This document shows, in pieces, positions 1 to 64,000 of a stretch of DNA of 64,000 nt (position 1 is the stretch's first letter; every line of letters starts with the position of its first letter). The stretch is from NCBI GenBank assembly GCA_900317325.1, contig ONGE01000006.1, positions 1 to 64,000 on the forward strand. The letters are read 5' to 3'. The notes beneath the pieces were generated by a model that ran no database searches, was not told the origin of the DNA, and worked only from the letters and a program-made list of their open reading frames with translations. A program made the translations under genes and the position numbers. Source of the stretch: an uncultured Prevotellaceae bacterium. GTDB lineage: Bacteria > Bacteroidota > Bacteroidia > Bacteroidales > Muribaculaceae.

Positions 1-1427
1 GGCGTGCCGTTCATCGAGGTGCGTATTAGACCGCCGAATTTGCCCACGCCCAGGTCCTCGTGGACGATATAGTCGCCCTTCTCGATCTGGTTCAACTCCT
101 TGAGCGAGAGGGCCAGCTTGCCCGAACGGGCACGGTCGCTCTTGAGGTTGTACTTGTGGAAACGGTCAAAAATCTGATGGTCGGTGAAGACACATAGCTT
201 CAGGTCGTCATCGACGAAGCCCTCATGCAGCGTCCGCAGCACGGGCTCGAAGGTGATGGCGTCGCCGCGGTCCTCAAAGATGTTGCGCAGCCTCTCGATC
301 TGCTTGGCGCTGTCGCTCAGGATGATAAGTTTATAGCCCTTGGTCAGGAAGTCGGTGAACGACTGCCCGATGAGGTCGAAGTTCTTGTGATAGATGCCCT
401 GGGGCTTGCAGTGCAGCGTCAGGCGCTTCACGCCGCGCTCGGGAGCCGCCTCGCCGTTGACGAATGCGATGCGGCGCAACGCCTGCAGGCGTTTCATGAA
501 CAGGTCGGCGTCCACCACCTTGCTGGTCGCCTGGGTGTCGCCCTCGTCGGCGATGAGGGCACTTACCGACATGCTCTCCTTGGCGATTTCGCCGATGCGC
601 GCCGTGAGCCACTGCTCGCTGCGGCACAGCACGATGGTGTCGTCACCCACGTAGTCGAGCAGCGACACATTATCCTCCTTGCCGCCCGTGGCGCTGTTGT
701 TGAGGATGCTCACCTGCTCCAGGCGCTCCTCGCTCAGCTGCGTCTCGACGTTGAAGGTGCGTATCGAGTCGATGTCGTCGCCCCAGAAGTCGATGCGGTA
801 GGGCAGCTCGTTGCTGTAGGAGAACACGTCAAGAATCGAGCCGCGCACGCTGTACTGACCCGGCTCATAGACATAGTCGGTCGCCGTGAAGCCCAGCTCG
901 CGCAACCGGGCTGCCACCTCGGTCAGGTCGGCAGTGCCGCCGGCCTTCAGTTGCACGGTGCTCGCCTCCACGTCCTCGCGGCGGCGCACCCGCTCGGCCA
1001 GCGCCTCGGGGTAGGTCACCACCCAGCGCACCTCCGGGTCATCATACCAGCGGTTCAGCACCTCGGTGCGCAAGATCTCGTTCGGGGCATCCACCTGGCC
1101 ATACTTGATGTCGCGTTTGTAGCCCGACGGGAAAATCAGCACCTGCTTGTCCCCCACCATCTGGCACAGGTCGTTGTACATATACCCCGCCTCATCCAGG
1201 TCATTGACGATGATGAGATAAGGACACGCCCTTTGCGGCAGCGCCGCAAACAGCATCGCAGCGCTCGACCCCGCCAGCCCGTCAATGACAGCACGACCAC
1301 CGCCACTGCCGTCGCCCTTGGCACCGCCGTTGCCGTCGCCTTTGGCGCCGACGCCGTCAATCAGCTTCCCGACGGCCGTCACCCGCCCTTTCCGGTTAAA
1401 TATGTCACACAACGCCCGTATTTCCAT
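1..1427 (-). CDS. mfd: Transcription-repair coupling factor Mfd, N-terminal part (runs off the left edge)
   Basis: Reading leftwards from an ATG at 1427, the frame stays open to the window edge (about 475 codons). The protein has the UvrB-like N-terminal modules of Mfd and, near residues 455-475, the start of the RNA-polymerase-interacting (CarD-like) domain, with the segment YIVHEDLGVGKFGG. Mfd removes stalled RNA polymerase from lesions and recruits UvrA; the translocase motor would lie outside the window. The start follows a TACCTTTG -7 box by only 4 nt, so either the transcript is almost leaderless or translation begins further in. Residues 27-44 are a Gly/Lys/Asp low-complexity repeat (AKGDG twice) that is not expected in the family. 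Identification is confident; the exact start is less so. Confidence 0.9.
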   Translation of the reverse strand, partial: MEIRALCDIFNRKGRVTAVGKLIDGVGAKGDGNGGAKGDGSGGGRAVIDGLAGSSAAMLFAALPQRACPYLIIVNDLDEAGYMYNDLCQMVGDKQVLIFPSGYKRDIKYGQVDAPNEILRTEVLNRWYDDPEVRWVVTYPEALAERVRRREDVEASTVQLKAGGTADLTEVAARLRELGFTATDYVYEPGQYSVRGSILDVFSYSNELPYRIDFWGDDIDSIRTFNVETQLSEERLEQVSILNNSATGGKEDNVSLLDYVGDDTIVLCRSEQWLTARIGEIAKESMSVSALIADEGDTQATSKVVDADLFMKRLQALRRIAFVNGEAAPERGVKRLTLHCKPQGIYHKNFDLIGQSFTDFLTKGYKLIILSDSAKQIERLRNIFEDRGDAITFEPVLRTLHEGFVDDDLKLCVFTDHQIFDRFHKYNLKSDRARSGKLALSLKELNQIEKGDYIVHEDLGVGKFGGLIRTSMNGT

Positions 1428-1496
1428 GCCACAAAGGTACTCAATATTCCCCAAACAAAGGCCCAAAAACCACAATAAGACGTGTTGTCCCGTATT

Positions 1497-1576
1497 ACGG
1501 GTTGTCAACCCGTAAAAAAAACCATCCCTATAGCATCTATAGCATCTCCGTCGATGTATTGCGAGCCTCTGGCTCG
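1497..1576. repeat. Two triplet-loop palindromes upstream of the orphan P-loop gene
   Basis: ACGGGTT-GTC-AACCCGT lies at 1497-1513 and CGAGCC-TCT-GGCTCG at 1562-1576. Both are perfect stems around 3-nt loops and match the architecture of other intergenic palindromes in this window. The rest of 1428-1594 shows no gene. Confidence 0.65.
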
Positions 1577-1594
1577 TAAAAATCCCCTCATCTA

Positions 1595-1626
1595 TTGACA
1601 ACCGCCCCTTCCATGTATTATCTTTG
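1595..1626 (+). promoter_or_regulatory. Bacteroidetes sigma-A promoter for the 1659 gene
   Basis: TTG at 1595-1597 and TATCTTTG at 1619-1626, 21 bp apart, match the Bacteroidetes -33/-7 consensus. The start codon lies 32 bp downstream. Confidence 0.75.
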
Positions 1627-1658
1627 CACCCGAGTTATTACCAAGTTAAACACATCAA

Positions 1659-2681
1659 ATGAAAAACACAATGGAAATCAATTATTATCGTTATCCCAAC
1701 GCCTCAAGCGAGGGAGAATCCTGGCAGAACTGCCAATTCACCCACGAGACCGAGCTCAGTTCCTTCTCTAGAGTCAAGCCATTAGTCACTATCAACGGAC
1801 AGCCCATCGTGCGTCAGCATCATGTCACCTACCTGACTGGCAAGGACACCTGTCGAGCCCACCACTTTGCCAAGTATCTCGCCATCCAAGTCCTAACGAG
1901 CAGTTCCCCTCAGCCCGTCGAGGTAGTGCGGGCCACTGGCCCGTACAAGTCCAGTCCTTGCAAGGTCCTTTGGATTGATACCCTACACGGCCCATACATC
2001 TGCAATCAGATTTACCACGAACTCATCGCTCACGCTCCCGAAAAGGCAAATCTGCATTTCGTCTGTCTCGACATCCTCGGAGGACAGCGCGACAACTTCT
2101 ATGCCATCAACCGCAACATTGAGACGCTCATCAAGCAGTTAAACCCCGAATTGGTCGTTATTGACGACATCGACCATTTCATGCCCTTCTGTGGCGTTCG
2201 CATCGCAACAGAGTTCTGTCGAATCGTGCGAGATGTAACCAACCACTCCGAGACAGCCTTCCTCTTCATCGGATATAACCACCTCGGTAAGAAAGCCAGC
2301 ACCACAGGAAACCTCGGCAAGTACCTTTTCCTCGATGCCACCGACGTCTTCTCGCTTTCTACTCAGCGCGAAATCACCACCGTCCGTCTCGTCACCAGTT
2401 ACGACCTCAGCCGTAGCCCAGAAGACACCCAATTCCGTTTCACCATCGGAGAAGACAACCTCCCTCACGAAGCCGAACGCGACCCCAAGTGCAAAGCCAT
2501 CGACGACTCCAACGACTATACCCTCGCCTCCCCTCCTCCTTCCACCCCTACATCTCCCCACAGCGAGCCCAAGCCCGCCTTTAACAATTCATTAACACTT
2601 CCGCCCCACCCCTCGCCCTCTCAGTGTTGTCAAGTACACGGCGATGCCATCGCCGTCCCTCCCTCGCAGCCCGTCCCGTAA
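1659..2681 (+). CDS. Orphan RecA/AAA-like NTPase fold protein with degenerate P-loop
   Basis: A 340-aa protein whose start is fixed by a good promoter 32 bp upstream. The middle resembles RepA/RecA-like ATPases. A strand plus loop at about residues 58-75 (TYLTGKDTCRAHHFAKYLA) occupies the Walker A position but lacks the GxxxxGK[ST] pattern. ELVVIDDIDHF at about 164-174 is a good Walker B, followed by a FIGYNHLGKK segment. Such ATPases are common in Bacteroidales mobile elements, so this may be a remnant or a lone accessory gene. From about residue 290 the protein becomes a Pro/Ser-rich tail that runs into the palindromic repeats downstream, and another palindrome (CGGGCC-ACT-GGCCCG, 1929-1943) sits inside the reading frame. 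Function unknown; the C-terminus may be secondarily extended. Confidence 0.6.
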   Translation: MKNTMEINYYRYPNASSEGESWQNCQFTHETELSSFSRVKPLVTINGQPIVRQHHVTYLTGKDTCRAHHFAKYLAIQVLTSSSPQPVEVVRATGPYKSSPCKVLWIDTLHGPYICNQIYHELIAHAPEKANLHFVCLDILGGQRDNFYAINRNIETLIKQLNPELVVIDDIDHFMPFCGVRIATEFCRIVRDVTNHSETAFLFIGYNHLGKKASTTGNLGKYLFLDATDVFSLSTQREITTVRLVTSYDLSRSPEDTQFRFTIGEDNLPHEAERDPKCKAIDDSNDYTLASPPPSTPTSPHSEPKPAFNNSLTLPPHPSPSQCCQVHGDAIAVPPSQPVP

Positions 2682-2748
2682 GCGACGGCTCTGCCGCCAT
2701 CTTCCCTTCCCTCGCAGCCCGTCCCGTAAGCGGCGATGCCATCGCCGC
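2639..2748. repeat. Cluster of triplet-loop palindromes with a shared leader
   Basis: CGGCGAT-GCC-ATCGCCG (2639-2655), CGGC-TCT-GCCG (2686-2696) and GCGGCGAT-GCC-ATCGCCGC (2730-2748). The last two are each preceded by the same CGCAGCCCGTCCCGTAAGCG leader. The cluster overlaps the last codons of the upstream gene and fills the convergent gap before the S41 protease. Confidence 0.7.
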
Positions 2749-2819
2749 CCCCTAAAACGAGCAAAAAAGCGCTGCCACGGGTGAGCGTGGCAGCGTCTTG
2801 TGAATTGTATTTATTGTAT

Positions 2820-4544
2820 TTATTGTTTTCCTTTTTTCTTCTTGGCGGGTTTGGCCTTGATGTTGAGGATGCGGGCGTATTCGCCGGGGGTGTCGAACAT
2901 CTTCTTGGCGGCGTCGAGGAGGTCGTCGTCCTTGATGGAGTTCTGGACCTGACCATGCTGATAATACACGCGGTCCATGATTTCCTGGCCAATCAGGAAG
3001 GCGATGTCGCGGCGGTGCAGGTCCAGGTCGTGGTCGAGGTCATGCTTGAGCATGGCCTCGAGGCGGTCGAACTGGGCTGCCGTCGAGTCGTTCATGTAGC
3101 CCTCGGCGGTCGCGGTCTTGCGCAGGGTGGCCAGTTGCTGCTCGCACACCTTGTCGTACTCAAACTTCTCGGGGTTGATGAAGGCCTTGAACTCGTTGAA
3201 GATCTCGTCGGTGACCACGAAGTCGGCGGGCTCGGGAATCTCGCCCTCATGCTCGGCGACATACTTGGTGCCGAAGTCAAAGTCCCACTGGTCGCGCATG
3301 ATGTTATAGACGATGCGCTTGAGTTCGCGCTGCTCGACCTTGACGTCGGGGTTAATACCGCCGCCCTCGCGCACCTCGCGGCCGTGAGCGGTGTAGAACA
3401 CGCGTGCAGTGCTGTCGGTAGTGGTCTTCTTGTAGGTGCCGTCGTCGTTGCGGTTGCCGTAGTCCACTTCCTGGATGAGGCGTCCGCTGGGGATGTAGTA
3501 CTTGGCGATGGTGACCTTGAGCATGCCGTCGTAGGGCAAGCTGCGGGTGGATTGCACGAGTCCCTTGCCGAACGAACGCGAACCGACAATGACCGCACGG
3601 TCAAGGTCCTGGAGCGCGCCGGCGGTGATCTCGCTGGCACTGGCCGAACCGCCGTCGATGAGCACGGCCAGCGGGATCTCGGTGTCAACGGGCTCGACGG
3701 TGGTCTTGTAGGTGCGCTCGCTGGACTTGTCACGGCCACGCATCTGCAGCACTTGAGTGCCCTTGGGGACGAAGCATCCCACAATCTGGATGGCGCCCTC
3801 GACGATGCCGCCGCCGTTGCTGCGCAGGTCCAGGACGATGTTTTTCACCCTGGGGTCCTTCTTGAGTTCGATGAGGGCATCACGCACCTGCTGGGCCGAC
3901 TTCTCGTTGAAGGTCGTCAAGCAGATGTAGCCGATGTTGTCGCGTGTCACCCCGTAGTAGGCCACCGGGTTCACGCTGATGGTCTCGCGGTTGAACGAGA
4001 AAGTTTTGATGCTGTCCTCGTCGTAGGGGCGCACCACCGTCACCGTCAGGTGGGTGTTAGCCTGCCCCTTGAGGCGCTTGCTCACCTGGTCGCTCGTCCA
4101 GCCGGCGGTGCTGTCGCCGTCGATCATGATAATGCGGTCGCCCGAACGCAGGCCTGCACGAGCAGCCGGGCTGCCCTCGTAGGGGCCGCTGATATAGACG
4201 CCCTTCTTGCCGTCGACGGTGCGTTCCAGCAGGTAGCTGCCGATGCCGCCATACTCGCCCGTGCTGATCGTCATGAACTCGTCGGTCTCCTTGGCGGGAA
4301 TATACTCGGTGTAGGGGTCGATGTCGCCCAGCATCGCGTTGATGGCGTTCTCGATGGCCTTCTGGGCATCGATGGTATCGACATAGAAGGTGTTCAACTC
4401 CTTATATAAGGTGTTGAAGATATCCAGGTGACGTGCCACGGCAGCGTCGTCGTTCACCGTCTTGTCATCGTCGGCGAGGGCCACCGGAACGGCGAGGGCC
4501 GACACGATGAGCGTCCAAGCCAAATATTTGAGCGTCTTTTTCAT
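2820..4544 (-). CDS. CtpA/Prc-type C-terminal processing protease (S41 family)
   Basis: A 574-aa periplasmic serine protease. Residues 1-24 form a signal peptide. A PDZ domain covers about 93-175 (GVYISGPYEGSPAARAGL), and the S41 catalytic domain follows. The nucleophile is expected at Ser302 in GGSASASE and the general-base Lys at 327 in SFGKG, 25 residues apart as in the family. The C-terminal ~180 residues are a helical extension ending in a Lys-rich tail, typical of Bacteroidales homologues. Family members trim C-termini of envelope proteins. It is a single gene, read away from the tRNA-Asn pair. Functional class is very secure; the physiological substrate is unknown. Confidence 0.92.
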   Translation of the reverse strand: MKKTLKYLAWTLIVSALAVPVALADDDKTVNDDAAVARHLDIFNTLYKELNTFYVDTIDAQKAIENAINAMLGDIDPYTEYIPAKETDEFMTISTGEYGGIGSYLLERTVDGKKGVYISGPYEGSPAARAGLRSGDRIIMIDGDSTAGWTSDQVSKRLKGQANTHLTVTVVRPYDEDSIKTFSFNRETISVNPVAYYGVTRDNIGYICLTTFNEKSAQQVRDALIELKKDPRVKNIVLDLRSNGGGIVEGAIQIVGCFVPKGTQVLQMRGRDKSSERTYKTTVEPVDTEIPLAVLIDGGSASASEITAGALQDLDRAVIVGSRSFGKGLVQSTRSLPYDGMLKVTIAKYYIPSGRLIQEVDYGNRNDDGTYKKTTTDSTARVFYTAHGREVREGGGINPDVKVEQRELKRIVYNIMRDQWDFDFGTKYVAEHEGEIPEPADFVVTDEIFNEFKAFINPEKFEYDKVCEQQLATLRKTATAEGYMNDSTAAQFDRLEAMLKHDLDHDLDLHRRDIAFLIGQEIMDRVYYQHGQVQNSIKDDDLLDAAKKMFDTPGEYARILNIKAKPAKKKKGKQ

Positions 4545-4657
4545 TTCTCGTGCAATTAATAGACTGCGAAAATACTACTATTCCGCGAATTTCAATGGTT
4601 TTACGGCACTAAAAATCCATTAATGGGCTAAAAAAATCAAGTTTTTTCATTTTTTTC

Positions 4658-4688
4658 TTGCCCAGTTCAATTTTTGGTACTATCTTTG
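4658..4688 (+). promoter_or_regulatory. Promoter of the tRNA-Asn pair
   Basis: TTG at 4658-4660 and TATCTTTG at 4681-4688 with a 20-bp spacer, ending 43 bp before the first tRNA. Confidence 0.8.
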
Positions 4689-4731
4689 CACCGCATTTTT
4701 CGGCAGGTACTGCCGCAAGGGTGCTGAAAAC

Positions 4732-4805
4732 GCTTCTTTAGCTCAGTTGGTTAGAGCATCTGACTGTTAATCAGGGGGTCCTTGGTTCAAGTCCAAGAAG
4801 AAGCG
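4732..4805 (+). tRNA. tRNA-Asn (GTT), copy 1
   Basis: Full cloverleaf of 74 nt: acceptor GCTTCTT/AAGAAGC, D-arm GCTC/GAGC, anticodon loop CTGTTAA (anticodon GTT) and T-arm CTTGG-TTCAAGT-CCAAG. CCA is not encoded. It is identical in sequence to the copy 32 bp downstream. Confidence 0.95.
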
Positions 4806-4837
4806 CAACATAATAGATAGATATTTAAGAGTGGATT

Positions 4838-4911
4838 GCTTCTTTAGCTCAGTTGGTTAGAGCATCTGACTGTTAATCAGGGGGTCCTTGGTTCAAGTCC
4901 AAGAAGAAGCG
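4838..4911 (+). tRNA. tRNA-Asn (GTT), copy 2
   Basis: Identical 74-nt cloverleaf to the first copy, followed by an encoded CCA at 4912-4914. Both share one promoter and one terminator, so they form a two-gene tRNA operon. Confidence 0.95.
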
Positions 4912-4913
4912 CC

Positions 4914-4948
4914 AAAAAGAGACTGCGTGAGCAGCCTCTTTTTGTTTT
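4914..4948 (+). terminator. Rho-independent terminator of the tRNA-Asn operon
   Basis: AAAAAGAG...CTCTTTTT flanks an inner CTGC-GTGA-GCAG hairpin, followed by a T-rich tract. Confidence 0.85.
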
Positions 4949-5072
4949 TCTTGTCCCCGGCAAGGCTGCCGGCCGGACGCATGGCCAGGCAAGACCTGGG
5001 GCGGCGATGCACCGTTATTGCTTTTTTGGCAAAATTCACATTCGTTATCACAACTATGTGAAAAATAATGGC

Positions 5073-5080
5073 TAATTTTG
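5073..5080 (+). promoter_or_regulatory. -7 box of the pdxJ-exbBD-tonB operon
   Basis: TAATTTTG, a common variant of the Bacteroidetes -7 element, followed by a leader of roughly 85 nt before the pdxJ ATG. No clear -33 element is visible. Confidence 0.6.
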
Positions 5081-5170
5081 CAAATTGTCGCGGGTAATGG
5101 CCGCGGCACTGACTACGATAGCATCATCAATCATTCAACCTTAACGACAGAACATACATTTGAAATACAG

Positions 5171-5884
5171 ATGATTAACCTGAGTGTAAACATCAACAAG
5201 ATAGCCACCCTGCGCAACGCGCGAGGCGGCAATGTGCCCGATGTGCTGCGCGTCGCCATGGACTGTGAGCGCTTCGGTGCCGACGGCATTACCGTGCATC
5301 CGCGTCCCGACGAGCGCCACATCCGCCGCCGCGACGTGTATGACCTGCGCCCCCTGGTGCGCACCGAATTCAATATCGAGGGTTACCCGAGCGAGCAGTT
5401 CATGGAACTGGTGCTCGCGGTACGTCCCACCCAGGCCACCCTGGTCCCTGACGCCCCCAACGTGCTGACCTCGTCGGCCGGCTGGGACGTGCAGGCCAAC
5501 ATGGAATTCCTCACCGGCATCGTTGACCGCCTGAAAGAAGCCGGAATACGCACGAGCATCTTTGTGGGCACCGAGCTCGACAACATCCGCGCCGCAGCCC
5601 GCACCGGTGCCGACCGCGTGGAGCTGTACACCGGCCCCTATGCCGAGGAGTTTGACGCCGACCCCGACAGCGCGGTGAAACCGTTCGCCATCGCCGCCGA
5701 GGCCGCCCACAGCGTGGGCCTGGGCCTGAATGCCGGCCACGACCTGAGCCTGCACAACCTCAAGTTCTTCCAGCAGCACGTGCCCCACTTGAGCGAAGTG
5801 TCGATCGGGCATGCCCTGATTGCCGACGCGCTCTACCTGGGTCTGGAGAACACCATCAAGGCCTATAAAGAGTGCTTGAAATAA
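5171..5884 (+). CDS. pdxJ: Pyridoxine 5'-phosphate synthase PdxJ
   Basis: A 237-aa cytoplasmic TIM-barrel enzyme that condenses 1-deoxyxylulose 5-phosphate with 3-amino-2-oxopropyl phosphate to pyridoxine phosphate, the last ring-forming step of DXP-dependent B6 synthesis. Signature segments are [17 protein letters not shown] at the N-terminus, the HPRPDERHI loop, and LNAGHDL near the C-terminus. The frame is open from further upstream, but the ATG at 5171 gives the family's normal length and lies downstream of the -7 box. It is the first gene of a run with the exbB/exbD/tonB genes, an order common in Bacteroidales. Confidence 0.95.
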
Positions 5885-5950
5885 AAACCGCTTTTTCACG
5901 TTTAATGAATAACGAAAGAACAATAACCAAAAATAAAGAATTGAATTAAT

Positions 5951-6751
5951 ATGTCGATCCTCAACATGATTCTCGCCCAAGTGCCTGCCGCCGAACAGAT
6001 GACTCAGCAGGCCGCCGATACCCTGCAGCAGGCCGTAGACACCGCCGCTCAGGTTGTTACTGACAGTGTCGCCGCCCTCGCAGCGGCCACAGCACCCGTT
6101 GCCGAGGCTGCCGAACCGATAGTCAAGGAACTCTCGGTGTGGGAACTCATCAAGGCTGGTGGCTGGTGGATTATGATCCCTCTGGCCCTGCTGGCTGTTG
6201 TGAGCATCTACATCTTCTTTGAGCGTCTGTTCGCCATCAACCACGCGAACCGTCAGGACCGCTCGTTCATGGACCGCATCAAGGAATACATCCACCGCGG
6301 CGAGGTGGACCAGGCCCTCAAGCTGTGCCAGGACACCAACACGCCCTACTCACGCATGATCGAGAAGGGTGTCACCCGCATCGGACGCCCGATGAACGAC
6401 GTGCTTGTCGCCATCGAGAACGTGGGCAACATGGAGGTGGCCAAGCTCGAGAAGGGCTTCACCTGGCTCGCCACCACCGCTGCCGGTGCTCCCATGATCG
6501 GTTTCTTGGGTACTGTAATCGGTATGGTGCAGGCCTTCTTCCAACTTGCCAGCGCCGGTAACAACAGCAACGTGACCATCCTGGCCAGCGGCATCTATCA
6601 GGCTCTGGTGACCACCGTTGCCGGTCTGATTGTGGGTATCCTTGCTCTGTTTGCCTACAACTTCTTGACCTCGCGTGTCAACAAGGTGATGAACAAGCTC
6701 GAGGGCAAGACGATGGAATTCATGGACCTGCTCAACGAGCCGGCCAAGTAA
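5951..6751 (+). CDS. exbB: MotA/TolQ/ExbB-type proton channel
   Basis: A 266-aa inner-membrane subunit of a proton-driven motor. It begins with about 60 Ala/Gln-rich residues, then a transmembrane helix at about 66-92 (WWIMIPLALLAVVSIYIFFE), a cytoplasmic loop, and two further helices containing the hallmark GAPMIGFLGTVIGM and a C-terminal TTVAGLIVGILALF segment. With the ExbD-like protein it channels protons to energise the TonB/TolA-like protein encoded two genes later. The neighbouring order does not decide between a Tol-type (envelope constriction) and an ExbB-type (nutrient uptake) role. The start lies 66 bp after pdxJ. Confidence 0.9.
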   Translation: MSILNMILAQVPAAEQMTQQAADTLQQAVDTAAQVVTDSVAALAAATAPVAEAAEPIVKELSVWELIKAGGWWIMIPLALLAVVSIYIFFERLFAINHANRQDRSFMDRIKEYIHRGEVDQALKLCQDTNTPYSRMIEKGVTRIGRPMNDVLVAIENVGNMEVAKLEKGFTWLATTAAGAPMIGFLGTVIGMVQAFFQLASAGNNSNVTILASGIYQALVTTVAGLIVGILALFAYNFLTSRVNKVMNKLEGKTMEFMDLLNEPAK

Positions 6752-6789
6752 TTTAGCGCTTTAGACTCGAGGTTTCAACAACTCCGAGA

Positions 6790-6836
6790 ACTCCAAGAAC
6801 TAAGGACTAAGGACTAAAAACTAAGGACTAAAAAAC
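6790..6836. repeat. Short tandem ACTAAGGACTAA repeats between exbB and exbD
   Basis: Three to four imperfect copies of AACTAAGGACTAA fill the gap within an operon. Similar simple repeats (GGTTAAA, CTAGAT) occur in other gaps of the window. Confidence 0.6.
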
Positions 6837-6837
6837 T

Positions 6838-7326
6838 ATGGCACTCAAGAGACAACACCAAACCCTGTCGATGTTCAGCATGGCCTCGATGACCGACGTC
6901 ATCTTCCTGCTGCTCATCTTCTTCTTGGTTACATCGACTTTTGTCTTCCCATCGGCGCTCGAGGTGAACCTGCCGCAGAGCAGTGAGCAGACGTCGATCA
7001 AGCCCTCGACACGCATCTATGTTGACAAGGCGCTCAACATGTATGCAACACAGACGAGCGAGACCGGCGAGAGTGACCTCATGCCCATCGCACCCGAGCA
7101 GCTCGAAGGCTTCATGCAGGCCCTCAAGGCCGGCAATCCCAACGAGTTTGTCGCCGTGTATGCCGACGAGGAAGTGAACTATGGCAAGATCGTCGAGATT
7201 CTGGACAAGGGCTCGAAGCAAGGCGTGAAAATCGTCTTGGCCACCAAGCCCAGCGAGGCGAGCTTCGGTCCCGTGACCCAGGAAGAGCCTGTCACGGCCG
7301 ACCCCGCCACCACTATCAACCCCTAA
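6838..7326 (+). CDS. exbD: ExbD/TolR-type biopolymer transport protein
   Basis: A 162-aa protein with one N-terminal transmembrane helix (about 20-40). Its first residues are MTDVIFLLLIFFLVTSTF, and Asp20 is the conserved proton-carrying residue of the ExbD/TolR family. A periplasmic domain of about 110 residues follows. It partners with the preceding MotA/TolQ/ExbB protein. The next gene begins 13 bp downstream, so co-translation as an operon is likely. Confidence 0.9.
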   Translation: MALKRQHQTLSMFSMASMTDVIFLLLIFFLVTSTFVFPSALEVNLPQSSEQTSIKPSTRIYVDKALNMYATQTSETGESDLMPIAPEQLEGFMQALKAGNPNEFVAVYADEEVNYGKIVEILDKGSKQGVKIVLATKPSEASFGPVTQEEPVTADPATTINP

Positions 7327-7338
7327 CGCGACATCACG

Positions 7339-8229
7339 ATGGAAGATAATCGCCGCAAACACAGCCTCTGGGCACTCCTGCTCACCCTGCTCATCACAGT
7401 GGGGACGCTAGCGTTGTTGCTGAGCTTCACGCTGCGTTATGAGCAAGTCCCCGACAGGCCCGACTTGACGCAACTCGCTCAGGACTCCATCCTGTTCGGC
7501 GGTGAATTTGTGATGCTGGGCAACACGCTTGACAACGTGCAGAACGACATGATGGACGAGGAATCGGCCGAGCCCAGCGCATCGCCCGACGAGGGTGACG
7601 ACCCCGACATCGAAGCCGATGACATGGAGGATGCCGGCGAGGTGAACCACAAGACGCCGCCACTGGTCACCCAGAAGACCGAATCGCCCCACAAGGTGAA
7701 AGAGCAGCCCAAGGAGGCCGAGCCCAAGAAGTCCGGCCCCACCAAGCCGAACGACAAAGTCGTGGAAAAGCCCAAGGCCCAGAACAAGAATTCCGAGGCC
7801 CAGCAAACCAAGTCCAAGAACACCAAGGCTGAGAACACCACCGCCAGCAACGCCACCAACAACAGGGTGAAAAACGCCTTCGGTAACGGTAATGGCAACG
7901 GCGGCGGGCAGCAAGGATCGGCTGGAGGAAATTCCAACCAGGGCGTGCTGGCCGGCAAACCCGGCATCAGCGGACTCGTGGGCTACACCCTCGACTACTG
8001 GGCCAAGCCCGTGCCCAACAGCAAGTGGTCGGGACGCGTCACCGTGCGCGTGACCGTGGACCCGAGGGGCAAAGTCACCAGCGCCAAGGCCACGGGCGCA
8101 ACGGGCGACCTGGCATCGCACCCCGAGGTGCGCCGCGCCTGTGAGCAAGCCGCCTTGAAGTCCCAATTCTCGGTCCCCAAGAACACCATGACCGAGGGCA
8201 TCGGCACCGTGACCTACATCTGGCACTGA
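7339..8229 (+). CDS. TonB/TolA-like energy transducer
   Basis: A 296-aa protein with an N-terminal transmembrane helix at about 11-31. A long periplasmic linker follows, acidic at first, then Lys/Pro-rich (about 105-165) and Gly/Asn-rich (about 175-205). A C-terminal TonB-type domain covers about 215-296 (SGRVTVRVTVDPRGKVTSAK ... GTVTYIW). It should carry motor force from the ExbB/ExbD pair to outer-membrane partners. The charged linker is long enough to cross the periplasm. It is the last gene of the pdxJ operon and is followed directly by a hairpin. Confidence 0.85.
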   Translation: MEDNRRKHSLWALLLTLLITVGTLALLLSFTLRYEQVPDRPDLTQLAQDSILFGGEFVMLGNTLDNVQNDMMDEESAEPSASPDEGDDPDIEADDMEDAGEVNHKTPPLVTQKTESPHKVKEQPKEAEPKKSGPTKPNDKVVEKPKAQNKNSEAQQTKSKNTKAENTTASNATNNRVKNAFGNGNGNGGGQQGSAGGNSNQGVLAGKPGISGLVGYTLDYWAKPVPNSKWSGRVTVRVTVDPRGKVTSAKATGATGDLASHPEVRRACEQAALKSQFSVPKNTMTEGIGTVTYIWH

Positions 8230-8246
8230 TGCAACATTCATATCAT

Positions 8247-8283
8247 TAAACCGCTCCATTGCTACTGACATTGGGGCGGTTTA
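8247..8283 (+). terminator. Terminator after the tonB-like gene
   Basis: AAACCGCTCCA pairs with TGGGGCGGTTT (one G-T pair). The downstream tract is only moderately T-rich. Confidence 0.7.
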
Positions 8284-8314
8284 TTGATACATTCCCCAAG
8301 ATGGCTGAAATTAT

Positions 8315-8345
8315 TTTGCAGTACAGACAAGGATATTTATCTTTG
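8315..8345 (+). promoter_or_regulatory. Promoter of the two-component operon
   Basis: TTTG at 8315-8318 and TATCTTTG at 8338-8345 with a 19-bp spacer, 29 bp upstream of the kinase start. Confidence 0.8.
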
Positions 8346-8374
8346 CTAAGTGATTAACCAACAACGTTACTCCA

Positions 8375-9484
8375 ATGAGCGATTACTACAAGCAATCCAA
8401 ACAAGAGACCATCATCTACACGATCGTGTGGTTTGTCATCTTCTTGGCGCCCCTTTCGGAGTTTATCGTCAACTATGACCCTGAGCACCCGATTTGGATC
8501 AAGAACGGATTGCTGGACACATGGACCCACCTGCTGTTCTTCTTCATCGTTTTCCTCATCCACAACCACATCCTGGCACCCATGCTGGTGAAACAGAAGA
8601 AGGTGACCAAATACATCGCTTGCAGCGTTGTCGTGATTGCCCTGTTCCAGACCGCACAGTGCATGCACAAGCCCGATCGCAATTCCAGACCGCCCGACAC
8701 CCAACTGGAGGAGATGGATCCGCCACCTCCCGACGGGCGACCTCCCATCCACAGGCACGACCTCACCATGTTCACGCTCGTGATCATGATGCTCGGAGCC
8801 AACCTGGGCGTGAAATCCTTTTGCCAGAACGAGGAGGAGAAGAAGCATCTGGCCAAGCTCAAGGAACAGAGCCTGAAGCAGGAGCTGGACTACTTGCGCT
8901 ACCAGATCAACCCGCACTTCATCATGAACACGCTCAACAACATCCATGCCCTGGTGGACATCGACCCCGAACAAGCCAAGGACAGCATTGTTGACATTTC
9001 CAGGATGATGCGCTACCTGCTCTACGAGAGCGACAAGCAGTATGTCCCGCTGAACACGGCTGTCGAGTTCCTGAAGAAGTACCTGAACTTGATGAAGCTG
9101 CGTTACACCGACCAGGTGACCATCAACCTGGACGTGCCCTCGGCGTGCAGCGACGACATTGCCATCGTGCCGCTGATGTTCACACCGTTTGTGGAGAATG
9201 CCTTCAAGCACGGCGTGACCTACGACAAGCCGTCGGTCATCGACATCGACATCAAGCAGCAGGGCGAACGCCTGCTGTTCCATTGCCATAACACCAAGAA
9301 CGATGTCAAGCACGAGTATGGCGGTGTGGGGCTCAACAACGTTACCAAGCGCCTGGAACTCATCTACGGCACCGACTACAGCCTCGACATTACCGACGGC
9401 GAGACCGACTATGACGTCCTGCTCGACATTCCCGTCAAGAGTCCCGACTACTTCAACAACAATGACTCCCGAACCACTGACTAA
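8375..9484 (+). CDS. LytS/YehU-type sensor histidine kinase
   Basis: A 369-aa membrane kinase. Hydrophobic helices at about 13-31, 52-70, 80-95 and 131-150 surround a Pro-rich stretch (about 104-125, PPPPDGRPP) that is probably periplasmic or loop. The His_kinase domain contains LRYQINPHFIMNTLNNI with the phospho-acceptor at His181. The ATPase part has FVENAFKHG (N-box) and GGVGLNNVTKRL (G-box). Kinases of this type work with LytTR response regulators, and one starts 23 bp downstream. No sensor domain beyond the membrane part is visible, so the stimulus is unknown. Confidence 0.9.
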   Translation: MSDYYKQSKQETIIYTIVWFVIFLAPLSEFIVNYDPEHPIWIKNGLLDTWTHLLFFFIVFLIHNHILAPMLVKQKKVTKYIACSVVVIALFQTAQCMHKPDRNSRPPDTQLEEMDPPPPDGRPPIHRHDLTMFTLVIMMLGANLGVKSFCQNEEEKKHLAKLKEQSLKQELDYLRYQINPHFIMNTLNNIHALVDIDPEQAKDSIVDISRMMRYLLYESDKQYVPLNTAVEFLKKYLNLMKLRYTDQVTINLDVPSACSDDIAIVPLMFTPFVENAFKHGVTYDKPSVIDIDIKQQGERLLFHCHNTKNDVKHEYGGVGLNNVTKRLELIYGTDYSLDITDGETDYDVLLDIPVKSPDYFNNNDSRTTD

Positions 9485-9507
9485 TAATCGGAATAAAACG
9501 AAAAGCT

Positions 9508-10272
9508 ATGATTAAATGTATTGCAGTCGACGACGAACCGCTGGCATTGAAGAAGCTGGTTACCTATATCAAGAAGATTCCATATCTGGAACTCGCAGCC
9601 CAATGCCACAGCGCTACCGAAGCGCAACAAGTGATTGAACAACAGGAGATTGACGCCATCTTCCTGGATATCCACATGCCCGACCTCAACGGGCTGGACT
9701 TTGCCAAATCAATGCATCAAAAATACAGCAGGGGCCCTGTGATGGTCTTTACCACGGCCTATAGCGAATATGCCATCGAGGGATATAAAGCCAACGCCGT
9801 GGGTTACCTGCTCAAGCCCTACAGCTTCGACGAATTTGAGGCTGCAGCCCAGAAGGTCAGGGAGGTATGCGAAATACGCCAGCAGGCATTTACCGAGGGC
9901 GAGGTCGAGGACGAGGGCAATACCGAGGTTAACGCCGACGACAATGTCATCTATGTCAAGAGCGACTACAGGATAGTGCGCATCGACGTCGAGCACATCC
10001 GCTACATCGAGGCCATGAGCGAATACCTGCGCATCTCGTGTGACAACAGGGACAAGCCCGTCATCGTGCTGCTGAGCATGAAGAAGATCGAAGAGCACCT
10101 GCCATCCAGCAAATTCATGCGCATTCACCGCTCCTTCATCATCAACCTGGACAAGATCAGCGAGGTGAAGAAGAATCACGTCATCCTCGAGGGCGATGCC
10201 TCGATGCCCATCGGCGACAACTACAAGGACAACTTCATGAACTATCTCAACAAGAAGATGCTCACCAAATAA
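9508..10272 (+). CDS. LytTR-family response regulator
   Basis: A 254-aa regulator: receiver domain at about 1-120 with acidic pair Asp8/Asp9, phospho-acceptor Asp54 in FLDIHMPDLNG and Lys103 in LLKPY. An acidic linker (about 130-145) follows, then a LytTR DNA-binding domain (about 148-250, with FMRIHRSFIINLDKI). It is translated just after the LytS-type kinase and is surely its partner. LytTR proteins bind short direct repeats upstream of target promoters; none can be assigned here. Confidence 0.92.
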   Translation: MIKCIAVDDEPLALKKLVTYIKKIPYLELAAQCHSATEAQQVIEQQEIDAIFLDIHMPDLNGLDFAKSMHQKYSRGPVMVFTTAYSEYAIEGYKANAVGYLLKPYSFDEFEAAAQKVREVCEIRQQAFTEGEVEDEGNTEVNADDNVIYVKSDYRIVRIDVEHIRYIEAMSEYLRISCDNRDKPVIVLLSMKKIEEHLPSSKFMRIHRSFIINLDKISEVKKNHVILEGDASMPIGDNYKDNFMNYLNKKMLTK

Positions 10273-10594
10273 AACGAGCCAAGCTCATGGATAAAGGTTA
10301 ATGGTTAAAGAACTAATCGAAACTCATTAAACATTATCCCTTCTCCTTTCTCCACGGCGCCAGCCGTTCAAATTAAAACGACTATTTTTTTCTCATAGCT
10401 TTTTCATGAGCGGTCCACGCGTGATGCGTCCGGCCGCCCAATTTTTACTGCCATCCTCACGCAACAGCGAGCAGCGTCGATGATGGGGCTGGACGGGACG
10501 CTGGACAGCTATATTGACAGGTTCAAAAAACGCCGTGTTCATCGGCATTGAGCGGGTGAAATGCTTTTTTTTGAGATTTTTTTCGTCAAAATGC
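10273..10594. other. Gap with no clear gene between the response regulator and tRNA-Leu
   Basis: It contains GGTTAAnGGTTAAA-type simple repeats near 10300, a T-rich stretch and a moderately GC-rich block around 10405-10550. A 49-codon minus-strand frame (10393-10542) exists but has no promoter or recognisable motif. Nothing further can be supported. Confidence 0.4.
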
Positions 10595-10623
10595 TTGTAT
10601 ATTAAAAAAAAGTACTACCTTTG
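10595..10623 (+). promoter_or_regulatory. Promoter of tRNA-Leu
   Basis: TTG at 10595-10597 and TACCTTTG at 10616-10623, 18 bp apart, ending 37 bp before the tRNA. Confidence 0.75.
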
Positions 10624-10660
10624 CACCGCTAAACGCAAAACGAAATGCGCAAGGCCAAAT

Positions 10661-10745
10661 GCCCAGGTGGCGGAATTGGTAGACGCGCACGTTTCAGGTG
10701 CGTGTGCCGCGAGGTGTGCGGGTTCGAGTCCCGCCCTGGGCACCA
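10661..10745 (+). tRNA. tRNA-Leu (CAG)
   Basis: Class II tRNA with acceptor GCCCAGG/CCTGGGC, a long variable arm, anticodon stem CACGT/GCGTG with loop TTCAGGT (anticodon CAG), T-arm around GGTTCGAGTCC, and encoded CCA at 10743-10745. Confidence 0.95.
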
Positions 10746-10812
10746 AGATTCCCGACAGTCGAAAGATTGCCGGGGATTTCTTTCTTTTGCTACCTCAACC
10801 ACGCGAAAATTG

Positions 10813-10840
10813 CCCCACGCCAAGACGCGAAGACGCGAAG
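10813..10840. repeat. CACGCCAAGACGCGAAG-family repeat
   Basis: One of four dispersed intergenic copies (also near 22861, 30414 and 39685) with the pattern CACGCYAAGRCGCKAAGRCGC. Confidence 0.6.
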
Positions 10841-10869
10841 GTATTAAATACAATTTACACTTTAGGCGG

Positions 10870-12834
10870 TCAGGGGCGAAGGCGGTTCTCGTTCATGCGT
10901 GACATGTATTGCTGGATCAGGGCCTTGAGGAAGAGTTCCATTTCCTGTTGTTCAGGCAGCTTGCCCACGAGGTTTTCCTTCAGCAAGGGGTCTGTCTTGA
11001 AGCGATAGACAGCAGTGGTCTTGGTGCCGTCAAATTGCAGCAGGAGACCATCAGCACGGACAAGCTGATAAATGCCTGCGTTGTAGTTGAATGCCCAGCT
11101 CTGCAGCACTTCATCGCCATCATAACCCAGCAGGTCTTTGCCAAAGGCGAGATAGGGCTTGTTGTAGCCCAACAGGTGCAACAGGGTCGGTGTGATGTCG
11201 GTCTGCTGGGCGATGACTGCCTCGTCATGCGAGGGCACTAGGCTACAGTCGGGCGTGAAGAAGATGATAGGGATGCTATAAAGCCCCAGGTCGGTCTTAT
11301 AGACGTCGTGACTGCTCTGGTTGGTGTGGTCGGCCACGAGGACAAAGATGGTGTTCTGGTACCACGGCTCATGGCTGGCACGCTCAAAGAAGCGACGCAG
11401 GGCCATGTCGGTGTAGCGCACGCACTTGTGGATGGGCTGACTGCCCTCATCCTTCAGAGAGTCGCGATACTGCTCGGGCACGTTATAGGGATGATGGGAC
11501 GAGGCGGTGAACACGGTGGCGAGGAAGGGCTGCTTCATCTCCCCGATATTGTCCAGAGTGAACTGCAGGAACGGTTCGTCCCAGATGGCCCACTTGCCGT
11601 CGAAGTCATCCATGCCGCCATACTTGGGAGACCTGCAATACTCGTCAAGGCCGTAATACTGCTTGTAGCCGATGCTGTGGGCATAAGCACTGAAGCCCAT
11701 CGAGATGTTGTGGCCGCCGTGGAAGAAGGCGGTGCTGTAGCCCTCACGATCCAGGATGGACGAGATGCCGTCCACATCGTTGAGCGAGGCGGGAGTGAGG
11801 AAAATTGACTCGACCATCATGGGCATGCCCGACAGGATTGAGGGCATGGCATCCATGCTGATGCGTCCGTTGGCAAAACTGTATTCAAAGGACAACGACT
11901 TCTGCAGCAAACTGTCGATGAAGGGCATATAGCCCTTATAGTTCCCACCTTCCAGATAGGAGTTAAGTGACCCGATGTACTCCTTGCCCATGCTCTCGAC
12001 TATCAGGATGACCACGTTCTTGCCAGGGGTGCCTCCACCAACAGCGGGATGGTCGTGGACGGGCGTGTAGATAGCCTCCATCTGCTCGCGGGACATATAG
12101 TCGGGGGTGACGAAGGCCTTCTTGCCGATGCTGCGTATCATCGAGAAGGGCGTGTTCAGCACCACCGATGACTCGACAGGGCGGTTGACAAACTGGTTGG
12201 CGTTGCTGATCGTGATGGGGCGTGTGCCTGCCGTTACACTGCCGCGAATGCCCACGATGGCCAGCGGCACCATCACCAGCAGGGCAACAAATTGAGAGAT
12301 ATAGTAATAGTGCCCGAAGCGGTACACGTCCAGCCGCGGCTTGGTGTAACAGCGCCACAGCATGAACACCAGTGCCACAAATGCCAGCACCAGATACCAG
12401 TGATTCACAAACTCGGTCAAGATGATGGAGGCGATATTGCCCTCGTTGGCAAACTCAGTGAACACCGACACCGTCGAGCGGCGGCCCGTGTACTGGAAAT
12501 AGACCGCATCCATCAGGTTCATAGCCACCGCCAGGGCGTTAGTGACCACAAACAGCCACTTCAGGCCCTTGTGGAAAGCGGGCCGTTCCTTGAGGTGCAG
12601 CGGCAACAGCATGAGCGTGAGATACAGGCTGTTGACATAGAGCAAGGCCGACGTGTCAAAAACCAGTGCCCCGTGCAACATGCTCTTGAACAGTGACCAC
12701 GACATATAGGGGGCGAAGGTGGACCAGTTCTCGGCGAAGAAAGCCACGCGCGAGAGCATCCACACGAGATAGGCCATCGCCATGTTCAGCACGGCGGCCC
12801 CGATATTGCTATGAATGAGTTTCTTAATCCTCAT
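10870..12834 (-). CDS. LTA-synthase-like membrane sulfatase / phosphoglycerol transferase
   Basis: A 654-aa protein of the LtaS/MdoB (alkaline phosphatase superfamily) type. The N-terminal ~190 residues hold about five transmembrane helices. From about residue 255 an extracytoplasmic sulfatase-fold domain follows, with NVVILIVESMGKEYIGSL (first metal-ligand strand), NGRISMDAMPSILSGMP (nucleophile region, here Ser rather than the Thr of LtaS), and downstream FHGGHN and VADHTN metal-binding segments. Such Bacteroidales enzymes probably move phosphoglycerol or phosphoethanolamine groups onto envelope glycans, as they have no teichoic acid. It lies 11 bp downstream of the PDDEXK gene. Family assignment is secure, substrate unknown. 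Confidence 0.88.
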   Translation of the reverse strand: MRIKKLIHSNIGAAVLNMAMAYLVWMLSRVAFFAENWSTFAPYMSWSLFKSMLHGALVFDTSALLYVNSLYLTLMLLPLHLKERPAFHKGLKWLFVVTNALAVAMNLMDAVYFQYTGRRSTVSVFTEFANEGNIASIILTEFVNHWYLVLAFVALVFMLWRCYTKPRLDVYRFGHYYYISQFVALLVMVPLAIVGIRGSVTAGTRPITISNANQFVNRPVESSVVLNTPFSMIRSIGKKAFVTPDYMSREQMEAIYTPVHDHPAVGGGTPGKNVVILIVESMGKEYIGSLNSYLEGGNYKGYMPFIDSLLQKSLSFEYSFANGRISMDAMPSILSGMPMMVESIFLTPASLNDVDGISSILDREGYSTAFFHGGHNISMGFSAYAHSIGYKQYYGLDEYCRSPKYGGMDDFDGKWAIWDEPFLQFTLDNIGEMKQPFLATVFTASSHHPYNVPEQYRDSLKDEGSQPIHKCVRYTDMALRRFFERASHEPWYQNTIFVLVADHTNQSSHDVYKTDLGLYSIPIIFFTPDCSLVPSHDEAVIAQQTDITPTLLHLLGYNKPYLAFGKDLLGYDGDEVLQSWAFNYNAGIYQLVRADGLLLQFDGTKTTAVYRFKTDPLLKENLVGKLPEQQEMELFLKALIQQYMSRMNENRLRP

Positions 12835-12845
12835 CTTACTTGCAT

Positions 12846-13874
12846 TTATTCCTCATTCAATAGGCTATTATACTGAGCCTGAAGTTCTTCTCGTTTAGGT
12901 AAATAAAGTTGATATCTCGCTGCAAACAATTGATTAGTGATACCTTGCAGAGCATATTCCATCAATAACTCATCTTTTTTAGTGCCAAGTACTATGCCAA
13001 TCGGTGGGTTATCATCAGGCTGACATATCTCGGCCTTAAAATAGTTCAGGTAGAGATTCATTTGTCCGATATCGCCATGTTTGATTTCAGCACGTTTAAG
13101 ATCAATCAGCACATAGCATTTCAAGATGCAATGATAAAAAACCAAATCCACTTTAAAACGCCTGCTACCGATAGGAATCAGATATTGTCGGCCAATAAAT
13201 GCAAATCCTCTTCCTAACTCTAACAGGAATTGCTCCATGTGCTTCTTTAATGCAGTCTCCAATTCCCCCTCTTTATAGCGCCTCTTAGGAGGAAGTCCGG
13301 TAAACTCCAAAACATAGGGATCACGTATGATATCTTCGGCAGTCATTATTTGATGTCCTTTATTTGCCAAGTCCAGCATGCCCTGCTTGTCGGTACTGAT
13401 GGAGAGTCGTTGAAATAGAGCACTTTTCATCTGCCTTTTCAGTTCTCGAACTGTCCATGCCTCCTCAATAGCCTCATTAAAGTAGAACTGCAATTCCAAT
13501 GGGTCATCACATTTCAACAATTCGAAGTAATGGCTCCAAGTCAATTTGTGAGACAGCGTCTCACATTTTGGAAAAGTCAGATAGAGTTTACGCATGTAGG
13601 TGAGGTTTGACCTGCTGAAACCTCTTCCTCGTTTCATGGTCAAGTCTTTGGACAGATTAACGAGAAGTTGCTTACCATACTGAGCTCGGATATTGCCTTG
13701 TTGCTCAAATTCAACAATTTGCTGTCCAGTTAACCAATTCGCCTCAATCAGCTGAGCATTTACGGTTTGAATAGCCTTGTTTTTAGCGCCATCCCAAACG
13801 TTGGATATTCTATCCACCAACTGCTGATATTCTGTTGATAAGAACTCTGTTGGATTGTATTTTGAATTATCCAT
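12846..13874 (-). CDS. PDDEXK nuclease-domain protein of the YhcG/DUF1016 family
   Basis: A 342-aa protein with an N-terminal DUF1016 winged-helix-like domain (about 10-165, ANWLTGQQIVEFEQQG) and a C-terminal PDDEXK-type nuclease domain (about 185-335). The catalytic core is visible as FKVDLVFYHCILKCYVLIDLK: Asp, then the hydrophobic strand with D-x-K. YhcG proteins are often linked to restriction or mobile-element loci. The gene is clearly richer in A+T than its neighbours and sits between two envelope/metabolic genes without its own Bacteroidetes promoter, which suggests horizontal gain. Family is confident, role unknown. Confidence 0.85.
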   Translation of the reverse strand: MDNSKYNPTEFLSTEYQQLVDRISNVWDGAKNKAIQTVNAQLIEANWLTGQQIVEFEQQGNIRAQYGKQLLVNLSKDLTMKRGRGFSRSNLTYMRKLYLTFPKCETLSHKLTWSHYFELLKCDDPLELQFYFNEAIEEAWTVRELKRQMKSALFQRLSISTDKQGMLDLANKGHQIMTAEDIIRDPYVLEFTGLPPKRRYKEGELETALKKHMEQFLLELGRGFAFIGRQYLIPIGSRRFKVDLVFYHCILKCYVLIDLKRAEIKHGDIGQMNLYLNYFKAEICQPDDNPPIGIVLGTKKDELLMEYALQGITNQLFAARYQLYLPKREELQAQYNSLLNEE

Positions 13875-13910
13875 TTGACGATAAGGTTATTTAAAGAACA
13901 TTATTGAACT

Positions 13911-15425
13911 TCAGTTCATCAGGGCGAGCATTTGTTCGATGAGGGTGCGGTTGTTGCTCAGGCGAGGTACCTTGCGTTGGCCGCCCAGTTTGCCGGTTGA
14001 TGCCAACCAGCGGTCAAACAGGCCCGTTGGGGCGATGACCAGCGACGGCGCCACGAGGAAGATGTCGCCAGTACGCTTCGCGTCATAGTCGCTGTTGACC
14101 TCTCGCAGGTGCTTGTCGAGGACTTGCATAAAGCGGGCCGTGTCCTGCGGTTCACTGGCAAACTCGATGAGCCACTGGTGGTGTCCGCTCTCGCCGTCAT
14201 GGGCATAGACAGGTGCCGCCGTATAGTTCAGCACCTTGGCTCCGGTCTCCTGCTCGGCCGCGGCAATGGCATGGTCGGCATTGTGGACCATCAGTTCCTC
14301 GCCAAAAGCGTTGATGAAGCTGCGCGTGCGTCCCGCAATGGTGATTTTGACAGGGTTGAGCTGCTCGACGGTCACCGTGTCGCCCAAGCGATAGCGCCAC
14401 AGTCCGTTGGCAGCAGTGATGATCAACTCATAGGTGCGTCCCGCCTCGATTTCCCAAATAGGATAGACCTCGGGCGTCTCGCTGTCGCTCTCCTCAATGG
14501 GCAGGAACTCGTAGAACACGCCCACATCGAGCAACAGCAGCATCGCCTCGCTGTCCCAGTCGCTCTGCACGGCAAAGAAGCCCTCGCTGGCATTGTAGGT
14601 ATCCAAGAAGTGCATCTTGCTCATGTCGCAGATTTCCTCATACTGGCGACGGTAGGGCTCAAACGCGATGCCGCCATGGAAAAAGACTTCCAAGTTGGGC
14701 CACACGTCGTGGATGCACGTCGTTCCCGTCTTGTCGAGCACGCGCTTGAGCACAGTGAGGAACCACGAGGGCACACCGCTCAGGTTGGTCACATTCTGCC
14801 CGACAGCAGCTTCGACCAGCAACGGCAGTTTCTCGTCCCAGTTCTCCATGAGGGCCACACGGCGGTTGGGGATGCGCATGAGGTTGGCCAGCGGATTCAT
14901 GTTCTCGATGAGGTTGGCGCTCAGGTCCCCCACCCTCACCCCATGCTTCAGTTGCAGGTTGTTGGCAAAGCTGCCTCCCAGGATGAACGCCTTGCCCGAG
15001 AAGATGCGGCTCGCAGGGTTGAGGTTGAGGTAGTGGGACACCACATCGCTGGCTCCCAGGTAATGGTTCCAGTTGAACGATTCACGCGTGATGGGAATGT
15101 ACTTGCTGCGTCCGTCGCTCGTACCCGAAGACTGGGCAAAATTCAAGCAAGGTCCCGGCCACAGTTCGTCGGTAGCGCCATTGACCATGCGCATGATTTG
15201 CGGGCGCAGGTCCTCGTAGGCGTACAGGGGCAGTGTCGATGCGAATTGCCTGTAGGTCCTGATTGACGAGAAGTCATACTTGCGGCCGATGCGCGTCAAG
15301 GCTGCCTTCTCGATCAGGCGCACCAGCTCGCCCTGCTGCACCGCGTCGGCATGGTCGATGTAGCGCGCATGCTGCTGCAGGCGCGACAAGAAACGGTTCC
15401 GTACAAAAGGTGTGAAATCGAACAT
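13911..15425 (-). CDS. GH3-family acyl-adenylating protein
   Basis: A 504-aa protein of the GH3 (auxin-responsive promoter) superfamily of adenylate-forming enzymes. It has the ATP-binding motif I (SSGTSDGRSKYIPIT at about 93-107) and GLWRYRLGDTV in the second half. The plant enzymes conjugate amino acids to acyl acids; bacterial members are common in Bacteroidetes and their substrates are not established. A TAATTTTG -7 box at 15433-15440 lies 7 bp before the ATG, giving a very short leader. Possibly transcribed through the downstream nuclease and sulfatase genes. Confidence 0.88.
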   Translation of the reverse strand: MFDFTPFVRNRFLSRLQQHARYIDHADAVQQGELVRLIEKAALTRIGRKYDFSSIRTYRQFASTLPLYAYEDLRPQIMRMVNGATDELWPGPCLNFAQSSGTSDGRSKYIPITRESFNWNHYLGASDVVSHYLNLNPASRIFSGKAFILGGSFANNLQLKHGVRVGDLSANLIENMNPLANLMRIPNRRVALMENWDEKLPLLVEAAVGQNVTNLSGVPSWFLTVLKRVLDKTGTTCIHDVWPNLEVFFHGGIAFEPYRRQYEEICDMSKMHFLDTYNASEGFFAVQSDWDSEAMLLLLDVGVFYEFLPIEESDSETPEVYPIWEIEAGRTYELIITAANGLWRYRLGDTVTVEQLNPVKITIAGRTRSFINAFGEELMVHNADHAIAAAEQETGAKVLNYTAAPVYAHDGESGHHQWLIEFASEPQDTARFMQVLDKHLREVNSDYDAKRTGDIFLVAPSLVIAPTGLFDRWLASTGKLGGQRKVPRLSNNRTLIEQMLALMN

Positions 15426-15432
15426 ACAAGTG

Positions 15433-15440
15433 CAAAATTA
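15433..15440 (-). promoter_or_regulatory. -7 box of the GH3 gene
   Basis: TAATTTTG on the minus strand, with TTG about 18 bp upstream. The leader would be only a few nucleotides. Confidence 0.65.
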
Positions 15441-15622
15441 CAAATAAACGCTGAAACACAAGAAAACAGAGGCGAAAAAACGGAAAAAGCGACCATTCAT
15501 CTATGAAATCGGTCCTTACCGCGACACAACCGCAAGACAGGAGGCTCAAGGCAGAATAGTGGCACGGGATATGCAGATTTGAGGGTGATTAGTCTATTGT
15601 TTATGAATATTTGTCTAAAAAA

Positions 15623-15654
15623 TTTGCAGCAAACATTCAGTTAGGCTAATTTTG
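15623..15654 (+). promoter_or_regulatory. Promoter of the 15694 secreted protein
   Basis: TTTG at 15623-15626 and TAATTTTG at 15647-15654, 20 bp apart. Confidence 0.75.
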
Positions 15655-15693
15655 GGGCAACAAACATTTAATAACGATTAAAACATACGCACT

Positions 15694-16287
15694 ATGAAAC
15701 GGTTTATCTTAACTATGGTCGCCATTGTGACCCTCGCGTCGGCCGCCAACGCCATCAGCTACAAGTCGGCCCGCGATCAGGCCTTCTTCCTGACCGACAA
15801 GATGGCCTATGAACTTGGACTGAGTGATGACCAGTACAATGCCGTGTATGAAATCAACATGGACTACATCATGTGTCTGAATGTGTATGATGACATCTTC
15901 GGCACCTTCTGGACCCGTCGCAACAACGAGCTGCGCTATGTGCTCTCGCCCGTACAGTACCAGTACTACATGCAGCTGGAATACTTCTATCGTCCCGTGT
16001 CGTGGGAAAACAGGAAATTCGTGTTCAGCATCTACAACCACTATCCCAAGGACCGCTTCTTCCGCGCTGCCCCTCCGGGCTATCAGGTTTACAAAGGCTC
16101 GAACCGCTACTTTGACCACAGCGCCTATAACGGCCGCACCTTCGGGGCTCCCGACAGCAAGTCGCAGCCCAAGCCCGGCATGGGCGGTGCCAAGAGTCAA
16201 CCCGGCGCCAAGAGTCAGCCCGGCATGACCAAGAAGCAGGCCGTGAAACAGGGCAAGAGCCAGATGAACAGGACTCCTCGCCGCTGA
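15694..16287 (+). CDS. Small secreted Tyr-rich protein of unknown function
   Basis: A 197-aa protein with a signal peptide (MKRFILTMVAIVTLASAANA). The mature part is helical and Tyr/Phe-rich (LGLSDDQYNAVYEINMDY) up to about residue 140. A basic Gly/Pro/Gln/Lys tail then carries KSQPKPGM, KSQPGA and KSQPGM repeats and ends in NRTPRR. The LGLSDDQYNAVYEIN-type segment recalls Spy/CpxP-like periplasmic helical proteins of Bacteroidales, but this is only a resemblance. A clear promoter and a terminator flank it, so it is monocistronic. Confidence 0.75.
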   Translation: MKRFILTMVAIVTLASAANAISYKSARDQAFFLTDKMAYELGLSDDQYNAVYEINMDYIMCLNVYDDIFGTFWTRRNNELRYVLSPVQYQYYMQLEYFYRPVSWENRKFVFSIYNHYPKDRFFRAAPPGYQVYKGSNRYFDHSAYNGRTFGAPDSKSQPKPGMGGAKSQPGAKSQPGMTKKQAVKQGKSQMNRTPRR

Positions 16288-16320
16288 ATGCGGCGCCCCC
16301 TGCCGAGGCGCTTACAACTT

Positions 16321-16360
16321 ACAAGAGAGGACTCCCTGACGGAATCCTCTCTTGTTTTTG
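16321..16360 (+). terminator. Terminator of the 15694 gene
   Basis: ACAAGAGAGGACTCC pairs with GGAATCCTCTCTTGT (one mismatch), followed by TTTTT. It sits between convergent genes and may serve both. Confidence 0.85.
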
Positions 16361-16393
16361 TCTTGTTGATAGCCCAAAGGGGCATCATACCTG

Positions 16394-17002
16394 TCATTTC
16401 TTGAGTTCGAAGCCCACCATCACGTCGTCGTAGTTGTCCATGAGCATGGACAGGGCCTTGAGTGTAGAGTTGTCGATCACGTTGCCGGCCATAGAGAAGA
16501 GGGACAGCAGCTTGTCGGTATCGAAAGTCATGTGCAGCTTCTTGCCGTTGCGTTTGAGTCGTGCCGTCAGGGGGATGCCGTGCCACTTGATCGTGATCTT
16601 CTCCTGAGAGGGATTGTAGTTATAGGTTGCATTCATGCCTACACCCAGCATCTTGATGGCACAGGTGCCGTCCTCGTTAAAGGTGAATTGCGGACGCGCC
16701 TTGTTGAGTCCCATCTTCTTGAAAGCACCCTTGAGTTTCTTCTTGAGTTTACCCTTGGCAAAGGGTTTGCCAAGGCCGGCGAGCACATTCTTGCCGCTGA
16801 CATCCACACTGGGTGCATTATAGGTCCACTGGCCGCTGATGGTGCGATTGATGCGCCAAGTCTCGTTAGCGATATCATCGTCGGTGATGGTGAACACCTC
16901 GTTAGGATTGAGGTCACGGCTCCCGGCAGCAGTCGATGCAGTCTTGCATGAAGAGGATATCAATACCAGTAAGAGGGCGAAAAAAGTATAAAAACGTCTC
17001 AT
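16394..17002 (-). CDS. DUF4923 lipocalin-like lipoprotein
   Basis: A 202-aa lipoprotein. The lipobox LISSSC places the lipidated Cys near residue 19. The mature protein shows the DUF4923 pattern: WRINRTISGQWTYNAPSVD, then a basic helix (GKLKKKLKGAFKKMG) and beta-rich strands ending LDNYDDVMVGFELKK. Known only as a conserved Bacteroidales family with a lipocalin-like barrel; the role is not established. A TAACTTTG -7 box is present about 20 bp upstream of the start. Confidence 0.8.
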   Translation of the reverse strand: MRRFYTFFALLLVLISSSCKTASTAAGSRDLNPNEVFTITDDDIANETWRINRTISGQWTYNAPSVDVSGKNVLAGLGKPFAKGKLKKKLKGAFKKMGLNKARPQFTFNEDGTCAIKMLGVGMNATYNYNPSQEKITIKWHGIPLTARLKRNGKKLHMTFDTDKLLSLFSMAGNVIDNSTLKALSMLMDNYDDVMVGFELKK

Positions 17003-17082
17003 AGTTGTGATATATTTTCAGCAAAGTTAAGCCTTTTTTTCAAAAATCGGGTCAAAAAACAGTAAGAGAACCAAAAAAATAG

Positions 17083-17090
17083 TAATTTTG
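17083..17090 (+). promoter_or_regulatory. -7 box of the glycosyltransferase gene
   Basis: TAATTTTG, about 75 bp upstream of the start codon. Confidence 0.6.
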
Positions 17091-17164
17091 CAAATTGTCA
17101 AAAAGCCTTAGCAGGCAATTTCAACAAAAAACACAGAATCAACGCAACAAAAACAGAATAGATT

Positions 17165-18307
17165 ATGGTAGTAGGTTACGGTGGCCGTAAGATCATTATG
17201 GAGAATAATGATACGTCATACTATGGACGTATCCTTATCAAAGCATTGGCCACGAATTATCCAGACAACTATTATATCCTCTACTCTCCCGAGAACGAGT
17301 CGAACAAGCGACTCACAGCGCTGTTCAATGAGGATAGCGTGCGCGTGAAGTTCCCGCGCAACCACATCCACAACAAGAACCGCTGGTACACCAACAACGG
17401 CATCGTCAGATCGGCGAAGGCCCATGGTGTCAACACCTTCCACGGCATTGATGACGGCCTGGCCTCGGGATTCAACGGCAGCAACTTCCCCACCGTGTTC
17501 ACCATGACCGACCCGCTATACAAGAGTGCCAGCGGATGGTTGGAGCGCATGCTGATGCAACGCCGCGCACGCAAAGCGTGCAAGTTTGCCAAGCGCGTGA
17601 TTGCCCTGAACGAGGTTGACCGTCAAGTCATCATCGACCATTATCACCTGAACCCCGATAATGTCGAGGTGGTATATCCCTGCTTCTATGAAGGCTGCGA
17701 CGAGTCGGTTCCCGAGAACATGTTTGACATCCTGCGCTCGAAGTATCATCTTCCCGAGAATTTCATTCTGTACAAGGGCCGCCTCAACAGTGACGACAAC
17801 CTGAAAGAAGCCATGCAGCTCCTTCACGAACTGCGCAACCACAAGATTTCCATCGTGATGCTGGGTTACCGCACCGACCACTTTGACAACGTGATCAAGG
17901 AGCAGGCCCATGATCTGCACATTTTCCACCGCTTCAAACAAGTGGACAAGGTGCACCATGCCGACCTTACCGCCGTAGCACGTATGGCCAAGGCAGTCAT
18001 CATACCCAACACCGACCGCATGCGCGACCTGTGCAAGCTCATCAATGCTCAGCGCACGGGTGCGCTCGTGATTTGCAAGGACTCGGCCAAGGCACGCGAG
18101 TTTGGCGGAGACGGAGCCATCTATTACAACGATTTCCATGAGGGCGCTGATCTGCTGAGCGATGTCCTGGAGGACGAGAACAAGCGTCAAGCGATGCTCA
18201 ATGCCGCCCGTGAGAACAGCGAGCGCTTCACCGGCAAGGTGCTGGCCGACCATATGATCCACATCTATCGCTCGGTGCTCATGCATCGCCGACTCTACGA
18301 GCAGTAA
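17165..18307 (+). CDS. GT4-type glycosyltransferase
   Basis: A 380-aa cytoplasmic protein with two Rossmann halves. The N-terminal half (about 1-180) contains the acceptor-side pattern FHGIDDG; the C-terminal half has FILYKGRLNSDDNLKEAMQL and an ADLTAVARMAKAVIIPN stretch typical of group 1 glycosyltransferases. The usual donor-binding E-x7-E is weak. It probably adds a sugar to an envelope polysaccharide or lipid. No other glycan genes are adjacent, so the pathway is unknown. Confidence 0.75.
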   Translation: MVVGYGGRKIIMENNDTSYYGRILIKALATNYPDNYYILYSPENESNKRLTALFNEDSVRVKFPRNHIHNKNRWYTNNGIVRSAKAHGVNTFHGIDDGLASGFNGSNFPTVFTMTDPLYKSASGWLERMLMQRRARKACKFAKRVIALNEVDRQVIIDHYHLNPDNVEVVYPCFYEGCDESVPENMFDILRSKYHLPENFILYKGRLNSDDNLKEAMQLLHELRNHKISIVMLGYRTDHFDNVIKEQAHDLHIFHRFKQVDKVHHADLTAVARMAKAVIIPNTDRMRDLCKLINAQRTGALVICKDSAKAREFGGDGAIYYNDFHEGADLLSDVLEDENKRQAMLNAARENSERFTGKVLADHMIHIYRSVLMHRRLYEQ

Positions 18308-18340
18308 GTCACATCTCGCCAAGGAAACGACGAAGATACA

Positions 18341-18377
18341 ATAAACCGCCGCCCGATTACCACGGACGGCGGTTTAT
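18341..18377. terminator. Hairpin between convergent genes
   Basis: ATAAACCGCCG (18341-18351) pairs perfectly with CGGCGGTTTAT (18367-18377). No long T-tract follows, so activity as a bidirectional terminator is inferred. Confidence 0.65.
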
Positions 18378-18478
18378 CGTACACAGGAACTAGATTTTTA
18401 TATCTCCTGCCCGCTGGGGAATCATTGATAGCACTGAAGTGGGTCTTCAAGGCTATCGCCTGAACGGGTCGTAAAGAA

Positions 18479-19927
18479 TCAGAACTTGAAGTCGATACCT
18501 GCACCGAATACCTTGTTGGTGCGGCTATAGGTGTCCTTACCGGGCAGCGTGGTGCCGAAGTAGTCGGTCTCGCTGCGGTCATAGTCCTTGTAGGTAGTCC
18601 AGAAGTAGCCCACGTTGAGCTTAATCTTCTCGGTCACGTTGACAGCACCACCGAAGCCGATCGAGTAGCTGTCACAGGAGAAGGAGGTGTGGGTCTGGTA
18701 AGCGTCGCTCAAGCCGTAGTCGGTGTTCTGGAAACCGCCGCTCACGGTGAACATCTTGTTGATGTCCCACTCCACGCCAGCGAGCACCTCGTGTGTGCCG
18801 TGGCGCAGGGCCTTCTGCTTATCATGGGCCATCTCGGCATGCTTGTCGTCATAGTAGTGGTACTCGACGGTGGCGCGCAGCTTGTTGGGGATGAACTCAT
18901 AGCCCAGGGCAGTATAGAGCACTGCGGGCAGGTCGTTGGGCGTGTTCACGCCATGCTTATAGTCGGCCATCTTCTCCTTGAAGGCATCGGGAACATCATT
19001 CTCAAAGGTCTTGTTGTCGTTCTCGATGTTCAGGTTGGTCTTGAACTCATACTTGGCAGCCAGGGTAAAACCATTCCACTCCAGGTCTACGCCGATGATG
19101 GGGGTGACACCCCAACCGGTCTGTGAGCAATCGAGGGCAACCTTTGCCAATCCACCCTCACCGGCCATGTTGTTGAGTACCGGCACATATTCGGGGGCAT
19201 ACTGCTGCACCAGTGGCATCATCTGTCCAACGGCTTTCACCAAATTGTCGTTGGCGCTGGCGTTGATGTGACCAGAATAGTTGCCGTTGAAGTAGTTCAT
19301 TCTGAAACCAGCGTAGGCGCTCAACCAGTCAAGCACCTTATAGGTGGAACCTAACTGCAGGCCGAAGATATATTGGCGGCCTTTCATTGCCGACTCGATG
19401 TCATAGAATGACGGATCCACATATCCCTGGGGGAACAATGCGGCAGCCTGGGGGAACTTGCCAATGAGCGGCTTGGTCTGTGCAGCCACGCCTGCCATCA
19501 CAGCGGCATCAAACATGGGAAGACCACTGTCAAAATCGCACTTGCCACCGCCACCAGTAACACCGAAGAAGCCCGAGAACGTCCAACGGTCCTTCTTATA
19601 GGCACCATAGAGCGACGGCAGAACAGGAGCCTCGGCCTTGCCCTTGTACAGGCGGGTGTGATCGGCCTCGGGGAAGAGGGCAAAGGTCGTGAGCACGTCG
19701 CGGCGCTGTGAGGCGCTCTGGATGTTCAGCGACAGAGTCCAACCGTCATGGTCCATGAAGGCCAAACCGGCGGGGTTGGTATAGACGGCGTCAATCTCGT
19801 GGCTGGCACCACGGGCCATCATGCGCATGAAGGCGATGTGCTGGTTGGTGTTATGCAGCAGTCCACCTGCAAAAGAGGTCATAGAAACAGCTGCAACTGC
19901 GAGTAATAATGTTGTAATCCTTTTCAT
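18479..19927 (-). CDS. FadL/OmpP1-type outer-membrane channel
   Basis: A 482-aa outer-membrane beta-barrel. The ATG at 19927 gives a signal peptide (MKRITTLLLAVAAVSMTSFA) and follows a TAATTTTG -7 box at 19987-19994; upstream in-frame codons are disregarded. The mature N-terminus (GGLLHNTNQHIAFMRM ... YTNPAGLAFM) is the FadL-type plug with its NPAGL signature. Alternating beta strands follow, with a C-terminal Phe (GAGIDFKF). Family members bring long-chain fatty acids or other hydrophobic compounds across the outer membrane. Confidence 0.88.
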   Translation of the reverse strand: MKRITTLLLAVAAVSMTSFAGGLLHNTNQHIAFMRMMARGASHEIDAVYTNPAGLAFMDHDGWTLSLNIQSASQRRDVLTTFALFPEADHTRLYKGKAEAPVLPSLYGAYKKDRWTFSGFFGVTGGGGKCDFDSGLPMFDAAVMAGVAAQTKPLIGKFPQAAALFPQGYVDPSFYDIESAMKGRQYIFGLQLGSTYKVLDWLSAYAGFRMNYFNGNYSGHINASANDNLVKAVGQMMPLVQQYAPEYVPVLNNMAGEGGLAKVALDCSQTGWGVTPIIGVDLEWNGFTLAAKYEFKTNLNIENDNKTFENDVPDAFKEKMADYKHGVNTPNDLPAVLYTALGYEFIPNKLRATVEYHYYDDKHAEMAHDKQKALRHGTHEVLAGVEWDINKMFTVSGGFQNTDYGLSDAYQTHTSFSCDSYSIGFGGAVNVTEKIKLNVGYFWTTYKDYDRSETDYFGTTLPGKDTYSRTNKVFGAGIDFKF

Positions 19928-19986
19928 TGCTATACCTATTTTATAATAATCAAACCTGAAGTGGAGATTTTTTACTTTTAGGACAA

Positions 19987-19994
19987 CAAAATTA
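19987..19994 (-). promoter_or_regulatory. -7 box of the FadL-like gene
   Basis: TAATTTTG on the minus strand, 60 bp upstream of the start. Confidence 0.6.
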
Positions 19995-20200
19995 CTGCTA
20001 TGGCGCAACATAATGGGCAAAAAGTCACAAAAAATGGCCATTTTGCCCCAAATCGCCACATTATTACATTTTTTAACAATCTCAAACTGTTAAAAACGCA
20101 GGAAATCACCGCCTCTCAACGTCAAACGATGCTCGGGAGCTCGAGCCGCTCATCCGTAAGGCCCTTAGCCTCGAGTAATCCCGCAAACCGAAAGAAAAAC

Positions 20201-20268
20201 AAGAATAAAAGGAAAACAAGGATAAAAGGAAAACAAGGATAAAAGGAAAACAAGGATAAAAGGAAAAC
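20201..20268. repeat. Four tandem copies of a 17-bp A/G-rich unit
   Basis: AAGGATAAAAGGAAAAC repeated exactly with a 17-bp period (the first copy has one change). It abuts the long palindrome that follows. Confidence 0.85.
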
Positions 20269-20330
20269 AATAAGTACAATAAATACAATTGATTGTTAAT
20301 CAATAATTTGTATTTATTGTACTTGTTGTT
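20266..20330. repeat. Long AT-rich palindrome (possible cruciform or terminator)
   Basis: A 23-bp arm (20266-20288) pairs with 20308-20330 with one mismatch. The loop contains a nested TTGATT/AATCAA pairing. It lies about 150 bp downstream of pyrH and behind the FadL-like gene's promoter region. Confidence 0.75.
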
Positions 20331-20402
20331 CTATATCCTTAGCGGCTTAGCGTGAGGCGCGAACTGGTAAAAGCGTGGAGATTCTCTTATTCGGGTTCTT
20401 GG

Positions 20403-20421
20403 GCCGTGACAGAGTCACGGC
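20403..20421. repeat. Triplet-loop palindrome GCCGTGAC-AGA-GTCACGGC
   Basis: Perfect 8-bp stem with a 3-nt loop. It differs from the copy at 26031-26049 by one compensated base pair. Confidence 0.7.
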
Positions 20422-20483
20422 ATAGGCAACCCTGAGGCGGATACCTCTCTATACTCTAACCTATAAACTCTAAACTGCGAGCA

Positions 20484-21197
20484 TCACAGGGTGACGACGG
20501 TGCCGATGGGCTCGCCGGACATCACCTTGAGGAGGTTGCCGTACACGTCCATGTTGAAGACGTGTATGGGCAGCTTGTTGTCGCGGGCCATCACGGTAGC
20601 AGTCATGTCCATGACCTTGAGGCCGCGATTGTAGATCTCGTCGTAGGTGATGCGGTCGAACTTGGTGGCCGTGGGGTCCTTCTCGGGGTCGGCGGTGTAG
20701 ATGCCGTCCACGCGGGTGCCCTTGAGCATGACGTCGGCCTCGACCTCGATGGCGCGCAGCGTGCTGCCCGTGTCGGTGGTGAAGAAGGGGCTGCCCGTGC
20801 CGCAGGAGCAGATGGCGACCTTGCCGGCCTGCATGGCGTCGATGGCGCGCCACTTGCTGTAAGGCTCACCGATGGGGAACATGCCGATGGCGGTGAATAC
20901 CTGGGCAGGCTGTCCGATGGCTTCAAGGGCCGACGAAATCGCCAACGCGTTGATGACCGTGGCGAGCATACCCATCTGGTCGCCCTTAACGCGGTCGAAG
21001 CCCTGGGCTGCGCCCTTGAGGCCGCGGAAGATGTTACCGCCGCCGACGACGATGGCTACCTGTACCCCGGCGTCGACGATTTCCTTGATTTGGGTGGCAT
21101 AGTCGGCCACACGCTGCGGGTCGATGCCGCTACTCTGTTCTGCTGCCAGCGACTCGCCGCTGAGCTTGAGCAATATGCGATGATAAATCGGTTTCAT
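20484..21197 (-). CDS. pyrH: UMP kinase PyrH
   Basis: A 237-aa amino-acid-kinase-fold enzyme that phosphorylates UMP to UDP in pyrimidine nucleotide synthesis; cytoplasmic and normally hexameric. Signatures: ILLKLSGESL at the N-terminus, VVGGGNIFRG, FTTDTGSTLRAIE and DGIYTADPEKDP. Length matches the family. It follows the TPR gene on the same strand across a terminator-like hairpin. Confidence 0.95.
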   Translation of the reverse strand: MKPIYHRILLKLSGESLAAEQSSGIDPQRVADYATQIKEIVDAGVQVAIVVGGGNIFRGLKGAAQGFDRVKGDQMGMLATVINALAISSALEAIGQPAQVFTAIGMFPIGEPYSKWRAIDAMQAGKVAICSCGTGSPFFTTDTGSTLRAIEVEADVMLKGTRVDGIYTADPEKDPTATKFDRITYDEIYNRGLKVMDMTATVMARDNKLPIHVFNMDVYGNLLKVMSGEPIGTVVTL

Positions 21198-21230
21198 ATC
21201 TGATAAACAATTTAATGACTAGTGGTTATG

Positions 21231-21274
21231 AAAAAAGGGCTGGCACAAAACCAAGTTTTGTCCACCCCTTTATC
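21231..21274 (-). terminator. Terminator after the TPR gene
   Basis: On the minus strand, AAAGGG-TGG-CAAAAC pairs with GTTTTG-CCA-CCCTTT, with small internal bulges, and ends in a T6 run. Confidence 0.7.
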
Positions 21275-21293
21275 TTTTTCATTCTGTAAAGAA

Positions 21294-21971
21294 TTACTTG
21301 CCTGCGAGTGCATTGGCACGCTCCAGATACTTGTCGACACTGAAGCCGTTCTGCTGACAGTAAATAGGATACTGGTCCTTGATTGTCTGGTAGATAGCAG
21401 CCTCGTCGGCAAACTTCTTCTGCTCGTGCAGAACAGTAGCCTTCTTGATCATGAAAGCGGGAGCATAAACCTCGTTGCCGTTTGCCAGGCTGATGGCCTT
21501 GTCGTAGCAAGCCAGTGCCTTGTCGAGTTTCTTGAGGTTCACGTAGCAGTCGCCCAGCAGCGATTGCGAAGCGGGACCAATGAGGTTGCCATCGGGGCTG
21601 AACTCCTCGAGGTGCTTGGCAGCCTTCTCATACTCACCCTTCTGATACAACAGGATGGCAGCGTTGAGGTGAGCACGCTCACCAGCCTTGTTTCCAAACT
21701 CGTCGGCCACTTTCTCGTAAGCCTTCAAAGCTTCATCCTGATTCTGCTGCAACAATGCGATATCAGCTTTGCCGATAGCCTCCCTGGCATCGGCGATGTT
21801 CTTCTTGTGGAGGTAGATGTATCCACCAGCCAAGAGAGCGATCAAAGCGATACCGATGAGCGCCCAGGTAACATACTTCTTGTTGTCTTCGATGCGTTGT
21901 GCCGCACTGGTCAATGATTCATTCACCTCTTCGAGAGTCGTGCGGGCACCTTGATTCTGTTTTTTTGCCAT
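21294..21971 (-). CDS. Membrane-anchored TPR protein (YfgM-like)
   Basis: A 225-aa protein with a single transmembrane helix at about 35-55 (YVTWALIGIALIALLAGGYIY). Tetratricopeptide-like repeats follow (ALKAYEKVADEFGNKAG, LGDCYVNLKKLDKALACYDKAISL). The topology matches YfgM-type ancillary translocon proteins and similar Bacteroidales TPR proteins, which hold periplasmic or secreted clients. A TACTTTTG -7 box lies at 22013-22020. Confidence 0.8.
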   Translation of the reverse strand: MAKKQNQGARTTLEEVNESLTSAAQRIEDNKKYVTWALIGIALIALLAGGYIYLHKKNIADAREAIGKADIALLQQNQDEALKAYEKVADEFGNKAGERAHLNAAILLYQKGEYEKAAKHLEEFSPDGNLIGPASQSLLGDCYVNLKKLDKALACYDKAISLANGNEVYAPAFMIKKATVLHEQKKFADEAAIYQTIKDQYPIYCQQNGFSVDKYLERANALAGK

Positions 21972-22012
21972 TTTATTGCGTTAATTTAGTGTTTTCGACA
22001 ATTTTGCGGGTG

Positions 22013-22020
22013 CAAAAGTA
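22013..22020 (-). promoter_or_regulatory. -7 box of the TPR gene
   Basis: TACTTTTG on the minus strand, 42 bp upstream of the start. Confidence 0.55.
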
Positions 22021-22123
22021 ATAGATATTATTAACATTGAAAAACAAAACGGCAAGATTTTTTATTTTTAGGCCATTTTTGATGCTTATAAGGCGGTTTT
22101 CACTGTGTTAGAGACGCTTTTTA

Positions 22124-22155
22124 TTTGGAGTTTTCAATCCAAAGCAGTATCTTTG
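22124..22155 (+). promoter_or_regulatory. Promoter of the 22183 zinc-ribbon gene
   Basis: TTTG at 22124-22127 and TATCTTTG at 22148-22155, spaced by 20 bp. This sets the true start at the ATG 28 bp further on. Confidence 0.8.
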
Positions 22156-22182
22156 CGCCCACATCTATATAGCTATCATTCT

Positions 22183-22788
22183 ATGGAACTCAAGTGCCCA
22201 CAATGCGGTAAATGGATGGCCGTGTCACAAGAAGAGCTGATGACGCACGACTGCCAAGTCGTATGTCCCCAGTGCCTTGCTGTCTGTCGCTATGAGGGCG
22301 GCAGTCTGGTGGTTCGCGACGACTCGGATGCTCCCTATCGTCACACCGCCAGCGTGAGCACCAGTGTCCAGGAGGACAAATCACGTTTCTGCTACAGTTG
22401 CGGCAGGAAGTTGCCCGAGGGCATCAGTTTCTGTCCCTACTGCGGTGTTGACCTGAAAGCGCCGTTTGAAGAGGCTCCCGCAAGTGCCAAGGCCGAGTCC
22501 AAGCATCCAAGTGCCCCGGCTCCCAGCCCAACCGCTGCCACCAAGCAAGAGCCCAGCCAATCCAGCCGCAAGGCCGAGGAGCCCACACCCATGCCTCAAT
22601 CGACCCGCTTCGAGGACAAGTTGCGTACCATGCCTCATCAGTACAAGGCCACACAGCCGCATCTGCATCAAAACGGAACCATGCCGAGCATTGCTTTCAA
22701 GGTGGTTGCCTACATCACGATTGCGGTGCTGCTCATCCTGCTGGTTTACATCATCTATTCAGGCATGAGCATCGAACCCGCCATGTGA
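22183..22788 (+). CDS. Double zinc-ribbon protein with C-terminal membrane anchor
   Basis: A 201-aa protein. Two Cys4 zinc ribbons are visible: CPQC with CPQC at about 4-28, and CYSC with CPYC at about 68-89. A long Pro/Ala/Ser/Gln linker (about 95-140) leads to a single C-terminal transmembrane helix (VAYITIAVLLILLVYIIY). The ATG at 22183 is chosen because it follows a full promoter and starts directly at the first ribbon. Architecture like this suggests a tail-anchored scaffold; a second zinc-ribbon membrane protein lies at 27479-28939. Function unknown. Confidence 0.75.
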   Translation: MELKCPQCGKWMAVSQEELMTHDCQVVCPQCLAVCRYEGGSLVVRDDSDAPYRHTASVSTSVQEDKSRFCYSCGRKLPEGISFCPYCGVDLKAPFEEAPASAKAESKHPSAPAPSPTAATKQEPSQSSRKAEEPTPMPQSTRFEDKLRTMPHQYKATQPHLHQNGTMPSIAFKVVAYITIAVLLILLVYIIYSGMSIEPAM

Positions 22789-22860
22789 CAAGGCTCATCA
22801 CGGACAGGACTAACGATTGACGCATCGAAGTGCGTCTTTTTTTTGCCCAGGAACAATCAA

Positions 22861-22888
22861 CCCCACGCTAAGGCGCTAAGGCGCGAAG
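22861..22888. repeat. CACGCTAAGGCGCTAAG-family repeat
   Basis: A dispersed intergenic copy. The surrounding gap (22789-23076) otherwise holds only a T8 run near 22840 and the terminator at 23021. Confidence 0.6.
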
Positions 22889-23020
22889 AGTTTTATAACC
22901 GACCCTTCGGGGCTAATGCCAATTACACGAATTTAACTTATTGCGCGGATGGGCAGATGGAGCGGCAATCGTCTCATGGTGTCATTGAATGGAGGCATTG
23001 ATTGATTTGGGTATAGATGA

Positions 23021-23062
23021 AAAAAGTTGACAGTTGAAGATTCACAACTGTCAACTTTTTTA
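23021..23062 (-). terminator. Terminator of the CoA-transferase gene
   Basis: A perfect 16-bp stem (AAAAAGTTGACAGTTG with its complement) and an 8-nt loop, with T-runs in both directions. Confidence 0.88.
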
Positions 23063-23076
23063 GATAAGGCTGAATT

Positions 23077-24576
23077 TTACTTCAGGAACTTGGCGAAGTC
23101 GGTCTTGCGCATGTCGCCGTCGTGCATCAGGGTGCTGTGGAAGGCGAAGGCGATGTCGGGGTTCATCATCACGTGGCCCTTCTTGGCGAGGTTGAGGTAC
23201 TCGCGCAACAGGGGACGATAAACGGGATGAGCGGCATGCTCAATGATTTCGTGGGCGCTCTGCACGGGATCCTTGCCGCGCAGGTCGGCGATACCCTGGT
23301 CGGTGATGATGATATCGACCGAGTGCGGGTTGTGGTCGGGATAGGACACCATGGGCACGATAGTGCTGATGCAGTCGTCCTTCTTGATCGACGGGCACAG
23401 GAAGATGCTGATGTAGGCATTGCGGGTGAAGTCGCCCGAACCGCCGACACCGTTCATCAGACGGGTGCCGCTGACGTGTGTCGAGTTGATGTGACCGTAG
23501 ATGTCGGCCTCGATGGCAGTGTTCATCGTGATGACACCAAGACGGCGCACTACCTCGGGATTGTTGCTGATTTCGCTGGGACGCATGAGCACCTTGTTGT
23601 GCAGAGCCTCGCCCTTCTCAAAGAACTCGGTCATGGCACCGCTGGAGAAGGTCATCGAGCAGGTGCTGGCAAACTTACACTTACCGCTCTCGAGCAGCTC
23701 GAGCACGCTGTCCTGAATCACCTCGGTGTACATCTCGAACGGGGGGATGTCGTCGCTCTTGTCGAGGGCATCGAGCACGGCGTTGGCGATGTTGCCCACA
23801 CCACTCTGCAGGGGCAGGAACTCCTTGGGGATGCGGCCCTGCTTGAGCTCATTGACGAGGAATGCGCACACGTTGCGACCGATGGCGGCAGTCACCTCGT
23901 CAACCGGGGTGAAGGCGCCCTCCTTGCTAATGGGCAGCGAAGTCTTGACAACGCCGATGACCTTCTTGGGGTCAACATGGGCGGTGGGGGTGCCCACGCG
24001 GTCGTGAGGCGTGTAGATGGGGATCTCGCGACGATAAGGGGGATCATTGGGCGTATAGACGTCGTGCATACCACGGATGGTCTCGGGAATCTGGTCATTG
24101 ACCTCGACAATCACCTTGTCGGCCATCTTGAGCCAAGTAGCGGTGTTGCCCATGGAGGTGCCCAGGATGAGTTCGCCGTCATCGGTGATGCTCTGAGCCT
24201 CGACGATGGCGATGTCCATCTTGCCATAGAAGCCATAGCGGAATTCCTGTGCCAACTCGCTCAGGTGACGGTCGTTATAGTGAATGGCATTAGCGTTGAT
24301 GGCCTTGCGCATATCGGGATGCGACTGATAGGGGGTGCGGAAGTTCAAGGCATCGGCACGGGTCAACTCGCCATCGATGTGGTCGCTGGTCGAGGCGCCG
24401 CTGAAAAGGTTGATCTTGAATTCACGTCCAGCCTCATGCTCGCGCTTGGCGCGCTCGGCGATGGCAACAGGCACTGCCTGAGGACAACCGGGCGAAGTAA
24501 AGCCCGAAACACCCACTGTGAAGCCATTTTGTACAAATTCGGCGGCTTCCTCGGCCGAAATAATCGGATAAATCAT
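23077..24576 (-). CDS. Succinyl-CoA:acetate-type CoA-transferase / acetyl-CoA hydrolase family
   Basis: A 499-aa cytoplasmic enzyme of the class I CoA-transferase (AarC/Cat1-like) family. It moves CoA between succinate, acetate or related acids and would help form acetate or succinate from acyl-CoAs in a fermenter. Seen in sequence: FTVGVSGFTSPGCPQAVP at the N-terminus, the SGVGNIANAVL glycine loop, Glu285 in YTEV (probable CoA-thioester nucleophile, by position), and NTAIEADIYGHINSTH. Full length for the family. The exact acid substrates cannot be read from sequence. Confidence 0.88.
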   Translation of the reverse strand: MIYPIISAEEAAEFVQNGFTVGVSGFTSPGCPQAVPVAIAERAKREHEAGREFKINLFSGASTSDHIDGELTRADALNFRTPYQSHPDMRKAINANAIHYNDRHLSELAQEFRYGFYGKMDIAIVEAQSITDDGELILGTSMGNTATWLKMADKVIVEVNDQIPETIRGMHDVYTPNDPPYRREIPIYTPHDRVGTPTAHVDPKKVIGVVKTSLPISKEGAFTPVDEVTAAIGRNVCAFLVNELKQGRIPKEFLPLQSGVGNIANAVLDALDKSDDIPPFEMYTEVIQDSVLELLESGKCKFASTCSMTFSSGAMTEFFEKGEALHNKVLMRPSEISNNPEVVRRLGVITMNTAIEADIYGHINSTHVSGTRLMNGVGGSGDFTRNAYISIFLCPSIKKDDCISTIVPMVSYPDHNPHSVDIIITDQGIADLRGKDPVQSAHEIIEHAAHPVYRPLLREYLNLAKKGHVMMNPDIAFAFHSTLMHDGDMRKTDFAKFLK

Positions 24577-24600
24577 TTTTTAGTTTTTAGTTTCTGGTTA

Positions 24601-24660
24601 AATCAAACAAGTGTAACAACAGGGTATTGAGTTGCTCGTGTTGCTATCGGTTGTTTGATT
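24601..24660. other. 10-bp inverted repeat between pgi and the CoA-transferase
   Basis: AATCAAACAA (24601-24610) and TTGTTTGATT (24651-24660) are perfect complements separated by 40 nt. It could be a long-loop hairpin in the pgi-to-CoA-transferase transcript or an operator. Confidence 0.4.
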
Positions 24661-24667
24661 ATTATAG

Positions 24668-25987
24668 TTATTGTTTGAGCCTAATTTTCATTTGGGCGGT
24701 AGCCTCCTCGTGGCCGGGTTTCTCCAACAAGGCGAACATGTTCTTCTTGTAGGCCTCGACACCGGGCTGATCAAACGGGTTAACACCCAGGATGTAACCA
24801 CTCACACCGCACGCCTTCTCAAAGAAGTAGATCAGCTGGCCGAGGTAACGCTCGGTCACGGCGGGAATGGTGATGAGCAAGTTGGGAACGCCGCCGTCGA
24901 TGTGGGCTAGGCGAGTACCCAGCTCGGCCATCTTGTTGACATAGTCCACGTTCTTGCCGGCGATGTAGTTGAGTCCGTCCAGGTCGGCATCATCGTTGGG
25001 GATGATGACCTCGTGCTGCTGGTCACCCACGCTGAGCACCGTCTCAAAGATGGTGCGCTCACCGTCTTGAATCCACTGGCCCATGCTGTGCAAGTCGGTG
25101 GTGAAGTCCACACTGGCGGGGAAGATTCCCTTGTGGTTCTTACCCTCGCTCTCGCCGTAGAGCTGCTTCCACCACTCGGCCAGGAAGTGCAGGCGCGGGG
25201 TGAAGTTGGCCAAGATCTCTATCTTCTTGCCCTGCTGGTAGAGGGCGTTGCGTGCAATGGCATAGTCGAGCACCTGTTCTTCGCCGCCCTGCTCCATCTC
25301 GACAGCACCCTTGACCAGGGCACGGATGTCGAATCCAGCCACTGCGATGGGCAACAGTCCGACGGGAGTGAGCACCGAAAAACGGCCGCCCACGTCATCG
25401 GGGATGACAAAGGTTGCATAACCCTCCTCGATAGCGAGGCGACGCAATGCACCGCGACGTGCGTCGGTGATAGCGATGATGTTGCGGCTGGCAAATTCCT
25501 TGCCCTCCTGCTGCTCGAGCATCTCCTTGAAGAGGCGGAAAGCGATGGCCGGCTCGGTTGTCGTTCCCGACTTGGAGATGACGATGATACCGAACTTGTG
25601 ACCGCGCACCAGGTCCATCATGTCGTACAGGTAATCCTCGCCGATATTGCTGCCAGCAAACAGAACCTTGGGGCCACCATCAGTCCTGTAGGCGGCGAAG
25701 TGGTTGCTCAGGGCCTCGATGACGGCCTTACCACCGAGGTAACTGCCGCCGATGCCGATGCTGATGACATACTCGCACTCGCTGCGCAATTGTGCAGCAC
25801 TCTCTTCGATTGCCTGTAACTGCTGCTCGTCGATGCTGCTGGGCAGGTGGAGCCAGCCCAAGAAATCGTTGCCGGCACCACTGCCGCTTTCCAGCGTCTG
25901 CTTTGCGGCCATGGCAGCGTCACGTAATGCCTGTGTTTCCAAGCCCTGAAGGGCGAATTTGCTGATTACTTGAATTGAATCGTTCAT
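24668..25987 (-). CDS. pgi: Glucose-6-phosphate isomerase
   Basis: A 439-aa isomerase of glucose-6-phosphate and fructose-6-phosphate, a step shared by glycolysis and gluconeogenesis. Short bacterial-type form. Sugar-phosphate-binding SIS segments are clear: [32 protein letters not shown] and [16 protein letters not shown]. The catalytic regions [10 protein letters not shown] and [23 protein letters not shown] (read as two motifs) are present. Stands alone between a GNAT-like gene and the CoA-transferase. Confidence 0.96.
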
Positions 25988-26030
25988 GACTGTGAATGAT
26001 ATTTAGTTACTGATGTTTCTTGTTGCGGGG

Positions 26031-26049
26031 GCCGTGGCAGAGCCACGGC
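26031..26049. repeat. Triplet-loop palindrome GCCGTGGC-AGA-GCCACGGC
   Basis: Perfect 8-bp stem with loop AGA. It is followed by two GGGGGANCCGGGAGGGCCA-like G-rich repeats up to about 26100. Confidence 0.7.
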
Positions 26050-26129
26050 ACGGGGGACCGGGAGGGCCAAGCCGGGGGAACCGGGAGGGCCAGAGGAGAC
26101 GGCGGGATGGCTGCCTTCTTGACCGGGGG

Positions 26130-27260
26130 CTAGATCTCCTTGGTGAAGGCGCGGCGGCGCTTGTGCTGCACGTACTCGAAGTATTCCCACTGCTTGAGCA
26201 CCTTGGAGTTGAGTTCCAACTCGCGGTTGCTCTCGGCGAACTTGTAGCCATTGGCATTGAAGCAAGGAATCAGGTCGGTGAACAGCAGTGAGTTGACACC
26301 CTTGTTCTGGAACTCGGGCTTGACGGCGATGAGCATCAGGTCCACCACATCGTTGTGCTTGAAGGCCTTCAACAGGGGCATCCAACCAAATGGGAACAAG
26401 CGACCGCGATTCTTGATGAGCGCCCGTGCCATTGAGGGGATGGAAATGCCCACGGCGATAAGTTCGCGCGTGTCCTTCTCGACGGCCATGGCCAGGTCGT
26501 TGAGGGGGAGGAAAGGCAAGTACATCTTGATGTAATGGTTGATCTGCTTGTCGGACAAAGGCGAGTAGCCGAAAATATCGTCATAGGCCACATTGATCAA
26601 CTTGAAGATGGCGTCACCATAGTCGGCGACAAGCTTCTTGCGGTTGCTGTACTTGATAGCCTCCAGGTTGTAGCGCTTGGAGACAAGGTCGGAGATGCGT
26701 TGCATCTTCTCAGGGATATCCTTGGGGATGGTAATGAGCATTTCCAACCAGTCGGCGTCTTTTACAAAGCCCAGGCGCTCCATGTGCTTGGGATAATAGG
26801 GGAAGTTGTAGATGCCGCCGCTGGTGCCCACACGGTCGTAACCCTCGATGAGCATTCCCTCGGGGTCCATATCGGTGAAACTCAACGGACCAGTAAGATG
26901 CTCCATGCCCTTAGACTTACCCCAGCGTGTCACGGCGTCGATGAGGGCGTCAACGACCTCGGCGTCATCGATGAAGTCGATGTAGCTGAAGCGGGCCTCT
27001 TTCTTTCCCGAACGCTCGTTGCACACGTGGTTGATGATACCGGCGACACGTCCCACGATTTTGCCGTCACGATAAGCCAGATAGTAAACCGCCTCACAGA
27101 AATCGAAGGCCGGGTTCTTGTCGGGCCTGAGGGTGTTGATTTCGTCGGTTACCAGTGGGGGGACGAAGTACTCGCTGTCGCGGTACAGCGTGTCGATGGG
27201 GAAATGGACAAACTTGAGCAGGTTGCTCTTGGTGGGTTGGATTTCTCTGATTTCAACCAT
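26130..27260 (-). CDS. GNAT-like acyltransferase family protein, Bacteroidales type
   Basis: A 376-aa protein that appears to contain two acyl-CoA N-acyltransferase (GNAT) folds. The first half has YLAYRDGKIVGRVAGIINH, a typical GNAT beta4/P-loop entry. The second has VVDLMLIAVKPEFQNKGVNSLLF, the best acetyl-CoA-binding match (Q-x-K-G). The family is frequent in Bacteroidetes and usually annotated only as hypothetical. Substrate and partner unknown. It is preceded by an array of ACGGATATT-type repeats. Confidence 0.7.
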   Translation of the reverse strand: MVEIREIQPTKSNLLKFVHFPIDTLYRDSEYFVPPLVTDEINTLRPDKNPAFDFCEAVYYLAYRDGKIVGRVAGIINHVCNERSGKKEARFSYIDFIDDAEVVDALIDAVTRWGKSKGMEHLTGPLSFTDMDPEGMLIEGYDRVGTSGGIYNFPYYPKHMERLGFVKDADWLEMLITIPKDIPEKMQRISDLVSKRYNLEAIKYSNRKKLVADYGDAIFKLINVAYDDIFGYSPLSDKQINHYIKMYLPFLPLNDLAMAVEKDTRELIAVGISIPSMARALIKNRGRLFPFGWMPLLKAFKHNDVVDLMLIAVKPEFQNKGVNSLLFTDLIPCFNANGYKFAESNRELELNSKVLKQWEYFEYVQHKRRRAFTKEI

Positions 27261-27284
27261 ATTATTTTGTTTTTTAGTTCGCGG

Positions 27285-27345
27285 TGAGACGGAGATGACG
27301 GAAATAACGGATATTACGGAAATGACGGATATTGCGGATTGTTGA
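27285..27345. repeat. ACGGAAATA/ACGGATATT array
   Basis: About six imperfect 9-bp units (GACGGAGAT, GACGGAAAT, AACGGATAT, TACGGAAAT, GACGGATAT). Similar arrays lie at 39751-39801 and 52210-52365. Confidence 0.7.
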
Positions 27346-27362
27346 TGGCGGAATGCTCATCT

Positions 27363-27473
27363 TTATCCTGCGAAGGCGACATTGTTGAGCCACCACAGCA
27401 GTACGAGCAAACCCGCCAGGATAAGATCCAGCTTAATGAAAAACCAAAAATAGTATCGTTTCTCGGGAGTCAT
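27363..27473 (-). CDS. 36-aa single-pass membrane miniprotein
   Basis: ATG at 27473, stop at 27363, starting 5 bp after the stop of the zinc-ribbon gene on the same strand. It begins MTPEKRYYFWFFIKLDLI and continues into a hydrophobic helix (LAGLLVLLWWL), with a positively charged N-terminus and a short polar end (NNVAFAG). Its position implies translation from the same mRNA. No family is recognised; the tight spacing and clean topology are the support. Confidence 0.5.
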   Translation of the reverse strand: MTPEKRYYFWFFIKLDLILAGLLVLLWWLNNVAFAG

Positions 27474-27478
27474 TTCTA

Positions 27479-28939
27479 TCAGTTGGCGTTCTTGGCCTTG
27501 TCATGAACCAAGTCGTAGGAGATGGAACCGTTGGACGTCTTGATGAGCACAGTGTTGTCGCCGCTGAAGCTGATGCCTGAAGCAGCGCCGTTCTTGCCGG
27601 CATAGACGGTGAAGTACTTGCGAGTGTTCTTGTTGAAGCCGACTACCGAGCCCTTGGTGTCCAAGAACACGAGATAACGGTCATTCTCGAGCTTGTCCTT
27701 GATTTCCTTCATGTTGATGATGGGCTTATCGTACTGGGTGGGCTTCATCTTCACTTCCTCGCCCTCCTTGAGCTTGCCCATGTTCTCGGCATTGTCGTGG
27801 TCCCACTTGGCGTCGGCATTCTCCTCTCCAGCCAGTGCTTTTTCCTCTTCTTCCTTGGCCTTGGCCTCTTCCTCAGCATCTATCTCGTCCTGCGTGGCAA
27901 CGCGGATGGCACCAATGTTGGCAGCCTCCTGGCGCAGGAAAGCGCGCTCGCTGCTGTTGGTGCTCTCGAGAGGTCCTCGGCAATAGACATACTGGCGTCC
28001 GTCGGTGCGGGAACGAATCTGTCCGTCGTAGGTCAAGGTGGTGAGTTTCTTGTTGTCGATGTCATACAGGCACAGTGTCACGCGGCCATTGTTGCCCTCG
28101 CCGGCACCCTTCAAGTGGTTGAGGAAGGCGAAGTAGAGGCACTGCTTTCCATCGACGGTCACGCCGCGCGGCACGTACATGGCATCGGCGATGAGCGAAC
28201 TGTTGTCCATGATGATGGACCGGCCGTCGAAGTACTTGGTCTGACCAATCTCGGTCTTCCACTGCGCACCATCACGGGTGAGGTTATAGAGCTTGATGAA
28301 GGGACGGTCGGTGTCGTCCTTGTAGGTCACGCCGACAATGCGCTCGGGGGTGTCGGGGTCGGTGCTGCCAAAGCGCACTGCACATCCGGTGTAGGCCTTG
28401 TCCTCGGTCAAGTTGTTGCGGCTGAGCTCGGCCGTGAGCACCGCCATCGGGTCTTGACTACCGTCGGCAATGATTGCAGCACTGTCGGCCCGCGCCTCGA
28501 GACGGTCGTTCTCCTGACTGTTGCAATGGCGCAGGAGGCTCAGCAGCGCGATGGCAAGGATAGCCAACACGGCACCGATAATCAAGTTGCGGTTGAAGTT
28601 GGAGCGTCCGCCGCCATCATCATCGTCGTCATCATCGTCATCGTTACGGGGAGGTTCGGGCTGCTGCCAGGCATTGGCCTGACGCTGGGCGGCACGTTTC
28701 TGCTCGTTGTAGGTGGTTTCAGGACGTTGAGCCATTGTTGGAGCGGGGGCCACCGGCTCGCGGCTGGCCACTTTCACCGCATTGTCAACAGCCTTGCCGC
28801 AATGCGGGCAAAAGACCGACGTTGAGGGCATCGGCTGATGACAGTAGCTGCAAGTCACTTCGTTACTCATGCGGTATCCGCAACGGTTACAAAAAACTGA
28901 ACCCTCGGGCACCTCGTGTCCGCAATGTTGGCATCTCAT
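27479..28939 (-). CDS. Zinc-ribbon membrane protein with large C-terminal domain
   Basis: A 486-aa protein. The N-terminus has two zinc ribbons: CQHC/CNRC at about 3-21 and CSYC/CPHC at about 30-48. A linker ends in an acidic run of nine Asp plus Gly, then a transmembrane helix follows at about 115-135 (LIIGAVLAILAIALLSLL). The ~330-residue remainder appears to be beta-rich and extracytoplasmic, including a Glu/Ala-rich helix (EEEAKAKEEEEKALAG). The two ribbons resemble those of the 22183 protein. A TAATTTTG -7 box lies at 29045-29052, giving a leader of about 100 nt. Function unknown. Confidence 0.75.
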   Translation of the reverse strand: MRCQHCGHEVPEGSVFCNRCGYRMSNEVTCSYCHQPMPSTSVFCPHCGKAVDNAVKVASREPVAPAPTMAQRPETTYNEQKRAAQRQANAWQQPEPPRNDDDDDDDDDGGGRSNFNRNLIIGAVLAILAIALLSLLRHCNSQENDRLEARADSAAIIADGSQDPMAVLTAELSRNNLTEDKAYTGCAVRFGSTDPDTPERIVGVTYKDDTDRPFIKLYNLTRDGAQWKTEIGQTKYFDGRSIIMDNSSLIADAMYVPRGVTVDGKQCLYFAFLNHLKGAGEGNNGRVTLCLYDIDNKKLTTLTYDGQIRSRTDGRQYVYCRGPLESTNSSERAFLRQEAANIGAIRVATQDEIDAEEEAKAKEEEEKALAGEENADAKWDHDNAENMGKLKEGEEVKMKPTQYDKPIINMKEIKDKLENDRYLVFLDTKGSVVGFNKNTRKYFTVYAGKNGAASGISFSGDNTVLIKTSNGSISYDLVHDKAKNAN

Positions 28940-29044
28940 CTTCGTAGTTTATTTATTGCTTGGATTAAACTTCGTCATGTTTTAATCAACTTGTCGTGAC
29001 CTGCCGAAATACAATTCATCGAGCCTACGCAAGTTTTCAAACTG

Positions 29045-29052
29045 CAAAATTA
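29045..29052 (-). promoter_or_regulatory. -7 box of the zinc-ribbon/miniprotein operon
   Basis: TAATTTTG on the minus strand, about 105 bp before the start codon. Confidence 0.55.
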
Positions 29053-29111
29053 CGCAATAATCTTTGATTATTGTCCTTTTTCAAGAAAAACTTTACCGTA
29101 CCCCTGATAAG

Positions 29112-29143
29112 AAAAGTGGAGGCGCAAAATCTTGCGCCTCCAC
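29112..29143 (-). terminator. Terminator of the 29183 secreted-protein gene
   Basis: A perfect 12-bp stem GTGGAGGCGCAA/TTGCGCCTCCAC with a 4-nt loop, followed on the minus strand by TTTTCTT. Confidence 0.9.
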
Positions 29144-29182
29144 AATTGAGTCTGTTATCTCTAACAGTTAAATGCTAATAAC

Positions 29183-30241
29183 TTACTTCACAACCTTAAC
29201 AGCGTTGGTGGTGCCGTCGGTGTAGGTGGTAACCACGATGGTCATACCCTCGGCCTGCTGCATCTCCTGGCCAGCCATGTTGAAGTAGCGAACGCCGGCA
29301 ACGGTCTTGCCACTCATGAGCTCATCGAGAGCGGTAGCTACAGTGAACTCATAAGCTACATCCTCGCTCCTGTTCTCACCGATGAAGGCGTAAGCCTCGA
29401 CGCGAACCTTCTCACCGTTGTTCTCGAACCAGATCTCACCCTCGGTGTCCCCGTACAGGGTCCAGTCGGTCCTCAGAACCCACTCCTCGGCAACGGGATC
29501 CCAAACCAGGACGCGGTACATGATTTCGCTGCCCTCGGTGGTCGGGGTGATGTCAACACCGTAACCGGTAACACCGTCGATGGTGTAGCCATTGAAGACG
29601 GGAGCGCCTACAGTAACGGGCTCAACGGGAGTTGTGCCAGACTCATAGGTGAAGGTGCACTTGTTCAGAGCGTTAAAGGTGCCTTCATCCCATGAACCAT
29701 AGTGATCATAGCCAACATAAGCGGTATTCTCTTCCATCTCTTCACCGAGGAAGTAGGTGGTACCCCAAGAACCAGAACCGTCCCAGAAGCACTCGACGAG
29801 CAGGTTGCCACCATTGTACTCAAAAGGCTCATCCAGAGTGAAAGTCAGGTAAAGACCACCATACTCAGGCTCTACAGAGGCAACTACAGTAGCGCCGCCA
29901 ATCATAGGATCCTCATCGGCAAAGGCGGTCTGCTCAACCTCCTTGAGAGCGAGCAGAATCTCACCACCCTGGAAAGCGATAGTATAGGAATCATAAGGCG
30001 CACCCCAAGATGCAGCGGAGTAGAACTTCAACTGGGTGATCTTGCCACCAGCCATCTCGGTCAGCATATCGGCGGGATAGATCTGCTGAGCCATACCTTC
30101 GGCATCATACCAGTAGCCATAAACGGGAATGCCACCCCAAGCATCCTCACCAACCACACCGTTATCACAAACGGTCAACTCATTGGCCTGAGCGGCAAAT
30201 GCCATAGCGGCCACAGCAATCAAAGTAAAAAATTTCTTCAT
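29183..30241 (-). CDS. Secreted protein with Por/T9SS-like C-terminal segment
   Basis: A 352-aa exported protein. The ATG at 30241 is chosen because it begins a signal peptide (MKKFFTLIAVAAMAFAAQA); the upstream frame is AT-rich leader. The mature part is a beta-rich region rich in Gly/Tyr/Trp (GGIPVYGYWYDAEGMAQQ, LTFTLDEPFEYNGGNLLVE) resembling modules of Bacteroidales secreted proteins. It then has a type-III-like segment near 220-320. The last ~45 residues (VAGVRYFNMAGQEM ... GTTNAVKVVK) match the short Por-secretion-tail style of Bacteroidales. Likely surface or secreted; ligand unknown. Confidence 0.75.
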   Translation of the reverse strand: MKKFFTLIAVAAMAFAAQANELTVCDNGVVGEDAWGGIPVYGYWYDAEGMAQQIYPADMLTEMAGGKITQLKFYSAASWGAPYDSYTIAFQGGEILLALKEVEQTAFADEDPMIGGATVVASVEPEYGGLYLTFTLDEPFEYNGGNLLVECFWDGSGSWGTTYFLGEEMEENTAYVGYDHYGSWDEGTFNALNKCTFTYESGTTPVEPVTVGAPVFNGYTIDGVTGYGVDITPTTEGSEIMYRVLVWDPVAEEWVLRTDWTLYGDTEGEIWFENNGEKVRVEAYAFIGENRSEDVAYEFTVATALDELMSGKTVAGVRYFNMAGQEMQQAEGMTIVVTTYTDGTTNAVKVVK

Positions 30242-30424
30242 AATGAAAGTTGTTTTTAAAAAGTGTTTATAAAGTGAATAATAACTGTCAAGTTCAATTA
30301 TTTTAGATTTAAGTACGAAATTACTCAAAAAATGTGGAGTGGAGTATTTATTGAGCAGTAATTTAAGATATTTTAACAATTGTTCCATGGCTGTAACCGT
30401 TCAGTCATTCAACCTCACGCCAAA

Positions 30425-30472
30425 CCGCCAAGTCGCTAAGTCTTTCAACATAGATATCTTAGCGACTTGACG
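30425..30472. repeat. Long hairpin within a CGCTAAG-family repeat
   Basis: CAAGTCGCTAAG pairs perfectly with CTTAGCGACTTG around a 17-nt loop and extends through CCG/CGG. It overlaps the dispersed CACGCCAAnnCGCnAAG repeat at 30414-30440, and could terminate psuG upstream readthrough or the neighbouring gene. Confidence 0.65.
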
Positions 30473-30515
30473 GCTCTGTCTGTACTCTATTGACTTGCGT
30501 TCTCGCAGAAAAGAC

Positions 30516-31430
30516 TTACAGTCGGTGTAATGCCACGGCGGTCTTTGCGGCTAAGCGGGCGTTGTTGAGCACCAGCTGGATGTTGCTGGCCAGGCTGTCG
30601 CCGCCAGTGAGATCTTTGACCTTGGCCAGGAGGAAAGGCGTCGTTTCCTTGCCCCGGATGCCCAGTCGATTGGCCTCGTCGATGGCCTCGTCAATAGCCT
30701 TGTTGATGACATCGGCAGGCATGGAATACTCTTCGGGGATGGGGTTGGTAACAAGCATGCCGCCCTTCAAGCCCATGCCGAGTTTGGCACGGAAGGCAGC
30801 GGCGAGTTCCTCGGGGGTGTCGATGCGGTAGTCCACCTTGAAACCGCTGTGGCGGGTGTAGAAAGCAGGCAATTCCTCGGTGCCGTAGCCGATGACGGGC
30901 ACACCCTTGGTTTCGAGGTACTCCAGCGTGAGCCCCAAGTCGAGAATGGACTTGGCACCGGCGCAGATGACCATGACGGGAGTCATCGCCAATTCTTCGA
31001 GGTCGGCGCTGATGTCCATGGTGGTTTCGGCTCCGCGGTGTACGCCGCCGATGCCGCCGGTAGCAAACACCTTGATGCCTGCCATAGCGGCGATAATCAT
31101 CGTGGTGGTCACGGTGGTGGCACCGTCCTGTCCACGGGCGATGAGCACAGGCAGATCTCGGCGCGACGCCTTGGTCACGGCTTGGCCTTTATGGCCCAAA
31201 TACTCGATTTCATCGGGCGTGCAGCCCGCCTTGAGTTTGCCGCCGATGATGGCGATGGTGGCGGGCACGGCCCCGTTATCACGGATGGTCTGTTCCACGC
31301 GCAAGGCCGTCTCCACATTCTGGGGATAGGGCATGCCGTGAGAGATGATGGTGGACTCGAGGGCGACTACGGGACGGCCCTCGTCAAGTGCCTGTTGCAC
31401 TTCGGGTGAGATGGATAAATAGTTGTTCAT
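30516..31430 (-). CDS. psuG: Pseudouridine-5'-phosphate glycosidase PsuG
   Basis: A 304-aa enzyme that cleaves pseudouridine 5'-phosphate to uracil and ribose 5-phosphate. Characteristic segments: VVALESTIISHGMPYPQNVETA, an ATTVTTTMIIAAMAGIKVFATGG region (read as two motifs) and GGIGGVHRGAETTMDISADL. The next gene on this strand is a PfkB-type kinase, the usual partner that makes pseudouridine phosphate, so together they degrade pseudouridine from RNA. Note that the kinase gene is upstream in transcription. Confidence 0.93.
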   Translation of the reverse strand: MNNYLSISPEVQQALDEGRPVVALESTIISHGMPYPQNVETALRVEQTIRDNGAVPATIAIIGGKLKAGCTPDEIEYLGHKGQAVTKASRRDLPVLIARGQDGATTVTTTMIIAAMAGIKVFATGGIGGVHRGAETTMDISADLEELAMTPVMVICAGAKSILDLGLTLEYLETKGVPVIGYGTEELPAFYTRHSGFKVDYRIDTPEELAAAFRAKLGMGLKGGMLVTNPIPEEYSMPADVINKAIDEAIDEANRLGIRGKETTPFLLAKVKDLTGGDSLASNIQLVLNNARLAAKTAVALHRL

Positions 31431-31449
31431 ATTGTTGATCGTTTAATTA

Positions 31450-31506
31450 AGGGCTAGAGAGACTAGATGTTCTAGATGTTCTATAGGAACTAGATATACT
31501 AGAGGA
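31450..31506. repeat. CTAGAT/CTAGAGG simple-repeat tract between psuK and psuG
   Basis: Imperfect copies of ACTAGATGTTCTAGATGTTCT and GGAACTAGATATACTAGA. A related tract lies at 36022-36060. Confidence 0.65.
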
Positions 31507-31507
31507 A

Positions 31508-32404
31508 CTAGATATAATTGTTGATGTCGGGATTGACGGTTTGGGTCGAGAGCAAGGTGGCATGGGCGGCCTTGAGGCCGGTTCCAGCACAGTCGGGGAA
31601 GGGCTCCCGACACATCTGGGCATGGGCCACACCAGCGATGAAAGCATCGCCCGCTCCGGTAGTGTTGATGACACGGGTGGGAATGGCTTTGAGGTGCTCG
31701 TGGCGAGTGCCGTCACTGCAATAAACGCCCTCGCTGCCCAATGTGATATAGACCTGGGCAATGCCCATTTCAGCGAGGCGGTCGGCAGCGGCTTTGACCG
31801 TATCACAGGCAGTGACAGCCAGCGCCTCTATCTTGTTGAGTTTCACGCCATGCAAGCGTTTTGTCTGGCTCTGCTGCAATGCCTTGATGACACGGGGAGC
31901 CTTAGCCGTGCTCACGGTATCGACCAAGAGCGGAGCAGAGCAGTAATCGATGAGATATTGCAGGGCCCCGGCAGAGATATTGGTATCGGCAATCACACAT
32001 TCGGAACGATTGATGTCGGAGATGCGTGCTGCCAGAAACTCGGGGGTGATGTGATCAACGATATCGGTGTCGGCCACAGCGGCAATCATGTCGCCCGTCT
32101 GGTCGTTGACACACAGGTACAGACCATTGCGCATACCCTCGCAGCGTTCACTCAAACTGAGGTCCAAGCCGACAGCCTGGCACTCGCGCCAGCACATCTC
32201 GCCGAAGGTCTCGCCACCGAATGCACTCACAAACTTCACATTGTGGCCCATGAGCCGCAGGTTGTGGGCGATGTTACGCGCCACGCCGCCACAGCCCAGG
32301 GTCACCTGACCCGGCACCGAGTCGGCAGGGACAAACGGAGCCGTCAAAGCCGCCGAAATGTCCATGTTCACACCACCAATAACAGTTACAAATCTGTCCA
32401 TCAT
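31508..32404 (-). CDS. psuK: PfkB-family kinase, probable pseudouridine kinase
   Basis: A 298-aa ribokinase-fold enzyme. N-terminal VTVIGGVNMDISA and GQVTLGCGGVARNIAHNL are PfkB sugar/nucleoside-binding elements. The anion hole and catalytic Asp are in NTTGAGDAFIAGVA near the C-terminus. The start is set at 32404 (two adjacent ATGs, 32404 and 32401), 11 bp after the esterase stop; longer in-frame starts would overlap that gene. Operon position with psuG points to pseudouridine as substrate. Confidence 0.88.
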   Translation of the reverse strand: MMDRFVTVIGGVNMDISAALTAPFVPADSVPGQVTLGCGGVARNIAHNLRLMGHNVKFVSAFGGETFGEMCWRECQAVGLDLSLSERCEGMRNGLYLCVNDQTGDMIAAVADTDIVDHITPEFLAARISDINRSECVIADTNISAGALQYLIDYCSAPLLVDTVSTAKAPRVIKALQQSQTKRLHGVKLNKIEALAVTACDTVKAAADRLAEMGIAQVYITLGSEGVYCSDGTRHEHLKAIPTRVINTTGAGDAFIAGVAHAQMCREPFPDCAGTGLKAAHATLLSTQTVNPDINNYI

Positions 32405-32415
32405 TTTTCCAGGTA

Positions 32416-33354
32416 TCATTTTCCAAGTAAGAACAAAAGCGGTTGGTCCAAACGCATTGCCCAACTGGTCTCGTTGTGGCCGTCGCCATCAAACACGAGG
32501 CTCCTGTAGTGCTGCTTGTCCCAGCCCTTAGCGACAACGACGCTGTCGAGCAATTCTTGATAAGGGCCGTAGTCGGCATCAAAATCCTGGGTACCGTGAT
32601 CCATGTAGATGAGGCTGCCGTTAGCCTCGGGCAAGTGTTGACCCACATAGTCCCGAAAACCCGTGGCCCACTTTTCACCTTTAAAACCATCAGGCAAATG
32701 CGCCATTGACAAGTGAGACGAGAGGCAAGCCACTCCGCCGAACACCTGCGGATATTCACACAGGGCATAGAGCGAAATCAGCCCGCCCATGCTGGAGCCC
32801 ATCATGAAGGTGTGGTCACGGTCAACCAACGGCTTGTAGCGGTCGTCGATAAAGGGCTTCAACTCCTTGACGATGAACTGCAGATAGTCGTCGCCAGTGA
32901 GCTTATCGATTTTAGCTTTCTTGCGGTCGGCCTCGGCCACATGCTGCCAGGTCTTAGCGGGGAAATACTCGGTGAGGCGGTCGTCGGTGTTATAGACACC
33001 CACGACGATGCACGGCCTGATGACGCCAGTCCGGATGAGGCTGTCCATCACCTCATCGACGTGCCACTCCTGCCGGTTCCACGTCGTGGTGGCATCGAAC
33101 AGCATGTTGCCATCGTGCATGTAGAGCACATCGCACGAGTCGCCCGTCTGATAGCCCTCGGGGAGCCAGACGACCACATCCCTTGACGGGACAAACTGTG
33201 ACTTGAACTGCGGGAAGCGTTCCAATGTCCCGTGACTTGCCGTGGGAACCTTATTTCGAGGCGGCTTCATACACCAGGCCAATGCAATCACCAGCAGGAA
33301 CAAAAGTGTTCCTAACTGCCATAACCTTATCTTGGTTTTACGTCCTAAAGCCAT
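32416..33354 (-). CDS. Membrane-anchored alpha/beta-hydrolase (esterase D/Fes-like)
   Basis: A 312-aa protein starting at the ATG at 33354, just downstream of a TATCTTTG box at 33378-33385; the longer frame begins inside that promoter. An N-terminal hydrophobic anchor (about 12-28) precedes a putative-esterase domain with YMHDGNMLFD, the nucleophile elbow GSSMGG and a late DGDGHNETSW His segment. Such enzymes hydrolyse acyl or siderophore esters. It is first in the operon with psuK and psuG, an unusual partner for pseudouridine breakdown. Confidence 0.82.
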   Translation of the reverse strand: MALGRKTKIRLWQLGTLLFLLVIALAWCMKPPRNKVPTASHGTLERFPQFKSQFVPSRDVVVWLPEGYQTGDSCDVLYMHDGNMLFDATTTWNRQEWHVDEVMDSLIRTGVIRPCIVVGVYNTDDRLTEYFPAKTWQHVAEADRKKAKIDKLTGDDYLQFIVKELKPFIDDRYKPLVDRDHTFMMGSSMGGLISLYALCEYPQVFGGVACLSSHLSMAHLPDGFKGEKWATGFRDYVGQHLPEANGSLIYMDHGTQDFDADYGPYQELLDSVVVAKGWDKQHYRSLVFDGDGHNETSWAMRLDQPLLFLLGK

Positions 33355-33377
33355 AATTCTTGGATATTTCTCATCTG

Positions 33378-33385
33378 CAAAGATA
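33378..33385 (-). promoter_or_regulatory. -7 box of the esterase-psuK-psuG operon
   Basis: TATCTTTG on the minus strand, 24 bp upstream of the chosen start. Confidence 0.7.
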
Positions 33386-33456
33386 AAACAAAACAATCAT
33401 AATGGCACATTTTTTATTTTTTATGATGAAATGCGGTGACTTTAGGCGAAGTTTTA

Positions 33457-33464
33457 TATCTTTG
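33457..33464 (+). promoter_or_regulatory. -7 box of the SDR-ribF-upp-nadB run
   Basis: TATCTTTG on the plus strand, 38 bp before the SDR start. It is divergent from the esterase promoter, about 70 bp away. Confidence 0.7.
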
Positions 33465-33501
33465 CAGGTTAGAACGAAATGAACCATAAAACTAAAACGA
33501 T

Positions 33502-34362
33502 ATGATGACCGATAATGATAAAGTGCTGGACGCCGATGTCAAGCCATTATACATAGTAACCGGCTCCACCGACAGCATGGGCAGTGTGATTACCCGCAAA
33601 CTCGCCGAGCAAGGCAAAGCCGTGCTGCTGGCGAGCCGCGACATCCAAAAGGCCGAGAACTATGCCACCCAACTGCGCAAGGTGACTCGCAACAAGGATA
33701 TTTCCTGCCTGCAACTGGACCTGAACTCCTTTGAACTGGTCAACGACTTTGTGGCCCGCCTGCGTGCGTTGAATCGTCCTATCGCGGCCCTTATCAACAA
33801 TGCCGGCCTGCTGCCCCGCCGCAGCGAGATTTCACCCAACGGTTTTGAACACGCAGTGCAGGTGAACTACCTGAGCACCGTGCTGTTGTCGATGCAGGTC
33901 TATCCGCTGATTGAGGAGGGAGGCAGCATCATCCTGTCGACCAGCGTGTCGCGCCGCTTTGTATCGCTCCCGTATGAGTTCCCTGCCGTGTCCCATTTCA
34001 CGCCGCTGGGAGCCTATGCCCAAAGCAAGCTTGCGCTGACCTTGTTCTCCATCTACATGTCGAGCACCATGAAGACGCGTCGTGTTGCCGTGAACTGTGT
34101 GAATCCCGGTCTGCTGAAGAGCGGAGCCATCGCCATGTCGCGGTGGATGGATCGCGTTCCCGACTACCTGAGCCGCAACATCCCCAGCCCCGAGGCAGGC
34201 GTCGTGCCCACCATGCGTGCTCTGGACAGCAACGAGACCGGTTACCTGTTCTCGGGTACCGACAAAAAGGTGAAGACCTCCACCATGCTCAGGAACCGCG
34301 AGATGTTCATCCGCTTGTGCAACGACACGATGCGCATCCTCAAAGAGCATATCGACAAATGA
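33502..34362 (+). CDS. Short-chain dehydrogenase/reductase (SDR)
   Basis: A 286-aa Rossmann protein. The cofactor loop is VTGSTDSMGSVITRKL (TGxxx[AS]xG type), followed by ASRD, which suggests NADP preference, then INNAGLLPRR, and the catalytic Tyr/Lys in YAQSK. SDRs of this kind are broad in substrate. The gene begins a same-strand run with ribF, upp and nadB, so it is expressed with cofactor-synthesis genes, but the substrate is not deducible. Confidence 0.85.
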   Translation: MMTDNDKVLDADVKPLYIVTGSTDSMGSVITRKLAEQGKAVLLASRDIQKAENYATQLRKVTRNKDISCLQLDLNSFELVNDFVARLRALNRPIAALINNAGLLPRRSEISPNGFEHAVQVNYLSTVLLSMQVYPLIEEGGSIILSTSVSRRFVSLPYEFPAVSHFTPLGAYAQSKLALTLFSIYMSSTMKTRRVAVNCVNPGLLKSGAIAMSRWMDRVPDYLSRNIPSPEAGVVPTMRALDSNETGYLFSGTDKKVKTSTMLRNREMFIRLCNDTMRILKEHIDK

Positions 34363-34405
34363 GGCATCAACCCTGCAAGCCCTCAAGATAAAAACAAAAA
34401 CAGGA

Positions 34406-35350
34406 ATGAAGGTTTTGAGTGAAAACGACCGCCTGCCGTCGTGCAGCACTGTCGCCACAATCGGCATGTTTGACGGTGTGCACCGCGGTCACGCCACACT
34501 GGTCAACTTCCTGAACCGACGGGCCGCCGATGCCGGCAAGCAGTCGCTGGTCATCACTTTCCTGAGCCACCCGCGCCAGGTGCTCCATCCCGACGACTCC
34601 TTAAAGCTCATCATGCCGCTCGATAAGCGTCTGGAGCAGATCGAGGCCCTGGGTCCCGACCTGTTGCTGACGCTGGAATTCACCCCCGAGTTGGCCCAAC
34701 TCGACTCGTCACAGTTCATCGAGTTGCTGCATGACCGATATGGCGTTGACCAGCTGGTGACGGGCTATAACCACCGCTTCGGGCACAACAAGGGCGAGAC
34801 CTTTGAGGATTACTGCCGCCACGGAGAGCGACTGGGCGTCAAGGTCATCAAGGCCCCCGAGTATTTGGGACAATATGCCCCAGTGAGTTCCACCATCATA
34901 CGCGGCCTGATTGCCGCCGGCAGGGTTGTGGACGCGATGCACTGCATGGGTCGCCCCTATGCCCTCACCGGCAAGGTGGTTCACGGCTTCCACAACGGCA
35001 GGGGGCTGGGTTTCCCCACCGCCAACGTGGGCGAACTCGATCCCAATCTGCTGTTGCCACACAACGGCGCGTATGCCGTGCTGGCTCATGTCGCCGGCCA
35101 GCAGCTGCAAGGCATGACAAACATCGGCCGTCGCCCCACGCTGGACAACGGCCACAAGTTGAGCATCGAAGTCAACCTGTTTGACTTTGACGACGACATC
35201 TACGGAGCAGACATCACGCTGGAATTCATCAGTTTCCTGCGCCTGGAGTTCAAGATGTGCGGTCTGGAGGAACTCAAACAGCAGCTCACCCTTGACCGCG
35301 ACAATGCCAAGCGCATCCTTCAAGAATATTTAATCAACCAACAATCATAA
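34406..35350 (+). CDS. ribF: Bifunctional riboflavin kinase / FMN adenylyltransferase RibF
   Basis: A 314-aa bifunctional enzyme making FMN and then FAD from riboflavin. The N-terminal FAD synthetase half has GMFDGVHRGHATLV (HxGH-like nucleotidyltransferase motif), YNHRFGHNKGE and SSTIIRGLIAAGRV. The C-terminal kinase half has GRGLGFPTANV, GMTNIGRRPTLD and IEVNLFDFDDDIYG. Normal length. No FMN riboswitch is visible upstream. Confidence 0.95.
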   Translation: MKVLSENDRLPSCSTVATIGMFDGVHRGHATLVNFLNRRAADAGKQSLVITFLSHPRQVLHPDDSLKLIMPLDKRLEQIEALGPDLLLTLEFTPELAQLDSSQFIELLHDRYGVDQLVTGYNHRFGHNKGETFEDYCRHGERLGVKVIKAPEYLGQYAPVSSTIIRGLIAAGRVVDAMHCMGRPYALTGKVVHGFHNGRGLGFPTANVGELDPNLLLPHNGAYAVLAHVAGQQLQGMTNIGRRPTLDNGHKLSIEVNLFDFDDDIYGADITLEFISFLRLEFKMCGLEELKQQLTLDRDNAKRILQEYLINQQS

Positions 35351-35359
35351 AAAGAGAAT

Positions 35360-36016
35360 ATGGAAATCATCAACCTGTGTGACCAAAATTCGCTGGTGGG
35401 ACAATTCATGAGCGAAATACGCGACAAAGCGTTGCAGCAGGAGCGTCTGCGCTTCCGTGCCAACATTCAGCGTCTGGGCCAAATCATGGCCTACGAGGTT
35501 TCGAAGAAACTGCAGTATCACACTGTGGGTGTCGAGACACCTCTGGGCGTGAAACAATGCAATGTATTGAACGATAACGTGGTGCTTGCCACCCTGCTGC
35601 GTGCCGGCCTGCCCTTCCATGAGGGCTTCCTGAGCTACTTTGACGGAGCAGAGAACGCCTTTGTATCGGCCTACAGGAAATACTTCCCCAAGACCGACGA
35701 CTTTGTCGTTCACATCGAGTATATCGCAAGCCCCCGCCTTGACGACAAGACCCTGGTCATCGTTGACCCGATGCTGGCCACCGGTTCGTCGATGGAGCTG
35801 GCCTACCAGGCCCTGGTCACCAAGGGTCATCCCGCCCACATCCACGTGGCAAGCGTTGTGGCGACACCCAAGGCCATTGAGGTCGTTCGCCAGCACCTGC
35901 CCGAAGACAAGACCACATTGTGGACGTGTGACATCGACAACGAACTCAACGAGCACAGCTACATCGTGCCCGGCCTGGGCGACTGCGGCGACCTGCTCTA
36001 CGGAGAGAAAGAGTAA
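35360..36016 (+). CDS. upp: Uracil phosphoribosyltransferase
   Basis: A 218-aa type I phosphoribosyltransferase converting uracil and PRPP to UMP. The PRPP loop VDPMLATGSSMELAYQAL and the uracil-site region YIVPGLGDCGDLLYG are clear. It starts 9 bp after ribF, so it is co-transcribed. It could salvage the uracil released by PsuG, encoded nearby on the other strand. Confidence 0.93.
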   Translation: MEIINLCDQNSLVGQFMSEIRDKALQQERLRFRANIQRLGQIMAYEVSKKLQYHTVGVETPLGVKQCNVLNDNVVLATLLRAGLPFHEGFLSYFDGAENAFVSAYRKYFPKTDDFVVHIEYIASPRLDDKTLVIVDPMLATGSSMELAYQALVTKGHPAHIHVASVVATPKAIEVVRQHLPEDKTTLWTCDIDNELNEHSYIVPGLGDCGDLLYGEKE

Positions 36017-36021
36017 ATTAC

Positions 36022-36060
36022 TAGAGATCCTAGATAATCTAGATGAACTAGGTGATCTAA
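36022..36060. repeat. CTAGAT-type simple repeats between upp and nadB
   Basis: CTAGAGATCCTAGATAATCT, GATGAACTAGGTGATCTA: imperfect repeats related to the tract at 31450-31506. Confidence 0.6.
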
Positions 36061-36084
36061 AGCAACTTAAAACTGAGAAATAAG

Positions 36085-37677
36085 ATGGTACGCAAATATG
36101 ATTATCTTGTTATCGGCTCGGGTGTAGCCGGTATGAGTTTTGCCTTGAAGGTGGCAAAAACAGGCACTGTGGCCCTCGTGTGCAAATCCAAGATGGAGGA
36201 AGCCAACACCGACCTTGCCCAGGGCGGCGTCGCCACGGTGACCAACCTCGAGGTTGACAACTTCGAAAAGCACATCCACGACACGATGGTGGCCGGCGAC
36301 TGGCTCAGCGACCCTGAGGCGGTGAAAAAAGTCGTTACCGAGGCACCCGCCCAAATCCAGGAACTGCTAGGCTGGGGCGTGGACTTCGACAAGAACGAGA
36401 AGGGCGAGTTTGACCTGCACCGCGAAGGCGGCCACAGCGAATTCCGCATCCTTCACCATGCCGACAACACGGGTCACGAAATCCAAGTGTCGCTGATCGA
36501 GACCGTCAAGAACAATCCCAACATCGACGTCTATGAGGACCACTTCGCCGTTGAAATCCTGACGCAGCACCACCTGGGTAAAATCGTGACGCGGCGCACG
36601 CCCGGCATCGAATGCTACGGCGCCTACGTCCTGAACCAGGAGACCGGCGAAGTGGATACCTTCCTGTCGCGCGTGACGTTGATGGCGACAGGCGGCGTAG
36701 GCTGTGTTTACCACACCACGACCAACCCGCTGGTGGCTACCGGCGACGGCATCGCCATGGTCTATCGTGCCAAGGGAACCGTGCAGGACATGGAGTTCGT
36801 GCAGTTCCACCCCACCGCACTGTATCATCCCGGCGACCGTCCCGCCTTCCTCATCACCGAGGCGATGCGCGGCTACGGCGGCGTGTTGCGTAACCTGGGC
36901 GGCGAGGAATTCATGCAGAAGTATGACCCGCGCCTGTCGCTGGCCCCGCGCGACGTGGTGGCCCGCGCCATCGACAACGAGATGAAGCAGCGCGGCGAGG
37001 ACCACGTCTTCCTGGACGTGACGCACAAGGATGCCGAGGAGACCAAACACCACTTCCCCAACATCTACAAGCATTGCCTGGACCTGGGCATCGACATCAC
37101 CAAGGAATACATCCCCGTGGTGCCTGCTGCTCATTACATGTGCGGCGGCATCAAGGTTGACCTGAACGCCTGCTCGAGCATCAAGCGTCTGTATGCCGTG
37201 GGTGAGTGTTCCTGCACGGGTCTGCACGGCGGCAACCGCTTGGCCAGCAACTCGCTGATCGAGGCTGTCGTGTATGCCGACGCTGCCGCCAAGCATGCCA
37301 TTGAGCATCGCAACGAGTTCAGCTGGCGCGAGGACATCCCCGACTGGGACGACGCCGGCACGACGCACCCCGAGGAGATGGTGCTCATCAGCCAGAGCGA
37401 GAAAGAGGTGGGCGAAATCATGGCTACCTACGTGGGCATCGTGCGCAGCAACCTGCGTCTGGACAGGGCTTGGAACCGTCTTGACATCCTGTACGAGGAG
37501 ACGGAGAAACTGTTCAAGACCAGCAACGTATCGCGCCGCATCTGCGAGCTGCGCAATATCATTAATGTGGCTTATCTCATCACCCGCCAGGCCAAGGACC
37601 GCAAGGAATCCCGCGGCTTGCACTACACGATCGACTATCCTCCTCAACCCAAGAACGAGGACGACCTGAAGTTGTGA
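36085..37677 (+). CDS. nadB: L-aspartate oxidase NadB
   Basis: A 530-aa FAD-dependent enzyme that oxidises L-aspartate to iminoaspartate, the first step of de novo NAD synthesis. The FAD dinucleotide fold is LVIGSGVAGMSFALKVA; the active-site loops include DLAQGGVA, HREGGHSEFRILH and AHYMCGGIKVD. The second FAD segment is GLHGGNRLASNSLIEAVVYA. Length matches the family. Expression after ribF links FAD and NAD supply. Confidence 0.95.
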   Translation: MVRKYDYLVIGSGVAGMSFALKVAKTGTVALVCKSKMEEANTDLAQGGVATVTNLEVDNFEKHIHDTMVAGDWLSDPEAVKKVVTEAPAQIQELLGWGVDFDKNEKGEFDLHREGGHSEFRILHHADNTGHEIQVSLIETVKNNPNIDVYEDHFAVEILTQHHLGKIVTRRTPGIECYGAYVLNQETGEVDTFLSRVTLMATGGVGCVYHTTTNPLVATGDGIAMVYRAKGTVQDMEFVQFHPTALYHPGDRPAFLITEAMRGYGGVLRNLGGEEFMQKYDPRLSLAPRDVVARAIDNEMKQRGEDHVFLDVTHKDAEETKHHFPNIYKHCLDLGIDITKEYIPVVPAAHYMCGGIKVDLNACSSIKRLYAVGECSCTGLHGGNRLASNSLIEAVVYADAAAKHAIEHRNEFSWREDIPDWDDAGTTHPEEMVLISQSEKEVGEIMATYVGIVRSNLRLDRAWNRLDILYEETEKLFKTSNVSRRICELRNIINVAYLITRQAKDRKESRGLHYTIDYPPQPKNEDDLKL

Positions 37678-37705
37678 GAATTCATTTTTCCTTTGTCAAG
37701 GAAAA

Positions 37706-37768
37706 ATGAAGGTTAAAGGTTAAAGGTTAGAGGTTAAAGAATAGAGAATAGAGAATAGAGAATAGAGT
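37706..37768. repeat. GGTTAAA / AATAGAG tandem simple repeats
   Basis: Four copies of GGTTAAA/GGTTAGA followed by about five copies of GAATAGA, in the gap after nadB. Confidence 0.7.
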
Positions 37769-37778
37769 TTAAAATAAT

Positions 37779-37822
37779 AGACCGCTGTGGATTGAGGTCC
37801 AGAGCGGTCTGATTTTGTTTTT
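37779..37822 (+). terminator. Terminator after nadB
   Basis: AGACCGCTGTGGA pairs with TCCAGAGCGGTCT (one mismatch) followed by a T-rich tract; it sits between convergent genes. Confidence 0.85.
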
Positions 37823-38148
37823 TAGTGGATTTCTTCGTATTCGGCGTCGGTGATTTGCTCTTCGATGATGGTGCGGGTGTCGCCGTCGGGGGTGGTTTCC
37901 TCGATGATGGTGCCTGAGACTTCCTCGAAGTCGGCATACTCACCCTCGTTGCTGGTGAAAATCTTGCGTTCGCCGGTCTCGGTATATTCCTCCTCTTCCT
38001 CGTCGCGACGGGGTCGCTCGTGCTGCTGGCGTCCACGGAATGACTCGTTGACACGGCGACGCAGGTTCTGCATGTAGAACCATCCCCGTAACAGGGGGAT
38101 TCCAATCATCAAGAACAGGACGAACAATATGAATATTAGAAAACTCAT
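37822..38148 (-). CDS. DUF4834-family small membrane protein
   Basis: A 108-aa protein: an N-terminal hydrophobic helix (FLIFILFVLFLMIGIPLL), a basic juxtamembrane segment (NLRRRVNESFRGRQQ), then an acidic cytoplasmic tail with an EEEEEYTETGERKIF motif. This is the pattern of DUF4834, a Bacteroidetes family without known function. It directly follows pssA, 0 bp apart, in the psd-pssA operon, which suggests a role in phospholipid synthesis at the membrane. Confidence 0.85.
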   Translation of the reverse strand: MSFLIFILFVLFLMIGIPLLRGWFYMQNLRRRVNESFRGRQQHERPRRDEEEEEYTETGERKIFTSNEGEYADFEEVSGTIIEETTPDGDTRTIIEEQITDAEYEEIH

Positions 38149-38832
38149 TTATTTTTCTCTTTTAATGATAGACAGCAGCACGTATAGTGCTATGGCGGCG
38201 GCAAGGCCGGGCAGACCCAGTACGATGACCAATGCCACTGTAGCTACTATCTGCAAATATTGTGCCCAATTCTGCTTGAGCGACGATAGGTTGTGCATCT
38301 TGAGCGAGAACATGCGCAGCGGGCATACCATGAGCAATGACAGCACCACGATGAGCAGCAGCACGATCCAGACGGGGCAATCTGGCTGGTGGTAATACCA
38401 GTCGGTGAAGCCGATCCAGAAGATGGCATTGGCCGGGATGGGCAGGCCGGTGAAGGTGGTGGCTTGGTTGGTGTCGACATTGAAACGGGCCAGACGCAGG
38501 GCGCCGAACACGGGCAGCAACAGGGCAAACTCCGCCCATGGACCATCATTGGGCATCATGCTATACAAGATCAGTGCCGGCGCAAGTCCAAAGCTCACCA
38601 GGTCGGCCAGCGAATCCAGTTCCTTGCCGATGGCGCTGACGGCATGCAGCAAGCGCGCCACCAGACCATCAAGAAAATCGGCGACAGCCGATAGGGCGAT
38701 GAACCAAAAAGCCACGATGTGGGGGGCTACCAAGCATCCGTTTGACAGCGCGTTGACGCATGCCATGCAGCCGAACAGCAGATTCAGCGAGGTAATGGCA
38801 TTGGGGATATTGTTGCGTATTGCTTTCATCAT
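38149..38832 (-). CDS. pssA: CDP-diacylglycerol-serine O-phosphatidyltransferase
   Basis: A 227-aa integral-membrane CDP-alcohol phosphatidyltransferase with about six hydrophobic helices. The signature DG(x2)AR(x8)G(x3)D(x3)D is readable in DGLVARLLHAVSAIGKELDS followed by LAD. It makes phosphatidylserine, which the upstream psd product decarboxylates to phosphatidylethanolamine, the main Bacteroidales phospholipid. It starts 2 bp after psd; two adjacent ATGs are possible starts. Confidence 0.93.
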   Translation of the reverse strand: MMKAIRNNIPNAITSLNLLFGCMACVNALSNGCLVAPHIVAFWFIALSAVADFLDGLVARLLHAVSAIGKELDSLADLVSFGLAPALILYSMMPNDGPWAEFALLLPVFGALRLARFNVDTNQATTFTGLPIPANAIFWIGFTDWYYHQPDCPVWIVLLLIVVLSLLMVCPLRMFSLKMHNLSSLKQNWAQYLQIVATVALVIVLGLPGLAAAIALYVLLSIIKREK

Positions 38833-38834
38833 GC

Positions 38835-39515
38835 TTATTTCTTGTTTTTGAGTCGTGCAACAAGGGTTTCTCCACCCCAGGTGCGGTCACCCAGTTTTAC
38901 CATAATTTGAGTATCCAATGGCAGGAAGATGTCCACCCTGGAGCCGAACTTGATGAAGCCGATGAAGTCGTTGACATCCACCGTCTCGCCCTGCTCGACG
39001 TAGGTCACGATGCGGCGTGCCACGGCACCGGCGATTTGGCGGACAAGGATTTCCTCGCCTGTTGCGGTGCGAATGACGATTGACGAGCGCTCGTTGTCAC
39101 TGCTCGACTTGGGCAGGTTGGCGGCCAGGAAACGTCCCGAGTGATGCTTGTAGTAGGTTACCTCGCCCTTGACGGGCACCCAGTTGGCATGGACATTAAA
39201 GACCGTCATGAACACCGAGAGCTGGATGCAGTCGCGATGCAAATACTCGTCCTCATAGACCTCCTCGAGGGCTACCACCGTGCCATCGACACTTGAGACG
39301 ACAGCAGTGCCGTCGCTGTTGTCACCCTTGAAATGACGCCTGGGCAGCCTGAAGAAGTTGAGCACCAACAGGAACAATATCGCCATCAGTCCAATCAGGA
39401 CCCAAGCCACGGGCTTGTAGTCGAAGAACCAATAGGCCAGCGTTCCGCTTGCCACCATAATCAGGAACAGGACAAGCAATATATTCTCACCCTCGTGATG
39501 GATTTTAACTTTCAT
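38835..39515 (-). CDS. psd: Phosphatidylserine decarboxylase
   Basis: A 226-aa short-type (PSD-A) decarboxylase. Two N-terminal transmembrane helices (about 10-50) precede the catalytic core. The self-cleavage site that makes the pyruvoyl group is Gly191-Ser192 in IKFGSRVDIF, close to the C-terminus as expected. It converts phosphatidylserine to phosphatidylethanolamine and heads the psd-pssA-DUF4834 operon, read from a TATCTTTG box at 39543-39550. Confidence 0.93.
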   Translation of the reverse strand: MKVKIHHEGENILLVLFLIMVASGTLAYWFFDYKPVAWVLIGLMAILFLLVLNFFRLPRRHFKGDNSDGTAVVSSVDGTVVALEEVYEDEYLHRDCIQLSVFMTVFNVHANWVPVKGEVTYYKHHSGRFLAANLPKSSSDNERSSIVIRTATGEEILVRQIAGAVARRIVTYVEQGETVDVNDFIGFIKFGSRVDIFLPLDTQIMVKLGDRTWGGETLVARLKNKK

Positions 39516-39542
39516 CTGCGCGTTTAACTATTGTTTAACCTG

Positions 39543-39550
39543 CAAAGATA
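39543..39550 (-). promoter_or_regulatory. -7 box of the psd operon
   Basis: TATCTTTG on the minus strand, 28 bp upstream of the psd start. Confidence 0.7.
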
Positions 39551-39684
39551 CTGATTATTTCTTGACTTATTTCATAAATAGCGCATTTTTCTTGGATAAC
39601 CGAAGGGCAAGGGGCCAAAACTTGTCGTTTTTTGTCCAAAAACTGTAGCGATTGAGGCACATTACACAACATTACACCTTCATG

Positions 39685-39801
39685 CCCCACGCTAAGGCGC
39701 TAAGGCGCTAAGATTTTTTTAATGGCAGACGTGGTAGGTTATTGTGGTTGGCGGATATTGCGGAATAAACGGATATTACGGATTGAACGGATATTACGGA
39801 A
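39685..39801. repeat. CACGCTAAGGCG repeat and ACGGATATT array in a gene-free gap
   Basis: CCCCACGCTAAGGCGCTAAG begins at 39685, and four GGATATT(A/G)CGG units lie at 39751-39801. The gap 39516-39932 otherwise holds the psd promoter and a TACCTTTG box at 39860-39867. Confidence 0.7.
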
Positions 39802-39859
39802 GATATGGGAGGAGAAAATTGCAACCTTGCCGAAAATGGAGGCGTGGGGGAAATGGCTG

Positions 39860-39867
39860 TACCTTTG
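39860..39867 (+). promoter_or_regulatory. -7 box upstream of the small basic protein / VWA genes
   Basis: TACCTTTG, 66 bp before the 39933 ATG. No well-spaced -33 element is seen. Confidence 0.5.
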
Positions 39868-39932
39868 CCATGTCATCGGGAAACGGGTCCCGTAGCGAAG
39901 CGTTTTTATTCACCTAATGCAACGATAAGTAC

Positions 39933-40100
39933 ATGAAGAAAAGGAAACAAAAAAAGAAAAATGACTTGCTTGAAAAGACCAAGAAACATCTGCACAAGAT
40001 GTACCTGGAGATAAAGAAGTATCTCGAAGAAGCCAGTCGCGAAAGCCCCATGGCTCCCCCCATCTGGAAGCATAAACAAAAAATTATCAATGAATTCTAA
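39933..40100 (+). CDS. 55-aa basic helical protein upstream of the VWA gene
   Basis: ATG at 39933, TAA at 40098-40100. It begins MKKRKQKKKNDLLEKTKKHL and continues with a Lys/Glu-rich amphipathic helix, ending in PPIWKHKQKIINEF. Eleven of the first 18 residues are Lys or Arg. It lies 12 bp before the VWA gene and behind a -7 box, so it is probably the first cistron of that transcript. No family recognised; too short for a confident call. Confidence 0.5.
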   Translation: MKKRKQKKKNDLLEKTKKHLHKMYLEIKKYLEEASRESPMAPPIWKHKQKIINEF

Positions 40101-40112
40101 AACAAAACGACA

Positions 40113-40787
40113 ATGAACACTCCAATTACCGTTTACAACGTGATCATCCTCGACAAGAGCGGCTCGATGAGCAGCATCGCCCGCCAGGCCATCGATGGCG
40201 TCAACGAGACCATCGGCTCGATCAAGAGTGCCCAGGAAAAGAACCCCGACCAGAAACACATCGTTACGCTTGTGGCCTTTTGCGGCTGCGAGATGAAAAC
40301 CATCTATGACAACGTGCCCGTGAACGAGGTATCACCCCTGACCGACAAGGACTACCGCCCGTGCTGCATGACGCCGCTGTATGACGCTGTGGGCAGCACC
40401 ATCACCCGTGTTCACGCGCTCAAGGGCAATGACGATAACTCGCTGGCGCTGGTGACAGTCATCACCGACGGCTATGAGAACGCGTCCCGCGAGTTCAGCC
40501 TCACCGCCCTCAAGTCGCTCATCGACAGTTACAAGGACCAAGGTTGGCAGTTCACCTACATCGGTGCCGACCACGAGGTGGAGCAGGTGGCCTTCTCGCT
40601 CCACATTGACCACTGCCTGCAGTTTGACAAGAGCGAGGAGGGCACACAAACGATGTTTGCAAAGGAGCGCAGGTCTCGCCTCAGGTGGATGGAGAGGATG
40701 GAAGGTGTCATGGCACAACCCTGTGTTTCTAACGAAGAACGCAGGAAAAACATCAGGCAAGCCAACAAGAAGGATTATTTTGGCTAA
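40113..40787 (+). CDS. YegL/TerY-like VWA-domain protein
   Basis: A 224-aa protein that is almost entirely a von Willebrand factor A domain. The metal-ion-dependent adhesion site is intact: DKSGSMSS (Asp14, Ser16, Ser18), a Thr in CCMTPLYDAVGS, and ITDGYENAS. No signal peptide, so it acts in the cytoplasm, as do YegL and TerY. A short basic C-terminal tail (RKNIRQANKKDYFG) extends beyond the fold. It is placed between a small basic protein and a coiled-coil protein of unknown function; partner binding is the usual role of such lone VWA domains. Confidence 0.85.
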   Translation: MNTPITVYNVIILDKSGSMSSIARQAIDGVNETIGSIKSAQEKNPDQKHIVTLVAFCGCEMKTIYDNVPVNEVSPLTDKDYRPCCMTPLYDAVGSTITRVHALKGNDDNSLALVTVITDGYENASREFSLTALKSLIDSYKDQGWQFTYIGADHEVEQVAFSLHIDHCLQFDKSEEGTQTMFAKERRSRLRWMERMEGVMAQPCVSNEERRKNIRQANKKDYFG

Positions 40788-40808
40788 GCCACATTTCCCC
40801 TAAAAGCA

Positions 40809-40867
40809 GCCAATTGCGCCACACCCCCCTGTCATGTGGCGCAATTGGCATGATTATTGCTGTTTTT
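40809..40867 (+). terminator. Very strong 15-bp hairpin with T-run between VWA and coiled-coil genes
   Basis: GCCAATTGCGCCACA (40809-40823) pairs perfectly with 40835-40849, and T6 occurs at 40862-40867. It should end or attenuate the VWA transcript before the next gene at 40895. Confidence 0.75.
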
Positions 40868-40894
40868 TAGTTATTAACTCATACCCTCCTCACC

Positions 40895-42340
40895 ATGTCA
40901 GCAATTATTACTCAAGACCTGAAATACGGAATTATCTACGTCATCGGTAATCCGAAACAGACCTACAACCTGCGCTGGTTTGCCACAATGATTGAGCCCA
41001 TGATTCGCCCGCTCTCGCTGGAATGGGTCGAAACCTGGGACGTTGACCACACGCTCATCGTTGCCCGCCGCTTCAACGTGGGCAACCTGGGCAAGTATGC
41101 CACCGTGCAACTGCACCTGAACAAGTACGGGCGCAGCGACAGTTTTTCATTGCTGGCAGCTGTCCATGCCTTCAGCGACTGTCTCCAGGATGTCATGGAT
41201 GACAGCGAGGGTGATGTCATCATCAAAGAGGAAGCTTACAGCGACCGCAATGCGCTGCCTGAGGGCAAATGGGGACAATCAGAGTCCTCGGTACCACTGG
41301 GCGATGTCTTGCATGAAATCGGAATACCTGAGACCGACATGCCTCAAGACCATACCCGTATCGAACTCCGTTCCCCCAAGTTCAATAAGCTCAATAGACA
41401 GTACTCGCCGAGCCGCAGTTCAGAAACCGATTCTACCGGTGACGAGAAGCCGTCCCTGGGCAAGCGTCTCAAGAAACTGGGCAGGAAACTCCGCAAGAAA
41501 ACCCAGGAAGAAGAGGAGAATATCATCCTCAGAGAAGAAACGAAGTGCCTTCGCAGGGAGGAAACAGAGCGCCTTCGTAGGGAGAAAGAGGAACGTGAAC
41601 GCGCTCGCAGGGAGGAAGAGGAGCGCATTAGCAGGGAGGAAGACTTCTCGTATGCTGACTACTGGGGCGAAGGGGGCGGTGTTGAAACATTGCGGGATGT
41701 GGTGTCCAGCAATCAGATGCGGTATCATGCGGAGCCCGAGACGCTTGACATTGAGGCCGAAGAAGTCCGCGAGTTTGAGCGGATTAATTCGGAGTATGAG
41801 CAAGATGTGAAGGACCTCAGGGCCCGCATTGTCGCCTTTATCGCCAAGTATCACAAGGACCCGCAGCAAGTGATGACCATGATGCTCGAGGGCAAGGTGC
41901 TCATCGGTAGCACCCCCGGTCACTTGCTGGTCAACGGCGACATGAAGATCGTGTTGCCCGAGTATGACGAGCTGGAAATCAAGATGTCCGCCATGTGCCG
42001 CACGCTCTACATCCTGTTCATGAAACACCGCGTGTTGTCGGGCAAGGGTATCGTCCTCAAGAACATCGATGAGTACCGCGACGAGATCATTGAGATCTAC
42101 AGACTGGTCAAACCCGGTGCCAATGAACGCAACGTGGAAGAGTCGGTCAATAACCTGTGCGACCCTTTAAGCGACTCACTCAACCAGAAGATTTCGAAAG
42201 CTAACCGCTGCGTGCGCAACGTCATCACCGACAAAGAGCTGGCCAAGCAATACATCATCACCGGCCCACGAGGCGGTGAATACAGCATCGGGCTCGCTCC
42301 CGAACTCATGACGCTGCCGCGTGCGGTGACTGAAGCATAA
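40895..42340 (+). CDS. Coiled-coil protein with a conserved Bacteroidales C-terminal domain
   Basis: A 481-aa protein of three parts. The N-terminal domain (about 1-110) has no recognised motif. A central highly charged region (about 185-255) has a Lys/Arg stretch (GKRLKKLGRKLRKK) and then Glu/Arg repeats (LRREETERLRREKEERERAR, RREEEER) that form a coiled coil. The C-terminal domain (about 300-481) contains FMKHRVLSGKGIVLKNIDEY, then SVNNLCDPLSDSLNQKISKAN and QYIITGPRGGEYSIGLAPEL, a pattern that I believe recurs in Bacteroidales proteins of unknown role. No membrane segment. It may function with the preceding VWA protein. Confidence 0.65.
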   Translation: MSAIITQDLKYGIIYVIGNPKQTYNLRWFATMIEPMIRPLSLEWVETWDVDHTLIVARRFNVGNLGKYATVQLHLNKYGRSDSFSLLAAVHAFSDCLQDVMDDSEGDVIIKEEAYSDRNALPEGKWGQSESSVPLGDVLHEIGIPETDMPQDHTRIELRSPKFNKLNRQYSPSRSSETDSTGDEKPSLGKRLKKLGRKLRKKTQEEEENIILREETKCLRREETERLRREKEERERARREEEERISREEDFSYADYWGEGGGVETLRDVVSSNQMRYHAEPETLDIEAEEVREFERINSEYEQDVKDLRARIVAFIAKYHKDPQQVMTMMLEGKVLIGSTPGHLLVNGDMKIVLPEYDELEIKMSAMCRTLYILFMKHRVLSGKGIVLKNIDEYRDEIIEIYRLVKPGANERNVEESVNNLCDPLSDSLNQKISKANRCVRNVITDKELAKQYIITGPRGGEYSIGLAPELMTLPRAVTEA

Positions 42341-42370
42341 CGAACTCAAGCTGAAGGCGTTAAAACGTTT

Positions 42371-42416
42371 AGAGGTCGTATCCTTCTTCCAGGATGCGAC
42401 CTCTAATCATTTTTTA
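42371..42416 (+). terminator. Terminator of the coiled-coil gene
   Basis: AGAGGTCGTATCCT pairs with AGGATGCGACCTCT (one G-T pair), then a T6 tract. Confidence 0.88.
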
Positions 42417-42431
42417 TATTGTGGCGTGTCG

Positions 42432-44411
42432 TCAGTCCATGAAGCGGTACTGGACGAAGGCCTCGATGGCCTCGTAGGTAGCCAGACCCAGTTGCTGGTA
42501 TTTCTCGGCCAGGTCGCGATTGCGTTCGATGGAGCGCTGCCAGGGCAACTTGCCGTCGGCGCTGGTGCGGAATGGCGCATCGTGAATCTGGGAATGGAAC
42601 TTGAGGATGGCTTCGCGCTTGTCGCCGAACTCCTCGGGGCTCATGGGCACTGCCATCTCCACCTGGTCCACATCCCATTGTCCCCATTGTCCGCGATACA
42701 TCCACACGCGGCAGTCCTGCATGAAGTCCACTCCCTTGAGATTCTCGAGGGCATGAACCACAGCGATGTGTGCCCGCACATGAGTCTCGTGGGGATCCAC
42801 CAAGTCGTTGTCGAAGAAAATCTGATGCGGCTTGAGTCGCATGATCAGCTCCTGTATCACAGCCACGTCGGCCTCGGTGACACGTCCCTTACCATGGGGA
42901 TCATCGGTATAGAACGGCATCTGCAGGTCGTAGAGGTTATTGCGCTTCACGCCCATCTGCCGACAGGCCATCATGGCCTCGCTCAACATGATGGAGCCCT
43001 TGAAATAGCGCAGCTGGTTATCGTCGATGCTGGCGCCGCCACGATCCAGCAACTTGTCGATGGCCTCCTTAATGAAATTGAAGGTGGTGCCTTCCTCGAA
43101 GCGCTTGGTACAACGCTCGGCCAGCAAGAGGCTGCGCAGCAGGTCGTCGTCGTTCACAGCCACGTCGGCATCGGTCTGGAATGCGATGTGCACCTCGTGG
43201 CCCTGACGCACCAAGCGATTCACCGTTCCACCCATCGACACGACCACATCGTCGGGGTGCGGGCTGAAGATGAGCACGCGCTTGGGATAAGGTTTCTCGC
43301 GCTCGGGACGATAGGTGTCGTCGGCATCGGGCTTGCCTCCAGGCCATCCCGTGATGGTGTGCTGCAGGTCGTTGAATATCTTGATGTTGACATTGTAGGC
43401 CGAGTTATACAAGGCCACCAGTTCGCTCAGGCCGTAATCGTTATAATCCTTATTGGTGAGTTTGAGAACCGGTTTGCCCGTCTGCTCACCCAACCAGACG
43501 ATGGCGCGCCGGATGAGGTGATTGTTCCACTCGCATGAAGTCACCTTCCAGGGGTAGCTGATGCGAGTCAGCCGTGATGCGGCATCCAGATCGGCAATGA
43601 TGCGGACGTCGCTGTGGAGCTGCAAGAACGAAGCAGGGACCTGGTCGCTCATTTTGCCCTCGATGGTATTGAACAAGGCCGCAGCACTGTCCTCGTCCCA
43701 AGCCACGCAGATGATCCTGTCGGCAGCCAGGATGTTGCCGATGCCCAAGGTCAAAGCCGTCTTGGGGGCATTGTCGGTCTGGAAGGCCTCGGCCACGCGT
43801 GTGCGCGACTCGTTGCCCAACAGCATCAAGCGGCAGGAACTGTTGCGTGACGAGCCCGGCTCATTATAGGCGATGCTGCCGTCGTTGTTCAGGTCGCACA
43901 AGACCAGATCCAGTCCGCCGGCATCAATCACCTCGCGCTCGTAGGCTTTGCACATGCTGTGGACGTCCTCGATGTCCTCGAGACGAGTGAAGGTGTGAAT
44001 GTGCTGTCGCTCGATGTCTACCTTGGAAAACAGGCGCTGGTCGAGGAGGTCGTTGAGGTTGAGGCGCCCTTCGTCATAGCCCACTCCAAGCTCGCTGAGG
44101 TTGAAGGCCACGACGTCGGCGAAGCTCACCTTGTCGGCAAAATACAACTTCACCAGCTCGTCATAGACCTGCGAGACATACCTACCTGCCCCGAAGCCGA
44201 TGACACAGCGTCCCTTGCGCTTAACGCAGGCATTGATGACCTCGGCCACCTCGAGGGCCGCTTCTCGCGCTCCCAGCTCGGCATTATCCACTATGGTAGT
44301 AGGCACCTTCTCGTAGCGCGTGATCGACGCGAGTTCAATCTCGTTCTCAGGGCAGTAATACCGCCTGGAAACCTGATGGCGCTTGATATTGGCTTTTAAT
44401 TCAGTCTTCAT
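42432..44411 (-). CDS. NagB-like / PIG-L deacetylase fusion protein
   Basis: A 659-aa two-domain protein. The N-terminal ~300 residues have the glucosamine-6-phosphate deaminase fold (VIGFGAGRYVSQVYDEL, ALTLGIGNILAAD, IEGKMSDQVPASFLQLH). The C-terminal domain (from about 375) is a PIG-L/LmbE zinc deacetylase with FSPHPDDVVVSMGG and DPHETHVRAH. The start at 44411 follows a TACTTTTG box at 44454-44461, which excludes an earlier ATG. In the deaminase motif normally DGHIAFNEPGSS, the sequence is NDGSIAYNEPGSS, so the usual catalytic His is Ser. The PIG-L part may deacetylate an amino sugar while the NagB part may only bind it. Confidence 0.85.
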   Translation of the reverse strand: MKTELKANIKRHQVSRRYYCPENEIELASITRYEKVPTTIVDNAELGAREAALEVAEVINACVKRKGRCVIGFGAGRYVSQVYDELVKLYFADKVSFADVVAFNLSELGVGYDEGRLNLNDLLDQRLFSKVDIERQHIHTFTRLEDIEDVHSMCKAYEREVIDAGGLDLVLCDLNNDGSIAYNEPGSSRNSSCRLMLLGNESRTRVAEAFQTDNAPKTALTLGIGNILAADRIICVAWDEDSAAALFNTIEGKMSDQVPASFLQLHSDVRIIADLDAASRLTRISYPWKVTSCEWNNHLIRRAIVWLGEQTGKPVLKLTNKDYNDYGLSELVALYNSAYNVNIKIFNDLQHTITGWPGGKPDADDTYRPEREKPYPKRVLIFSPHPDDVVVSMGGTVNRLVRQGHEVHIAFQTDADVAVNDDDLLRSLLLAERCTKRFEEGTTFNFIKEAIDKLLDRGGASIDDNQLRYFKGSIMLSEAMMACRQMGVKRNNLYDLQMPFYTDDPHGKGRVTEADVAVIQELIMRLKPHQIFFDNDLVDPHETHVRAHIAVVHALENLKGVDFMQDCRVWMYRGQWGQWDVDQVEMAVPMSPEEFGDKREAILKFHSQIHDAPFRTSADGKLPWQRSIERNRDLAEKYQQLGLATYEAIEAFVQYRFMD

Positions 44412-44453
44412 CTTTTTTACCTTTGAAATGACACTAGCATGTACTGAAACATA

Positions 44454-44461
44454 CAAAAGTA
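44454..44461 (-). promoter_or_regulatory. -7 box of the NagB-like/PIG-L gene
   Basis: TACTTTTG on the minus strand, about 43 bp upstream of the chosen start. Confidence 0.65.
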
Positions 44462-44539
44462 CAGCTTATTTCGCATTATTCCAAAGTATTCCTGAAACTT
44501 TTTGATGTTCGGTAATGAGAAGGGGGTATCGAGGGTCCG

Positions 44540-45355
44540 TCAGTGAAGGCGGCGATTGTAGATGAAGACGATGGTGAAGAAGGTGCCTAAGAGGACCGAA
44601 ATGATGGAAGCCTCGGGGCCGAATGCACCTCCGGTGATGATGTCAGGACCGTTGACAGCGGAGGTGAGCAGGGTCTCACCGGCATAGGTACCCGAAACGG
44701 CAAAACCGAAGATGTTGCCCTGGGTGTAGTTCCAAGCCCAGTGAATACCGATGGGCACCCACAGCGTCCCAGACCACTTGTAGGCGGCACCCAAGAGGAG
44801 TCCCGCCTCGATGGCGATGGCCATCGCCGACCACCAGGTGGCATTGTCGTTGCCGATGTGCATCAAGCCGAACAATAAGGCCGACACCAGCAAGGCGGCC
44901 CAAGTGTTCCATCGCTCGTCAATCCATCGGAAAATGACACCTCGGCAAATCATCTCTTCGCCCACGGCGACGGTAAGAAACATCATGATAATGCTGATTT
45001 GTTCACTCGAGCAGCCCTTCCATGCTACAGAGGCGCATCCAGTAGCGACAATGGTGCACACGACCAATACCATTATGATGAAACCGATGAGCAATCCCAG
45101 CAGGGAATGCGGCAGGAGTTTGCGCAGCGACAGGTCGGTGGGCCAATGCTTTTCCATCAACCTCACGAACAGGGCATAGAGGCCGATGAGGATGGCCGAC
45201 CAAAGGATGGTCAAGACTGGATGGCCGAAAGCGTCGGACGCATCGTATGCCGCCGCCAGCATGCCGTATCCAAGAGTGGACAACAAAAAGGCTGCAATGA
45301 ACAGCAGGACCCATTTCCACAAGGGACGCTTCTTATTTAGCAAGTCGGGTTTCAT
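44540..45355 (-). CDS. CPBP-family intramembrane metalloprotease
   Basis: A 271-aa polytopic membrane protein with about seven hydrophobic helices. The CPBP (Rce1/CAAX-like) catalytic motifs are present: EExxxR as EEMICR (Glu133, Glu134, Arg138), a His in GLMHIGND (His166) and HWAWN (His205). Family members cleave within membranes and some take part in bacteriocin immunity or signal processing; the substrate cannot be named. Its promoter is divergent from that of the esterase gene. Confidence 0.85.
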   Translation of the reverse strand: MKPDLLNKKRPLWKWVLLFIAAFLLSTLGYGMLAAAYDASDAFGHPVLTILWSAILIGLYALFVRLMEKHWPTDLSLRKLLPHSLLGLLIGFIIMVLVVCTIVATGCASVAWKGCSSEQISIIMMFLTVAVGEEMICRGVIFRWIDERWNTWAALLVSALLFGLMHIGNDNATWWSAMAIAIEAGLLLGAAYKWSGTLWVPIGIHWAWNYTQGNIFGFAVSGTYAGETLLTSAVNGPDIITGGAFGPEASIISVLLGTFFTIVFIYNRRLH

Positions 45356-45377
45356 CGATTTTTCTTATATGCCTCAG

Positions 45378-45405
45378 CAAAGATAATGATTATTTCGTAA
45401 ATTTG
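45378..45405. promoter_or_regulatory. Back-to-back -7 boxes for the CPBP gene and the 45411 esterase
   Basis: TATCTTTG on the minus strand at 45378-45385 and TAAATTTG on the plus strand at 45398-45405. The plus-strand box ends 5 bp before its ATG, so that transcript would be almost leaderless. Confidence 0.6.
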
Positions 45406-45410
45406 CAGCA

Positions 45411-46094
45411 ATGGAAAAGAAAGAGTTGAAATTCGGGCATCGCAAGGTGTGCCTGTACCATTTGGTACAAGGCGCGGCACCACTGGTTTATTCGATTGAT
45501 TATCATGAGAATGGGCAGTTGCTGCTGGACGCGTGCCGACAAGTGGGTTGCAGCGGGTTTAACCTGGTGACCATCAGCGGGCTGCACTGGAACCAGGAAC
45601 TGTCGCCATGGGCGGTCGAGACCGTGGTCTCGAAGGATGACCGCTTCACGGGCGGAGCACCCGAACTGCTGCCCTTGCTCACCGATGAGATCGTGCCGCA
45701 GGTGGAACAACTGCTTGACATGGCGCCGAGATGGCGCTGCCTGGCGGGTTACTCGCTGGGGGGTCTGTTCGCCGTGTGGACGGCGTTCCAGACCGACGTA
45801 TTCTCGCGCATCCTGTCGGCATCGGGGTCGATGTGGTATCCAGGGTGGCTGGAATATGCCCGCGAGCACCAACTGGCCGGGGCGTTGCAGGGGGCCTACC
45901 TGTCGGTGGGCGAGCAGGAGAGCACGTCACGCAATGCCGTGCTGCAGACCGTGGGCGAGCGCACACAGGCCATGGCGGCCCTGCTGGCCGAGCGCGGCGT
46001 CGCTGCCACGTTTGAACTCAATCCCGGGAACCATTTCAAGAATCCACCCCTCAGGGTGGTCAAGGGCATCAAGTGGCTGCTGGAGAACAGCTGA
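45411..46094 (+). CDS. Cytoplasmic alpha/beta-hydrolase esterase
   Basis: A 227-aa esterase. The nucleophile elbow is GYSLGG at about 114-119, the acid is probably in VGEQEST, and the late His is in NPGNHFKNPP. No signal peptide. Related to putative esterases that act on siderophore or other acyl esters (the same superfamily as the 32416 enzyme). Substrate unknown. Confidence 0.82.
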   Translation: MEKKELKFGHRKVCLYHLVQGAAPLVYSIDYHENGQLLLDACRQVGCSGFNLVTISGLHWNQELSPWAVETVVSKDDRFTGGAPELLPLLTDEIVPQVEQLLDMAPRWRCLAGYSLGGLFAVWTAFQTDVFSRILSASGSMWYPGWLEYAREHQLAGALQGAYLSVGEQESTSRNAVLQTVGERTQAMAALLAERGVAATFELNPGNHFKNPPLRVVKGIKWLLENS

Positions 46095-46110
46095 TGCAAG
46101 GACGTTACTA

Positions 46111-46270
46111 CAAGCCGGTGGCTTGCACTACCACGACCGCCGGGACCGGCGGGGGGCTGAGTGACTGAAGGTGCAAGGCGGAGCCTTGCAATACATCGAC
46201 GGGATGGATGGTGGAGAGGGAGGGGAGTGATTTACAACGGGTACAAGGCGGGGGCTTGCACTACCTCGAC
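46111..46270. repeat. Three related CAAGGC palindromes, two with a shared TCGACGGGATGG tail
   Basis: CAAGCC-GGT-GGCTTG (46111-46125), TGCAAGGC-GGA-GCCTTGCA (46172-46190) and an imperfect copy near 46241-46256. Each is followed by an actacc/atacat-like bridge; the last two lead into CGACGGGATGG. The gap 46095-46391 has no gene. Confidence 0.7.
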
Positions 46271-46355
46271 GGGATGGTGAGAGACGGGGTGGACCAGAGG
46301 GGCTTTTTTGGGGGTTTTTAACTTGTTGAAGTGGTGCTATGTCGAGGAAAAGTTG

Positions 46356-46363
46356 TACCTTTG
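46356..46363 (+). promoter_or_regulatory. -7 box of the MATE gene
   Basis: TACCTTTG, 28 bp upstream of the ATG used here. Confidence 0.6.
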
Positions 46364-46391
46364 CACCCTCAAAAAAAAGCCAAGATTCTTG

Positions 46392-47750
46392 ATGCGCAAG
46401 CAAGACAACTATACGTTCCTGACCCAGGCTCCCGTTCGCCGCGTGATTCCCGCGATGGCGGTTCCTACTGTTGTCAGTATGCTTGTGACCAGTATCTACA
46501 ACCTGGTTGACACCTATTTTGTGGGCCTGATCAACACTCAGGCAACTGCAGCAGTGGGTGTTGTATTCCCCGTGATGGCTATCATCCAGTCCATCGGTTT
46601 CATGTTCGGTCAGGGATCCGGTACCTACATGTCACGCCACCTGGGAGCCCGCAGGCTTGACGAGGCCCGCCAAATGGCGGCGACCTCGTTTGTGGGCAGC
46701 ATCATCTGTGGCGTGCTCATCACCATCTTGGGACTGGTATTTCTCAAGCCCCTGTCCATTGCATTGGGCTCCACACCCACCATCCTACCCTACACCATGC
46801 AGTTCATGGGCGTGATCTTGTTGGGCGCCCCGCTGATGACCGCCTCGATGGTGATCAATAACCAGATGCGCTTCCAGGGTAATGCCACCCAAGCGATGTA
46901 TGGCATGATATCGGGTGCCGTGCTCAATGTGGTGCTCGTGCCGCTGTTCATGTTCACCTTCGGGTTGGGCATCCTGGGCACGGCCATCGGCACGGTGTTG
47001 AGCCAGTTCTTCGGTTTCATCGTCTTGTGGATGATGTCGCGTCGTGGCGAGAACATCCCCATCCAGTTGTCGCAGTCCTCGCGGAAGTGGCATTTCCAAC
47101 TGGAAATCCTCAAGGGCGGCACGCCGTCGCTCACGCGTCAAGCCCTGGCCAGCATCGCCACGCTGATGCTGAATGTTGCCGCAGGAGTCTATGGTGACGC
47201 GGCGATTGCTGGCATGTCGATTGTCTCGAGGCTGGCGTTCATCATCTTTGCCATCATCATCGGCATCGGACAGGGGTATCAACCCTTCTGCGGCTTCAAT
47301 TACGGTGCAGGGCTGTACAAGCGCCTGCTCAAGGGTTTCTACTTCACCATCCTGCTCGACCTTGCAGTGCTTGCGGTGATGTGCGGACCCTCGTTCGTGT
47401 TTGCCGAGGAACTGGTGGACCTCTTGCGCGACGACCCCGAGGTCGTTGCCGTGGGTGCCGTGGCGCTGCGCTGGCAGCTCGTTGCATTGCCCATGGCGGC
47501 TGTGGTCACCGTATGCAACATGACGTTGCAGACCAGCGGCCAGAGCGTATCGGCCAACATCCTTGCCGCAGCCCGCAACGGCATCTTCTTCATCCCCTTG
47601 ATCCTGATTCTGCCCCGCATCCTGGGGCTGAAGGGCGTTGAAATCTGCCAAGCAGTGTGCGACATTCTGGCATTCATACTCGCCATTCCACTGACTATCA
47701 ACTTCTTTCGTTTCACGCTCCGCAAAAAACCATCCACTTCTTTGTCTTGA
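46392..47750 (+). CDS. MATE-family multidrug/metabolite efflux transporter
   Basis: A 452-aa, 12-helix antiporter of the MATE (MatE) family that exports cationic compounds using a Na+ or H+ gradient. Family segments include TSIYNLVDTYFVG, the FGQGSGTYMSRHLGA loop, and the second-half repeat IGIGQGYQPFCGFNYGA. The start at 46392 is used because it follows the -7 box; an earlier ATG would lie in the promoter. Specificity not deducible. Confidence 0.9.
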   Translation: MRKQDNYTFLTQAPVRRVIPAMAVPTVVSMLVTSIYNLVDTYFVGLINTQATAAVGVVFPVMAIIQSIGFMFGQGSGTYMSRHLGARRLDEARQMAATSFVGSIICGVLITILGLVFLKPLSIALGSTPTILPYTMQFMGVILLGAPLMTASMVINNQMRFQGNATQAMYGMISGAVLNVVLVPLFMFTFGLGILGTAIGTVLSQFFGFIVLWMMSRRGENIPIQLSQSSRKWHFQLEILKGGTPSLTRQALASIATLMLNVAAGVYGDAAIAGMSIVSRLAFIIFAIIIGIGQGYQPFCGFNYGAGLYKRLLKGFYFTILLDLAVLAVMCGPSFVFAEELVDLLRDDPEVVAVGAVALRWQLVALPMAAVVTVCNMTLQTSGQSVSANILAAARNGIFFIPLILILPRILGLKGVEICQAVCDILAFILAIPLTINFFRFTLRKKPSTSLS

Positions 47751-47773
47751 ATGATGAATTGTTTGTATCTTTG
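47741..47773 (+). promoter_or_regulatory. Promoter of the SOD/papain-like operon
   Basis: TTTG at 47741-47744 and TATCTTTG at 47766-47773, 21 bp apart, overlapping the end of the MATE gene. Confidence 0.7.
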
Positions 47774-47815
47774 TGAAAACAAATTGTTACAAACATCATC
47801 ATTACCTATTCCATC

Positions 47816-48427
47816 ATGACAAAGCAAACTTTACCTATTGACGGAAAATTTGAGTTGATGGCGCTGCCCTACGCCCCCGATGCGCTGGAGCCCGTCATCA
47901 GTGCCGAGACGCTTGGTTTTCACCACGGCAAACACCTGCTCGCCTATGTGAACAACCTGAATGCCGCGCTTCCCGGCAGCGGACTGGAGAACATGCCGCT
48001 CGAGGAGTTGCTGCTTAATGCCCAGGGCGGAATGCTTAACAACGCAGGTCAGATCATGAACCACAACCTGTATTTTGCACAGTTCACGTCGCCCAAGGCC
48101 GATAATGCGCCGACGGGACGCCTGGCGCAAGCCATCAAGGAGGAATACGGGTCATTCGAGGCCTTCAAGGAGATATTCGCCAAAGCCGGCGCCACGCTCT
48201 TCGGGTCAGGTTGGGCCTGGCTCAGTGCTGATTCTCAAGGCAACCTTCACATCACCCAAGAGCCCAATGCCGCCAATCCCCTCCAGCACGGACTGCGTCC
48301 GCTGTTGACGATGGACGTGTGGGAGCATGCCTACTATCTCGACTACCAGAACCGTCGTCCCGATCATCTGGCCGCCTTGTGGCAGATCATCGACTGGGAT
48401 GTGGTTGCTGCACGCTACGAGGAATGA
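47816..48427 (+). CDS. sodB: Fe/Mn superoxide dismutase
   Basis: A 203-aa superoxide dismutase protecting against superoxide in the cytoplasm. Metal ligands are visible as His in GFHHGKHLLAYVN, His in IMNHNLYF, and Asp/His in LLTMDVWEHAYYLDYQNRRPD. The GSGWAWLS segment is typical of the family. The N-terminus is a few residues longer than usual; an internal Met at codon 15 (MALPYAPDALEP) is an alternative start. Its stop overlaps the next gene's ATG (ATGA). Confidence 0.94.
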   Translation: MTKQTLPIDGKFELMALPYAPDALEPVISAETLGFHHGKHLLAYVNNLNAALPGSGLENMPLEELLLNAQGGMLNNAGQIMNHNLYFAQFTSPKADNAPTGRLAQAIKEEYGSFEAFKEIFAKAGATLFGSGWAWLSADSQGNLHITQEPNAANPLQHGLRPLLTMDVWEHAYYLDYQNRRPDHLAALWQIIDWDVVAARYEE

Positions 48428-49404
48428 GACGAACACTGATTGCGTTGCTGGCCATGCTGTGCCTGACGGGTGCGGCCACTGCCGGCGACAAGGTGAACAA
48501 GGGCTGGCAGCAGGCCATGCTGGCAGCCATTGACTCGTTTCCCGAGCATGGCGGCTACTACACCGGCGGCAAACCCAACGAACTGTTTGCCAAAACGACG
48601 TGGCGCGGCCTGCATGATGCCTATCGGATGACATCACGCGACGAGCGGCCGCAGTTTGACCCGATGCAGGCACAACCGTCGTTCTGCTCGAGCGCTACCT
48701 ATGGCGTGCTCATCAAGGCCTTGCTCATCTGGGACACCAAGCACAAAATCAAGCACGCGGCCTGGGTGAACATGAAGCCCCGCGTGGGCATCGCCGATGA
48801 ATTCAACCCCGATGGCGTGGGACAAGACGACGGCGTGGGATTCTGGGGTCGCGCCAATGCCAACGGCCCTGGCCTGGGCGTGCTGGTGCGCGAACTGGGC
48901 GCCGGCTATAGCTTTACCGCCTACCGTGGCGCCAAGAGCGAACGCAACAAGGAAACGCCCGACGAGCGCTACCTGACCGACGGCGAGTGGTGTGCCCTCG
49001 ACGTGTGGCAACGTGCCGTGCCCGGTGACCTGATGAAAATCTTCTGGAACCGCAACGAGAGCCGCGGCAGCGACAGCGGGGCCATCATCGGCTGCAACGA
49101 CGACAAGAGCGCCGATCAGGAAGCAGGTCACAGCGTCATCTTCATGGGCTGCGAGGGCGATACCGTCACCTACTGGTCATCGAACGGCCCCGGCAAGCAT
49201 CCCGAGCTGATGGGCTACAGCATGGGGCGCTGTCACAAGAACGACATCCAGCGCGTCGTTTTCACCCGCATCACCCACCCCGAGCGGTTCAACAACGCAC
49301 GAAAAATGGCGCCGACCGATGTCAACGCCTATTTGCGGGATCTCAACGGCGTGCGTCACAGCAGCACGGCCGAGATGCTTTTTCAATTAGGAATCAGGGA
49401 TTAG
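48424..49404 (+). CDS. Secreted papain-like (NlpC/P60 or CHAP-like) protein
   Basis: A 326-aa exported protein whose ATG overlaps the SOD stop (ATGA), implying translational coupling. Residues 1-20 are a signal peptide (MRRTLIALLAMLCLTGAATA). A plausible Cys-His-Asn triad of the papain-like type is seen as Cys in PSFCSSATYG, His in EAGHSVIFMG and YWSSNGPGKH. The tail ends in an Arg-rich HxxERF stretch. The family is not identified with certainty; a cell-wall or peptide hydrolase in the periplasm is the inference. Confidence 0.7.
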   Translation: MRRTLIALLAMLCLTGAATAGDKVNKGWQQAMLAAIDSFPEHGGYYTGGKPNELFAKTTWRGLHDAYRMTSRDERPQFDPMQAQPSFCSSATYGVLIKALLIWDTKHKIKHAAWVNMKPRVGIADEFNPDGVGQDDGVGFWGRANANGPGLGVLVRELGAGYSFTAYRGAKSERNKETPDERYLTDGEWCALDVWQRAVPGDLMKIFWNRNESRGSDSGAIIGCNDDKSADQEAGHSVIFMGCEGDTVTYWSSNGPGKHPELMGYSMGRCHKNDIQRVVFTRITHPERFNNARKMAPTDVNAYLRDLNGVRHSSTAEMLFQLGIRD

Positions 49405-49425
49405 AAATCCCCCACTCCACCTTAT

Positions 49426-50202
49426 TTAATTAATGTGGACCTTGCCGCTGCCGGCGATGTCCTCGCTGTGGTTCTCCACGTCACCGCGCACGGTGATGTT
49501 ACCCGAGCCGGCAATTTCACTGTGGACGTTCTTCACATTCACGTTATTGAGAACGATGTTGCCAGAACCGGCAATCTCGTTGTTCACCTTGGTGCACTTC
49601 AGGCCAGCCACGTCGATGTCGCCCGAGCCGGCGATTTCGTTCCTGATGCTGGCGGCTTGAACGATGCCGAGGGTCAACTTGCCCGAGCCGGCAATCTCGT
49701 TTTTCAGATCGGCGCAGGTGAGCTGTGCCAGAGTGATTAAACCCGATCCAGCCACTTCAAGACCGAGATTCTCGAGGGTCAATGTCTCGGGGGCAGTAAT
49801 CGTACCTGACCCAGCAACCGCCAATCCCTTGATGGACGGAGCAGTGACAAAAACCTGCAGTCCCTTGAAATCGTTTCCTGACCACTTGTTCTCGCGGCGG
49901 TCAATGTACAGGCCATCGTCCTTGACATAGATGGTCATCTTCTCAAGTTGCTCGACTGTACCCTTAACGAGCACCGTAAAGGCATCGCCCTGCTCATAGA
50001 AAACATTGAACGGTCCAGCCACATTCACATTGTCGAACACGTTCATCGAAGTGAGCTGTCCCACTTGATGCACCTGGGTGGGCGTGTCATTGCCTCCATT
50101 CTTTCCCAAGGAGAAGTCCTTGCCACCAACTTTCACATGCATACATGACGTCATCGTCATTACAACCAGAGCCATGAGGCTGATCATGAAATACTTCTTC
50201 AT
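49426..50202 (-). CDS. Putative auto-transporter adhesin head GIN domain lipoprotein (DUF2807)
   Basis: A 258-aa lipoprotein (lipobox near MTMTSC). The mature part is a parallel beta-helix of the GIN/DUF2807 type: VAGPFNVFYEQGD, then about seven ladder units with the repeat [EI]AGSG (VAGSGTIT, VAGSGLIT, IAGSGKLT, IAGSGDID, IAGSGNIV, IAGSGNIT, IAGSGKVH). Such domains occur on Bacteroidetes surface proteins. Function unproven; surface exposure is inferred from the lipid anchor and fold. Confidence 0.88.
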   Translation of the reverse strand: MKKYFMISLMALVVMTMTSCMHVKVGGKDFSLGKNGGNDTPTQVHQVGQLTSMNVFDNVNVAGPFNVFYEQGDAFTVLVKGTVEQLEKMTIYVKDDGLYIDRRENKWSGNDFKGLQVFVTAPSIKGLAVAGSGTITAPETLTLENLGLEVAGSGLITLAQLTCADLKNEIAGSGKLTLGIVQAASIRNEIAGSGDIDVAGLKCTKVNNEIAGSGNIVLNNVNVKNVHSEIAGSGNITVRGDVENHSEDIAGSGKVHIN

Positions 50203-50337
50203 ATCGGTTTTCTTTTTTTAGTGTTGTTTTGTTGTTTGTCTATACTATAGACGCACGAAAGGGCCAAAAAGTTTCAAAAAAAAGAAGAAAAAATAAGAAG
50301 AACCGATAACAGGTTGATTTACAGTAATCTACAGTCC

Positions 50338-50384
50338 ATAAAAAACCACGCCCCGTGGTCACACAATGACCTAAGGGCGCGGTT
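50338..50384 (-). terminator. Terminator of mscL
   Basis: On the minus strand AACCGCGCCC and GGGCGTGGTT pair around an inner GGTCA/TGACC stem, followed by TTTTT. Confidence 0.85.
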
Positions 50385-50431
50385 GTAGCGGGTTGATTGC
50401 GACAGCGCAAGGCTGCAGCAAGATGAAGGGC

Positions 50432-50842
50432 TTACTTCTTCTCCTTGAGCAGGTCGCGGATGTCGGTAAGGAGCTCTTCCTGGGTGGGACCAGCGGGAGC
50501 CTCGGGCTCTTCCTTCTTGGGCATGAGCTTGTTCATAGCCTTAATCATCAAGAAGATACAGATTGCGATGATCAGGAAGTCGATGATGTTCTGAACGAAC
50601 ATACCATACTTGAGCGTAGCACCAGCAATGGGCTCACCACCATCAACAGCGGGAATCATCATCTCATACTTGAGGTTAGTGAGGTCAATACCGCCCGTGA
50701 GCATACCGATAACCGGCATCAACACGTCATCAACGAGAGAGCTTACAATCTTGCCAAAGGCACCGCCCATGATAACACCGACAGCCATGTCCATCACGTT
50801 GCCCCTCATGGCAAACTCTTTAAATTCTTTGATAAAACCCAT
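50432..50842 (-). CDS. mscL: Large-conductance mechanosensitive channel MscL
   Basis: A 136-aa inner-membrane channel that opens under membrane tension during osmotic downshock. The N-terminal [21 protein letters not shown] is the family's pore helix start; the second helix is [23 protein letters not shown] charged C-terminal bundle ends [18 protein letters not shown]. Full length for the family. Confidence 0.95.
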
Positions 50843-50954
50843 AATTTGAATAAATTTTAAAAATTAATATTTTAAGAAGAAATTCTGAATTATCGTATCT
50901 ATTAAACAATCTTAATTAGGGCGGAAAAGTAGCATTTTGACAGACAAAATCAAC

Positions 50955-50981
50955 TTGTTTTCAAAAAAATAGTTAACTTTG
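50955..50981 (+). promoter_or_regulatory. Promoter of gapA
   Basis: TTG at 50955-50957 and TAACTTTG at 50974-50981, 16 bp apart (shorter than usual). The initiation point would fall within or just before the hairpin below. Confidence 0.6.
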
Positions 50982-50999
50982 CAGTCGCTAAGGCGACTG
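50982..50999 (+). other. Perfect hairpin at the very 5' end of the gapA leader
   Basis: CAGTCGC-TAAG-GCGACTG, immediately after the -7 box, at the start of a leader of about 100 nt. Probably a transcript-stabilising element; alternatively part of the CGCTAAG repeat family. Confidence 0.6.
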
Positions 51000-51072
51000 T
51001 TCCGGCAGAAACCTTGTCGCAAAGATAGTAAAAAATTAAATCAATAGTTATATAACTACATTATTTATTTAA

Positions 51073-52128
<1,056 letters not shown>

Positions 52129-52155
52129 TCGCCCCCGTTGAGATTAAAACCTCTA

Positions 52156-52196
52156 ATCCCTGCAATGCCCTGACGGCGTTGCAGGGATTTTTTTTA
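52156..52196 (+). terminator. Terminator of gapA
   Basis: AATCCCTGCAA/TTGCAGGGATT with a 13-nt loop and T8. Confidence 0.9.
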
Positions 52197-52209
52197 TTGC
52201 CCTTGGGGA

Positions 52210-52365
52210 TGACGACGGGAATAACGGAGAGAACGGAGAGAACGGAGAAAACGGAAATAACTGAAATAACGGAAATAACGGGGAAAACGGAGAGAACGGA
52301 GAAAACGGAAATAACGGAGAGAACGGAAATGACGGAGATGACGGAAATAACGGGGAGAATGGGGA
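52210..52365. repeat. ACGGAGAGA/ACGGAAATA array
   Basis: About sixteen imperfect 9-bp units (AACGGAGAG, AACGGAAAT, GACGGAGAT, AACGGGGAA), the longest such array in the window, right behind the gapA terminator. Confidence 0.8.
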
Positions 52366-52457
52366 GCGGGGGATGAGAAAATGGATGGGATGAGAGGGAT
52401 GGATGGCAAGTGGGATTGGAGGGCGAGAAGGAAAATATGATAAAAAACAATAAAAAA

Positions 52458-52490
52458 TTTGGAATGTTGGACTTACATGGCTTAACTTTG
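52458..52490 (+). promoter_or_regulatory. Promoter of the rubredoxin gene
   Basis: TTTG at 52458-52461 and TAACTTTG at 52483-52490, 21 bp apart. Confidence 0.75.
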
Positions 52491-52536
52491 TAACCAAGAA
52501 ATCTTTTTTATTAACCATCTAAAACAATTTGCGATA

Positions 52537-52650
52537 ATGAAGAAATGGAAATGCGTTGTGTGTGGTTACATCCATGAGGGTGACACACCTCCCGAAGAAT
52601 GCCCGCTGTGCGGCGTTGGTCCCGAGGACTTTGAGGAAGTGACCGAGTAA
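52537..52650 (+). CDS. 37-aa rubredoxin-like electron carrier
   Basis: ATG at 52537, TAA at 52648-52650. The sequence contains both iron-binding loops: CVVCGY and CPLCG, separated by the usual [10 protein letters not shown]. It is short for a rubredoxin (normally about 52 residues), lacking part of the C-terminal end, and is almost identical in its N-terminal half to the rubredoxin domain of the rubrerythrin encoded 104 bp downstream. Probably donates electrons to the rubrerythrin. Confidence 0.8.
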
Positions 52651-52754
52651 TCGTCACGGAGTTCACCAGGTTCACACCTGCGATGAATTTTATCAACTAT
52701 TAATAATAACTACCTGTTTAACTTACTAAAAGAAAAGAATCTAACAAGACTATT

Positions 52755-53306
52755 ATGGCTAAGAAATGGATCTGCACCGTGTGCGGTTATGTACACGAGG
52801 GTGACACGCCCCCCGAGAAATGTCCGCAGTGTAAACAACCCGCCGAGAAGTTCAAGGAACTGAAGGAGGACGAGGAAGTAACCTATGCCGCCGAGCACGT
52901 TCTCGGTGTTGCCAAGGGTGTTGACCCCGAAATCCTCGCTGGACTGAAGGCACACTTCGAGGGCGAATGCTCGGAGGTGGGCATGTATCTGGCTATGTCT
53001 CGCCAGGCCGACCGCGAGGGCTATCCCGAGGTTGCTGAGGCCTTCAAGCGCTATGCCTTTGAGGAGGCTGAGCACGCCGCCAAGTTCGCCGAGCTGCTGG
53101 GCGAGGTGGTTTGGGACACCAAGACCAACCTGGAAAAACGCATGGCAGCCGAGGCTGGCGCCTGTGAGGACAAATTCCGCATCGCTAAGCTTGCCAAGGC
53201 CCAGAACCTGGATGCCATCCACGACACCGTTCACGAGATGGCTCGCGACGAGGCACGTCACGGCCAGGGCTTCACCGGCCTGTACAACCGCTTCTTCAAG
53301 AAGTAA
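52755..53306 (+). CDS. Reverse rubrerythrin
   Basis: A 183-aa peroxide-detoxifying protein. Unlike classical rubrerythrin, the rubredoxin domain is N-terminal (CTVCGY ... CPQCK, about 7-29). The diiron four-helix domain follows (about 50-180) with Glu ligands in [30 protein letters not shown] and [12 protein letters not shown]. Works as an NAD(P)H-dependent peroxidase in anaerobes. Placed after gapA and a rubredoxin, consistent with oxidative-stress defence. Confidence 0.92.
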
Positions 53307-53442
53307 GCTTATTCAAGTTCCTGAGTTTTTCTCAGGAACTTGCAGTTTAAAGGTTAGGGTTTAGAGGTTAGAGGAAATGTATCCTCGTCACCACTAAACC
53401 CTAATCTCATGCTATCACTCTATCCCCTCTCCCCTCTAAACC

Positions 53443-53476
53443 AGCAACGCCTGGGCCAAACGGCTCAGGCGTTGCT
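53443..53476 (+). terminator. Terminator of the rubrerythrin gene
   Basis: AGCAACGCCTGGGCC pairs with GGCTCAGGCGTTGCT (one G-T pair) around AAAC, then ATTTAT. It marks the chromosomal side of the mobile element; the gap before it holds GGTTAGAGG-type simple repeats. Confidence 0.85.
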
Positions 53477-53483
53477 ATTTATC

Positions 53484-53502
53484 GTACTCCCGCTGGGAGT
53501 AC
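53484..53502. other. Probable left attachment core (copy of the tRNA-Arg 3' end)
   Basis: GTACTCCCGCTGGGA is identical to 58003-58017. With four more bases it forms GTACTCCC-GCT-GGGAGTAC, a perfect triplet-loop palindrome like the others in this window, so part of the match could be a resident palindrome. Confidence 0.6.
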
Positions 53503-53615
53503 CCATTATTTAACCCCATTTTCTTTAATTCATTTCGTCTAACTTGATATTCAGTCTATTACAATAGCTAAAAGAGTTAAATAAATTAAACGAGATTAAA
53601 ATAAGTATCGTTTTT

Positions 53616-53637
53616 GTGCAACTTTTGTGCAACTTTT
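53616..53637. other. Left pair of GTGCAACTTTT sites (likely integrase arm sites)
   Basis: Two direct copies of GTGCAACTTTT start at 53616 and 53627, 11 bp apart. The same arrangement (GTGCAATTTTT at 57914 and 57925) occurs near the other end. Confidence 0.55.
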
Positions 53638-53640
53638 CAG

Positions 53641-53648
53641 TATCTTTG
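53641..53648 (+). promoter_or_regulatory. -7 box of the integrase gene
   Basis: TATCTTTG, next to the paired GTGCAAC sites, so integrase binding there could repress its own gene. Confidence 0.65.
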
Positions 53649-53669
53649 CAGCACAAAAGTAAATCAATT

Positions 53670-54953
53670 ATGGCAACTACTAAATTTATAATCGGCAAGA
53701 GAGGGGGCGATCGTCCCGAAGTTACTATCAAGTTGACAATGAATAGCAGCTTAAGAGTGCAAACCAAAGTGCCCGGCGTGCTCGTTTATCGTCAATATTG
53801 GAGTGAGGCCAAACAATGCAACGATACCACCCGCAAATTTATCAAGCCCTGGGAGGTTGAAGAAATGGCCGAAGTAAATAAGACCCTGGCCACCCTTGCC
53901 GCCGAGGTTTTAAGCAGGGCCACCGCCACCCCCGAAGAGGATATTAACAAAGAGTGGCTTGCCGCCGAGGTGGATAACATTTTGCACCCGGATAAGTACG
54001 CGCCAAAGGTGGAGCGGCCAAAGACACTAAAAGAAGCGATCGAGGCTTTTATCGAAGCAGCCCCCAATAAGGTAGTGAAGCGCAAAGGCCACCCCAACGG
54101 GGTACACATCGCGCCGCGCACAATCTTTCAATATAGGCAACTTCAAAACCAGGTACTCGCGTACCTCAAAGCCTACAACCGCGACGATATGGAGGTAATA
54201 GAACTTGACGAAGTTTTCTATAACTCATTTGTCAATTTCCTGGAAAAGCAGGGCTACAAGGTTAACACTATCGGCTACTTCATTAAGAGCCTAAAGGCCG
54301 TTATCAATTCCTTGCCCCTGGCCCAGCGCGCCACCTGCGAATTTGTGGCCCCGAAAAAGTGTGCAAAGCTGGCCGAAGAGGTGGATAACATCTATTTGAC
54401 CGAAGCCCAGCTTGAAGCCATCGCCGCCCAGCCCATCGCCGCGCACTACCTCGACCGCGTGCGCGACCAATTTATTTTGTTGTCCTGGACGGGGTGCAGA
54501 TATAGCGACCTCGACAAGCTGAACAAAAAGCACATTACCACCATGAACGGGCGCGAATATTTCAAGATCGTGCAACAAAAGACCGGGGCAAAGGTTACTA
54601 TTCCCGTTTTGGCTCCCGTGCGCGCGATACTTGAAAAGTACGGCTACAACTTGCCGCGCCCCATCGCCAACCAAAAATTTAATGAATACGTCAAAGAGGT
54701 TGCAAAGCTGGCCGGGCTCAAAGAGTGGCAACGCGTCACGGCTCACACCGCCCGCCGTTCCTTTGCGACCAATCTATATAAGCGCGATTTCCCAACCCTC
54801 ATGATTATGAGGATAACGGGCCACCAAACCGAAAAGGCATTTTTAACCTATATCAAGGTAACGGAGGATGAAAACGCCGAGCGCATGATCAAGAAATTTG
54901 AAGAGCAAGAGGCCCGCCGCCTGGCTCCAGGGACGGCAAATGTAAAACCATAA
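53670..54953 (+). CDS. Tyrosine recombinase (integrase) of the element
   Basis: A 427-aa site-specific recombinase. The N-terminal arm-binding and SAM-like core-binding domains cover about 1-220. The catalytic domain (about 240-415) has Arg277 in TGCRYSDL, Lys304 in QQKTGAK, His359 and Arg362 in AHTARRSF, His385 in TGHQ and the nucleophile Tyr394 in FLTYIKV. The start at 53670 follows the -7 box; an upstream in-frame ATG lies within the promoter. Related to Bacteroidetes integrases of small tRNA-targeted elements. Read towards the tRNA-Arg end. Confidence 0.95.
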   Translation: MATTKFIIGKRGGDRPEVTIKLTMNSSLRVQTKVPGVLVYRQYWSEAKQCNDTTRKFIKPWEVEEMAEVNKTLATLAAEVLSRATATPEEDINKEWLAAEVDNILHPDKYAPKVERPKTLKEAIEAFIEAAPNKVVKRKGHPNGVHIAPRTIFQYRQLQNQVLAYLKAYNRDDMEVIELDEVFYNSFVNFLEKQGYKVNTIGYFIKSLKAVINSLPLAQRATCEFVAPKKCAKLAEEVDNIYLTEAQLEAIAAQPIAAHYLDRVRDQFILLSWTGCRYSDLDKLNKKHITTMNGREYFKIVQQKTGAKVTIPVLAPVRAILEKYGYNLPRPIANQKFNEYVKEVAKLAGLKEWQRVTAHTARRSFATNLYKRDFPTLMIMRITGHQTEKAFLTYIKVTEDENAERMIKKFEEQEARRLAPGTANVKP

Positions 54954-54963
54954 ACAATCAAGC

Positions 54964-55158
54964 ATGATGAACGAACCGACAAACCAAAACGATGAATTGT
55001 GCCGCATTTCCGCAAAGCTGGCAGTAATTGAGCAAAAGTGCGACCTAATATTGGCGCAATTGTCAAGCCTCAAAACAAATGAGAGATTAGACGAACTGAT
55101 CAACCGCCTACAAAGCAGTGCCAGGTCAATGCGTGAAGGCAACGCCGTCGAAGAGTAA
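54964..55158 (+). CDS. 64-aa coiled-coil protein downstream of the integrase
   Basis: A short soluble protein (MMNEPTNQNDELC start) with heptad-like LAVIEQKCDLILAQLSSL and LDELINRLQSS segments. It begins 10 bp after the integrase stop and is followed by a terminator at 55177, so it shares the integrase transcript. May modulate recombination; no family recognised. Confidence 0.6.
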   Translation: MMNEPTNQNDELCRISAKLAVIEQKCDLILAQLSSLKTNERLDELINRLQSSARSMREGNAVEE

Positions 55159-55176
55159 ACACCCCAAGATTAATGA

Positions 55177-55206
55177 CAAACTACCATTTTCGGTAGTTTG
55201 TTGTTT
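55177..55206 (+). terminator. Terminator after the integrase operon
   Basis: CAAACTACC/GGTAGTTTG with a 6-nt loop, then a T-rich tract. The following gap to 55479 has AT-rich sequence without a clear gene. Confidence 0.85.
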
Positions 55207-55479
55207 TATGGCCTATTATTCAACGATTTGCGTTTGATAATTTGATTATATGGTTATTTGCGTTAAATGAGATTTCAAAAAGATAGCACAAGCAGTATTG
55301 CCACCCACTAAATTTGCACCACTATTGCGATATAGGTAGGGACGGCAAGTGTGCCGCGGGACTACTTGCTAAGTGGTCAGTGATGATGTGACTATTTTAT
55401 TTTTGCTCAAAGTCGTATCGTTATAGTCGATTTCGGTGGGCCCTTATGAGCAAAATTGAAGCCGCGCCGCTCTATCATT

Positions 55480-55785
55480 ATGGCTACAATAGCTAATCTT
55501 TTGCGCGATAAGCGCGCTAATGTGAACGTAACTTTATCGCTGGCTGATCTGCGAGAGTTTGTAACCGACCTTTTGGAGAATGGTATCGCCGCGACTCCAG
55601 CCCCGGCACCCGTCGAGGTGGAGCGATCCAGGGACTTAATGACCCGCGACGAAGTATGCGAGTACCTGGGAGTGACAAAGCCCACCTTGCACCGCTGGAA
55701 CAAGCAAGGTTTCCTTACTTGTGTAAAAGTGGGTAGCAAGGTACGCTACCGCCGTGAGGATATAGAGGCATTTGCCGCAAAGTAA
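55480..55785 (+). CDS. Excisionase-like MerR/HTH_17 DNA-binding protein
   Basis: A 101-aa protein starting at MATIANLL (55480). An N-terminal helical part leads to a C-terminal helix-turn-helix of the excisionase (HTH_17) type, MTRDEVCEYLGVTKPTLHRW ... VRYRREDIEAFAAK. In Bacteroidales elements such proteins act as recombination directionality factors. The distance from the integrase and the terminator between them mean it has its own promoter, not identified. Confidence 0.8.
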   Translation: MATIANLLRDKRANVNVTLSLADLREFVTDLLENGIAATPAPAPVEVERSRDLMTRDEVCEYLGVTKPTLHRWNKQGFLTCVKVGSKVRYRREDIEAFAAK

Positions 55786-55892
55786 AGAGCAACGCTCACG
55801 CGCTGCCCCCTTAAAAGTTTCCATCATTTGGCTGTGCAAAGATACGACATCTTTGCGATATTGGGAGCAGCCGGGGCCATTATTTCCAAACA

Positions 55893-56672
55893 ATGGACTA
55901 CGACAAAATTTATTATAATTCTCCTATTGCTATATTGCAGCAAGTGCGCACCGACAATCGCGGTAATATTCAACGTAAATCGGTAGAATTTGCTTTATTG
56001 AGTTTTATTGGTTTCGCTCTATATGGGGCTTATAGAAAAGAAATGCAACCGGGATGCGAGCCGGACGATTACGATGAAAGAGCATTTCTCAAGGTCACGG
56101 GCGAAATGGGCTTAGAGAGCCTACGTGCTGCACCCGAGGATTGGGTAAAGTGGTCTATGAGGATTTTTTGCGAGTATAAAGACAATCGGGTTATAGTGGG
56201 GGTGGATAGTGATCTACTTTTGGGCTATCTCTATAACCTGGACTATAAAAGTGATTTTGAGATTATCCAGCTTCAAGCGTTTCTTTCCATCCGCTCAATT
56301 ATTGGGGTGCATTGCTGCGCAAAGCAGATAAAATGGCTATATGTTTTATCGCGCATGGCCGGGCACGAAAAGGCCCTCAAGAGCGTTGAGGCCTTGCCGG
56401 ATTATATTGCCCGTTATAACTCCCGTCGTCTGCGAGACAAACTAATTAGAGCACTTTGCGACCGCTGGCACATGAAGTACTACGGCAAGAACCTCGGCAA
56501 AGGATCGCCGCCCTGGTTTTCGTTTGACCAAGACCTCGACCTCGAGGATCATGTGCGCCTCATAAAAGAGCGGAAAAAACGAAAGACGGGAGCCGCTGGC
56601 CCATCAAACCCGGAACCCGTCGAAATTGAGATATTAAACCCTCGCATATTTGGTAAAAAGATACTATGGTAA
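55893..56672 (+). CDS. Unknown 259-aa element protein, possible replication protein
   Basis: A soluble protein with no recognised domain. It begins MDYDKIYYNSPIAILQQ; the middle has a hydrophobic helical stretch (FEIIQLQAFLSIRSIIGVH) followed by CCAKQIKWLYVLSRMAGHEKAL, which looks like a helix-turn-helix. The C-terminal end is basic (RLIKERKKRKTG). Its stop overlaps the start of the 72-aa gene. The iteron-like repeats and AT-rich stretch lie just downstream, so a replication-initiator role is a reasonable guess, not shown by sequence. Confidence 0.6.
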   Translation: MDYDKIYYNSPIAILQQVRTDNRGNIQRKSVEFALLSFIGFALYGAYRKEMQPGCEPDDYDERAFLKVTGEMGLESLRAAPEDWVKWSMRIFCEYKDNRVIVGVDSDLLLGYLYNLDYKSDFEIIQLQAFLSIRSIIGVHCCAKQIKWLYVLSRMAGHEKALKSVEALPDYIARYNSRRLRDKLIRALCDRWHMKYYGKNLGKGSPPWFSFDQDLDLEDHVRLIKERKKRKTGAAGPSNPEPVEIEILNPRIFGKKILW

Positions 56673-56884
56673 TAGAAGAAATAACCGACAACCACCTGGC
56701 CGATTTTTGTGCCTGGTATGAGCAATTTCATGGCTGCAAGCCCGTCGAAGCTTCGGTAATATCTACTTGTATTTGTGGCTACTTCGGTACCTATTCAAAA
56801 GCGGCTGACAAGTTGCTGGCACGCTGCAAACGTCTCAAGCTATTGGACGTGGCCGACGGCATTGCGATAATGCGGAGCCCATGA
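56666..56884 (+). CDS. 72-aa protein coupled to the 259-aa gene
   Basis: ATG overlaps the stop of the preceding gene (ATGGTAATAG), so translation is coupled. The sequence MVIEEITDNHLADFCAWYEQ begins an acidic N-terminus, and STCICGYFGTYSKAADKLLA suggests a small winged helix-like DNA-binding fold. No family recognised. Immediately followed by the iteron-like repeats. Confidence 0.6.
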   Translation: MVIEEITDNHLADFCAWYEQFHGCKPVEASVISTCICGYFGTYSKAADKLLARCKRLKLLDVADGIAIMRSP

Positions 56885-56947
56885 CCTGGGACTGCTAAAG
56901 AACCAATCGACCCCTCGCTGGTATTGAGGCCATTTGAGGGGTTATTT

Positions 56948-57025
56948 TGTACACCTATAATAAGTTGTACACCTATAATAACGGCACTAAATGTACATCT
57001 AAAAATGTACACCTAAATGTGCACC
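56948..57025. repeat. Five iteron-like TGTACACC repeats
   Basis: TGTACACCTATAATAA at 56948 and 56966 (18 bp apart), TGTACATCTAAAAA at 56992, TGTACACCTAAA at 57006 and TGTGCACC at 57018. All have the same orientation. An AT-rich block (about 57030-57080) follows, as in plasmid origins. Confidence 0.75.
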
Positions 57026-57314
57026 AATAGAAAGATATAGATAATAAGCTTAATATATAATAATCTTAATCTCTAATAAGGTGCCCATTGCGCGCGCGTA
57101 CGCGTTATTAAAGGGGTACTTTTTAAGCCCGTCCCCTGGGCTCGCGGTGCTCGCTATTCGCTGCGCTCATGTGCCCGCTAACGCGGGGTGATGTTTAACG
57201 GCTGCGCCGTTGTGTTTGGTGAAAGCTTCGGGAGTGCTGGATTACTCAAAGAGCCGGGGAGCCGCGACGCGGTACCGCCCCCGTCCGCGTCGAATACCTT
57301 CGGCAAGTTACAAG
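57026..57314. other. AT-rich block and GC-rich palindromes, no clear gene
   Basis: 57030-57080 is very AT-rich. Then come alternating GC/CG (near 57095) and the palindromes CCCGC-TAAC-GCGGG (57175-57188), AACGGC-TGC-GCCGTT (57197-57211) and CCGCG-A-CGCGG at about 57262-57272. The last lies in a 20-bp sequence, GGGAGCCGCGACGCGGTACC (57257-57276), repeated exactly at 57871-57890. Confidence 0.55.
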
Positions 57315-57480
57315 GGCAAGTTTAGGGCGAGGGATGCAGCGAAAACAAGGTCAATTTTAGGTCAAGGGCTACACCAAGTTTGCAACGAGGTTTGAACCGA
57401 AAAACAAGGCTACGATTAGGCTAAGGTATGAGACCAAAGAGGGGCAAGGTTAGGGCAAGGGTTGAGCCAAAATAAACCCT
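57315..57480. repeat. Degenerate ~35-bp direct repeats
   Basis: Four units starting at 57315, 57349, 57408 and 57443, plus a partial one at 57389, follow the pattern GGCAAnnTTAGGGCAAGGG then nTGAGnCnAAAA. Spacing is about 34-35 bp between the better pairs. The rest to 57960 contains GTTTACGGGGA twice near 57530 and several GC-rich palindromes; no convincing gene. Confidence 0.6.
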
Positions 57481-57913
57481 AAGTTTACCCTAATGTTTGA
57501 GGCCCCAGGACTACAATATTACTGCAAGGGTTTACGGGGAGTTTACGGGGAGGGAAGCGGCGATAACAACCCAGAGGTTACCCATAGGAACAACCGCAAG
57601 TTTACCACAAGGGAGCCAACGAAAAACGACACCGCAATAGCAGCATCCGAAACAGTGCCAAAAAGTGGCACAAAAAGCCCACCGCTGCCCCAGGACGCGA
57701 GAAAACCGCCGCGCCGTGTAGTTTATCATTTTGGCATGATGAAACGCCCAGCGGCCAATTATGGGGGTTTTGTTCCTGGCACCCTCAGCCGGGTGAAATG
57801 GGATAAACCGAGAACCCCATAAGAAGAGTTTGCCGCACCCATGACCGCCCAGGGGCTTGAACGCGTCCCAGGGAGCCGCGACGCGGTACCCAAAGGGAGC
57901 AAGGGTAAACAAA

Positions 57914-57935
57914 GTGCAATTTTTGTGCAATTTTT
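57914..57935. other. Right pair of GTGCAATTTTT sites (likely integrase arm sites)
   Basis: GTGCAATTTTT starts at 57914 and 57925, the same 11-bp spacing and orientation as the left pair near the integrase, and about 70 bp inside the tRNA end. Confidence 0.55.
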
Positions 57936-58003
57936 TCAATAATTAGTAAGTATAAAATAATTGCTAACCGCCTAACAAATAAGCGATTAGCAAAATTTAA
58001 TTG

Positions 58004-58075
58004 TACTCCCGCTGGGAATCGAACCCAAATCTAAGGTTTAGGAAACCTCCATTCTATCCATTGAACTACAGGAGC
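58004..58075 (-). tRNA. tRNA-Arg (CCT), integration target
   Basis: A cloverleaf on the minus strand: acceptor GCTCCTG/CGGGAGT, anticodon stem GAGGT/ACCTT with loop TTCCTAA (anticodon CCT), T-arm around GGGTTCGATTCCC. CCA not encoded. Its last 14 bases lie in the 15-bp repeat shared with 53484-53498, so the element's insertion leaves an intact tRNA. Confidence 0.92.
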
Positions 58076-58083
58076 ATCCAACG

Positions 58084-58123
58084 TGCCGGCTGGCATAAGG
58101 CTAGGCGCTGTGGCCAGCCGGCA
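58084..58123. terminator. Hairpin between secDF and tRNA-Arg
   Basis: TGCCGGCTGGC pairs perfectly with GCCAGCCGGCA around an 18-nt loop. Lies just after the secDF stop on the minus strand and before the tRNA. Confidence 0.65.
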
Positions 58124-58144
58124 GATGGTATTTTCGGTCAAGAA

Positions 58145-61100
58145 TTACTTGACAGCTGTTGCAAGAGCAGCCTCCTTCTTGTCGCTGCGACGGGCAATCC
58201 AGTAAGCCACGGGCGAAGCGATGAACAGTGAGGAGCAGGTACCGATGATGACACCGAGGATCATCGCGAAGATGAAGCTGCGGATTGAAGCACCACCGAA
58301 GATCAACATGATGATGAGCACGAGCAAGGTCGTGATAGAGGTCATCATGGTACGTGACAGCGTGCTGCACAGGGCCTTGTTGAAGGTGGTGTACAGACTC
58401 TGCTTGGGATAGAGCGAGCGGTACTCACGCACACGGTCGAATACAACCACGGTATCGTTCACCTGATAACCGATAACGGTCAGGATAGCGGCGATGAAGG
58501 TCTGGTCGATCTCCATGGAGAAGGGCAGCAGGCCGTGCAGGTTGTAGAATCCGATAACCATGAAAGTGGTGAATGCTACTGCAGCCAAGGCACCGATAGA
58601 GAAGGCGATGTTGCGGAAGCGGAACAGGATGTACAGTGCCATTGCGATCAATGAGAACAGCACAGCCCAAACGGCCTCACGGGTCATATCGCTAGCGATG
58701 CTCGGGCCGACGGTCTCGCTGGAGACAACACCGACGCTCTCGTTAGACATGCTGAAGTCTTCCTTGGTCATGTTGCCGAGGTCACTCTTCAGGCCCTCAT
58801 AGAGCTTACCCATGATCTCGTCGTCAACACCCTCGGCATTGTCCTCGATCTTGTAGTTGGTCGAGATGCGCACCTTGGTGTCGTTGTCGATGGTGATGAC
58901 AGAGGTGGTAGCACCGGGGAACTGGTTTTCGAGCTGTGACTCGAGCGCCTGGGTTGAAACGGGATGATCAAATTGTACAACGAAGTTGCGACCACCCGAG
59001 AAGTCAATACCACGCTGGAGACCACGAAGGCCGAACAACAGACCCATCACGACGATGAATGCCAGAACGAAGATCGAGGTCTTCTTGGCAGCGCCCATGA
59101 AGTTGAACGAAACGTTCTCCATGAGGTTGCGGGTGAGCGGGGTGTTGAAGGTCATCTTGTCGAAGGTGCCCTTGTTGACGAAGTGCTCCATCACGAGGCG
59201 CGTAGCAAACACAGCGGTGAAGAACGAGCAGCAGATACCGATCACCAGTGTAACGGCAAAACCGCGGATGGGACCCGAGCCGAGCAGGATCAGGATGATA
59301 CCGGTGATGATGGTGGTCAAGTTGGAGTCAAAGATGGCCGAGAAGGCATTCTTGTAACCATCGCTGACGGCAGCCTTGAGGCCCTTACCGGCACGCAATT
59401 CCTCCTTACAACGCTCGAAAATCAGCACGTTGGCGTCCACTGCCATACCGAGGGTGAGCACGATACCGGCGATACCCGGCAGGGTGAGCACGCTCTGGAA
59501 CGAAGCGAGGATACCCATGGTGAAGAACAGGTTGAGAATCAGACCGAGGTTGGCAATCGAACCAGCCTGCCAGCCATAAGCACACCACATGAAGCACATC
59601 AGGACGATGAGCGCGATGATGAATGACCAGAAACCCTTCTCGATGGATTCCTTACCCAGCGACGGGCCGATCACGCTTTCACTAGCAACATTGACACGTG
59701 CCACCATCTTACCAGACTCGAGCACGTTTGCAAGGTCGTTAGCCTCCTCGAGGGTGAATTTACCGCTGATCTGCGAGCGGCCACCATCGATCTGGCTGTT
59801 CACGTTGGGGAACGAGTAAACCTGATCGTCAAGGACGATGGCGATAGCCTTACCGATGTTCTGACCGGTGATGCGGCTCCAGTTACGGGCGCCCTCATCG
59901 TTCATGGTCATCGATACGACCTGACCCTGCAGGTTGTCGAACTCGCTGGTAGCACGGGTCACAACGTCACCGTTGAGGACGGGCTGACCATTGACGGTGC
60001 GCAGAGCAACGAGCTGGAAAGCCTCGTGGCCACCCTGCATCTTCTCGGGCTTAACGGTCCAAGCCAGCTTCAGGTCGGCGGGCAGGATGGTCTTGGCCAG
60101 ATCGGAACGGATGATGGCATTTACCCTGGCAGTGTCGCCAGCGCTCACATAACCCACAACGGGTGAGCTGCCAGCAGCACCGAGCATAGCTTCAAAGCCG
60201 GTGAGCTGAGCGAGTGTGAGGGCTTCTTCCTTGGCGGGCTGGGTCTTAGCCTTAGCGGCATCGGCCTTGGCCTGCTCGGCCTTAGCAGCAGAGTCGGCCT
60301 TAGCGTCCTGAGCAGGAGCTGCAGCCTCATCGGCAGCGGGCTGCTCGGCCTGAGCTTCGGCAGCAGCGGTCGTCTTGTTGGCCTGAGCCTGGTCGCTGAG
60401 CTGACGGAGCGGCGTAGCGATATCGGCAAGCGTATAGGTCTCGTAGAACTCCAGGTTGGCAGCGCCCTGCAACAGTTTGCGCACGCGCTCGGGTTCCTTC
60501 ACACCCGGGAGCTCGAGCAGGATACGACCTGTGCTCTGGAGCTTCTGGATATTGGGTTGAACGACACCGAAGCGGTCGATACGGTTACGGAGCACCTTAT
60601 AGGAATTGTCAACCATGCTGTTGACCTCATCCTTGAGGATGTTCTGCACTTCACCTTCGGAAGCGTTGGGCTTTTCTTTGATTTTCGGGATATTGCGGAA
60701 AATCTGTGCCAAGTTGCCCTCGGGTGCGAGTTTCTTGTACTCCTTGCAGAAGGAGCCCACGAAGTCGTCCTGAGCGGTCTGGTTCTTGAGCACATTGTCA
60801 ATAGCCTGGTTAAACTTCTTGTCGGGATTGTTGTTCGCAAGAGCGCGCAAGATGTCGGGAACGGAGATTTGCAGAATCACGTTCATACCACCTTTCAAGT
60901 CGAGGCCGAGGCCCAACTCTTTCTCACGAACCTGTTGGAAAGTGTAGTAATTAAGGTACACCTTCTCTTTAGCAAGAGAGTCCAGATACTCATTCAAAGC
61001 GGTCTTGTACTTCTCGTTGCTGGTGTCGGCGCTCTTAATGCCGGCAACAGTGAGAGCTTTCTGCTCAGCCTTTCTCAGATGGTGAGTGCTCACGATCGAG

Positions 61101-61171
61101 AACGAAAGATAGAACAGACAGATCAAGATCAGTAAAACAGTAAGGACTCTAATAAAACCTTTTGTTTGCAT
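58145..61171 (-). CDS. secDF: Fused SecD/SecF protein translocase subunit
   Basis: A 1008-aa inner-membrane protein that uses the proton gradient to help preproteins move across via SecYEG. The SecD half (about 1-660) starts with one transmembrane helix and DLKGGMNVIL, includes a large periplasmic P1 domain interrupted by an Ala/Gln/Lys-rich insertion (about 265-320), and ends with membrane helices containing GMAVDANVLIFERCKEEL. The SecF half (about 680-1008) has GIDFSGGRNFVVQFD and GYQVNDTVVVFDRVRE. Fusion is the rule in Bacteroidetes. A TATATTTG box is at 61239-61246. Confidence 0.96.
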   Translation of the reverse strand: MQTKGFIRVLTVLLILICLFYLSFSIVSTHHLRKAEQKALTVAGIKSADTSNEKYKTALNEYLDSLAKEKVYLNYYTFQQVREKELGLGLDLKGGMNVILQISVPDILRALANNNPDKKFNQAIDNVLKNQTAQDDFVGSFCKEYKKLAPEGNLAQIFRNIPKIKEKPNASEGEVQNILKDEVNSMVDNSYKVLRNRIDRFGVVQPNIQKLQSTGRILLELPGVKEPERVRKLLQGAANLEFYETYTLADIATPLRQLSDQAQANKTTAAAEAQAEQPAADEAAAPAQDAKADSAAKAEQAKADAAKAKTQPAKEEALTLAQLTGFEAMLGAAGSSPVVGYVSAGDTARVNAIIRSDLAKTILPADLKLAWTVKPEKMQGGHEAFQLVALRTVNGQPVLNGDVVTRATSEFDNLQGQVVSMTMNDEGARNWSRITGQNIGKAIAIVLDDQVYSFPNVNSQIDGGRSQISGKFTLEEANDLANVLESGKMVARVNVASESVIGPSLGKESIEKGFWSFIIALIVLMCFMWCAYGWQAGSIANLGLILNLFFTMGILASFQSVLTLPGIAGIVLTLGMAVDANVLIFERCKEELRAGKGLKAAVSDGYKNAFSAIFDSNLTTIITGIILILLGSGPIRGFAVTLVIGICCSFFTAVFATRLVMEHFVNKGTFDKMTFNTPLTRNLMENVSFNFMGAAKKTSIFVLAFIVVMGLLFGLRGLQRGIDFSGGRNFVVQFDHPVSTQALESQLENQFPGATTSVITIDNDTKVRISTNYKIEDNAEGVDDEIMGKLYEGLKSDLGNMTKEDFSMSNESVGVVSSETVGPSIASDMTREAVWAVLFSLIAMALYILFRFRNIAFSIGALAAVAFTTFMVIGFYNLHGLLPFSMEIDQTFIAAILTVIGYQVNDTVVVFDRVREYRSLYPKQSLYTTFNKALCSTLSRTMMTSITTLLVLIIMLIFGGASIRSFIFAMILGVIIGTCSSLFIASPVAYWIARRSDKKEAALATAVK

Positions 61172-61238
61172 CTGTTTGAAATGTGAATTATTTAATTAAA
61201 TTTTGTTAAATTCCGTTTCATTTGACTTTTTCAGCCTG

Positions 61239-61246
61239 CAAATATA
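61239..61246 (-). promoter_or_regulatory. -7 box of secDF
   Basis: TATATTTG on the minus strand, about 68 bp upstream of the start. The remaining gap 61172-61497 holds AT-rich sequence and the terminator below. Confidence 0.55.
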
Positions 61247-61408
61247 CATCTTTTTCTTCACGTGGGGCATAAAAAAAGCAAGTTTTTGTATTACACCTTA
61301 TTTTATTAAGGCAAAAACGATGATTTTAGTGCTTTTTATCACTGATTTTGATAGTAAATTGGTTTTTGTGCTGTCAGATTGGTCGTGTCACGGGTTAAAG
61401 TGAACCAA

Positions 61409-61448
61409 AACGCCGCACCGAAAAAAGTGTCATTTTCGGTGCGGCGTT
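61409..61448. terminator. Terminator of the aldo/keto reductase gene
   Basis: AACGCCGCACCGAAAA pairs perfectly with TTTTCGGTGCGGCGTT around an 8-nt loop, with T-rich flanks both ways. Confidence 0.88.
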
Positions 61449-61497
61449 TGACTTTTTCTTGTGTTTTTTGCCCCGAGTGGGCTCATTGAGCCACAAA

Positions 61498-62946
61498 TCA
61501 GGCTTCGAGTCCGCGGTCGATGTTGCGCTTGAGAGCCTCGACGTAGTTGTTGATGCGCTCCATTTCCCTGGGAATCGGGATGCGCTGCGGGCAATGCTCG
61601 ACACACTTTCCGCAGCCGACGCAGTGGTCGGCCTGTCGCAGTTTGGGTACAGTGCGGTCATAGCCGATGAGGAATGCCTTGCGAGCACGGGCATAGTCCG
61701 GATCGTTGCGGTCACGCGAGAGGTTGCCCTCGGCGATGCACTTGTTGTAGTGTGTGAGCACACCCGGGATGTCGATGCCGTAAGGGCACGGCATGCAGTA
61801 CTTGCAGTCGTTGCAGGGGATGGTGTTATAGCCCACGATCTCATCGGCAACACCATAGAGGAAGTCTTTCTCCTCGTCGGTCAACTCCTCGAGGGGGCAA
61901 TAGGTGCACAGGTTCTCCTTGAGGTGCTCCATGTAGGTCATGCCGCTGAGGACGGTGAGCACGCGGGGGAACGAGCCGGCAAAGCGGAAAGCCCATGAAG
62001 CCAGGGAGCGCTCGGGGTCACGCTCCAGTATCTTGCGGGCCAGGGGCTGGGGCAACGACGCGAGTCGTCCACCCAGCAGGGGCTCCATGATGACAGCGGG
62101 GATGCCGCGCTTGTCGAGTTCGTTATAGAGGTACTCGGCATTGGTATTCTCCTCATTGAAATCCTTGGCATGTCTCCAGTCCAGGTAGTTCAGCTCAATC
62201 TGCACGAAGTCCCACTTGTACTTGTCGTGGTTCTCAAGCAGGTAGTCAAACACGGCGATTTCACCATGATAGGAGAATCCCAGGTTGCGGATGATGCCTT
62301 TCTCGCGCTGCTCCAACAGGTAATCCAGGATGCCGTTGTAGATGTAACGCTTCCTGAAAAGTTCCATAGCCTCCTCGCCGGTGCCGCCGCCGATGGAGTG
62401 TAGCAACATGTAGTCGATGTAATCGACCTGCAGTTCCTTGAGAGAGTTCTGGAACATCTCGATGCTGGCCGCACGAGTCTGAGTCTCGGGGGCGAAGTTG
62501 GAGAGCTTGGTGGCGATGAAGAACTTGTCGCGGGCGTGGCGGCTCAGGGCGATGCCCGTGGCGTGTTCGCTCAGGCCCTTGCTATAGGCAGGTGACGTGT
62601 CGAAGTAGTTCACGCCGTGCTCGATGGCGTAGTCGATCTGCTTGTTGACCATTTCCTGGTCGATCACGGCATCGTTGTCGCGTCCGAAGGGTTTGCCGTT
62701 GGTTGCAGGCAGGCGCATCATGCCGTAACCCAGGATGGAGACTTTCTCCTTGGTCTTGGGATTCTCGCGATAGGTCATCTTGCCCACAGGAGGTTCCTTG
62801 CCCGGTCCCTTCTTGTCATCACCCGATGCGCAACTCACGATTACGGGCGCTGTCGCTGCTGCGGTACCCAGTCCCAATGCTTTAAGAAACGTGCGGCGAT
62901 TCAGAGTCTTGCCGCCCAGTTTATCATTGTGCTTATTGTCGTTCAT
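61498..62946 (-). CDS. Tat-exported Fe-S aldo/keto reductase
   Basis: A 482-aa protein. The N-terminus has a twin-arginine signal (NRRTFLKALG) followed by a hydrophobic stretch. The aldo/keto reductase barrel (about 55-355) shows YFDTSPAYSKG with the catalytic Asp/Tyr, IATKLSNF and LLHSIGGG. Two C-terminal 4Fe-4S motifs are clear: CNDCKYCMPCPYG and CVGCGKCVEHCPQ. Together with the downstream-encoded polyferredoxin it should pass electrons across or along the membrane. Electron donor and substrate unknown. Confidence 0.9.
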   Translation of the reverse strand: MNDNKHNDKLGGKTLNRRTFLKALGLGTAAATAPVIVSCASGDDKKGPGKEPPVGKMTYRENPKTKEKVSILGYGMMRLPATNGKPFGRDNDAVIDQEMVNKQIDYAIEHGVNYFDTSPAYSKGLSEHATGIALSRHARDKFFIATKLSNFAPETQTRAASIEMFQNSLKELQVDYIDYMLLHSIGGGTGEEAMELFRKRYIYNGILDYLLEQREKGIIRNLGFSYHGEIAVFDYLLENHDKYKWDFVQIELNYLDWRHAKDFNEENTNAEYLYNELDKRGIPAVIMEPLLGGRLASLPQPLARKILERDPERSLASWAFRFAGSFPRVLTVLSGMTYMEHLKENLCTYCPLEELTDEEKDFLYGVADEIVGYNTIPCNDCKYCMPCPYGIDIPGVLTHYNKCIAEGNLSRDRNDPDYARARKAFLIGYDRTVPKLRQADHCVGCGKCVEHCPQRIPIPREMERINNYVEALKRNIDRGLEA

Positions 62947-62969
62947 AATTGTCTTGTGCTAAGGAGTGA

Positions 62970-64000
62970 TTAAATCTGGCTATGTACCTCGTGTCCCTCG
63001 ACAAAGATGGCGCTGAATGGCCTAGCCGGGCACACATACTCGCAAGTGCCGCAACCGATGCACATCGCGCTGTTGACGGCGGGCACCATGGGCGATTCCT
63101 CGTCATCGGGATTGCTGGGCACCATCATGATGGCACCGGCAGGACAATGGCGTGCACAGTTGCCGCAGCTCACGCCATCGGAGAGGACGATGCAGTTTTC
63201 CTTCACCCAGACGGCATGTCCGAGGATGGTCGAGGACTTCTCGGCAACGGTAATGGGCTTGATGGCACCGGTGGGACAAACCGTGGAGCACTCGACGCAC
63301 TCGGGGCGGCATGCTCCGCGCTCGAAGCTCAATTCGGGCTGCATCAGGCGCATCGGGTCACTGGAGGGACGCAACACACCGTTGGGGCACTTGGCGACAC
63401 ACAACTGACAGGCGGTGCAGTGCTGAGCGAAGTTGCGCGCGCTCACCGAGCCGGGAGGCGTCAACGGCGTCGAGCGCTTGGCAGGCTTCTTGTCCTCGAT
63501 GATGGCAAGACCACCGTCGACCTTCTTGGCTGCCTGGGCCAGAGCGATGTCGGCCCCGACGACGGCGGCTCCCACCAGGAAGGCACGACGGGCCGTGTCG
63601 GCATTCTGCTCGTCGCCACCAGCCGTCACGGGCCGGGCCACGGCTTTGGGGTGTCCATAGTGGAGCGCGCCGAAGTTGCATTTCTCCAGGCAGTTGCCGC
63701 AGGTCACGCATCGCGTGTAGTCCACCTTATGGGTCTTGAAGTCGATGCAGGACGCCTTGCAGTTCTTGGTGCACAGGCTGCACGACTTGCACTTGTCGGC
63801 ATCAAAATATACCTTGAACCAAGAGAAACGTGCCAACTGGGCCAGGATGGTACCCACTGGGCAGATGGTGTTGCAATAGGTGCGTCCGCCGCGCCAAGCC
63901 AGCACCACAATGATGATGAACGTGGCCAGGGCGATGATGAAGGTGGGCAGCGACTTCATCCACACGTCCACACTGTAGAACGTGTAGCTGTCGATGCGCT
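62970..64000 (-). CDS. NapH/NosR-like membrane polyferredoxin (5' end outside the window)
   Basis: The frame is open to the right edge; 333 codons from an in-frame GTG are seen, and coding continues upstream of it, so the start lies beyond 64000. The visible part has one transmembrane helix (FIIALATFIIIVVLAW), then CNTICPVG and a series of 4Fe-4S motifs: CKSCSLCTKNC, CVTCGNCLEKC, CTACQLCVAKC, CVECSTVC, CGNCARHC and CIGCGTCEYVC. This is the layout of membrane polyferredoxins that feed electrons to oxidoreductases; it lies 23 bp before the Fe-S aldo/keto reductase and is likely in the same operon. Confidence 0.88.
   Translation of the reverse strand, partial: RIDSYTFYSVDVWMKSLPTFIIALATFIIIVVLAWRGGRTYCNTICPVGTILAQLARFSWFKVYFDADKCKSCSLCTKNCKASCIDFKTHKVDYTRCVTCGNCLEKCNFGALHYGHPKAVARPVTAGGDEQNADTARRAFLVGAAVVGADIALAQAAKKVDGGLAIIEDKKPAKRSTPLTPPGSVSARNFAQHCTACQLCVAKCPNGVLRPSSDPMRLMQPELSFERGACRPECVECSTVCPTGAIKPITVAEKSSTILGHAVWVKENCIVLSDGVSCGNCARHCPAGAIMMVPSNPDDEESPMVPAVNSAMCIGCGTCEYVCPARPFSAIFVEGHEVHSQI

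Follow-up and report, generated by a model that had tools for sequence, protein, structure and literature searches.

The window, by which we mean the whole 64,000-nucleotide stretch of DNA analyzed here, contains two exact copies of the 15-mer GTACTCCCGCTGGGA, as against a chance expectation of 0.09 matches across the window with up to 2 mismatches allowed. The right copy forms the 3' end of a tRNA-Arg(CCT) gene, and the two copies delimit an element of 4,534 bp (Table 1), whose G+C content of 47.7% is modestly lower than that of its 4-kb flanks (51.7%) and of the window (54.0%). Five likely genes, coding for a tyrosine recombinase, a 64-aa protein, an HTH_17/excisionase-like protein and proteins of 259 and 72 aa, leave 39% of the element outside them; the order can be summarized as int-xis-rep-ori, rep and ori being predictions. 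The ORF of the recombinase is open and possesses R, HTARR, GHQ and Y motifs, which we take to be its catalytic residues, and the 259-aa ORF runs 7 nt into the 72-aa ORF. An ORF of 109 aa (57493-57822) recovered no match in Pfam, PHROGs or NCBIfam, nor did ten further ORFs of the element in Pfam. These gene-content scans covered 16 of the element's 30 ORFs of at least 40 aa, and in them neither a relaxase or mobilization family of Pfam nor any phage structural or lytic gene was matched; a self-mobilizable element was dropped as a candidate for want of a relaxase among the ORFs scanned. No master repressor was recognized in the element next to the integrase, the xis-like protein and the predicted rep, PADLOC returned from it only the generic HTH match mad1, and the tRNA is the only Rfam match between 52500 and 59000. 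The preliminary description of this DNA, which had reported the exact tRNA-Arg repeat 4.5 kb apart, a complete tyrosine recombinase, an excisionase-like protein, lowered G+C and no conjugation or mobilization gene, is thereby upheld, the last point within the ORFs scanned.

Table 1. Features of the element and its immediate surroundings (window coordinates)
Feature	Coordinates	Strand	Basis or remark
Whole element	53484..58017		between two 15-bp att copies; single copy at island-free sites
Displaced 15-bp att copy	53484..53498		exact match to tRNA-Arg 3' end
tRNA-Arg(CCT), intact	58003..58075	-	ends in the right att copy (15 bases, 58003-58017)
Terminator-like hairpin just outside left att copy	53443..53476	+	hairpins at matching place in island-free sites, by eye
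Tandem GTGCAACTTTT repeats, candidate integrase arm sites	53612..53637		repeat search
Tyrosine recombinase (integrase), 427 aa	53670..54953	+	PF00589 E 6.7e-14, PF13102; tree
64-aa protein adjoining int	54964..55158	+	no family match
HTH_17 excisionase/AlpA-like protein, 101 aa	55480..55785	+	PF12728 E 9.9e-14
259-aa predicted replication initiator, winged helix, RepE-like	55893..56672	+	model fold, repeats, homologues
72-aa protein recurring in related islands	56666..56884	+	52-68% identity to copies elsewhere
Iteron-like TGTACACCTA repeats	56947..57017		repeat analysis
AT-rich stretch after iterons, candidate unwinding site	57037..57080		base composition
Conserved GC-rich 79-position block, two short hairpins	57138..57214	+	shared with two relatives
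Seven degenerate 36-nt purine-rich direct repeats	57310..57625		repeat family D1; non-coding part of element
GTGCAATTTTT repeats, candidate right arm sites	57914..57935		repeat search
Element-borne terminator-like hairpin behind tRNA gene	57961..57993	-	same kind in loci L016, L024, L025, L033, by eye

Arm-type repeats are present at both ends of the element, and a further sequence, AAAAAGTGGCACAAAAA at 57660-57676, is an inverted partner of those at 53612 and 57920, which could possibly define an additional integrase or excisionase site. The hairpin that adjoins the tRNA gene at island-free sites has, by eye, its counterpart in the window to the left of the left att copy, where it would be the host's own hairpin, moved away from the tRNA gene. 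Farther out, upstream of a rubrerythrin gene, lies a tandem array of the 9/18-bp unit ATAACGGAG (52215-52353).

When 101 genomes of the genus (that of the window among them) were searched with the tRNA plus the secDF flank, 100 matched and 30 tRNA-Arg loci were returned. One of these is the window, eight are island-free, one has a scar-like end and six harbor other islands, the remaining 14, with other neighbors or contig ends, being left unclassified. The rubrerythrin gene adjoins the tRNA within nine of the 30 loci, eight of which are island-free, seven with one att-like copy; the eighth, L035, has around 1430 an additional 12-nt att-like copy in inverted orientation, about 70 bp away from that of the tRNA-Arg. 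In the best match, G015, the right flank is identical to that of the window in 379 of 398 columns and the left in only 639 of 900, the intergenic stretch there being of another length, and the 259-aa protein has no match in this genome. Close relatives thus lack the element at this site, which makes it a discrete insertion in tRNA-Arg(CCT), and this comparison, which the preliminary description had called for, supports its view of the tRNA 3' end as the integration target. Other islands occupy the interval between rubrerythrin and tRNA at L041, L042, L043, L063, L064 and L067. At L024 (genome G091) about 135 bp separate rubrerythrin from the att copy and contain, by eye, a right-end-like arm and hairpin with no island genes; this seems to be the scar of a related island that decayed there.

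As had been noted before, the 259-aa protein (hereinafter p259) and the 72-aa protein are not recognizable as members of known families: neither recovered a family beyond chance in Pfam, PHROGs or NCBIfam (best E 0.11, 0.13 and 0.23; 0.037 for the 72-aa protein). A structural model of p259 adopts a winged-helix fold, for which the best structural match is the plasmid initiator RepE, with a modest Z-score and residues 3-214 aligned. The predicted fold and the iteron-like repeats nearby are reminiscent of the RepE/RepA (Rep_3) initiators, from which p259 differs in showing no match to PF01051, a family likewise unmatched in the host genome (G000), and in having its repeats 3' of the gene. Foldseek searches of PDB and BFVD returned nothing at E <= 0.001, with RepE absent among the 50 PDB matches listed; a sequence search of solved structures gave one chance match (E 0.35), and the single-sequence fold of the homologue from G013 was uninformative (pLDDT 38). 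Iteron-like repeats occur behind the p259 gene in seven of seven genus islands and are clear behind only two of 12 order-level homologues. A distant homologue (L091, 6746-8458) combines a BT4734-like N-terminal domain with a p259-type C-terminal domain in a single polypeptide, and another adjoins a DnaG/Toprim gene. No relatives emerged from protein searches of plasmids and phages or from searches of genome_contigs and viral_contigs, and no match from 72,556 plasmid records. Taken together, the modeled fold and the sequence context suggest that p259 is probably better read as a replication initiator than as cargo, and on account of the RepE-like model and the iteron-like repeats behind the gene we dropped the cargo role. 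The term cargo, which the preliminary description had applied to both proteins, is probably mistaken for the 72-aa protein as well, which recurs in related islands. It was matched in five of the 101 genus genomes, that of the window included, and the remaining four copies are found in islands that also carry int, xis and either DUF3987-type or p259 genes; in L065 the copy adjoins a 108-aa protein and TerL.

A single set of iteron-like repeats and the AT-rich stretch lie 3' of the 259- and 72-aa genes, and downstream of both is the 79-nt block, which shows 84% identity to its counterparts in islands of G013 and G078. When the region 56885-57980 was compared with the genus genomes, the block was all that was recovered at E <= 0.001 besides the right-arm region, which matched contig C79 of G013 as well as G055. 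The p259 homologues of the G013 and G078 islands have 25-31% identity to that of the window; the block is conserved far above the proteins. With as many as 3 mismatches allowed, a 23-mer from the block was found in three of the 101 genus genomes, a reversed control pattern giving one match, and a block profile was found in two of 397 sampled family genomes. The exact pattern recovered two records in genome_contigs, those containing the islands of G013 and G078 (Muribaculaceae bacterium Tb.RUG.404 and uncultured Bacteroidales RUG13250), and none in viral contigs; blastn against phage and plasmid collections gave no match, and across 30 sources the profile returned the same three islands only, all of which combine p259 with an integrase of the window's group. 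Locus L105 was compared with the element and the query proteins and searched for the block. Neither strand of the block gives a better RNA fold than shuffled sequences do (z -0.04 to -1.70), and a role as RNA is therefore not supported; the block may belong to the origin or serve as a packaging or mobilization site (oriT).

We compared 15 islands of the genus, counting that of the window. All except L043 are bounded by exact repeats of a tRNA 3' end, 13-23 nt in length and taken as the longest repeat without a shuffle control, the target genes being those of tRNA-Arg, Lys, Leu and Met, and the 14 measured spans range from the 4,534 bp of the window, the smallest, to 7,643 bp. In the integrase tree the window falls in a starred set of seven (99/98), which further comprises three islands at tRNA-Arg and one at tRNA-Met (DUF3987-type gene) and two at tRNA-Lys (p259); hence, within one integrase group the replication gene can be either p259 or DUF3987. 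A test of these labels on the tree needs two changes and is still compatible with a single origin, four rows being ungrouped, including G058 and G048, both with DUF3987-like genes. The DUF3987 assignment is a Pfam match in L043 and, in other islands, similarity to the L043 protein. Terminase subunits are matched in four of the 14 related islands, TerS in L052 and L063 and TerL in L065 and L067. In L067 a DUF5681-like protein above the Pfam cut-off directly precedes TerL, a position held in L065 by the 108-aa protein with the same PHROG matches; L006 and L007 possess DUF5681-like proteins below the cut-off as well as RusA, and the L006 version matched two of 50,697 phage records, both under genes called hypothetical. 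A glycine-rich 273-aa ORF lies inside the L007 island (6409-7230). With int, xis, DUF3987-like and TerL genes, the islands at L067 (510-7950) and L065 (5218-12860) are candidates for terminase-carrying satellites in a Bacteroidales genus. Mobilization genes were not matched in the island proteins scanned; as the ORF scans covered part of the islands, the absence of capsid genes is drawn from the proteins scanned and from the small sizes.

Among known mobile elements, the small mobilizable transposons of Bacteroides (Tn5520, NBU type) are likewise a few kb in length, reside in Bacteroidota and use a tyrosine integrase. They carry a mobilization protein, in contrast to the element, where no such protein, nor the relaxase of its own that marks an IME, was matched in 16 of 30 ORFs. 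Parallels are offered by the PICMI of Vibrionaceae, which, in the available part of PMC10803314, are very small, have the order int - small gene - AlpA/HTH_17 - replication gene, and lack a terS homologue and capsid-remodeling genes. Their family model as given there combines an integrase, AlpA, a DUF3987 or DUF5906 primase and Fis, and PICMI115, with six genes in 6,110 bp, is termed the smallest satellite with characterized activity (PMC10803314, same portion). The element matches the integrase (PF00589) and AlpA (PF05930 or PF12728, here the latter) components with the E-values of Table 1. It is not a PICMI, as it has no such primase and no fis: a RepE-like protein takes the place of the DUF3987/DUF5906 primase (DUF3987 being found in the sibling L043), the target is tRNA-Arg rather than fis, and the host belongs to Bacteroidales, with no helper known. 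The PICI, as far as the accessible text of PMC6092414 goes, similarly have int, xis and rep followed by an iteron origin without structural genes, and some carry terS, as do some relatives of the element. At 4.5 kb the element is below the PICI size of 12-15 kb, no master repressor was recognized in it, and iterons were found to flank the AT-rich stretch on a single side. By analogy, then, the element would resemble PICI and PICMI with another initiator and target, and would work like them if this reading is right.

The preliminary description had offered a plasmid, a satellite or a relic as options, and it is the satellite that is best supported. We regard it as fairly probable that the element is an intact, very small, helper-dependent phage-satellite-like island of int-xis-rep-ori type. 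On this account the integrase, aided in excision by the HTH_17 protein, would recombine the 15-bp att copies; p259 would bind the iteron-like repeats, open the AT-rich stretch and start theta-type replication with host or helper enzymes; and a helper phage, on which the element would presumably depend, would package circular or concatemeric DNA, possibly via the 79-nt block. We infer packaging by a helper because neither a capsid nor a terminase nor a relaxase was recognized among the element's own genes. The host genome has two terminase-like matches, one on contig C18 and one, PhoH-like by eye, on C29, the family model also matching in 11 of 14 control genomes, and the two 20-kb stretches listed show no clear prophage. 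More tentatively, the element might be the smallest member here of an undescribed Bacteroidota phage-satellite lineage targeting tRNA genes, having shed terminase, primase and capsid genes and kept only the integrase, the excisionase, a RepE-like initiator of a new family and a single 79-nt block that acts in cis for packaging by a helper phage.

Integration and replication are the only functions recognizable in the element, and together with the RepE-like model and the iteron-like repeats this would also suit a self-sufficient integrative plasmid, an integrase joined to a RepE-like replicon that spreads by natural uptake, generalized transduction or vesicles with no specific helper. Given the terminase subunits of the related islands and the failure of p259 to match any plasmid record, such a plasmid appears rather unlikely. 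The terminase genes also speak against an integrative mobilizable element reduced to an oriT, which would excise and replicate while the relaxase of a conjugative helper acts on that oriT, perhaps the 79-nt block. The lack of a relaxase in the element and the two hairpins and strong conservation of the block favor this; the block is, however, unmatched in the plasmid collection and confined to three islands among the 101 genus genomes, no mobilization gene was matched among the island proteins scanned, and the host genome has no match to the CTnDOT-type TraG (TIGR03783), in a search without a positive control, since none of the control genomes passed the cut-off. We consider this alternative unlikely. 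As for the relic, an immobile, decaying remnant of a larger island (5-8 kb) that lost its packaging genes would account for the smallest of the 14 measured spans and the large fraction outside the likely genes, and there seems to be a scar of a related island at L024. The relic is not supported, since all five likely genes are open and the two att copies do not differ, and with arm-type repeats at both ends and a conserved block we deem it very improbable.

The best-known phage satellites are those of Staphylococcus, Enterobacterales and Vibrio. The available part of a survey of known satellite families names none from Bacteroidota (PMC11389934), and no paper on such islands in Muribaculaceae was found in a literature of which partial coverage was at hand. 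A tRNA hot spot of a Bacteroidales genus occupied by several different islands, some of them terminase-bearing, would extend the biology of satellites to one of the major lineages of the gut. Both the initiator-iteron pairs and the 79-nt block lend themselves to direct tests, and an island this close to minimal lets one ask what a satellite must encode.
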